Assembly: GCA_019120595.1 (NCBI GenBank)
Contig: DWUV01000124.1
Location: 1 to 38,637 of the forward strand
DNA length: 38,637 bases
Origin: Candidatus Mediterraneibacter tabaqchaliae
Lineage (GTDB): Bacteria > Bacillota > Clostridia > Lachnospirales > Lachnospiraceae
Reading direction: 5' to 3'
Shown here in pieces: positions 1 to 38,637 of the stretch. The notes beneath the pieces were generated by a model. The model worked only from the letters and a program-made list of their open reading frames with translations, made no database searches and was not told the origin of the DNA. Position numbers and translations under genes: made by a program. The number at the start of each line of letters is the position of its first letter. Positions within the stretch are counted from its first letter, which is position 1.

Positions 1-61
1 GGGGAGCAAGGATACTCTCAGCATCATACATCTGCATATTCAGTTTTGTTTTTTCTTCCAT
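1..61 (-). CDS. Partial CDS, 5' end only (MEEKTKLNMQMYDAESILAP...), runs off the left edge
   Basis: ATG (cat at 59-61, minus strand) preceded by RBS-like AAAGGAGAAAAGCTT; open to the window edge. Confidence 0.5.
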   Translation of the reverse strand, partial: MEEKTKLNMQMYDAESILAP

Positions 62-267
62 AAGCTTTTCTCCTTTGATTATAGTATTTTTGCTTTTGAT
101 TTACAATAAATAAACAGCTCCTGCTCCTCACTCCTTTCCTTTGCAGTTCACATCGTACGCCTGTGAATAACCGGCTGAACCAGCCTTGAAATAAACGAAA
201 TTGAAACAGATAATTTGATCCCCATGACCGGGGATCAGGTGGACTTAATCATAGCATACCTGAACAG

Positions 268-304
268 AAAAAACTATGGGCAGTTTTACTCAAACCACCC
301 ATAG
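268..304 (-). terminator. Rho-independent terminator downstream of the glycosidase/FIVAR gene
   Basis: Minus strand CTATGGGTGGTTTGAGTAAAACTGCCCATAG followed by TTTTTT. Confidence 0.7.
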
Positions 305-393
305 CAATTTTGTGCATTCTGCAATCCTGCCATATTTTATTATTTCGTCTGTATCATACCAGAGAACTTCGATCCGGCTTTGCAGATCCTGAT

Positions 394-1839
394 CTATTTC
401 TCTCGTCTTTTTCGGATGACTGCCGCGCCGCACAGGACTCCTGCCAGCATCATTGCCGCCGCGGCCCCCGCAGCAGATGCAGTATCTCCGGTCTTTACTG
501 CTTTTTCCACTGTATCCGCACTGTCGCCGCGCTGATCATTCCCATCAAGATCTCCGCTGTCAGTATCCGGGATATTGCTGCCGGCCCCGCTGTCATTTCC
601 GCCTTCTGGATCCTGTCCCTGGTTTCCTTCGTCCGGATCCTGTCCGCCTTGTCCGCCTTCATCTCCACCGGGAGTTTCCCCACTCCCGCCGCCTTCTTCC
701 GGCTTCTCAACAAGCCGGGCTTCTGCTGCCTCAAGTTCTGCCACAGCATTATCGACAACCTGCTGGTCGTCCTCGGACAACGCCGGATCATCAAAGACCT
801 GCTGTGCCGATGCAAGGGCTGTGCGCAATGCTTCTGCGGACTCTTCTGTATACTTGCTGAGATCCAGTCCCGCTACGCTGTCCAAAAGCTCTTCCAGGGC
901 AGCTTTGTCTGCCTTTAACCGCAGTCCGCTCATGGCGTCTGTCAGGCTCTGCCATGCGCTGTTGACTTCCTCCTGCATTGCGTCGCCGTCTGCCATGACT
1001 GCCTCCGCATTTTCTTTTGCCGACAGGTACTCTGCCTGTCCCTCTTCTACATATTGATCCAGGTCGATCATCTGCGTCAGGTCGAGAGCCATCTCCAGAT
1101 CTGTCTTATCCCCCGCTTTGAACCCCAGCGCCTGGATCGCTTTCATCAGCTTGAATGCCGCGTTGAACACTTCTTCTTTTGTGGCGCTCTCATCCGCCAT
1201 GGCAGCTTCGCCTTCCGCGATTGCCTCTTCAAAGAGCTTCTGAACGGATTCCACAAGGTCTTCTGTATCACCGTTTGCCACATGCTCTTTTGCTTTATTC
1301 AGGAAATATTCTAGATTGGTCTTGCTTGCCCGCAGACCTGAAATTGCAGCCTGAAGCTCTTCGTAAGCCGCATCCACTTCTTCCTGTGACGCCTCCGCCT
1401 GATCCAGGACAGTCTCCGCCTGATCCAACGCGCTCTGGAGCAGCTCCCACGTATCTTTTACATATCCGGTGCCTGACTCATCCTTATACTGGCTGTACAG
1501 TTCTTCAAGCGCTGTCTTATCAACTCCGGATTCTGTGATCGTATAAATGGTATTTTCCTCTGTCGCAAACTCGATCGTCTTTTCACCGGAATTTACCGTT
1601 TCTCCTTTTGTATACTCGACTTTGTTCCCGTTGCTGTCCGTTATGGTCACATCCGCATTTCCCCACGGATTGACGATTTTTGCATCCGTTCCCTTTTCGC
1701 TGGTCAGCTCGATATACTGAACCGTATTATCTTTCATCTCAGAAGATACAAGGAACGCGCCTTTCTCACGGATCGTTGAGAATTTTCCGTCATAATCCTC
1801 CCGCCATACCGGGAATACTTTGATAATACCGCCGTCAGA
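394..1839 (-). pseudogene. 3' portion of a surface glycosidase: FIVAR-like repeats, Pro/Gly/Asp/Glu-rich spacer, C-terminal sorting-like signal (VKTGD + hydrophobic stretch + RKRREK)
   Basis: In the same frame as the upstream ORF 1840..4983. Translation continues after the TAG as SDGGIIKVFPVWREDYDGKFSTIREKGAFLVSSEMKDNTVQYIEL...; repeated ~70-aa helical units. Confidence 0.7.
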
Positions 1840-4806
1840 CTAGACCATCATATTGTTCAAAGCTTCCCGCACTCCGACCTTTTCCCAGCCATGGGTATTA
1901 TCATCTACGTAATAATTTGCCCTCATTTTGCTGATCACGTATGTATTGATCTTGCTTACAAGCTTGTCCGCGTCATACTGCACCCTTGCTGCCATGGTCG
2001 GTGCTTTCGGTGTACTGTTGACGCTTCCCCAGTTTGCCTGGTCCATCGTATTGCACCCGACTTCCAGCAGATACGGATCCGAATCAAACCCAAGCTGGTC
2101 GCCCGGATGTACAAATTCCATATTGACCGGAGCCGAAATAGAGCGGATCCCTCTGTCCTCAGACAGACCGAAGATCTCTTTTCCGTTTCTTTCAAAGATC
2201 GTCACTTCCGGACCGACGATATGATCCGCGATGTCCTGCCACATCTCATACTTCTCAGCGGAAGGCGCATGCTCTTTTCCGATCTCGATCAGACCTTCCA
2301 TGAGGTTCTTCACGCCGCCGGTGATCACGCTCGGATTAAAATCAAAGCTTCCCTCCTGCGACCCATCGTAAAGGACATAACAGTAATCATCGCCCATATC
2401 TTCCGTATATTCCGGATATTTGTCTGTATAATTCTGAGAATGTTTTTTGGTCAGGGCATGGCCATCCAGACCGGACGGACTGTCCTTGATATACTCATCA
2501 TCGATCCTCAGCCCTTTTTTCTCGATCCACTGTGCGTAAAAATTCGCATCATATACGAGGAAATCATAAAGGGTATACGTATTGCCCTCCGGCGTCTCAT
2601 GCTCCTCAAAGAGCCATTCCTTATCCAGAGTATATCGGTAATATAACAATACCTGTGATGCACAGAACAATGCATTCATCGTCTGGTTCAGATAAGATGA
2701 GCCAAACGGCGTATCATACTGTTTAATACCAACCGGATACAATACTGCATCCTCTATTCCATTATGCAAATCTTCTCTTGTCGCCCAGTACCACGTCGAT
2801 TCAATACTCTTAATGCAATCAGGATCCGCTGCGCTTGCAAGTCCTTTATCTATATTTCTCGCGATCACTTCAAATAAAGGCTGTGAAAATTCCCTTAACC
2901 GGTTGCTGGAGTAAGAGCCATAATATGGCGACTGGAAGTTATAGTTCAGGTGGTAATCCCCCTGCCACTTCATTCTGTCATTATTGGTCCACACACCGTA
3001 CAGCCCGGGAGCTGTCTCACCTTCTCTTGTGCAGCATGCAAACAGATACTGAGATCCGTAATAAAGTCTGTTTAAATTTTTGTCTCCGAAATCTGCGTAG
3101 GAAAGTTTATAATAATCCTGCCACCATTTCAGATGCTGTTCATACAGCCCGCTGATCTCTTCATCCGTATCAAGCTCTGAAATCTTAGCGACCGCTTTCT
3201 GAACTGCTGCCCCTTCTGCTCCGTTTTCCGCATCAGGCTCCTGATTTTCTTCGCAGTGGATGCCCGTCACGATCGTGACAGTCTCCCCTGCCGGTACGGT
3301 CACGCGGATCTTGCCCTCATTGCCGCTGTTCGCATAAGCCGCATCTTCTCCGCCGATCACTCTGGATGCCATCGCGATCTCACTCATCCATCTTGCCTTG
3401 TGGACTGTACCGTCTTTCATAACATCATCCGCCACGTTGGTTGTCCTTGATCCCCAGACGATTTCACCGTCTACACCTGATAATGATTCTGCAAGCGGAT
3501 GGGTTTTATCCATATCCACATTAGAGGCCGGTGTCAGGCTGGCGAGTTTTTCTTTTCCCCATACGTCCACCTCGATCATCTGGTCTTCGCTGCCCTTTGA
3601 CGTAAGCCTTGTGACTAAAATGTCTTCATCAGGATAGATCCAGGTATTCATGCTCACAGGCACTTCTCCCAGAGTCATATCTGTATTTACTTCCGCCTTT
3701 GCGATATCCAGCTGCTCGAGGAAATCATCCTGCGCGGATGCCAGGGACATGACCGCAGGTTCTGCCGCTGTATCTGCCGATGGGGATTCTTCAACAGGCA
3801 TTGTATAAAAACTGCTCTGCTCATTATCAAACAGATAGAACTTCGCGAGCCTTGCCCTCTGATTCGGATCGAGCGTTGTGGTTCCCGGCTTATACTGTTC
3901 TCCTGTTGTATAGTCGATCCTGATGTACCTTGCCGTCACCGGGGCGTCCAGTTTCTGAGCTGTCAGACCGGAAGTATTCCCTTTGACATCCTCAAGCACT
4001 GTCCACTCTTCGTCTCCCTCTGCCTTATAAGATACTTTGAAATCTCTCGGATTAAACCGCCTGTATCCTGTGGGGAAGCTGGAATGATGGTCCGCCGTGT
4101 CATTTCCGCTCGCATAAAGATCCTGGACAAGCATCTCGTTCCCGGAATGGACCATTCCCCATTCGTCAAACGTCCTGTCCTCTCCCAGATCGATCTGCGC
4201 CCACTGCGGCATCTTTCCATTCACACTTGTCCAGCCGCTGTAATCATTTACTCCGTTCTTATCTTTGTACCATGTATCATCAATGATATTGTTCATGTTA
4301 TTATACGGATTTGATGAAGCCGTAACGCTTGCTCCCTTTTCAGGTGTTGCCAGGCTTTCCGCATAATTATCATCACAGTACAGCTCGAACTGGCTGATCC
4401 TCGCAGTGTTGTCCCCGTCTTCCGCTGTGGGCTTTTCGATCAGCAGTCGGACATATCTTGTCCTGACTGCCTCGTCTAATTTTTTGTCTGTAACATCCTC
4501 TGTGTTCCCGGTCACTTCGTCCACTGTGATCCAGTCGGACTCTTCCGCCTCGTCAAGAGTCACCCCTTCTTCCAGGACCTGTACCTTAAAGCTGTCCGTA
4601 TTTCTCTCTTTTCCCAGCCCGGATGTGGAATTGTCGTGCTTGATGACATAACGGTCAAAGCTCACGGCAAATTCCAGGTCCAGAACCAGGCTCTGAGTCC
4701 CGGTCTCCGCTGCCTCCCATCCCGTAAAAGGCCGGGAAGTATCGTCCGGATTTCGTTTATACGCACCGTTTACGGCACGTTCCGCCCCATTGCCCTGCTT
4801 TTCCAT
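1840..4806 (-). pseudogene. 5'/catalytic portion of a multidomain glycoside hydrolase (two F5/8C-like discoidin regions plus a GH95-like alpha/alpha catalytic domain); lacks a signal peptide at the 5' end and stops at an in-frame TAG
   Basis: F5/8C-like segments (FTGWEAAETGTQSLVLDLEFAVSFDRYVIKHDN; VTASSNPYNNMNNIIDDTWYK); GH95-like LYGVWTNNDRMKWQGDYHLNYNFQ and EALNNMMV; TAG at 1840-1842. Confidence 0.65.
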
Positions 4807-6302
4807 AGAAAAATCCGCTCCGGGGATCACTGTCTGCGGGAAAGCGCACTCCGGGCAGGAAGCGCTGGATCTCCTCCACGCCTCCCATTTTGATATCCTG
4901 ATCACGGATATCGAGATGCCCGGAATGAGCGGCCTGGAACTGATCCGCAGAGCCAAAGAGGATTTTCCTGACCTGCACATCATCGTCCTGAGCGGATACA
5001 GTAATTTTGAATATGCGCGGACCGCGCTCCGCTATGGCGTGGAAGATTATCTTCTCAAACCGGTGGAGCAGAAAACGCTCGAAGGGGTCCTCTCATCCCT
5101 CTGTCTCCAGATCGAAGATGAGCGCGCTGTGCGCAACCGGGAGATCTTATCCCTTGCACTGAATGATTCTCCGAACCATGACGCTCCTTTTATGTTCAGC
5201 GACAGCGGCTTCCTTTTGTCACTGATCACGCTGGGGACTCTCCCACCGAAAGATGCGGACAGCGCCGCCCTGGTATCCGAAAGGTCTTTTCGGGCATTGT
5301 GGCAGGATGCTGCCCTGGCGGAATGCTTCCATCCTGTCAGTTCTGTCCAGCACCTCTGGCTGATCGATGAGCACTCCCCGCAGCAGAAGTTCCTCATCCT
5401 GCATCTCAAGGACTCTTCTCTGTCCGCGGAGTATCTCTCAATGATCATGAAAAAGCACCTTGCCGCACATTTAAACGGGATGCCTTTTCTGGTCCTGTCC
5501 TGCTGCCAGCCTATTTCTTATAAAGAGCTCTGGACCAGGGCGCGATTTCTCCGCTCAGCAGTCCGGTCCGCATCCTGTCCCTTCCGCCAGGAAGCGCTCT
5601 GTATAGATGCCGCCCCGTCAGAGTCCGACCCGTCCGCCAGGCAGCCTGACAGCGCCGCTGTATTAAAGGATATGAACCTTTTATTTTCCCTGGACACTGA
5701 GTCAGCTTTCTTACAATATGTCCGGGATCTCCTGCCGGAAGTCCTGGACCGTCCGCTGTCCGTGCTCCATCAGATGGTCCGGGTGGTCTTTGAGGCTGTA
5801 TCGCAGTGTTTCCAGATCGATCCGCAGGACTGCAGCGGAGCTGCCGCCGCCTTTTTCAGCAGGCTCATTTCCATGAAATCCGCGGATGAGTGCCGGATGT
5901 GCCTGGAAACCTCTTTAAAAGAATTGTGGAAGACCGCATCCGCCCACACAGGCAGCACCACTCTGTGCGCAAAGATCGCCCAGTATCTTGAGATCAATCT
6001 CAGAGAGCAGATCTCCCTGACCGCACTCGCCCAACGCTTCGGATACACGCCCGCCTACCTCAACCGGATCTTCAAAAAAGAGTATGGCGTCTCTCCGCTC
6101 CAGTACCTTACTGACCAGGATCTCCTGCGCGAAAGAGCTCCTGCTCAGGCATCCGGATATCAGTATCAAAACAGTCGCTTCCAGTGTCGGGTACGAAGAC
6201 TCCCGGTATTTCAGCCGCATCTTCAAAAACGAGACCGGGATGACACCATCTGCATGGACCGAGCGGGAAAAATCTGGATTTGCAGGGGAGCCTTCCTGTT
6301 GA
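4790..6302 (+). pseudogene. YesN-like response regulator (REC + AraC HTH), missing its N-terminus and frameshifted between the two HTH motifs
   Basis: REC core VCGKAHSGQEALDLLHASHFDILITDIEMPGMSGLELI..VLSGYSNFEYARTALRYGVEDYLLKPV. First HTH (LTALAQRFGYTPAYLNRIFKKEYGVSPLQYLTD) is in the 4790 frame; second (RISCAKELLLRHPDISIKTVASSVGYEDSRYFSRIFKNETGMTPSAW) is in the 6084 frame. Confidence 0.8.
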
Positions 6303-6437
6303 CGAAACGTCCGAAAACAGTGAAGCGCGGATGTCGAAGACGTATTCAGCGCGGGGATATGGGTGGTTGAGGCGACTTCGCTGTTTTCTGGTTTTGCTCA
6401 AGCCGGAAGGCCCCCCGACAAATGCAGCGTTTAAAAA
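6270..6437. repeat. ~168-bp imperfect palindrome formed by modules 1 (+) and 2 (-)
   Basis: AAATCTGGATTTGCAGGGGAGCCTTCC (6270-6296) versus reverse complement of 6403-6428 (TGCATTTGTCGGGGGGCCTTCCGG); inner arms CCGAAAACAGTGAAGCG / CGACTTCGCTGTTTTCTGG. Confidence 0.7.
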
Positions 6438-6440
6438 CGT

Positions 6441-6590
6441 AACGAGAAGGGAGCTCTCCCGGCAAAAAAGAACCCCTTCCCAGCCGACAGAAACATACAA
6501 CGAGGGGAACAGCTCCACCAAAAGACATCCCCCTCCAGCCGGCTGAAACATATCACAAGAGAGGCACAGCTTGCTGGGCCAAATCGAACG
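6441..6590. repeat. Tandem ~57-bp direct repeat, about 2.5 diverged units
   Basis: AACGAGAAGGGAGCTC...CCCAGCCGACAGAAACATAC (6441-6498), AACGAGGGGAACAGCTCC...CCAGCCGGCTGAAACATATC (6499-6554), partial ACAAGAGAGGCACAGCTTGCTGG (from 6555). Confidence 0.6.
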
Positions 6591-6679
6591 GCTAACCCTC
6601 TTCCGGAAGTCCATCCATATCTTACGCTTGGTATAAATTCCTGTTTCGCCGCTGAAGCTCCCCTTTCATCCACCTTTTG

Positions 6680-6786
6680 AAATCCTGCATTTGCCTGCGG
6701 GGACCTTCCGAATCGGATGCGCGCAGAAAACCGACGGTTTTCGGACGTTATATTTACAAGGAAGGCTCCCCCACAAATACAGATTT
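6680..6786. repeat. ~107-bp imperfect palindrome formed by modules 3 (+) and 4 (-)
   Basis: AAATCCTGCATTTGCCTGCGGGGACCTTCC ... GGAAGGCTCCCCCACAAATACAGATTT, with central GAAAACC-GAC-GGTTTTC. Confidence 0.7.
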
Positions 6787-7704
6787 CATCAATTTGGGGA
6801 GGTATTTTTCGTACTCTGCCCCTTCATCCCTTGGCACGCGATCCCTTACGGAATCCTGTATCGCCAGCGCGATCATCTCCCCTGCCAGCTTCACATCTTC
6901 CGCCAGGCTGTCTCCCCTGGCTTTTCCTCCTGCGATCACAGAGGCGAACAGATCTCCTGTCCCTGAATATCCCTCGCCGATAAACGGATGCGCGAAGAAC
7001 TGCGCCCTGTCTTTTGTAACCGCAAGATTCCCCATCATTTCCCTGCCATCCAGGCTATCGCGAAAACGGATACCCGTAACCACTACCTCTTTCGGTCCGT
7101 CCTGCATGACATGTCTGGCAAGCTTTTCCGCTGTTTCCACGATCTCGGCAGCGCCGCGGACAATCTTCCGTCCGTTATCCCCGCCGCCGGCCTTCTCCGC
7201 GCCATCACCTTCAGCGCCTGCATCTTCTCTATTCGCCGCCAGTCCCGGATCTGCGTCAGCAAGCAGGCAGAGCTCTGTCAGATTCGGCGTGATGATATCG
7301 GCCCGTTTTACCAGGCGCTTCATCTCCTGCTGGAACCCGGGAGAGAACATCTCGAACCGCGCCCCGTTGTCCCCCATGATCGGATCCACCAGCAGGAAGG
7401 TATCCTCTTTTTGAAATGTCTCCAGAAAGTCAATGGCTCTTCCGATCTGCCGGCATCCGGACATGAAGCCCATGTAGATCCCGTCAAACCGGACAGACAT
7501 TTTCTTCCACTCTTCCTGGATCTCTGCCATTTTATCCGTATAATCATCATAAAAATAGCTGGGGTATCCTGTCTGCGCGCTCAGGATCGCTGTCGGCAGC
7601 GGACAGGGCTGCACCCCCATCGCAGCGATCACGGAGATCGCCGCCGTAAGGGAACATCTCCCAAAGCCTGACAGATCATTTACTACTGCAATTCTTTTTG
7701 TCAT
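6754..7704 (-). CDS. Pyridoxal/pyridoxamine kinase-like, with a low-complexity insert
   Basis: PfkB/PdxK-type MTKRIAVVNDLSGFGRCSLTAAISVIAAMGVQPCPLPTAILSAQTGYPS, DPIMGDNG, ITPNLTEL, GTGDLFASV. Confidence 0.85.
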   Translation of the reverse strand: MTKRIAVVNDLSGFGRCSLTAAISVIAAMGVQPCPLPTAILSAQTGYPSYFYDDYTDKMAEIQEEWKKMSVRFDGIYMGFMSGCRQIGRAIDFLETFQKEDTFLLVDPIMGDNGARFEMFSPGFQQEMKRLVKRADIITPNLTELCLLADADPGLAANREDAGAEGDGAEKAGGGDNGRKIVRGAAEIVETAEKLARHVMQDGPKEVVVTGIRFRDSLDGREMMGNLAVTKDRAQFFAHPFIGEGYSGTGDLFASVIAGGKARGDSLAEDVKLAGEMIALAIQDSVRDRVPRDEGAEYEKYLPKLMKSVFVGEPSL

Positions 7705-9755
7705 ATTTGCCCCTCTTTACGGATCGGCTTCAGGACCGCAGCCGAATGCCGCCCCATATTGATCACGATCTCGCCATTCTGGACAATGTACTCATCATAG
7801 GCAGTCGTATATCCACTCTCATATGTATAGACAAGCCGTCTCATCCGGCCTTCTTTCGGCACGCCGGACAGCCATACGGGAATGGTGATCTCTTTCAGCT
7901 CTTTGCTGTTGTTAAGCACGACGATGATCTGTTCGTCCCCCTGGAACCTTGCATACGCAAGAACATTCTGGTCTGCATGGAGAAGCTTGATGGATCCTTT
8001 CCTGAGCGGCTTTTCTTCTTTATGGATCCGGATCATCTCTTTGTGGAATTCCAGCAGTTCTTTGTCTTCATTCCCCCAAGGAAATGTACGCCGGTTGTCC
8101 GGGTCTGTGAAGCCGCACAGTCCCGCTTCGTCTCCATAGTAGATCGTAGGCGCGCCGACCCATGTCATCTGTACGACGACCGCTTCCCGCATGACCGCAT
8201 GGTTCACGCCCTCTGCCGCTGCCTTCGCCCCTACATGCTCCGCACGCCCCACAATGTGGTTTGTACGTGTAAGAAACCTCGAATGATCGTGGTTGGACAG
8301 CTCATTCATCGCCACCTGGAGAGACGGCGTGAGCATGCTTGCCATAAAGTGGCGCATGGCCCCCACAAAGTTATCCGGATTCCCCCACAGGTCTGTACGT
8401 CTCTCGTCACTGTGTTTCTCCATCCCGGTCAGGAACCAGGTCAGCGGTTCCATGAACGCGTCGTAATTCATGACACTGTCCCACTCATCTCCCTGGAGCC
8501 ACTCGATCGGATCCCCATAATGCTCTGCCAGTATGAGCGCTTCCGGATTCGCCTTTTTCACCTCAGAACGGAAACGTTTCCAGAACATGTGGTTATACTC
8601 GTTGCTGCATCCCAGATCCGCTGCCACGTCAAGTCTCCATCCATCCACATTATACGGCGGAGAAACCCATTTCTTTCCTATGTCCATTATATATTGCTCA
8701 AGTTCCGGTGAATCTTCATATGAAAGTTTGGGGAGTGTGTCATGTCCCCACCATCCGTCATAGCTGCCATTGTAGGGCCACGCCGCATCCCGGTTGTCAT
8801 AAAAATGGAAAAAATCTCTGTACGGACTGTCCGCGCTCACATAAGCGCCCTTCGGATACTCCGGCTGCTGCTCATAGATCCGTTCTCTGTCCATCCATTT
8901 ATTAAAGGAACCGCAGTGATTGAACACTCCGTCCAGGATCACCCTCATCCCCCTCTTGTGCATCTCTTCCACAAGACGGGCGAACAGCTCATTGCTCGCC
9001 TCAAGATTGCGGATATCCCCTGTACGCTTCTGATACTTTGTGGCGCGGATATTGTCCTGAGCCCCCGGCGGGAGCACCTCTCCGCCATCCGCGGCGATCT
9101 TTCCGTAATGCGGGTCAATATAGTCATAATCCTGGATGTCATATTTATGGTTAGATGGAGATACAAACAGCGGGTTAAAATAGATCACCTCGATCCCCAG
9201 ATCCTGAAGGTAATCCAGCTTATCCATAACCCCCTGGAGGTCGCCGCCATAGAAATTGTGGATATCCCGGGCTGCGGGCGTCTGGTTCCAGTCCCTGATC
9301 TTTGTGCTCGGCTCTCCGATATAAATATACTCACGGTCCTCCACATCATTGGTGGGATCCCCATTGCAGAAACGGTCCACGAAAATCTGATACATGACCG
9401 CCCCTTTCGCCCACTCCGGCGTGGAAAAACCGGGCACGATCGTAAAGGCGTAGTAATCTTCCCTGTGGTCCGATACGCCGTATCGGTTGAAATACCAGAT
9501 CTGCTCGCCTTTCTTGATCTCAAAAGAATAGCGGAAAGGCTCTGCCCCGAGCTGCCATTCAATCTCATAAAAATCAAACTCATCTCCGGAACATACCTTC
9601 CACATCGCGTGGCTGTGCTCTTCGGTGAGAAGGTTCACTTCCTCCACATCATTATGTGCTGTCCGGAACCGCAGGAATACCTTTTCATTTACCGCCGGTT
9701 CAGCGGGACTGACATAATCCTGCGTGCCGTCACAGAACAGCGCATCTCTGTTCAT
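7701..9755 (-). CDS. GH13 alpha-glycosidase (neopullulanase/cyclomaltodextrinase-like)
   Basis: YQIFVDRFCNGDPTNDVEDREY, VDGWRLDVAADLG, LILAEHYGD, NHDHSRFL; 4-nt overlap with the kinase gene. Confidence 0.9.
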   Translation of the reverse strand: MNRDALFCDGTQDYVSPAEPAVNEKVFLRFRTAHNDVEEVNLLTEEHSHAMWKVCSGDEFDFYEIEWQLGAEPFRYSFEIKKGEQIWYFNRYGVSDHREDYYAFTIVPGFSTPEWAKGAVMYQIFVDRFCNGDPTNDVEDREYIYIGEPSTKIRDWNQTPAARDIHNFYGGDLQGVMDKLDYLQDLGIEVIYFNPLFVSPSNHKYDIQDYDYIDPHYGKIAADGGEVLPPGAQDNIRATKYQKRTGDIRNLEASNELFARLVEEMHKRGMRVILDGVFNHCGSFNKWMDRERIYEQQPEYPKGAYVSADSPYRDFFHFYDNRDAAWPYNGSYDGWWGHDTLPKLSYEDSPELEQYIMDIGKKWVSPPYNVDGWRLDVAADLGCSNEYNHMFWKRFRSEVKKANPEALILAEHYGDPIEWLQGDEWDSVMNYDAFMEPLTWFLTGMEKHSDERRTDLWGNPDNFVGAMRHFMASMLTPSLQVAMNELSNHDHSRFLTRTNHIVGRAEHVGAKAAAEGVNHAVMREAVVVQMTWVGAPTIYYGDEAGLCGFTDPDNRRTFPWGNEDKELLEFHKEMIRIHKEEKPLRKGSIKLLHADQNVLAYARFQGDEQIIVVLNNSKELKEITIPVWLSGVPKEGRMRRLVYTYESGYTTAYDEYIVQNGEIVINMGRHSAAVLKPIRKEGQI

Positions 9756-9758
9756 AAT

Positions 9759-11603
9759 TTAAGCCTCCTTAGTCTCGCTGTCCTCATCAAATAATGCCTC
9801 AAACTCGCTTCTCGTGATCTTTTCCTTCTCCAACAGAAGCTTTGCGCACTTATCCAGGACGTCATGATGCTCCTGGATGATCCTGCGAGCCTTTGCGTAA
9901 CACTCATCGATGATCCGCTTTACTTCTTCATCGATCGTTCCGGCAACCTTTTCACCATATCCTCTTGATGTGTGCCCGAAATCTCTTCCGATGAATACTT
10001 CATCGCTGTCATTATCATAATTGATCAGGCCTAACCGTTCGGACATACCGAACTTGGTGATCATTGATTTCGCGATCGCTGTTGCCTGCTTGATATCCTG
10101 GGATGCCCCTGTGGTGATATCGTCGAAGACCTCCTCTTCCGCCACGCGGCCGCCCAGGGCAACCGTGATCTCCTGGAGCATATGCCCCTTTGTGTTAAAC
10201 ATATCATCCTTCTCCGGGAGCGGCATGGTATAACCGCCCGCCCCGCCTGTCGGGATGATGGATACGCTGTAGACCGGCCCTACATCCGGCAGAGTGTGGA
10301 AGAGGATCGCATGGCCGGCCTCATGATAGGCTGTGATCCGGCGCTCTTTCTCAGAAACGATCCGGCTCTTCTTCTCCGGTCCGATCCCTACCTTTACAAA
10401 TGCGTGGCGGATATCCTGCTGCTGGATAAACACTCTGTTATCCTTCGCGGCCAGTATCGCCGCCTCATTTAACAGGTTCTCCAGATCCGCGCCGGTAAAG
10501 CCTGCCGTCGTCTGCGCGATCTGGCGCAGGTCCACGTCATCGCCCAGCGGCTTATTCTTTGCGTGCACTCTCAGGATCTCTTCCCTGCCGCCCACATCCG
10601 GGCGGCCTACGATCACATTGCGGTCAAACCGTCCCGGACGGAGGATCGCCGGATCGAGGATGTCCTTCCGGTTTGTCGCCGCCATCACGATGATCCCTTC
10701 ATTCACTCCAAAACCATCCATCTCCACAAGGAGCTGGTTCAGCGTCTGCTCACGCTCGTCATGGCCGCCGCCAAGCCCGCTGCCGCGCCGTCTTGCCACT
10801 GCATCGATCTCATCGATGAACACGATGCACGGAGCGTTCTTCTTCGCATCCTGGAACAGGTCGCGCACACGGGACGCGCCCACACCCACAAACATCTCTA
10901 CGAAATCCGATCCCGAGATGCTGAAAAACGGGACGCCCGCTTCCCCTGCCACTGCCTTCGCAAGCAGGGTCTTTCCCGTCCCCGGAGGTCCTTCCAGAAG
11001 GACTCCCTTTGGTATCCTTGCCCCAAGCTGTACATATTTCCTGGGAGCTTTCAGGAAATCCACGATCTCCTCCAGCTCTTCCTTTTCTTCTTTCAGCCCT
11101 GCCACATCCGCAAATGTGACCTTGATCTCATCCTGTCCGGTCATCCTGGCGCGGCTCTTCCCGAAATTCATTGCCTTTGCATTCGCCCCGCCGTTCTGCC
11201 GGTTCATCAGATAAAAAATGAGGAACACACCCGCAAGAGTGACCAGCAGGGGGAGAAGCACTGTTGTCAGCATGGATTGTTCAGGTATGGCAGACATGCT
11301 GTACTCCACCTGATTCTCATCGAGGAGTTCTTTTACCTCCTCCACATCCGAGACATTCACTGTTCTCGCGCCATCCCCGCCCTTCAGCATGAAGGACACC
11401 GTACCCGTGGGCACGGCGCTGTTAAGGTCAATATATACATCGGTCACATTGCCTTCCCGGACCTGGGAGACAAAATCCGTATATCCCATCTCCTGGCGGT
11501 GCATCTGCATCCTTCCCGCCATCCAGAGAGCAGCCACTACGATCACGACAAACATCAGGACCGTAGATATATTAATGCTCCTGTATTTTCTGTTATTATC
11601 CAA
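9759..11603 (-). CDS. ftsH: ATP-dependent zinc metalloprotease FtsH
   Basis: [51 protein letters not shown]. Confidence 0.97.
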
Positions 11604-11618
11604 AACTGATACTCCTTC

Positions 11619-12146
11619 CTATTCCAGACCTTCCACCACTCCGATGTAAGGAAGGTTTCTATATTTCTGGGCATAATCAAGCCCGTATCCCACGACAAAT
11701 TCATCCGGGATCTCAAAACCGCAGTAATCCACCTTCACATCCTTTACCCTGCGCTCCGGTTTATCCAGGAGCGTGCACAGGCGCATGCTGGCCGGATTCC
11801 GCTTTTTCAGCACATCCATCAGATAATACAGCGTATTGCCTGAATCAATGATATCTTCTACGATCAGCACTTCCTTATTTTCAATGGATTCATCCAGATC
11901 CTTCGCGATGCGCACGACCCCGCTGGAGGCAGTCCCGTCCCCGTAGCTCCCCACGCACATAAAATCCATGGACACCGGCACTGTGATCCTCTTTGCAAGC
12001 TCACACATAAAGAATACTCCGCCCTTCAGCACACAGATAAGGTGTACCTGCTTTCCTGCATAATCCCTGCTGATCTGCTCTCCCAGTTCCCTGATCCTCT
12101 CATCAACCTTCTCCTCCGGGACTAAAACCCTGATCGTCTCTGCCAT
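11619..12146 (-). CDS. hpt: Hypoxanthine phosphoribosyltransferase
   Basis: VLIVEDIIDSGNTL PRPP motif; downstream of tilS. Confidence 0.95.
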   Translation of the reverse strand: MAETIRVLVPEEKVDERIRELGEQISRDYAGKQVHLICVLKGGVFFMCELAKRITVPVSMDFMCVGSYGDGTASSGVVRIAKDLDESIENKEVLIVEDIIDSGNTLYYLMDVLKKRNPASMRLCTLLDKPERRVKDVKVDYCGFEIPDEFVVGYGLDYAQKYRNLPYIGVVEGLE

Positions 12147-13563
12147 TTTCTGTTTCCTCCGTTATCTTTATCTCAAGAATCTTTTCTGTCCTGCTGCTGA
12201 CCTGGTATGCCCGGCTCATCCTTCGCCCGGGGATCCACACGATATGGTCCCCGTCTGCGATGAGCAGCATACGGTCTCTTTCTTCCCGCGGGATCTTTTC
12301 ATTCACAAAAAAAGCCTTCAGCTTCTGGCGGCCCCCGCTCTCATTGATCACAAGGTAATCGCCGCCTTGCCTCGTCCTCGCAGAAAGACTGCATTTTATT
12401 ATATCATAATCAAACCATTTCGTGTAACTTTTTTGCGGGATCTCTTCTGCCGCTGAGGGATCCGCGCCTTCCACAAACCGGCACTCAATCCGCTGTCCGG
12501 TCTCCGGGATCAGTGTCTCCCCCGGCACTTTCAGACGGACGGCAAATTCTTTCCCGCTCTCTGCCCGCTTCGCGATCCGCACCCCGGCATACATACGCTC
12601 TGCCTGCACGTCTCCCGGGAGATCTATTTTCCTGCCCGCCTGTTTCCCAAAAAGCTCTGCCACTCCGGTTACATGTACAGATCCGATATCTTTCTCGTGC
12701 CCTCTGACACGGGCGAGGCATCTTCTTAAGAGCTGGGTCTGCACAGCGGGCATCTCCTGCCCGAACCGCTCCTTATCGATCACCAGCTCCTCCGCCTTTC
12801 CCGGGAACGCCGCAGCTGTCACGCATTTCTCCCATGCAAGATCCACGCCCCGCTCCAGATAATCCCAGATTTCCTGGGCCTGCCGCGACAGCTCATCCAG
12901 ATGCGCCGCAGCCCCTCTGTTCACCTGCTCCTCCAGCACGGGCAGGACATTGTGCCGGATCCGGTTTCTTGTATAATCATCTCCGCTGTTCGTCGCATCC
13001 TCGCGCCAGGCGATCCCTCTCTCTTTCAGGTACTCCCGCGTCTGCTCTCCCGTAAGCGCAAGCAGCGGCCGGATCCACCTCCCGGCTGCGGGACGGATGC
13101 CGCCGAGCCCTTTCAGCCCGGTCCCCCGCGCCATGTTGAGCAGGACAGTCTCCGCATTGTCGTCCCTGTGGTGGGCGGTAGCGATCTTTGTCCCTCCATC
13201 CTCGCGGCACATCGCCAGGAAAGCCTCCCTGCGCACCATCCTTCCCGCCTCCTCAGGAGATTGTTTCCGTTTCGCGGCGATTAATTCCACATTTTCATGA
13301 AAAAATCGGCACGGCACCTCCAGCTCCCGGCACAGTCTCCGGACGTACTCCTCGTCCTCGTCCGCCTCAGCGCCCCGCAGGCCGTGGTTCACATGGCAGG
13401 TCTTTACCCGAAACCCCAGAGTTTCCCGCAGTGCGCAGAGCACAAAAAGCAGGCATACCGAGTCCGCTCCGCCCGATACACCTGCGATCACCACGTCACC
13501 CTTCCCGATCATGCCGTGTTTTCTGATAAACTTTTCCACTTCTCTCTCTTTATTTTCCATCAT
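12103..13563 (-). CDS. tilS: tRNA(Ile)-lysidine synthase
   Basis: N-type PP-loop GVSGGADSVCLLFVL; synteny. Confidence 0.95.
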   Translation of the reverse strand: MMENKEREVEKFIRKHGMIGKGDVVIAGVSGGADSVCLLFVLCALRETLGFRVKTCHVNHGLRGAEADEDEEYVRRLCRELEVPCRFFHENVELIAAKRKQSPEEAGRMVRREAFLAMCREDGGTKIATAHHRDDNAETVLLNMARGTGLKGLGGIRPAAGRWIRPLLALTGEQTREYLKERGIAWREDATNSGDDYTRNRIRHNVLPVLEEQVNRGAAAHLDELSRQAQEIWDYLERGVDLAWEKCVTAAAFPGKAEELVIDKERFGQEMPAVQTQLLRRCLARVRGHEKDIGSVHVTGVAELFGKQAGRKIDLPGDVQAERMYAGVRIAKRAESGKEFAVRLKVPGETLIPETGQRIECRFVEGADPSAAEEIPQKSYTKWFDYDIIKCSLSARTRQGGDYLVINESGGRQKLKAFFVNEKIPREERDRMLLIADGDHIVWIPGRRMSRAYQVSSRTEKILEIKITEETENGRDDQGFSPGGEG

Positions 13564-13603
13564 ATGTAAACTATAACGAATTCATTCCCAAAAGTAAAGG
13601 GGC

Positions 13604-15001
13604 TCAGGCTTCCCAGATGCCCACTGCGAGCACTGTCATATCATCCTCAGGCTCTTTCCCCGTCCACGCAAGCACCTGCTCCAGTATATGGTGCGCCATC
13701 TCCCTCGGATTGGAGATCGCGCTGCCCTGTATGATCGTCTCCAGCAGGATATCCTGTTCCCCTACCGGCAGCGCGTCCAGCACTCCGTCCGTTACCATGA
13801 TCACGAAATCTCCGTCCTCCAGCTTCCGCTTTACAGAATCGATCTCTATCCGGTTCATCACCCCGATGGGCAGGCTGGTGGAACTTAAATGTTCCACACT
13901 GTCCTTTTTCTTTATGAACGTGGAGGAAGCCCCTGCCTTTATGATCTCACATTCCCCGGTATACAGGTCGAACACCGTCATATCCACTGTCGAATAATGG
14001 ATCTCCTCCCTCCCGATGACCAGGGTCGTATTGACCATCTGGATCGCTGTCTTTTCCGGGAAGCCTGCTGCCAGCAGCTCTTCCAGCAGTTCTATGACCA
14101 GCGTGCTCTCCCGGCATGCGTCTTCCCCTGACCCCATCCCGTCCGAGAGGACTGCCCCGCGCCTTCCGCCGGACATATCCATCATGGAAAAGTTATCCCC
14201 CGAAATATCTGCGCAGCCCTTCCCGATACGGGCAGTTCCCTGCAGAGTGAAATACGCCGGTCCCTCTCTGCATACAACGGTCATATATCTTGTCCCAAGC
14301 ATCTGCGCGCTGTCCCCGGACAGGATCAATCTCCGTCCCGCCGCGTCGGATACAGTGCGCGCGATCTCTTTCAGTGGGATCTTTTCTTTTTTCATGCTCC
14401 GCGCTGTCACATGGATCTCGTATCTACCGTCCCCATTCATGAAAAAATGCGTATAAAGCACACGGACATCCTTTTTCTTCAGCGCTGCGGCTATCTTTCT
14501 TTCCAGCCGCTCGTCCGTGAAAATGCTGTCCTCCAGTTCTTTTGCCGTGCGCTGCATCATATCGGCAAAAGTATCAAGCTGGATCGCGCAGCTCTCACGG
14601 CTTCTGGCCATCCGGTTCACCCAGATGATATTCTGCCGCGCTCCGTGAAATCCCTCCAGCGTCTCCCGCAGGAACCTCGGCGCCATGATGCATCTCTGCA
14701 TGAGTTTGCGCTTTGTCTCCGTATTCAGTTCATTTCCGTACTTGTCCACCGCAGAAAGCACGTCGTATCCCATCTGATAGGTATGTACAAAATTCTCCCC
14801 CCAGCACCAGCTGCATTTTTCACATTTTGCGCATACCCGCTCCCTCACCCGCTGAAAGATCGCTTCTATCTCTTCCGCCGAAAATGCCTGCCGCTTTTCC
14901 TCAAGCCCCGTGAACGTGCGGGAGAGCTGCCGCAGCGAATGCGCAAATTTCTCGATCTGCTCTACATACGGGCTGCCATGCAGCGCCTGTCCACCATCCA
15001 T
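13604..15001 (-). CDS. spoIIE: SpoIIE-family PP2C-type phosphatase; no transmembrane region in the supported reading frame
   Basis: PP2C motifs AVLSDGMGSGEDACRES and DGVLDALP; Cys motif CAKCEKCSWCW; ATG at 15001 preceded by AAAGGGAG. The longer ORF (to 15100) runs through the hairpin at 15068-15097. Confidence 0.85.
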   Translation of the reverse strand: MDGGQALHGSPYVEQIEKFAHSLRQLSRTFTGLEEKRQAFSAEEIEAIFQRVRERVCAKCEKCSWCWGENFVHTYQMGYDVLSAVDKYGNELNTETKRKLMQRCIMAPRFLRETLEGFHGARQNIIWVNRMARSRESCAIQLDTFADMMQRTAKELEDSIFTDERLERKIAAALKKKDVRVLYTHFFMNGDGRYEIHVTARSMKKEKIPLKEIARTVSDAAGRRLILSGDSAQMLGTRYMTVVCREGPAYFTLQGTARIGKGCADISGDNFSMMDMSGGRRGAVLSDGMGSGEDACRESTLVIELLEELLAAGFPEKTAIQMVNTTLVIGREEIHYSTVDMTVFDLYTGECEIIKAGASSTFIKKKDSVEHLSSTSLPIGVMNRIEIDSVKRKLEDGDFVIMVTDGVLDALPVGEQDILLETIIQGSAISNPREMAHHILEQVLAWTGKEPEDDMTVLAVGIWEA

Positions 15002-15067
15002 ACTGTCAACTCCCTTTCTTCCATGTCCCCTGTACAGAAACAGGAACCTTCTTTTCAGTGAAAAATA

Positions 15068-15097
15068 AAGACTCCGGGAAATCCTTCCCGAAGTCTT
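15068..15097 (-). terminator. Rho-independent terminator between divIC and spoIIE
   Basis: Minus strand AAGACTTCGGGAAGGATTTCCCGGAGTCTTTATTTTT. Confidence 0.7.
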
Positions 15098-15141
15098 CAT
15101 TCGTAATCTCTTTCTCTATTGACCGTCATCTCCCGGACTGC

Positions 15142-15480
15142 CTACTGCGCCGGCTTGAAGAGGATCTCATTGGGATCCACCAGATCCAGCTTCTCTTCAG
15201 CAGTATCCTTGATGTAATCGTCTGTCTTAACGTATTCCTCAAATTCTTCTACTTCTTCCGCGCGCTTCTCTTCTTCCCGGATCTGTTCCGCAAGTTCCTC
15301 TTCCTGCGCTTTGTACCGGGCATTTTTTGCATTCAGCTTTATGGAACTGACTGCGAGAACGCCTGACATTACCACCAGGACCATACAGATAAGGAGCACG
15401 CTCCTCTTATGCTGCCTCAGCCTGGGATTTTTCCTTTCCGCCCTTTGTTTTCCAGCTCCGCGCTGTCTTTTCTTATTCAT
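15142..15480 (-). CDS. divIC: DivIC/FtsL-like septum formation initiator
   Basis: Basic N-terminus, one TM segment, coiled coil ending DDYIKDTAEEKLDLVDPNEILFKP. Confidence 0.85.
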   Translation of the reverse strand: MNKKRQRGAGKQRAERKNPRLRQHKRSVLLICMVLVVMSGVLAVSSIKLNAKNARYKAQEEELAEQIREEEKRAEEVEEFEEYVKTDDYIKDTAEEKLDLVDPNEILFKPAQ

Positions 15481-15552
15481 TCATACTCACCCTGCTTATC
15501 AATCTGTAATTTGTACTCCCCACTGTCAAAAACTATTTTATATGCTTTTTTC

Positions 15553-15909
15553 TCATTTTTCAAGGCTTTTATTTTTCGTTTTCGGCTTCCTTCTGCCCGC
15601 GCAGGCAGAGGAGATCTTCCTGCACGCTTTCCTTCCAAGACGTTCCAGCATGTACCCTGCCCCGGACCCGGCTGCCAGTCCCAGCAGGAAAAACCACCTG
15701 ACGCTCCCGTATGTAGTCTCATACATTTTACTGAAGATATAAGCGCTGGAAGCGATCCAAAAAAGCAGGTCCTCAGCCCCGATAACGCTCAGGCTGTGTG
15801 GGATCAGCTTTCTGAGGCAGGAGAGGATCCCGTAGGCAAATACCGCCGTCATGCCCGACAGGCCTGCATAGAGGAAAACACCCGCTTCCGTCCCGATGCC
15901 GAGTATCAT
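15553..15909 (-). CDS. yabQ: Spore cortex biosynthesis protein YabQ-like
   Basis: MILGIGTEAGVFLYAGLSGMTAVFAYGILSCLRKLI..; position between yabP and divIC. Confidence 0.8.
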   Translation of the reverse strand: MILGIGTEAGVFLYAGLSGMTAVFAYGILSCLRKLIPHSLSVIGAEDLLFWIASSAYIFSKMYETTYGSVRWFFLLGLAAGSGAGYMLERLGRKACRKISSACAGRRKPKTKNKSLEK

Positions 15910-15919
15910 ATCCGCCCGC

Positions 15920-16213
15920 CTATTTGAACAGCTTGGACAGGAAGCCTTCCGCAGTCTTTCCCACAGGCTGCGATATCTCAGAGTAGGCGATGCTGTCAAT
16001 GCTGCCCGAAAGGTCCACTTCGCCTTTTTCCACACTCAGCCTGTTGACATGCAGATCCGTGCCCTTGACCATCAGCATGCCCTGCTCTGTCTCCAGCAGG
16101 ATCTCATTCAGATCAAACGAAAGGACGTCCAGCACCCCTGTAACTGCAGCCGTCTTTCTGTTGTTGACCACCAGTTTATGTGTTTTCGCGATACGCTGTT
16201 CTTCCATCCGCAC
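15920..16213 (-). CDS. yabP: Sporulation protein YabP
   Basis: HKLVVNNRKTAAVTGVLDVLSFDLNEILLETEQGMLMVKGTDLHVNRLSVEKGEVDLSGSIDSIAY. Confidence 0.9.
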   Translation of the reverse strand: MRMEEQRIAKTHKLVVNNRKTAAVTGVLDVLSFDLNEILLETEQGMLMVKGTDLHVNRLSVEKGEVDLSGSIDSIAYSEISQPVGKTAEGFLSKLFK

Positions 16214-16262
16214 TCCCTCCCACTCTGCTTTTAAATATATGAGAGGCAGCCTTTATTTATTC

Positions 16263-16502
16263 CTAAAGATATCTGAACAGTTCTTTTGCCTGCTCCTTTT
16301 TCGTTGTCTCCTGTATGTCCAGCACTTCTACCTTTACGCTCTTCGTGCCGAAACCGATCTCGATCACATCCCCCGGCTTTACCTGCACCGATGCCTTTGC
16401 CGGCCTGTCATTGACCATGACCCGCCCTGCATCGCAGGCTTCATTTGCAACGGTCCGCCTCTTGATCAGGCGGGATACTTTTAAAAATTTATCCAGGCGC
16501 AT
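16263..16502 (-). CDS. rqcP: S4-domain RNA-binding protein RqcP (YabO/HslR-like)
   Basis: MRLDKFLKVSRLIKRRTVANEACDAGRVMVNDRPAKAS.. Confidence 0.9.
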   Translation of the reverse strand: MRLDKFLKVSRLIKRRTVANEACDAGRVMVNDRPAKASVQVKPGDVIEIGFGTKSVKVEVLDIQETTKKEQAKELFRYL

Positions 16503-16540
16503 ATGCTCTCCTCCTTTTTTTCATTCTCAGCGTACAAAAA

Positions 16541-16573
16541 GCACCTGCGATGCCCGATGAGCATCGCAAGTGC
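16541..16573 (-). terminator. Rho-independent terminator downstream of the HU gene
   Basis: Minus strand GCACTTGCGATGCTCATCGGGCATCGCAGGTGCTTTTT. Confidence 0.75.
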
Positions 16574-16607
16574 CTGTCCGTTCCTTTATCTTAAGTGCAA
16601 GACAAGA

Positions 16608-16880
16608 TTAGTTGATCGCATCCTTTAATGCTTTTCCTGCTTTGAATTTCGGCGCCTTGCATGCATCGATCTTCATAGTCTGTCCTGTCTGCGGGTTTCT
16701 TCCTTCTCTTGCTGCTCTCTTGCTTACCTCGAATGTACCGAAGCCTACGAGCTGAACTTTATCGTCATTTTTGAGCTGCTCTGTAACAACATCGATAAAA
16801 GCCTTTAACGCTTTTTCAGAATCTTTCTTAGAAATTTCCGCTCTTTCTGCGATCGCTGCGATAAGTTCTGTTTTGTTCAT
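16608..16880 (-). CDS. hup: HU family DNA-binding protein
   Basis: [36 protein letters not shown]...[22 protein letters not shown]. Confidence 0.97.
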
Positions 16881-17049
16881 AGGTAAATCCTCCTCTTTAT
16901 TGTACCTGCATACAATTTTATACTGATTTTTCAAAGGGGAATATGCCCAGTCGTCCGCATGTTTCCGCCTTTATGTACTGTTATAACGGTTTCATAGGGC
17001 TTTGTCAAGATTTTTCGGCGTTTTGGCGAAAAAGCAGGTACAACAGCCG

Positions 17050-17090
17050 CAGCCTGCGCAGCCGGAATGTTTTTCAGGCAGCGCAGGCTG
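17050..17090. other. Inverted repeat between hup and the phosphohexomutase gene
   Basis: CAGCCTGCGC (17050-17059) / GCGCAGGCTG (17081-17090), perfect 10 bp, ~21-nt loop. Confidence 0.5.
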
Positions 17091-17108
17091 AACAGCAAGG
17101 TAAGATTA

Positions 17109-18791
17109 TTATTCCATTACAGGCTTCAGCGCTTCCGCAAGCTTGTCTTTCTCCGCCTGTGCCTCATCAAGGTCTTTTCCGAGTGTTGTATAGTAGATCT
17201 TGATCTTCGGCTCTGTCCCTGACGGACGGACGATCACAGTCTCATTGTTCTCCAGCTTATAGATCAGCACGTTAGCCGACGGAAGCCCGGTCTCTTCCGG
17301 TTTCTCATAATCCGTCACTGACGTCACCTTGTACCCGGCGATCTCTTTGAGCGGCTCTTCACGGAGTTTCTCCATGATGCCCGCCATCTTGTCCATTCCG
17401 CTTAATCCCGGGAATTCAAAGCTGTCCACTTTATTGAGATAGCGTCCGTACTGCGCGTAGATCTCTTCCATCCTCTGTTTCAGGGAACTTCCGATGCTCC
17501 TGTAATACGCAGCCATCTCACAGATCAGCATGGAACCGATGACCGCGTCCTTGTCCCGCACATACGGTCCGGCGAGGTATCCGTAGCTCTCCTCGAATCC
17601 GAAGATAAAGCGGTCCACTTCACCTGCCTGCTCCAGCCGGGCGATCTGGTCGCCGATCCACTTGAATCCGGTCAGCACGCTCCTGAGCTCTACGCCATAG
17701 TGCTCTGCCACCGCGTCAGCCAGAGGTGTGGAAACGATGGATTTCACTGCCACCGGATTTTCCGGCATCGTCCCCTTCTCAATGCGCCCTGCGCAGATAT
17801 AGTCGAGGAGCAGGACTCCCACTTCATTTCCGCTGACCAGCTCATAGGATCCGTCCGGACACTTCATGGCAATGCCGACACGGTCCGCATCCGGGTCTGT
17901 CGCCAGCATCAGGTCCGCCCCTGTCTCTTTCGCCAGGTTCAGTCCCTGCTCAAGCGCTTCAAAGATCTCCGGGTTCGGATAGCTGCAGGTCGTAAAATAG
18001 CCGTTCGGATACTCCTGGTCCGGAACGATGGTGATGTCTGTCACCCCGATATCCTTCAATATCTGTGTGACCGGCACAAGCCCTGATCCGTTCAGCGGGC
18101 TGTACACCAGTTTCAGCCCTGCGGTCCTGCACAGTCCCGGGCGTACCTGGCGTGACTCGATCGCGTCATAGAGAGCCCGCTTGCAGTCATCGCCCACAAA
18201 GCGGATGAGCCCTTCTTCAACTCCCTGCGCAAAGGACATATATTTCGCCCCTGTCAGGACGTCTGTCTTCTGGATCTCCTCATACACGATCGCCGCCGCG
18301 TCGTCCGTCATCTGGCACCCGTCCGGGCCGTATGCCTTGTATCCGTTGTATTTTGCAGGATTGTGGGAAGCCGTCACCATAACTCCCGCATTGCAGTTAT
18401 AATAGCGGGTAGCAAAAGAGAGCGCAGGTACAGGCATCAACGCGTCATAGATCCTTACCTTGATCCCGTTTGCAGCCAGCACCCCTGCCGCTGTCTTCGC
18501 AAACACATCACTCTTCAGACGGCTGTCGTAGCTGATCGCCACAGTCTGAGTGCCGCCCTGGGTTTTTACCCAGTTCGCCAGTCCCTGCGTAGCCTGGCGC
18601 ACTACGTAGATATTCATGCGGTTCGTTCCCGCGCCGAGCACGCCGCGCAGTCCCGCTGTCCCGAATTTCAGCGCAACCGCAAAACGTTCTTTGATCTCAT
18701 TGTCTTTTCCTTCGATCTTTGCCAGCTCTGGCTTCAGGTCTGCGTCCTCCAGATCCGCTGCCATCCAGCGCTTATACTCTTCCTGATACAT
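17109..18791 (-). CDS. pgcA: Phospho-sugar mutase (phosphoglucomutase)
   Basis: FGTAGLRGVLGAGTNRMN, VMVTASHNPAKYNGYK, DPDADR, GFEESYGYL, VRPSGTEPKIK; start MYQEEYKRW with GGAG RBS. Confidence 0.93.
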   Translation of the reverse strand: MYQEEYKRWMAADLEDADLKPELAKIEGKDNEIKERFAVALKFGTAGLRGVLGAGTNRMNIYVVRQATQGLANWVKTQGGTQTVAISYDSRLKSDVFAKTAAGVLAANGIKVRIYDALMPVPALSFATRYYNCNAGVMVTASHNPAKYNGYKAYGPDGCQMTDDAAAIVYEEIQKTDVLTGAKYMSFAQGVEEGLIRFVGDDCKRALYDAIESRQVRPGLCRTAGLKLVYSPLNGSGLVPVTQILKDIGVTDITIVPDQEYPNGYFTTCSYPNPEIFEALEQGLNLAKETGADLMLATDPDADRVGIAMKCPDGSYELVSGNEVGVLLLDYICAGRIEKGTMPENPVAVKSIVSTPLADAVAEHYGVELRSVLTGFKWIGDQIARLEQAGEVDRFIFGFEESYGYLAGPYVRDKDAVIGSMLICEMAAYYRSIGSSLKQRMEEIYAQYGRYLNKVDSFEFPGLSGMDKMAGIMEKLREEPLKEIAGYKVTSVTDYEKPEETGLPSANVLIYKLENNETVIVRPSGTEPKIKIYYTTLGKDLDEAQAEKDKLAEALKPVME

Positions 18792-18894
18792 TTTTACCAC
18801 TCCTACTGTCTTTTTATTGATTTTTTTGTACAAAATCACAAATAAATCCAGTTCTAATATACCATGTTTGAGCCCGGACAGCAACAAAACTCTG

Positions 18895-19908
18895 CTATAT
18901 ATTTAAAGAAAATACTTCCTCCAGAAAATGCTGCTTTTCTTCCGCCTGGCGCACCGAAAGTTTCAGCTTTTCCACACATTTCGCAGGCAGCAATACCTTG
19001 TTCGAACGGTAATAGCTCCCGGCTGTCTTCCAGAATTTCTCCGGATACGCGAGAGAAAGCCCCAGATATTCTCTCTCACGGGGCAGGACCGGACGCTCCT
19101 GTTCATATGAGTCCAGAATTTTTCGTCCTGTTTTTTGTTTCCAATGATGCTTTTCCATTGCCTTTCTCATAAAGTAATACAGATCATGCACTTGTATATC
19201 CACACGCATATGATCAAATCCCGTGACTGCCATATCATCTTTTAATACTACGATGTTATGGTAATTGTAATCTCCGTGCGCCAGGCTCCCTGTCCGCACA
19301 CTTTCCTCATAAAGCTCCCCGCACCCTGAGCCTTCCATCTTCTTCAGCACCTTTTCCGCCATACCGTACATTTTTTCAAAGCTTTCAAGATAAAGAGATT
19401 CAAACTCATTTTTTACCGCCCGCCCCCGGATAAAAGAGCGTACCTTTTTCAGCTCCCGGTTATGCCTCGCGATCTCATCCAGCGGGCTCCTCGCGCAGCA
19501 AAACCACTCTGTCTGCCGGACAGGCGTCCACTCTACCGATACAGCGTCCAGCTCCCTGTGCAGCCGGCCAAGCTGTCCCGCCGCGCGCAGAAGCTCTCCT
19601 TCCTGGCGGATATCGCATTCCCGCCCCTGATACCACCGTTTCAGCATATATACAGTCCCTTCTCTCGAAGTGACAAGCAGATCCCCGTCTTTTGCAAATA
19701 CAGGAACGTCAACTTTTACGTTTCCTCGCTTTTCGATCCTGCTGAGCGCCTCATATAATAAGGGGGCACGCTGCGCTGATATCTTCGTCTCCTTCAGCAG
19801 CATCGTCCCCTCATTTGTATCGCAAAAAAACGCACCCCTTATCCTTCGGGTGCCTTTTACTTCTATATTATACTGTTCCAATACTTCCAGCTCATATTCC
19901 TCTCTCAT
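18895..19908 (-). CDS. CotS/YutH-like spore coat kinase-fold protein
   Basis: VKGTRRIRGAFFCDTNEGTMLLKE..., LAHGDYNYHNIVVLKDDMAVTGFDHMRVDIQVHDLYYFMRK. Confidence 0.85.
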   Translation of the reverse strand: MREEYELEVLEQYNIEVKGTRRIRGAFFCDTNEGTMLLKETKISAQRAPLLYEALSRIEKRGNVKVDVPVFAKDGDLLVTSREGTVYMLKRWYQGRECDIRQEGELLRAAGQLGRLHRELDAVSVEWTPVRQTEWFCCARSPLDEIARHNRELKKVRSFIRGRAVKNEFESLYLESFEKMYGMAEKVLKKMEGSGCGELYEESVRTGSLAHGDYNYHNIVVLKDDMAVTGFDHMRVDIQVHDLYYFMRKAMEKHHWKQKTGRKILDSYEQERPVLPREREYLGLSLAYPEKFWKTAGSYYRSNKVLLPAKCVEKLKLSVRQAEEKQHFLEEVFSLNI

Positions 19909-20029
19909 AGCCGCCCCCTGTCAGACACTCTTTGATCATAACGTCCGGCGCGCCCTGCCATCCCGCCTTGCCGGACAGGGCACGCCTGAACTGTTATTCT
20001 AATCTATGAGAGAGTCAGCCTGAGTATGA

Positions 20030-21364
20030 TTACTGACCCAGTTTTTCTTTTACATAAGCACAGAGTATTTCTCTTTTGTTTCTCTCCGGATCATCGATCA
20101 CGTATTCCAGCAGTTCACTCAGCATACTGCCCAGTTCTCTCCCGGGCTTCATGCCCAGGTCCATGAGCTCTCTCCCTCCGACCGCCAGCTGTCTCAGAGT
20201 GACGCAGTCCCCGTTCAGCAGCGCCTGCTGGTAGAGCTGTCTCATGGCTATGATATTCTCAATCTTCTCTCTTCGTCTGTATGCGCTCTGCGCCTTGGCG
20301 TCCGCCATGCGCACCGCGAGATAATAGGGAAACAGCTCTACGCCGATCCGGTTCATCGCGCGCCGCACATTCTTCGGCGTCGCCTCCACGCGGTAATCGT
20401 GATAGCACACGAGCCTGGACACTTTTTTCACAGTGTCATTGTCGAACTTCAGCCGCCGCATGACCTTGCGGGCGATCTCTTCACTGACCAGGGCATGGCC
20501 CTTAAAGTGGTCCCGCCCATTCTCATCCGTGGTGCGCATCGCCGGTTTCCCCATGTCGTGGAACAGCATGGTAAGCCGGAGGATCTTATCTCTCTTTACA
20601 TTCTTCATGGCATGCAGTGTATGCTGCGCCACATCGTACTTGTGGTGGGGCGTATTCTGCTCCACACCGGTCATGGCGTCCCACTCCGGAAGGATCACCT
20701 TTGTGATCCCCAGCTCACAGGCGTCCTGGATCCGCTCCGGATGCGGAGAAACGAGGAGCTTGACGAGCTCTGCCTGTATCCTCTCCGCGCTGATCTTTTC
20801 CAGCGTGGGGGCAAGCTCCCTCACCGCCCGGGCGGTCTCTTTCTCGATCGGGAAATTGAGCTGCGCGGAAAAGCGCACCGCGCGCAGGATCCTCAGCGCA
20901 TCCTCCGAGAACCGTTCCCGCGGATCGCCCACGCACCGGATCAGATGGTGGTTCAGGTCCTTCATCCCCCCGAATACATCGACCAGCCGCACTTCATCAT
21001 TATAAGCCATGGCATTGATCGTAAAATCCCTGCGCTGCAGATCCTCTTCCAGCCGGCTTGTAAAATGTACCTCCTTAGGATGCCTTCCGTCCTCGTACGC
21101 TCCGTCCACACGGTAAGTCGTCACTTCAAAGGAATCCTTTCCGATGAGGACTGTGACCGTCCCGTGCTCGATCCCTGTATCCACAGTCCTGCGGAAAAGC
21201 TTCTTGATCTCTTCCGGCCGGGCGGACGTGGTGATGTCCCAGTCTTCCGGCCGTCTCGCCAGGATGGAATCCCGCACGCACCCGCCCACGGCGAATGCCT
21301 CATACCCGTGGAGCTGCAGATTATTAATGATCATCGTCACTTTTCTTGGCAATGCTATCTTCAT
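20030..21364 (-). CDS. cca: CCA tRNA nucleotidyltransferase with HD domain
   Basis: FAVGGCVRDSILARRPEDWDITTSA, RRDFTINAMAYN, MLFHDMGKP. Confidence 0.95.
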   Translation of the reverse strand: MKIALPRKVTMIINNLQLHGYEAFAVGGCVRDSILARRPEDWDITTSARPEEIKKLFRRTVDTGIEHGTVTVLIGKDSFEVTTYRVDGAYEDGRHPKEVHFTSRLEEDLQRRDFTINAMAYNDEVRLVDVFGGMKDLNHHLIRCVGDPRERFSEDALRILRAVRFSAQLNFPIEKETARAVRELAPTLEKISAERIQAELVKLLVSPHPERIQDACELGITKVILPEWDAMTGVEQNTPHHKYDVAQHTLHAMKNVKRDKILRLTMLFHDMGKPAMRTTDENGRDHFKGHALVSEEIARKVMRRLKFDNDTVKKVSRLVCYHDYRVEATPKNVRRAMNRIGVELFPYYLAVRMADAKAQSAYRRREKIENIIAMRQLYQQALLNGDCVTLRQLAVGGRELMDLGMKPGRELGSMLSELLEYVIDDPERNKREILCAYVKEKLGQ

Positions 21365-22986
21365 GAGTAAACTACCCTCTTTGCTATCTCTTCTTCTCTC
21401 TTATGACAGGTAAATATTATAACCTGTTTTCCCTGGCAGCTCAACCATTTTAATGCAGACTCCAGCCTTTTGTCATCATAAAAAGCGAACACATCATCAA
21501 GGATCACCGGCACAGGCTCCTCCAGCAGGATATCCGCCGCCGCCAGGCGCACCGCAAGATAGATCTGCTCGACCGTCCCTCGGCTCAGGCGTTCTGCCGG
21601 GATATTCCTGACGCCGTCCCACACAGACAGGTGCCTCTCCCCGTCCATCCGGAGAGACCGGTATGCCCCATCTGTAAAAGCGGCGAATATCTCCGACGCC
21701 CTCCTGTTGAGGATCCCCGCTGTCTGATCCCCTATCTCTGCCGCCGTCTTTTCCAGCGTCTCTTCTGCCAGGGCGAGCGCCTGCTGCCGTCTGCGCAGCA
21801 TCCTCAGCGCATCGCTGTCCCCGCACTCCTCACACTGTTCCCGCAGGTTCGCGCAGCGGATCTCCTTTTCCTTCCAGGCGGACCGGATATGATCCATCTC
21901 TCCCTGAAGCCTTCTTGCCTCCGCCTGATTTTTATCGTTTCCTTCTGCCCGGCTTTTCCCGTTTCCTCCTGTCTTCCTCTGCTCTGCTTTCTCCCCGGGA
22001 CGCACATCCTCTGCCCCCGCGCCGCGCCGCCTCGCTTTCACAGCCGCAGCGGTACCGGCAGCCAGGAGAAGGATACCGACAGCCGCAACCGCAGCGGATA
22101 CCCCTGCGAAGGGCGCTGACGGAAGAGTGTGCACGGCATTTTCCAGGAACAGGCTCCACAGGAAGCCCGCTGCACCGGCCAGCACTCCCACTGCTCCCAT
22201 GCGGATCAGATTCCCCGGTCCTGACACACTTTCCTTGCGCCCCGCAGCCCCGGCCTGCGGCCCTTTATCCTGCGCCGCCCCGGTTTCCTCAGGATCTCCC
22301 AGCAGTTCCAGCCGCCCTCTCTTTTCCTCATATTCATCCTGGAGCGCCCGCATATCCCGCTCCAGGTACCGGCATTCCTGGCGGACTCTCTCCTGTTCTT
22401 TCTCCCGGGCGGCTTCCTGCTCCTTCACTTCCCGCTCTACGCTGCGCTGCTTTTCCTTCAGCCTGCGGAATGCCGCCGCGAGATCGATCTCGCCGCACCC
22501 CGTCTCAAAGTAGTTGGCGGCGCGGTTCTCCAAGGCCTCATAAAGCTCCTGTCCCGGCCTGGCCTGGAGCTGTCCCACGGACACTGTAGTGTCAAAAAGC
22601 GCCGCGGACATTCCCCCCAGCAGCATATCCAGATCACCGTGCTCCAGAGATAATTCCTCCCCGTCATCCTCACAGACGAGCGACGCCCGCTGCGCCGCCC
22701 TGGCAAAGCTGCGCTCCAGCCTGAAATTACGCCCTCCGCATGTAAAACGCATGACCCCGGCATAGGATCCCGGATCATCCCACGGCTCATAGCGGGTAAA
22801 CGCATCCCTTGCCGCAGCGCGCCCCCTCCCCCGTTCCAGCCCGAAAAGCATGGCGCGGATAAATGCATGGAGGGTCGATTTCCCGAATTCATTTTCCCCG
22901 GATATGACCTGCACGCCATCCTTCAGATAAAAATGGCGCTCTCTAAATTTCCCGAAATTTTTAATATATAACTCTCTGATGACCAT
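21361..22986 (-). CDS. YhaN-like AAA/Rad50-type ATPase with a central hydrophobic hairpin
   Basis: MVIRELYIKNFGKFRERHFYLKDGVQVISGENEFGKSTLHAFIRAMLFG; RLSRGTVEQIYLAVRLA; VILDDVFAFYDDKR; central hydrophobic segments. Confidence 0.85.
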   Translation of the reverse strand: MVIRELYIKNFGKFRERHFYLKDGVQVISGENEFGKSTLHAFIRAMLFGLERGRGRAAARDAFTRYEPWDDPGSYAGVMRFTCGGRNFRLERSFARAAQRASLVCEDDGEELSLEHGDLDMLLGGMSAALFDTTVSVGQLQARPGQELYEALENRAANYFETGCGEIDLAAAFRRLKEKQRSVEREVKEQEAAREKEQERVRQECRYLERDMRALQDEYEEKRGRLELLGDPEETGAAQDKGPQAGAAGRKESVSGPGNLIRMGAVGVLAGAAGFLWSLFLENAVHTLPSAPFAGVSAAVAAVGILLLAAGTAAAVKARRRGAGAEDVRPGEKAEQRKTGGNGKSRAEGNDKNQAEARRLQGEMDHIRSAWKEKEIRCANLREQCEECGDSDALRMLRRRQQALALAEETLEKTAAEIGDQTAGILNRRASEIFAAFTDGAYRSLRMDGERHLSVWDGVRNIPAERLSRGTVEQIYLAVRLAAADILLEEPVPVILDDVFAFYDDKRLESALKWLSCQGKQVIIFTCHKREEEIAKRVVYS

Positions 22987-23007
22987 GCCTGTTCCCTCTC
23001 CCCCGTC

Positions 23008-24060
23008 TCAATCCCGTCCTGCCAGGAGCACATCGATCCCCTCGCAGAGCGCCTCATATTCAAGGCTTCCTTCCCTGCAGCCTGCGAAGCGGGAAATATA
23101 CTGCCCCAGGAGATTCTCTCTGTTTTCTTCCAAAAGCCGCATGATATCATATGCCGGGCAAGTCTCATCCACCGTCTCCAGTATATTTCCCAGCCCGGCG
23201 ATCCGGTTTGCATCAAATTTGACATCCGAATTTCTTTTTCCGATCAGAGTTATTTTGTAAATATTTTCATTTCCTTGTTCATCTATACATTTCCTTATTC
23301 TTTCTCTGACGCTTCCCTCTGTATCGGATCCGTCCACATGGATTTCCAGGTGTATGTATTCTCTTCCCGCACATGGGATCCACTGCGTCCTTACTCCCGC
23401 CTCCGAGACCTCTCCTCTGATGTACCCGTGCGGCCCGGTATCATTCCGGTCCACCGGCTCCAGCGCCCCGGCATAAATGATCCGGTCTTTTTCCAGCGCC
23501 TGAGGCTTATGGATATGCCCCAGAGCGATATAGCAGAATCCCGATGACGATAAAGCCTTCCTGTCGATCGGGATATGCTTCTGGTCACCCCCATGGGCGA
23601 GGAGTATCTCTATGGGCTCTGCCCCGGCCGGCGCTGCCCTGTCATACAGCGGCTCACTGATCTCCCTGCTGTGATAGCTGAGCCCATACACAGCAGTGCC
23701 CAGTTCAGGGAAATCAACATATTCCAGAGTTCTCCCAAAAAGCGGATACACATTCTCACTCCATCGGAATGTCCTGTAATAGGAATCCCGCCGGATATAG
23801 TCATGGTTCCCCGCTATGAGCACTACCTTTGTGTGAGTCAGCCGCGAAAACAGATAATCAACTTCCCTCAGCTCCCTGAGCAGGGGCTGGCGGTGGAACA
23901 GGTCCCCCGCTATGAGCAGCAGGTCCGTCCGTTCTTCCTCGCATACACGGATCACATGTTCAAAAGTATCCCAGAGCTCCTGCGGCCTGTTCTCACTGTA
24001 AATCGGGCCTGCATCCGGCTGCGCGCCCAGATGCACGTCCGCGATATGGATAAATCTCAT
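23008..24060 (-). CDS. Metallophosphoesterase, YhaO/SbcD/Mre11-like nuclease
   Basis: MRFIHIADVHLGAQPD, LLLIAGDLFHRQP, VVLIAGNHDYI, LGHIHKPQ. Confidence 0.93.
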   Translation of the reverse strand: MRFIHIADVHLGAQPDAGPIYSENRPQELWDTFEHVIRVCEEERTDLLLIAGDLFHRQPLLRELREVDYLFSRLTHTKVVLIAGNHDYIRRDSYYRTFRWSENVYPLFGRTLEYVDFPELGTAVYGLSYHSREISEPLYDRAAPAGAEPIEILLAHGGDQKHIPIDRKALSSSGFCYIALGHIHKPQALEKDRIIYAGALEPVDRNDTGPHGYIRGEVSEAGVRTQWIPCAGREYIHLEIHVDGSDTEGSVRERIRKCIDEQGNENIYKITLIGKRNSDVKFDANRIAGLGNILETVDETCPAYDIMRLLEENRENLLGQYISRFAGCREGSLEYEALCEGIDVLLAGRD

Positions 24061-24172
24061 TCAGCACCTCCCGTCCGCCGGAAAAGGGACAGGGCGCCAC
24101 ATCAGAAATGTCACGCCCTGCCCTCTGCCTTTGTCCGCCTGTTTCCCGGACTATGCACATCATTCTTACAGA

Positions 24173-25564
24173 TTATAATTCACAGTTATTTACTGTCCTC
24201 GGGAACGGGATCACGTCACGGATGTTTGACATTCCTGTCAGATACATCACGCACCGCTCAAAGCCGAGCCCGAATCCCGCATGTCTCGTGGAGCCGTACT
24301 TTCTCAGGTCAAGATAGAAATCATAATCCTCTTCCTTTAATCCCAGCTCATTCATACGGTTCAGGAGTTTGTCGTAGTCGTCCTCCCTCTGGCTTCCTCC
24401 GATGATCTCACCGATCCCCGGTACAAGGCAGTCCACTGCCGCGACTGTCTTGCCGTCATCATTCTGCTTCATATAGAAGGCCTTGATCTCCTTCGGGTAA
24501 TCCGTGACAAATACCGGGCGCTTGTAAATCTGCTCTGTCAGATAGCGCTCATGCTCTGTCTGGAGGTCGCATCCCCAGGATACTTTATATTCGAATTTGT
24601 CATTGTTCTTCTCAAGGATCTCAATGGCTTCCGTATAGGTCACCCTCGCGAAATCAGATCCCGCCACATTGTTCAGCCTGTCCAGGAGCCCCTTGTCCAC
24701 AAAGGAATTAAAGAAATTCATCTCCTCCGGCGCGTTCTCAAGCACATAGCGGATCACATATTTGAGCATTGCCTCCGCCAGATCCATATCATCCTCCAGA
24801 TCCGCGAACGCGATCTCCGGCTCAATCATCCAGAATTCCGCGGCATGCCTCGTTGTGTTCGAATTCTCCGCACGGAATGTAGGGCCGAATGTGTAGATGC
24901 TGCGGAATGCCTGGGCATATGTCTCGCCGTTCAGTTGCCCGCTCACGGTCAGGCTGGTCTCTTTCCCGAAGAAGTCCTTTGTATAGTCCACGGACCCGTC
25001 TTCATTTTTCGGGACATTTTCCATATCAAGAGTAGTCACGCGGAACATCTCTCCCGCTCCCTCGCAGTCGCTCCCCGTGATCAGCGGCGTATGCACATAC
25101 ACAAATCCTCTCTCCTGGAAAAACTTATGGATCGCATAAGCCGCCAGTGAACGCACGCGGAATACTGCCTGGAACGTATTCGTCCTGGGGCGGAGATGGG
25201 AAATTGTCCTGAGATATTCGAAACTATGCCGTTTCTTCTGCAATGGATAATCCGGAGCTGAAGCACCCTCAACCTGTACTTCATCCGCCTGGATCTCAAA
25301 CGGCTGCTTTGCCTGAGGCGTCGCTACCAGAGTCCCGGTCACGATGACCGCTGCCCCGACATTCAATTTGGAAACCTCAGCGAAATTCTCCATCTTGTCG
25401 TGATATACCACCTGCAGCGTCTCAAAGAAAGAGCCGTCATTTAACACTATAAAACCAAAAGTCTTTGAATCGCGGATGCTGCGCACCCAGCCGCCGACCG
25501 TCACCTTCTGGTCCAGATACTGTTCTCTGTTCTTAAATAATTCCCGAATCGTCGTTAATTCCAT
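24173..25564 (-). CDS. asnS: Asparaginyl-tRNA synthetase
   Basis: Class II tRNA synthetase motifs; [64 protein letters not shown]. Confidence 0.96.
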
Positions 25565-25603
25565 ATCTAAATAACTCCTCCGTTGTTGATTGTCAGTATT
25601 GAC

Positions 25604-25632
25604 ATTATAACACTGTCCGTCAAGACCGTAAA
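25604..25632 (-). promoter_or_regulatory. Candidate sigma-A promoter for asnS
   Basis: Minus strand TTTACG-N17-TATAAT. Confidence 0.55.
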
Positions 25633-25682
25633 CAAAAATATCCTGTGCACACGTGGGAATCTCCCCTCAAGGGCAGGCAAAA

Positions 25683-25727
25683 AGAATACCGCAGGATCAT
25701 CTCTTTCAGATGATCCTGCGGTATTCT
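25683..25727 (-). terminator. Terminator of the tRNA-Glu/tRNA-Cys unit
   Basis: Perfect 20-bp inverted repeat AGAATACCGCAGGATCATCT-n5-AGATGATCCTGCGGTATTCT; minus-strand TTTTT follows. Confidence 0.85.
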
Positions 25728-25735
25728 CTTTCAAG

Positions 25736-25806
25736 AGGCGCAGATCGGATTTGAACCGGTGATCAGGGAGTTGCAGTCCCACGCCTTACCACTTGGCTAC
25801 TGCGCC
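25736..25806 (-). tRNA. tRNA-Cys (GCA)
   Basis: Minus strand GGCGCAGTAGCCAAGTGGTAAGGCGTGGGACTGCAACTCCCTGATCACCGGTTCAAATCCGATCTGCGCCT. Confidence 0.95.
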
Positions 25807-25808
25807 TT

Positions 25809-25852
25809 GAGTATGAGCACTTAGCGACCGTCTTTTGGTCGCTTACGTGCGA
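25809..25852. repeat. tRNA-spacer hairpin repeat, copy 1
   Basis: gagtatgaGCACttAGCGACCgtctttTGGTCGCTtacGTGCga. Confidence 0.85.
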
Positions 25853-25857
25853 TCCAT

Positions 25858-25899
25858 ATCGCCGCCGTTAGCGAGGTCCTCTCGAGCTTACAAGGCGAT
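25858..25899. repeat. Central, diverged spacer hairpin
   Basis: ATCGCCgccgttAGCGAGgtcctCTCgaGCTtacaaGGCGAT; shares TTAGCG...GCTTAC with the flanking copies. Confidence 0.6.
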
Positions 25900-25900
25900 C

Positions 25901-25944
25901 GAGTATGAGCACTTAGCGGCTGTCCTTTAGCCGCTTACGTGCGA
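25901..25944. repeat. tRNA-spacer hairpin repeat, copy 2
   Basis: gagtatgaGCACttAGCGGCTgtccttTAGCCGCTtacGTGCga. Confidence 0.85.
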
Positions 25945-25945
25945 A

Positions 25946-26017
25946 TGACCCCGACGGGAATCGAACCCGTGTTACCGCCGTGAAAGGGCGATGTCTTAAC
26001 CGCTTGACCACGGGGCC
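25946..26017 (-). tRNA. tRNA-Glu (TTC)
   Basis: Minus strand GGCCCCGTGGTCAAGCGGTTAAGACATCGCCCTTTCACGGCGGTAACACGGGTTCGATTCCCGTCGGGGTCA. Confidence 0.95.
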
Positions 26018-26088
26018 ATACACAGTCACTGCCTAACAGTGACCGCTGATTATATTACCATACGCGAAATATAATTGCAAGCACTTTT

Positions 26089-26709
26089 TTAATTTCTCTT
26101 CCCGCTCCGGGCCATCATCCTGCAGAATACCACCGCCGCCCCCGTGCTCACCATCGTCGCCAGGATCCCCGCACCGATGATCGCAGCCGGGTCAGGGCTC
26201 CCATACTGGCTTCGGTAAGCGATCACGTTCATGGGAATAAGCTGGAGCGAGGAGATATTGATGATAAGGAAGGTGCACATCTCATTGCCCGCCACTCCCT
26301 TTTTCCGCGCCGGGCCCGGCGCCCTGCCTGCCCTTCTGTCATCCTCCAGCCCGCCCAGCTCCTCCATCGCCCTGAGCCCTGCCGGAGTCGCCGCCCACCC
26401 GAGCCCGAGAAAATTGGCGATGAAATTAGTCGTAATATGCTCTTCTGCCTTATGCCCTTCCGGCATACCAGGGAAAAGGAACCGGACGAGCGGTCTCATC
26501 TTCCGCGACGCCATCCGTATGATCCCCGCTTTTGAAGCGATTTCCATGATCCCGGTCCAGAATGCCATCACCCCGATCATGGTAATGCACAGTGTCACTG
26601 CCTCCTTTGACGAATCCAGCGCCGCATTGGTGATATCCTGCATCCTCCCGTTAAACGCCCCGAACACGATTCCCACAAGGATCATCCCTGCCCACAGATA
26701 ATTCAGCAT
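26089..26709 (-). CDS. spmA: Spore maturation protein A (nucleoside recognition/Gate domain)
   Basis: MLNYLWAGMILVGIVFGAFNGRMQDITNAALDSSKEAVTLCITMIGVMAFWTGIMEIA; MCTFLIINISSLQLIPMNVIAYRSQYGS. Confidence 0.93.
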   Translation of the reverse strand: MLNYLWAGMILVGIVFGAFNGRMQDITNAALDSSKEAVTLCITMIGVMAFWTGIMEIASKAGIIRMASRKMRPLVRFLFPGMPEGHKAEEHITTNFIANFLGLGWAATPAGLRAMEELGGLEDDRRAGRAPGPARKKGVAGNEMCTFLIINISSLQLIPMNVIAYRSQYGSPDPAAIIGAGILATMVSTGAAVVFCRMMARSGKRN

Positions 26710-28551
26710 CTAATGACCTCCGCCCATCTCCCACATATAGTCTTCCACGATCCCGAACGGCGCCGGCCCGACTTCCAGCACTGCTTCGTGGAATTTTTTC
26801 TGAGAGAAGTCCTCCCCCTTTTCTTTCACCCAGTCTTTTTTCAGTTCCAGGAATTCCACATATCCGATATAATATTTCAGATAATTTGCAGGCGAGCCGA
26901 TGATCAGCTCGTAGATTTCTTCCACAGTATCCGCATCCGTGATCCCATAGTTTGAAAAGAATGCGATCGTATCCATGCGGCTCCATCCGTCATAATGGAT
27001 CCCGATGTCCGCGAGCGCATACAGCCCGAGTATGACAGAGCTGTTCTTCTGGAGGATGACAGCCTGTTCCTTTGACAGCGGCGTCAGATAATAGCTCCCC
27101 ATCTCCGCGTAAGTCGCCCATCCCTCCACATAGCCGCCGAAATCCATCAGGCTGCGGATGGGATCCGGATCCGTACTCTCGTAGAAGACCGTCTGGTACA
27201 GATGCCCCGGATATCCCTCATGCGCCAGTGTCGTAAAGAGTGTCAGGTCATTCCCCATATGTCCCTGATTGATATAGATCACATTTTCTTCGGTGTTGTC
27301 GATCGCGGGGATCATATAGAAAGCCGGGCTTAAATGCTCTTCCATCTCCTCGGGCACGTATTTGACTTCCAATTCCGTCTCAGGAGCCTCCGGGAACGTC
27401 CTGCTGATCCCCTGCTTCAGATGCGACAGGATCAGTTCCGCGCTCTCCTGCCCGATGGAAGCCGCCGCTTCCTCTGCCTCGCCATAGCTGATGCCAAGCA
27501 CCTGCTCCATCGCTTCCAGGTCATCCGAGATCTGCCTTCTCGTCAGATCCTTCATTTCATCCACAGAGCGCTCAGAACCTGTGGACTGCTCTGCAAGCAG
27601 CTCATAATATTCTTTCCCCTGCGGCAGGAAGACAAGCCCCTTTTCATTCTTTCCGCTGCCCTTCAGATCTTCCACTGCTGCGGTCAGCTTTTCATACGCC
27701 GGGAATACATAATCCCGGATTACCAGTGCATTTTCCTGTATATATTCACTTTTTTCTTCTTTTGTCAATTCTTTTATTTCTTCTATTCTGTCAACAAATG
27801 TCGAATACAGATAATTTCCATCTCCCATATCAAGGAATGCACGGCACTGCCCGATCACTGTATCCGCCGCATGCTCCGCCATAAAAAGTCCGGCCTCAGA
27901 CTTTTCATTCTCAAAACGGATCAGGCTGTCAAAATACTCCCCCGTAGTCTTCAGGAGCGCCAGATAGTCATCCACATCCTGACGGTCATAGAACCGATAC
28001 TCCGACAGGACTACCGGAAGCTGCGTCTGCACACCGCTGACCAGCCCCAGAGGCTCCTCGTACAAAAGATACTCCGCACTCTTATCCATACTTTTGAGCC
28101 GGTAATTCAGCACATCATATGTAAGCCTGTTCTGCGTATCCAGATCATCATAAGAAAACCCGAGGAGCGACCGGCGCATATTTTCTGCCGCCGCCTTCAC
28201 CGCCTCCCCTTCAGCATCAAAACTGCCAAACGTCACAGGCGTGTCCCCGATCCCATACTCCTCCGGATCTTTCAGCGTATAGTGCAGGTTTACGGTATCA
28301 GACGCCGCTTCCCGGCAGAACAGTTCCCGTGTATATTCGCGGAATCTTGCATTCTCCCCGTCCGCCCCCACGCGCGCCCTGCATCCGCATACCGCAATGC
28401 CGGCGGCAAAACTCAGCGCACCAAGAATGCAGAGAGCAGATCTTTTCCGAGATAAATAAGTGGATTTTATGTAGCGAGACCTCAAAGACAGCATAAAAGC
28501 TCCTGAAATACCTTTGCTCCATCCTATGAAATGTTTCCTGCGGATATTCAT
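26710..28551 (-). CDS. DUF885-family protein, HExxH-type putative peptidase; probable lipoprotein/exported
   Basis: TTLAHEGYPGHLYQTVFY; GGYVEGWATYAEMGSYYL; hydrophobic N-terminus with lipobox-like GIAVCGC. Confidence 0.8.
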   Translation of the reverse strand: MNIRRKHFIGWSKGISGAFMLSLRSRYIKSTYLSRKRSALCILGALSFAAGIAVCGCRARVGADGENARFREYTRELFCREAASDTVNLHYTLKDPEEYGIGDTPVTFGSFDAEGEAVKAAAENMRRSLLGFSYDDLDTQNRLTYDVLNYRLKSMDKSAEYLLYEEPLGLVSGVQTQLPVVLSEYRFYDRQDVDDYLALLKTTGEYFDSLIRFENEKSEAGLFMAEHAADTVIGQCRAFLDMGDGNYLYSTFVDRIEEIKELTKEEKSEYIQENALVIRDYVFPAYEKLTAAVEDLKGSGKNEKGLVFLPQGKEYYELLAEQSTGSERSVDEMKDLTRRQISDDLEAMEQVLGISYGEAEEAAASIGQESAELILSHLKQGISRTFPEAPETELEVKYVPEEMEEHLSPAFYMIPAIDNTEENVIYINQGHMGNDLTLFTTLAHEGYPGHLYQTVFYESTDPDPIRSLMDFGGYVEGWATYAEMGSYYLTPLSKEQAVILQKNSSVILGLYALADIGIHYDGWSRMDTIAFFSNYGITDADTVEEIYELIIGSPANYLKYYIGYVEFLELKKDWVKEKGEDFSQKKFHEAVLEVGPAPFGIVEDYMWEMGGGH

Positions 28552-28684
28552 ATATCACCGCGTCCGCAGTATATCCTTCCTGTCCGGTCGGCCGCTGAGG
28601 CCGGGAGCCTTCATCCCTGACAGATATTTTCCTCCGCTCCGGCATATACTCTGGGTAGAATATCCTTTCGGCGGAGGTGCACCC

Positions 28685-29221
28685 TTGCAGGTCCTTCTCT
28701 ATATTTCAGATTTTATCGTCCCCTTCATCGTACTGGGTATCGTAACTTACGGTCTCCTGGTGGGTGTCAATGTATACGAAACATTCATCAAAGGAGCAAA
28801 GAGCGGCTTCCTCACCGTGATCCGGCTGATGCCCACACTCATCGGGCTGATGGCGGCAGTGGGGATCCTGCGCGCGTCCGGTTTCCTGGACTTCCTTTCC
28901 TCTGCGATCGGGCAGTTTTCCTCATACATCGGATTCCCCGGGGAGCTCGTCCCGCTCACAGTCGTAAAGATGTTTTCCTCCTCCGCTGCCACCGGACTGC
29001 TCCTGGATGTGTTCCGGGAATTCGGGACAGACTCGCACCTGGGGCTGATCGCCTCCATCTCCATGTGCTGCACTGAAACCATTTTTTACACAATGAGCGT
29101 CTACTTCATGACCGCCGGGGTAAAACGCTCCCGCTACACTCTGGCAGGCGCACTCCTCGCCACTTTTGCCGGGCTTGCCGCCAGCGTCTTCCTCGCCGGC
29201 GCAATGTCTTTGGGATTGTGA
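28685..29221 (+). CDS. spmB: Spore maturation protein B, probable TTG start
   Basis: MQVLLYISDFIVPFIVLGIVTYGLLVGVNVYETFIKGAKSGFLTVIRLMPTLIGLMAAVGILRASGFLD..; GGAGG upstream at ~28673. Confidence 0.9.
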   Translation: MQVLLYISDFIVPFIVLGIVTYGLLVGVNVYETFIKGAKSGFLTVIRLMPTLIGLMAAVGILRASGFLDFLSSAIGQFSSYIGFPGELVPLTVVKMFSSSAATGLLLDVFREFGTDSHLGLIASISMCCTETIFYTMSVYFMTAGVKRSRYTLAGALLATFAGLAASVFLAGAMSLGL

Positions 29222-29244
29222 GAGGGCAGGGTTTGTGCTAAAAT
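29216..29244 (+). promoter_or_regulatory. Candidate promoter for the ABC ATPase gene, overlapping the spmB 3' end
   Basis: TTGTGA-N17-TAAAAT. Confidence 0.45.
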
Positions 29245-29250
29245 AAAAAA

Positions 29251-29272
29251 GGAGTCAGACAGCGCTGACTCC
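29251..29272. terminator. Hairpin GGAGTCAG-ACAGCG-CTGACTCC; terminator-like only in minus orientation (TTTTTTATTTT follows)
   Basis: Perfect 8-bp inverted repeat flanked by AAATAAAAAA on the left. Confidence 0.5.
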
Positions 29273-29299
29273 GGCAATTCGATACATGGAGGTGTTTTT

Positions 29300-29959
29300 A
29301 TGGCAAGCGTGACATTAGAGCACTTGACAAAGACCTATCCAAACGGTTTTGTATCCGTAGACGATGTCAGTCTTTCCATAGAGGACGGTGAATTCGTTGT
29401 TTTCCACGGTCCGAGCGGCTGCGGGAAATCCACGATCCTGCGTATGATCGGCGGTCTCGAAGATATCACATCCGGCCGGATCTATCTCGGAAGAGACCTG
29501 CTCAACGACATCCTGCCCCGTGACCGTCATCTGGCAATGGCATTTCAGAACTATACTTTATACAAGCACTTTAACGTATACGACAATATCGCCCTGGGGC
29601 TGCGGCTTCGCAATCTCCCCCGCACGGTGATCGACAGCCGTGTCAAAGAAGCTGCAAAATTCTTCGGCATCACAGATGTCCTTGACCAGAAGATCCGGCT
29701 CCTCTCCGCTTCGGACAGACAGAGAGTCGCACTGGCGCGGGCTGTTGTATTCCGCCCGAAGGTCCTTCTCGTGGATGAAGATTTTGCCCGCCAGGACCCG
29801 GAACTGCGCGTGGAGATGCTCGGGGATATCCTCGAGATCAACGAAGAACTCGGCATCACAGTCCTGTATGTGACCAACAAGCAGGAAGAAGCCGTAGGAC
29901 TGAAGAAAAAAACCGTTTTCATGAAAGACGGAAAAATAACAGACATCAGATCATCCTGA
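29300..29959 (+). CDS. Short ABC ATPase, MsmK/UgpC-like nucleotide-binding domain with degenerate motifs
   Basis: Walker A GPSGCGKST; Q-loop MAFQNYTLYKHFNVYDNIALGLRLR; degenerate LSASDRQRVALARAVV, LLVDEDFARQDPELR and VTNKQEEA. Confidence 0.88.
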   Translation: MASVTLEHLTKTYPNGFVSVDDVSLSIEDGEFVVFHGPSGCGKSTILRMIGGLEDITSGRIYLGRDLLNDILPRDRHLAMAFQNYTLYKHFNVYDNIALGLRLRNLPRTVIDSRVKEAAKFFGITDVLDQKIRLLSASDRQRVALARAVVFRPKVLLVDEDFARQDPELRVEMLGDILEINEELGITVLYVTNKQEEAVGLKKKTVFMKDGKITDIRSS

Positions 29960-29966
29960 TGTCTGT
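29939..29966 (+). terminator. Terminator overlapping the end of the ABC ATPase gene
   Basis: ACAGACATCAG-ATCATC-CTGATGTCTGT followed by TTCTTTT. Confidence 0.75.
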
Positions 29967-29986
29967 TTCTTTTCCTCCTCCCCGTC

Positions 29987-30829
29987 TCAATCGCGGTTAA
30001 GGTAATTATAGATCTCTCTTTTCTGTACTCCCCGGTCTTTCGCCGTCCGTTTCATGGCTTCTTTTTTATCGAGCCCCTGCGAGAGGTAATACTCCATATG
30101 TTCCTCGATGCTCATATCCATCCATCTCTGCCGCTCTTCTTCCTCTGCTTCCCGGCGGGTAAGCCCCTGTACCACGATCACACACTCCCCTTTTGGCGGG
30201 GTTTCCTCATAATGCGCGGCAGCCGCCGGAAGTGTAGACCGGTATACCGTCTCGTGGCGCTTTGTCAGCTCCCTGCACACGCTGACCCTGCGCTCTCCCA
30301 GACGTTCCGCCAGCAGCTTCAGCGTCTTCACAAGGCGGTGCGGCGCCTCATAGAGCACGATCGTCCTCTGCTCCTTTTCCAACGCATCCAGCACTGCTTC
30401 CCTCTCCTTCTTATCCGATGGGAGAAACGCCTCAAAGGCAAACCGCCTCGTAGGGAGCCCGGATATGGTGAGCGCCGTAATGCACGCAGCCGCGCCCGGG
30501 ACTGCTGTCACTGTGATCCCCGCTTCGTGGCACATGCTCACAAGCTCTTCCCCTGGGTCAGAGATCCCCGGCGTCCCGGCATCCGTGATCAGAGCGACAT
30601 CTTTCCCTTCCAGCAGCTTTTCCACCAGCTTTCTGCCCTTATCGTATTTATTGTATTCATGATAGCTGGTCATAGGCGTCTGGATGTCAAAATGATTCAG
30701 AAGCTTCAAACTGTTGCGCGTATCCTCCGCCGCGATCAGGTCAGCCTCCCTCAAAACGCGCACCGCCCGGAACGTCATGTCCTCCAGGTTCCCTATGGGC
30801 GTTGCGCACAGATATAACGTCCCTGCCAT
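29987..30829 (-). CDS. rsmI: 16S rRNA (cytidine(1402)-2'-O)-methyltransferase
   Basis: GTLYLCATPIGNLEDMTFRAVRVLREADLIAAEDTRNSLKLLNHF. Confidence 0.95.
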   Translation of the reverse strand: MAGTLYLCATPIGNLEDMTFRAVRVLREADLIAAEDTRNSLKLLNHFDIQTPMTSYHEYNKYDKGRKLVEKLLEGKDVALITDAGTPGISDPGEELVSMCHEAGITVTAVPGAAACITALTISGLPTRRFAFEAFLPSDKKEREAVLDALEKEQRTIVLYEAPHRLVKTLKLLAERLGERRVSVCRELTKRHETVYRSTLPAAAAHYEETPPKGECVIVVQGLTRREAEEEERQRWMDMSIEEHMEYYLSQGLDKKEAMKRTAKDRGVQKREIYNYLNRD

Positions 30830-30846
30830 TTTTCCTCTCCTCCCGG

Positions 30847-31590
30847 TCACTTTTCAGCCCGGTTCCCGGACTGGTTCCGCGGACTGTCATATATAATGAT
30901 GGGCGGCTCCACCGTCACTCTCGGCTTCCCGCTCCTCACTCCCTCTATGAGCACCATAGAAGGCTCTTTGTCAATGTACGGATAGATAAACTGTATCCGC
31001 TTTGGCTCGATCTTATAATAATTCATCTTGATCATGATCTCCGTCAGCCGGAAAGGACGGTGGATCATATAAAAACGGCCCTTGTCCTGCAGAAGGCGCA
31101 TGCTCGCGCGCAGGATATCGTCCAGGGAGCAGAGCACCTCATGCCGTGCGATCGCCCTGGCGTCATCCGGGCAGCGCAGCCCGTGGTCCGCCAGCATATA
31201 AGGCGGATTCGTAGTGATCACATCAAAAAAGGCCGGCTTAAATATCTCCGCCGCCTCTTTGATATCCCCTGTCACGATCTCGATCCGCTCCTCCAGATCG
31301 TTGTAACGCACGCTCCTGCGTGCCATATCCGCTGTATCCGCCTGTATCTCGAGCCCGGTAAATCTTTTCCCCTGCGTCTTCGCGGACAGCAGGATCGGGA
31401 TGATCCCATTCCCTGTCCCCAGGTCAAGCACCGTCTCTCCCGGCTTCACTCTGGCGAAATCCGAGAGAAAGACTGCATCCACGCCGAAGCAGAACTTCTT
31501 CGGATCCTGGATCAGCTCCAGCCCGTTAAGCTGAAGGTCATCCAGGCGCTCCCCCTCTTTCACCAACGATCTGCGTGTATCATTTGTCAT
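30847..31590 (-). CDS. TrmN6/YabB-like SAM-dependent methyltransferase
   Basis: VLDLGTGNGIIPILLSAK; TTNPPYM; synteny with rsmI and ricT. Confidence 0.9.
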   Translation of the reverse strand: MTNDTRRSLVKEGERLDDLQLNGLELIQDPKKFCFGVDAVFLSDFARVKPGETVLDLGTGNGIIPILLSAKTQGKRFTGLEIQADTADMARRSVRYNDLEERIEIVTGDIKEAAEIFKPAFFDVITTNPPYMLADHGLRCPDDARAIARHEVLCSLDDILRASMRLLQDKGRFYMIHRPFRLTEIMIKMNYYKIEPKRIQFIYPYIDKEPSMVLIEGVRSGKPRVTVEPPIIIYDSPRNQSGNRAEK

Positions 31591-32485
31591 TTAACTTTGA
31601 CGCTCCTTCTCCCTTTTCCAGCGCTGCAAGTTTTTTCATCTCTTCCTTAGAGACCTTCTGTTTCTTCCTGCGCGGCCTGAATTTCAGGTCGTCCGCCTGA
31701 TATTCGCGTATCTCTTTTTCATCATTATCCAGGTTCACCACGACCTTCACCCGTCTGCGCAGCACGCTCAGAGAATGCACCACCCCGGTCAGCCCATCCT
31801 TTGTCGTAACCGTGTCGCCTGTGGACGGGAGCTGGCTGTTGAGCACCTCATAAGTCTCCTCTTCATTCGTGAGACAGCACATCAGCCTTCCGCATACGCC
31901 TGAGATCTTTGTCGGATTCAGGGAAAGATTCTGTTCTTTCGCCATCTTGATCGACACTGCCGAAAATTCCGTCAGGTATGTGCTGCAGCACAGCGGGCGG
32001 CCGCAGATGCCGATCCCGCCTCGGATCTTCGTCTCATCCCTGACCCCGATCTGCCTGAGTTCGATCCTGGTGCGGAACACCGCTGCCAGGTCCTTCACCA
32101 GTTCGCGGAAATCGATCCTTCCGTCCGCAGTGAAGTAAAACAGGATCTTATTTCCGTCAAACGTATACTCCACATCGATCAGCTTCATCTCCAGCTTATG
32201 CTTGCGGATCTTTTCCAGGCAGATCTTAAATGCCTCTTTTTCCTTTTGTTTATTTTTTTCGACTGTCTTCCTGTCCTGGTCGTTCGCAGGACGGATCACA
32301 GACTTTAAGGGCTGTACGACCTCTTCGTCCTTCACTTCCCGGGGACCGCTCACGACCCGCCCGAACTCTACGCCGCGGGCAGTCTCCACGATCACATTGT
32401 CGCCCTGCTTTATATCAAATTTCCCCGGAGCGAAGAAATAGATCTTCCCCGCTGTCCGGAACCTCACTCCGATCACTTTCGTCAT
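31580..32485 (-). CDS. ricT: RicT/YaaT (PSP1) family protein
   Basis: GGIGICGRPLCCSTYLTEFSAVSIKMAKEQNLSLNPTKISGVCGRLMCCL. Confidence 0.93.
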   Translation of the reverse strand: MTKVIGVRFRTAGKIYFFAPGKFDIKQGDNVIVETARGVEFGRVVSGPREVKDEEVVQPLKSVIRPANDQDRKTVEKNKQKEKEAFKICLEKIRKHKLEMKLIDVEYTFDGNKILFYFTADGRIDFRELVKDLAAVFRTRIELRQIGVRDETKIRGGIGICGRPLCCSTYLTEFSAVSIKMAKEQNLSLNPTKISGVCGRLMCCLTNEEETYEVLNSQLPSTGDTVTTKDGLTGVVHSLSVLRRRVKVVVNLDNDEKEIREYQADDLKFRPRRKKQKVSKEEMKKLAALEKGEGASKLNDK

Positions 32486-32489
32486 TTTG

Positions 32490-33485
32490 TCAGTTCTCCT
32501 TTATTGTCAGTAAGAGCAGTTCCATCGTCAGCTCAAAATTGACGTTTGCTTTCATCCTGGACTTTGCTTTCTCGATCCCGTCCAGTATATTCTCAATGCC
32601 CTCATAAGAGCTCTTGCTCGCCCGCTCCCTGATATATTTCATCTGGTCGGAAAATACGACACGGTCCACGCTTTTTGTCGCCTTATAGATCAGCACGTCC
32701 CTGTACCAGATTGCGATGATATCCAGATAGTCATTGATCTCCAGCTTATATGTCATACACCGCTTCACTGCTTCCATCAGGTCCGGCACAGTCATATCAT
32801 CGATATTCCGGAGAAGGTGGACCGCCTCTTCTTTGATCTCATTGAAATACTCCGAATTCGCGAGCATGATCGCCTTTCCCATATTCCCCTGCGCAAAGGC
32901 AACGCACACATCGGCTTTGTAGTCCGGGATCTCCAGGTGCTCCATAAGGTACTTCTTCACAAGCTGATCCTTGATATTCCTCAGCTTCATCATCACGCAC
33001 CTGGATCTGATCGTAGGCAGGAGCGTATCCGCATTCTCCGTAAGGAGCATGATCACCGCATACTGCGGCGGTTCCTCGATCGTCTTAAGGAGCGCGTTCT
33101 GGGCCTGTACGCTCATAAGATCCGCGTCCGCGATGATATAGATCTTATACTTACTGCTGTAAGGGCGGATCACGATATCGTCATTTACCTGCACACGGAT
33201 ATCGTCCACGCTGATCGTATTGGGCTTCTCGTGGGTAACCCGGATAATATCCGGCTGGTTGCCGCTGAGAGCCTGTCTGCACGACTGGCACTTCCCGCAT
33301 GCATCTCCGTCTTCGTCCCTGTTCTGGCACTGAAGGCTCATAGCAAACAGATTGGCAAGCAGTTTCTTCCCTGATCCCCTCTCTCCGTTCAGGATATATG
33401 CGTGGGATACCGCGTCCGCAGTCACTGCATTCTGGATATATTTAATAATATTTTTGTGTCCGACAACATCTTTAAAACTACTCAT
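32490..33485 (-). CDS. holB: DNA polymerase III subunit delta'
   Basis: MSSFKDVVGHKNIIKYIQNAV..HAYILNGERGSGKKLLA; zinc-binding Cys cluster; LLKTIEEPPQYAVIML. Confidence 0.9.
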   Translation of the reverse strand: MSSFKDVVGHKNIIKYIQNAVTADAVSHAYILNGERGSGKKLLANLFAMSLQCQNRDEDGDACGKCQSCRQALSGNQPDIIRVTHEKPNTISVDDIRVQVNDDIVIRPYSSKYKIYIIADADLMSVQAQNALLKTIEEPPQYAVIMLLTENADTLLPTIRSRCVMMKLRNIKDQLVKKYLMEHLEIPDYKADVCVAFAQGNMGKAIMLANSEYFNEIKEEAVHLLRNIDDMTVPDLMEAVKRCMTYKLEINDYLDIIAIWYRDVLIYKATKSVDRVVFSDQMKYIRERASKSSYEGIENILDGIEKAKSRMKANVNFELTMELLLLTIKEN

Positions 33486-33615
33486 ATCTATCACCTGCCA
33501 TACATAATTTCCCCTGAGGGAACCCCGGATCATCTGATCCTGTATACCCCCTATTGTACTACATTTTCCGGGTAAAAGGGTGGACTTTTTTAGTATAGCA
33601 CATTCTCCCTCAAAG

Positions 33616-34206
33616 TCATACCCTTTCCGAACTTCGGATATAATCTTCTATTTCCTCCAGGCATGCATCCAGATCCCTGTTCTCAAAGCGTCTCACGATC
33701 CCTGCCCTGCGCAGTTTTTCCTCTGAAAAGTCTTCCTCGTCTGCCAGGAACCGCCTGCACAGCTCCGAATACTTTGGTTCTGCCTGTCTCCGTTCCCTCT
33801 CCACTGCCCTTGCCAGGCGCAGCCCGTCCTCCACCTCGATATACACCGGGATCAGCTTCTCCGCCCCGAAATATTCTCTGAGCGCCCGGTAAGACACCAG
33901 CGTCCCGATCACAAGATAGTCATGCGTCTTCAGATCGATCTGTCCGTCATCCGCCGTAAAATACGTCCATATCCCGCACCTGGTATTATAGGAACGCACC
34001 TCGATCACCTGCTCAGCCTCCTGCATCTCACGCAGCCGCTCGTCATCTACAAAAAAATACTCCACGCCATCGCGTTCCCCCTCCCGGATCGGACGGGTCG
34101 TGTAAGGCACGATCGTCCGGAACCCGGGATGCCGCTCCAGCAGTTTTTTATAGACCGTATCCTTTCCGGAAGAGCTCTTTCCCATCACATAATAAATCTT
34201 ACCCAT
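33616..34206 (-). CDS. Guanylate kinase-like nucleotide kinase
   Basis: YYVMGKSSSGKDTVYKKLLE, TIVPYTTRPIREGERDGVEYFFV. Confidence 0.88.
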   Translation of the reverse strand: MGKIYYVMGKSSSGKDTVYKKLLERHPGFRTIVPYTTRPIREGERDGVEYFFVDDERLREMQEAEQVIEVRSYNTRCGIWTYFTADDGQIDLKTHDYLVIGTLVSYRALREYFGAEKLIPVYIEVEDGLRLARAVERERRQAEPKYSELCRRFLADEEDFSEEKLRRAGIVRRFENRDLDACLEEIEDYIRSSERV

Positions 34207-35713
34207 CTGTCAGCACCTCGATCTTTCCTCGTGTTTTTGTTCCTTCAACATGCAGCCCGGCACTGCTGTACTGCCTCAGCCGTTCCGCTGTTCCGGCAGA
34301 TACTCTCTCTCCCGGTACTGTCAGCGGGATGCCCGGAGGATAGATATAGGCATATTCCAATGCCACCCTTCCCCCGCATTCCCCGAGGGAGATACACTCT
34401 CTGTTTTCCAGATCAGCTGCCTGTCCCGGAGGATAGACCTGTTCATTTATCGCCGGCTCTTTCTCCCCGCTTTTTCCGTTTTCTCCATCTTCTCCGTCTT
34501 TTTCTCCTTTATGGGCAGCGCGACCCCGGCGGAGACAGCTGTCATGCCCCGGTCCCGGATAAAATCCTTCCTTGCTGTCATGTCCTGCAAGTTCTCCGTC
34601 AATTTCATAAAGCGCAGATACCAGACGTCCCAGACCTTCCTTTGTATCAGCCGGAGAAGTCATGGCGATGATGTAAGACGCCGCTGCCATCTCCATCTGG
34701 AGAAAATATTTTTCATTTAATAAATCATATAAACATTTCCCAGTAAACTTTTTATTTTCTTTTTTCTCAAAGCATTCTGCTGTGGAGACTACGATCTTGG
34801 ATCTGTCATACCGCTCCGTCTCTACCAGCTTTAGTCTGTTAAGTCCTTCCAGCCGTTCTCTTGCCACCTCCAGAAGCTCTGCGTACTGTCCAAAGACTTC
34901 TCCCGCCCTTTCTTCCAGCATTCGGATACATTCATCGATCCCTGCCATCAGTACATAAGAAGGGCTGCTGGACTGGAGCATGTGCAGATACATGCGGACC
35001 CGCTCTCTGTCTGCCCGGCCCCCGTTCATATGGAGGAGCGCTGTCTGCGTCAGCGCAGGCAGTGTCTTGTGCAGGCTGTGGATGACAATGTCCGCTCCCT
35101 GCATATTTCCATTTTCAGGGAACATGGGATGAAAGCCGAAATGCGCGCCATGGGCTTCATCCAGGATCAGGATGCCTCCTCTCCTGTGGACAGCGTCCGC
35201 GATCCCCTTTATATCTGATACAACACCGTCGTAAGTAGGAGAAGTGATCACTGTCACCCTGATATCCGGATTTTGGTCAAGCAGGCGTCCCACCTCCCGG
35301 GGTGTCACCTCATCATTCAATTCCATCCCATCCAACAGTCTGGGATAAACATATACCGGCTTCAGCTCATTGAGCAGCACCGCATTATATACCGATTTAT
35401 GGCAGTTTCGTGCCATCAGGATCCGCTCTCCCCGCCTGGTGCTCCCAAGCACCGCGCTCAAGAGCCCCACAGTGCTCCCGTTGATCAGATAATGCGTCTC
35501 CTCCGCGCGGTACACAGACGCCGCCCGCTCCTGAGCCCGTTTCAACAGTCCCTCAGCATGATGGAGATCGTCAAACCCTTCTATCTCTGTAATATCAATA
35601 CCATAGGGCAGGTCCGCCCCGGTCAGACGGGCACTGCGCTTATGTCCCGGCATATGGAAGCCGTAAAAATCCGATGCCGAATAATCCTTCAGTTTTTTAT
35701 ATATAAATTCCAT
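34199..35713 (-). CDS. Orn/Lys/Arg decarboxylase family protein (YaaO/SpeA-like)
   Basis: FYGFHMPGHKRS, LINGSTVGLLSAV, LILDEAHGAHFGFHP, ADIVIHSLHKTLPALTQTALLH. Confidence 0.93.
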   Translation of the reverse strand: MEFIYKKLKDYSASDFYGFHMPGHKRSARLTGADLPYGIDITEIEGFDDLHHAEGLLKRAQERAASVYRAEETHYLINGSTVGLLSAVLGSTRRGERILMARNCHKSVYNAVLLNELKPVYVYPRLLDGMELNDEVTPREVGRLLDQNPDIRVTVITSPTYDGVVSDIKGIADAVHRRGGILILDEAHGAHFGFHPMFPENGNMQGADIVIHSLHKTLPALTQTALLHMNGGRADRERVRMYLHMLQSSSPSYVLMAGIDECIRMLEERAGEVFGQYAELLEVARERLEGLNRLKLVETERYDRSKIVVSTAECFEKKENKKFTGKCLYDLLNEKYFLQMEMAAASYIIAMTSPADTKEGLGRLVSALYEIDGELAGHDSKEGFYPGPGHDSCLRRGRAAHKGEKDGEDGENGKSGEKEPAINEQVYPPGQAADLENRECISLGECGGRVALEYAYIYPPGIPLTVPGERVSAGTAERLRQYSSAGLHVEGTKTRGKIEVLTDG

Positions 35714-35822
35714 TTCTCCGCTCCGTATCCATGGTCTTTCCCCATTTTAGCATACGTTCCCGCACCTGACCATTACCATTCTTTTAGAATTGTTAACGTA
35801 CTTTTTATAGAATCAACACATA

Positions 35823-35924
35823 TTGCACACAAATTCCGGTTATATTATAGGCAAATAAAGCAGAAATGCTTTTTCACATATATTTCCTCTTTTCTCAGCC
35901 GGTAATCTCATCCCGGCTTTTTTT
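35823..35924 (+). ncRNA. Candidate short plus-strand transcript (hypothesis); terminator at 35897-35924
   Basis: TTGCAC-N17-TATAGG promoter-like pair, AAAGCA-GAAA-TGCTTT hairpin, then AGCCGG-n10-CCGGCTTTTTTT. Confidence 0.3.
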
Positions 35925-35956
35925 GACGGCTGCCGCAGGCTTTCCGGCCCCACAGC

Positions 35957-37024
35957 CTACCCTGCGGTTCCCGCCAGCGCTGTGTGCGCCTGGTCAAGAA
36001 CGTAAACCAGGTTATCCAGAAGATCCAGCCGCCCATACGCATCGCTCAATATAACGAGCACATACGGATGCTCCCCTTTCATCACGATCCCCGCATCATT
36101 CTGTACATTGTAATACGATCCCTTTCCCTCACCGATCCAGCCCCCTTTTGAATAGACTGTATACTGCCCGCCCAATGTCTCGGATATGGAAGAGGACAGC
36201 GTATCAGTATATATATTTATAATATCAGCCAGGCTTTCTCCCGCCACAACGCGGTCATACATATGGCACCACAGCTTCGCAAAATCTCTTGCGTTTACCG
36301 AAGCATACCATCCCCCGGATATGACAAGCTCCTCACACCCGATCTCTGCTGCCCAGGCATTAAACTCTGTAGAGCCGTACAATGCGATCAGCTCTCCATA
36401 AGCATCATTGTCTGACCATGTGATCGTATTTTGGATCGTCCCATACAGGGAATCCAAAGCCTGAGGATAGCACTCTGCCAGCCAGGCAACATAAGGTCCC
36501 TTGATCGCGCTGGCGCTGTAATACATCTCATCCGCATGATAGCTGATCCCTCCCCCGCTGTTCAGGTCATAGAGCATAAAACCGGCAGTATAGCCCTCAG
36601 CCGCAAATGCATCCAGGGCCGCACGCACTTCCTCTTCCAGGGCATCTGCATCCTGCCGGTCACCCTCTGTCAGCCCGTCCCATGTGATCGTCAGGTCCGA
36701 GCTGGCCGCTGTCATGATATTCTCAAAAGGGATCTCCTTTTCCGCTGCGGGATCTTTTTGCCCGGAGGCCGCTGTCTCAAAGCTGTCCTGCTCTTTATTC
36801 AAACCGGGCAGATTTTCTTCTGTGCCCTCGCTCTGAACGTTTTCAGCCTCCCTCTTTTCCATGCTCTTCTCCTGCATAACAGCGGCTGCTGCAAAAAGGA
36901 GCGCGCAAACAAAAAGAAGCCGCATGACCGCTTTTCTGTGGGTCCCTCCCGGCTCCTTTTCTCCGCCTGACTCCAGATATTCCTTTGCGTCTTCCCCTGG
37001 ATCCTTTCTGCGACAGATACACAT
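35957..37024 (-). CDS. Membrane-anchored class-A beta-lactamase-like serine hydrolase
   Basis: Basic region plus TM (RKAVMRLLFVCALLFAAAAVM); SxxK (SAIK), SDN (TWSDNDAYGEL), KGG (YSKGGWIG). Confidence 0.8.
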   Translation of the reverse strand: MCICRRKDPGEDAKEYLESGGEKEPGGTHRKAVMRLLFVCALLFAAAAVMQEKSMEKREAENVQSEGTEENLPGLNKEQDSFETAASGQKDPAAEKEIPFENIMTAASSDLTITWDGLTEGDRQDADALEEEVRAALDAFAAEGYTAGFMLYDLNSGGGISYHADEMYYSASAIKGPYVAWLAECYPQALDSLYGTIQNTITWSDNDAYGELIALYGSTEFNAWAAEIGCEELVISGGWYASVNARDFAKLWCHMYDRVVAGESLADIINIYTDTLSSSISETLGGQYTVYSKGGWIGEGKGSYYNVQNDAGIVMKGEHPYVLVILSDAYGRLDLLDNLVYVLDQAHTALAGTAG

Positions 37025-37156
37025 ATCGAATGCCCACCTCTTCAGACTTTCTTCATTTTAATTCTAGCATATTTTTTTATCCAGGGACAATACGAGGACA
37101 TAGAACCTTAACATTTCCTCCTCAGATGCTCCTGCCGCGCTGTGCCAGCCAAGGGA

Positions 37157-38284
37157 CTAACAGCATTTTCCTGCTTGGAACAATGCAGCGAGATTTTCCC
37201 TGTATGGCGGCCCTATGACTCCATGTTCTGTTACAATGCCTGTGATCAGCTCATGCGGAGTCACATCAAATGCAGGATTATAGCACTTCACCTCCGGGAG
37301 AGTTGACGGCTCTCGGTAATATCTGCTCTTGATCTCTTCCGGATCCCTCAGCTCGATCGTAATATCATCCCCAGTCGGACAATTCATATCGATCGTAGAA
37401 GTCGGTCCCAGTACATAAAACGGGATATGATAATACTGCGCCAGTACCGCAACTGCACCGGTTCCGATCTTATTCGCTGTATCACCGTTTGCCGCGATCC
37501 TGTCACATCCCACAAGACACGCATTGATCCATCCATTCTTCATCACAAGACCAGCCATATTGTCGCAGATCAACGTTACGTCCACCCCTGCCTTCTGAAG
37601 CTCATACGCTGTCAGTCTCGCTCCCTGAAGAAGAGGCCTTGTCTCATCTGCAAATACATGGAACTCCATCCCTCTTTCTTTCCCCAGGAGAAGCGGGCCC
37701 AGCGCAGTCCCGTATTTCGATGTGGCAAGCGGGCCCGCGTTACAGTGGGTCAGTATCCCATCGCCATCCTTCAGAAGAGAGAGTCCGTATTCAGAGATCG
37801 CCCTGCACATCTCTATATCTTCTGCCTGGATCTTCCTGCTTTCAGCCAAAAGCAGCCCCTTGATCTCGTCCACCGTTTTCTCTCTGTTATTTATTACTAC
37901 CCGCTCCATCCGGTTCAACGCCCAGCTCAGGTTTACTGCCGTCGGCCGTGATGAATCCAGGTAATTTCTCTTCTGTTTAAACTCTTTATAGAAACTATCA
38001 AAATCCTCTGTGTCGATCTGTCTCGCCAGCACATAGATCCCATATCCTGCACAGATACCGATTGCCGGAGCGCCTCTTACTTTCAGCCTGAATATCGCTT
38101 CATAGATGTCTTCCGCATTGTCAAGTTCAAGATATTCTTCTGCATTCGGCAGTTTCTCCTGATCCAGGATGATCACCTTTGTTCCATCATCACTCAACCT
38201 TACATTTTCGATCTTTTCTGATATCTCTATCAAATCTTTCACAACCTTTCTCTTTGCAGCCAGTATACTTCTATATACCAGCAT
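37157..38284 (-). CDS. mtnA: S-methyl-5-thioribose-1-phosphate isomerase (start codon uncertain)
   Basis: [81 protein letters not shown]. Confidence 0.92.
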
Positions 38285-38319
38285 ACATCCTAAATCTATA
38301 CGTTGCAAATATTTCCCCT

Positions 38320-38367
38320 GACACAAAAATGACACGTAAAATGGCACATTGACACGAAAGTGACACA
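38320..38367. repeat. Five ~10-bp-spaced TGACAC/TGGCAC direct repeats upstream of mtnA
   Basis: TGACAC at 38320, 38330, 38350, 38361 and TGGCAC at 38342. Confidence 0.75.
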
Positions 38368-38419
38368 TTTAAAGCGCCCTAAATCCCTTTAAATTGTCAA
38401 CAGCCGAGAACACAGAAAA

Positions 38420-38454
38420 AGCCGGAACTCCGCATAAATACAGCGTTTCCGGCT
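38420..38454 (-). terminator. Terminator downstream of tRNA-Lys
   Basis: AGCCGGAA...TTCCGGCT; minus-strand TTTTTC follows. Confidence 0.65.
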
Positions 38455-38465
38455 ATTTTACATAC

Positions 38466-38538
38466 TGAGCGTGCGGGGATTCGAACCCCGGACAACTTGA
38501 TTAAAAGTCAAGTGCTCTACCACCTGAGCTACACGCCC
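38466..38538 (-). tRNA. tRNA-Lys (TTT)
   Basis: Minus strand GGGCGTGTAGCTCAGGTGGTAGAGCACTTGACTTTTAATCAAGTTGTCCGGGGTTCGAATCCCCGCACGCTCA. Confidence 0.95.
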
Positions 38539-38592
38539 TTATTCAATTATATATCTCTCTGTGACCGCTATGATATTCATCACAGAGAAAAA

Positions 38593-38637
38593 TGCCCAGA
38601 GCCGGAATCGAACCAGCGACACGAGGATTTTCAGTCC
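38593..38637 (-). tRNA. tRNA-Phe (GAA), partial, cut by the right edge
   Basis: Minus strand GGACTGAAAATCCTCGTGTCGCTGGTTCGATTCCGGCTCTGGGCA. Confidence 0.85.

Follow-up and report, generated by a model that had tools for sequence, protein, structure and literature searches.

A long, REP/BIME-like palindromic element at the 3' ends of genes in Mediterraneibacter

The locus: two convergent genes and a composite repeat

The window, i.e., the whole 38,637-nt stretch of contig DWUV01000124.1 of Candidatus Mediterraneibacter tabaqchaliae analysed here, contains a degraded regulator gene and a pyridoxal kinase gene that converge on a pair of palindromes. The features of this region are as follows:

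4790..6302, plus strand, degraded YesN/AraC-type response regulator; the frame changes at ~6115-6135 and the N-terminus of the receiver domain is missing
6270..6302, plus strand, element-encoded tail KSGFAGEPSC and stop of the frame-shifted, N-truncated YesN/AraC-type regulator
6270..6431, no strand, palindrome 1, short version, ~162 bp, with its outer A edge at 6270, AAATCTGGATTTG
~6430, inner B edge of palindrome 1, minus-strand reading AAACGCTGCATTTG
6432..6679, no strand, spacer separating both palindromes
6680..6786, no strand, palindrome 2, short version, 107 bp, with its inner C edge at 6680, AAATCCTGCATTTG
6786, minus strand, outer A edge of palindrome 2, AAATCTGTATTTG
6754..6786, minus strand, element-encoded tail KSVFVGEPSL and stop of the pyridoxal/pyridoxamine kinase
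6754..7704, minus strand, pyridoxal/pyridoxamine kinase (PdxK/PdxY-like), 316 aa

Direct reading and repeat finding place module 1 at 6270-6297 (plus) and its inverted partner at 6759-6786 (minus), the two being 28 nt long and 89% complementary; the other inverted pair consists of module 2 at 6411-6440 and module 3 at 6672-6701. ATTTGNNGGGGAGCCTTCC has three matches in the window, as compared with 0.16 expected from shuffling. The four alternating modules described by a sequence-only reading of this DNA are therefore present far above chance, but instead of four copies of a single insert they represent both ends of each of two imperfect palindromes with a spacer in between. The folds of palindrome 1 and palindrome 2 reach z = -4.5 and z = -3.7, respectively, against shuffled controls, and the downstream sequence reported as common to modules 1 and 4, AACGTCCGAAAAC, is found at 6306 and 6749. 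The region is probably one composite copy of a Mediterraneibacter family of long palindromic elements located at gene 3' ends. Rfam matches in the window were limited to tRNAs, and a known RNA family was rejected for a composite copy, its match to MIR1858 (34 of 137 bits) being of the kind a long hairpin gives by chance.

A multi-copy family in contact with stop codons

The proposal that an intergenic family in many copies sits at the 3' ends of genes was borne out by 88 edge matches in the genome of the window (Mediterraneibacter, 2.70 Mb, 236 contigs), where the reversed pattern gave 3 matches and a slightly longer pattern gave 88 versus 0. The close relative Lachnoclostridium sp. An76 has 61 + 60, i.e., ~121 edges, with 1 in the control, and these copy numbers and controls reject a chance repeat. 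In the window's genome most edges face outwards at a distance of 70-300 bp from the end of a contig, so that the repeat probably breaks this assembly. Among named genomes, exact edges were found only in Mediterraneibacter or in the close isolate An76, and 400 kb of a distant species (G060) held almost no copies; the family is therefore not uniform across the genus. A second, clade-specific edge, AAATTCGTRTTTGTY, occurs in seven species with 6-21 copies in each genome, with a stop at -1/-2 in 17 of the 21 cases having an upstream frame. Along one An76 contig (G042 C1) the density of complete elements varies, with 19 in 480 kb (340001-820000) but only 1, together with 1 unpaired edge, in 140 kb (1-140000).

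Complete units are either single hairpins of ~350 bp (340 bp upwards) or composites of ~880-965 bp built as A..B, spacer, C..A, and short versions measure 41-181 bp. For the copy L001, 361 nt long, the folding energy is -174.7 kcal/mol, with z = -13. The apical hairpin differs among subtypes in the sequence of its two arms with the pairing preserved, and these arms co-vary: across four sequences only, both partners differ in 5 of 14 pairs, as compared with 0-1 in slid controls. One MAFFT alignment, in which entire hairpins of different subtypes are mixed, did not enter this pair counting.

The contact between element and stop codon is tight. Within the window's genome, a stop lies within 6 bp of the edge at 52 of the 66 edges that follow an open frame, mostly as TA|AATCTG, as TG|AATCTG or as a stop immediately preceding the edge. 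Gene context was assessed in An76 with a simple codon model over 800 kb, in which 27 complete elements are located: 18 between convergent and 9 between tandem genes, with none between divergent genes, against an intergenic background of 63 convergent, 352 tandem and 69 divergent spaces (p = 2e-11). On the 3' sides of genes, 39 of 45 edges are found at -2 to +3 bp from the stop, and on the 5' sides the edge lies 42-286 bp away from the start. Where a gene end contacts an element, the stop is TAA in 33 of 45 cases, versus 287 of 668 genes (p = 3e-5). Between convergent genes the element occupies the entire stop-to-stop space, and between tandem genes it begins at the stop and leaves 40-290 bp free ahead of the following start codon. 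It is present in 18 of the 63 convergent intergenic spaces of these 800 kb of An76; since 42 of the 60 convergent pairs tested are free of it, the element is not required.

Run-on tails and the arrangement in the window

Both genes at the locus end inside the element. PdxK ends as ...LMKSVFVGEPSL with its stop at 6754-6756, exactly as first read, and the response-regulator frame likewise ends in module 1 as ...TEREKSGFAGEPSC with its stop at 6300-6302, with the correction that the regulator is frame-shifted upstream and only its last frame reaches the module. The idea that the element encodes the end of unrelated proteins holds for YesN and PdxK, as well as for a MATE-like gene (L018) and the L064 gene, where it supplies the last 10 residues and the stop. 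These four are the clear run-on cases, the MATE-like protein ending in KSVFVGEASL and the L064 product in KSGFAGEPFC, and the YesN remnant of An76 carries the equivalent tail KSGFAGEPSL. As a general rule, the in-frame ending was not upheld: GEPS-type tails are the exception, with four clear cases including the window genes, and at most copies the native stop sits exactly on the element edge, to which the element contributes at most the last one or two bases of the stop. The PdxK run-on is common, in frame, to five related species. Because PdxK orthologs in species without the element end differently (...YLGMLIPRER and similar), the tail does not belong to the PdxK fold, and that explanation was rejected. 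The simplest origin that we infer from these sequences is a later run-on, in which a small deletion of 1-2 bases would remove the stop at the edge and translation would then continue to the next in-frame stop within the element.

The order of genes in the window differs from that in An76, where one composite element lies between the YesN remnant and SpoVG and another between PdxK and a Xaa-Pro dipeptidase-like gene. In the window a single composite lies between YesN and PdxK, and the dipeptidase end is located at the end of another contig (L095). Recombination between element copies explains this arrangement, and the YesN-element-PdxK junction could also be an assembly chimera; the repeats are able to link unrelated genes, which is probably what they have done in this window. 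An76 keeps only the last ~170 codons of the YesN-type regulator, and nothing in the surrounding An76 locus matches window bases 457-5805.

Old sites with exchanged interiors

Comparison across species shows how stable the sites are. Between An76 and loci mainly of Ca. M. stercorigallinarum, 21 of 23 sites are shared, including two G004 edges near-identical to An76, and of the two unshared sites one resembles a deletion relict and one is a degenerate site; nearly all edges of the window's genome lie at places orthologous to those in An76. The DegV gene is instructive in this respect, having an essentially identical native stop in 30 species of which only some carry the element: in many species the element stands right behind the stop with the sequence typical of its own clade, and in others an ordinary short spacer and terminator are found. 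The earlier suggestion that the element inserts at gene ends and supplies the stop, taken as a general rule, does not agree with the equal position of the DegV stop in species with and without it, nor does recent insertion agree with sites common to several species; the comparison with empty loci that was meant to define insertion boundaries yielded no clean empty site with a target duplication.

The interiors behave differently from the edges. At 25 orthologous edges, the median identity is 96% for the 200-bp flank and 94% for the first 16 bases, as compared with an interior that is 72% identical to the ortholog and 93% identical to whichever other copy of its own genome matches best, the same-genome copy beating the ortholog in 20 of the 25. 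Since the sites are shared and the interiors are closer to copies of the same genome, the sites are old and vertically inherited and their interiors are exchanged among the copies within a genome, with the outermost ~20 bp staying in place. Either gene conversion or homologous recombination among the copies would bring about the exchange, which would probably be started by breaks at the hairpins, although in principle the exchange could also consist of re-insertion into old sites. As a separate observation, two elements of one G004 contig (C63, L116) have flanks 99.8% and 96.2% identical to An76 in a species that is more distant elsewhere, which points either to horizontal transfer or to a contaminant contig in the G004 bin.

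Terminators and a possible function

Among the 18 convergent pairs with the element and the 42 without it, intrinsic terminators defined strictly as a GC-rich hairpin followed by a U-tract were found at 0 of 36 ends with the element versus 35 of 84 without it (p = 3.5e-7); a loose terminator search left the groups inseparable (28 of 36 versus 67 of 84). A simple scan of two elements found no U-tract terminator inside them, and any termination would therefore not proceed via the canonical signal. The elements apparently stand in place of ordinary transcription terminators and probably end or protect transcripts. For both strands the hairpin would take over from the intrinsic terminator that was lost, ending or stabilising the transcript and insulating convergent genes, and the element would be kept because of this terminator-like job. 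Extending this to a system of 3' ends that spans the genus, with long, mutually homogenising palindromes in the place of canonical terminators at a large share of convergent gene ends and with copies that co-evolve within a genome via frequent hairpin-linked recombination, each locked to its own stops, is a tentative proposal, for which we would give somewhat less than even chances.

Alternative explanations

A still mobile MITE-type family inserting at TA or TAA beside stops, with the interior differences produced by repeated insertion of subfamilies, would account for the inverted repeat ends, for ~100 copies of which many are near-identical in one genome, for the frequent TA or TAA in front of AATCTG and for one G014 copy (L107) with GATC on both sides. 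We nevertheless regard it as unlikely, given that 21 of 23 sites are common to species and nearly all sites of the window's genome are occupied in An76, and that the outermost bases are orthologous and the interiors are not. Moreover, both ends of the element touch the stops of two genes, which insertion at a single site with duplication cannot give, so that TA-target transposition with simple duplication was rejected; the copies listed have no consistent target duplication, constant-length duplications with clean empty sites were not found, as unoccupied orthologs resemble deletions or relicts, and the stretches read contain neither a transposase-bearing version nor a parent IS sharing the element's ends. 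Movement by a RayT-type (Y1) transposase in the proteobacterial fashion, which would make the family a true REP/REPIN system, fits the location and the stop contact, both of which are REP-like (compare PMC3733652), and two single-copy, vertically kept Y1 genes have the REP-associated tyrosine transposase as their best family. Their scores of 69.7 and 64.8 remain below the curated cut-off of 80 (REP_Tyr_transpos), however, and between their flanks and the element there are only chance matches of 12 nt. In addition, the element pattern but no Y1 gene is matched in G066 and G061, whose assemblies are incomplete, and site turnover is very low. Because they sit among different hairpins (GGGGACGTAG..., GGGGTCTGACCCC), the two Y1 genes are not the likely mobiliser, and we consider this explanation quite improbable.

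Purely selfish or neutral repeats, surviving at gene ends since insertions elsewhere harm and coming into contact with stops by deletion of the spacer, appear very improbable. The location at 3' ends, where insertions harm least, speaks for them, yet neutral inserts of 350-960 bp should be lost or truncated and instead persist at sites shared across species, their edges stay whole on the stop codon instead of being trimmed at random, and ordinary terminators are absent exactly at the element-bearing gene ends. Over all these alternatives we favour a REP/BIME-like element of gene 3' ends that is inherited in place and homogenised by recombination between copies. With regard to the Y1 (HUH) genes themselves, they are found at L361 3979-4779 and L362 1757-2524, with orthologs in L363-L380, one beside glyS and the other beside transketolase genes.

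Relation to known repeats

REPs are units of 20-40 bp which, between convergent genes, lie <20 bp from both 3' ends, and their GTAG termini often supply a TAG stop (PMC3733652). The Mediterraneibacter element resembles REP/BIME in being a high-copy extragenic palindrome, often in alternating orientation and in composite arrays, that is located mostly between convergent and co-directional genes, downstream of genes and near or on their stops. It differs in its units, which are hairpins of ~350 bp or pairs of ~960 bp instead of 20-40 bp, in its edges, which give TAA or TGA and not TAG and have no GTAG/CGTC tag at the hairpin foot (AATCTGTATTTG..), in its occurrence in Lachnospiraceae, and in the unsupported link to a cognate RayT, the Y1 genes being flanked by different hairpins and not by the same repeat. 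With REP-like anatomy but neither the unit size, the tag nor the cognate transposase, it is filed as a variant of the REP/BIME kind and not as a member; it is an oversized, new form of that known kind. The enterobacterial ERIC/IRU and RU-1 to RU-3 repeats (100-170 bp; PMC2759123, PMC2229807) are also MITE-like palindromic intergenic repeats that are occasionally read into proteins, but they are much shorter, and the abstracts on them make no mention of stop contact at most edges or of interior exchange at fixed sites. A bidirectional intrinsic terminator is likewise a hairpin common to two convergent genes directly after their stops; however, ordinary ones are short, with a U-tract and a single-copy sequence, whereas the Mediterraneibacter elements are long, repeated and without a strict U-tract. 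Literature consulted mostly outside subscription journals contained REP precedents and no description of this family.

The family is a clear natural test of how repeats behave at gene ends, as orthologous sites can be aligned across species with intact flanks, making exchange between copies measurable site by site. It suggests that the wholesale replacement of ordinary terminators by a repeated hairpin touching the stop is possible, which raises questions on ribosome release and transcript ends, and it explains practical problems: short-read assemblies probably break at the repeats, and proteins acquire run-on tails from them. Finally, the composite spacer (6432-6679 in the window) recurs in L066, L075, L083, L085, L096 and L102; this conserved stretch of ~250 bp has a hairpin of its own (GGCCCAGCAAGCTGGGCC in L016), contains a degenerate direct repeat and possibly has a separate function.
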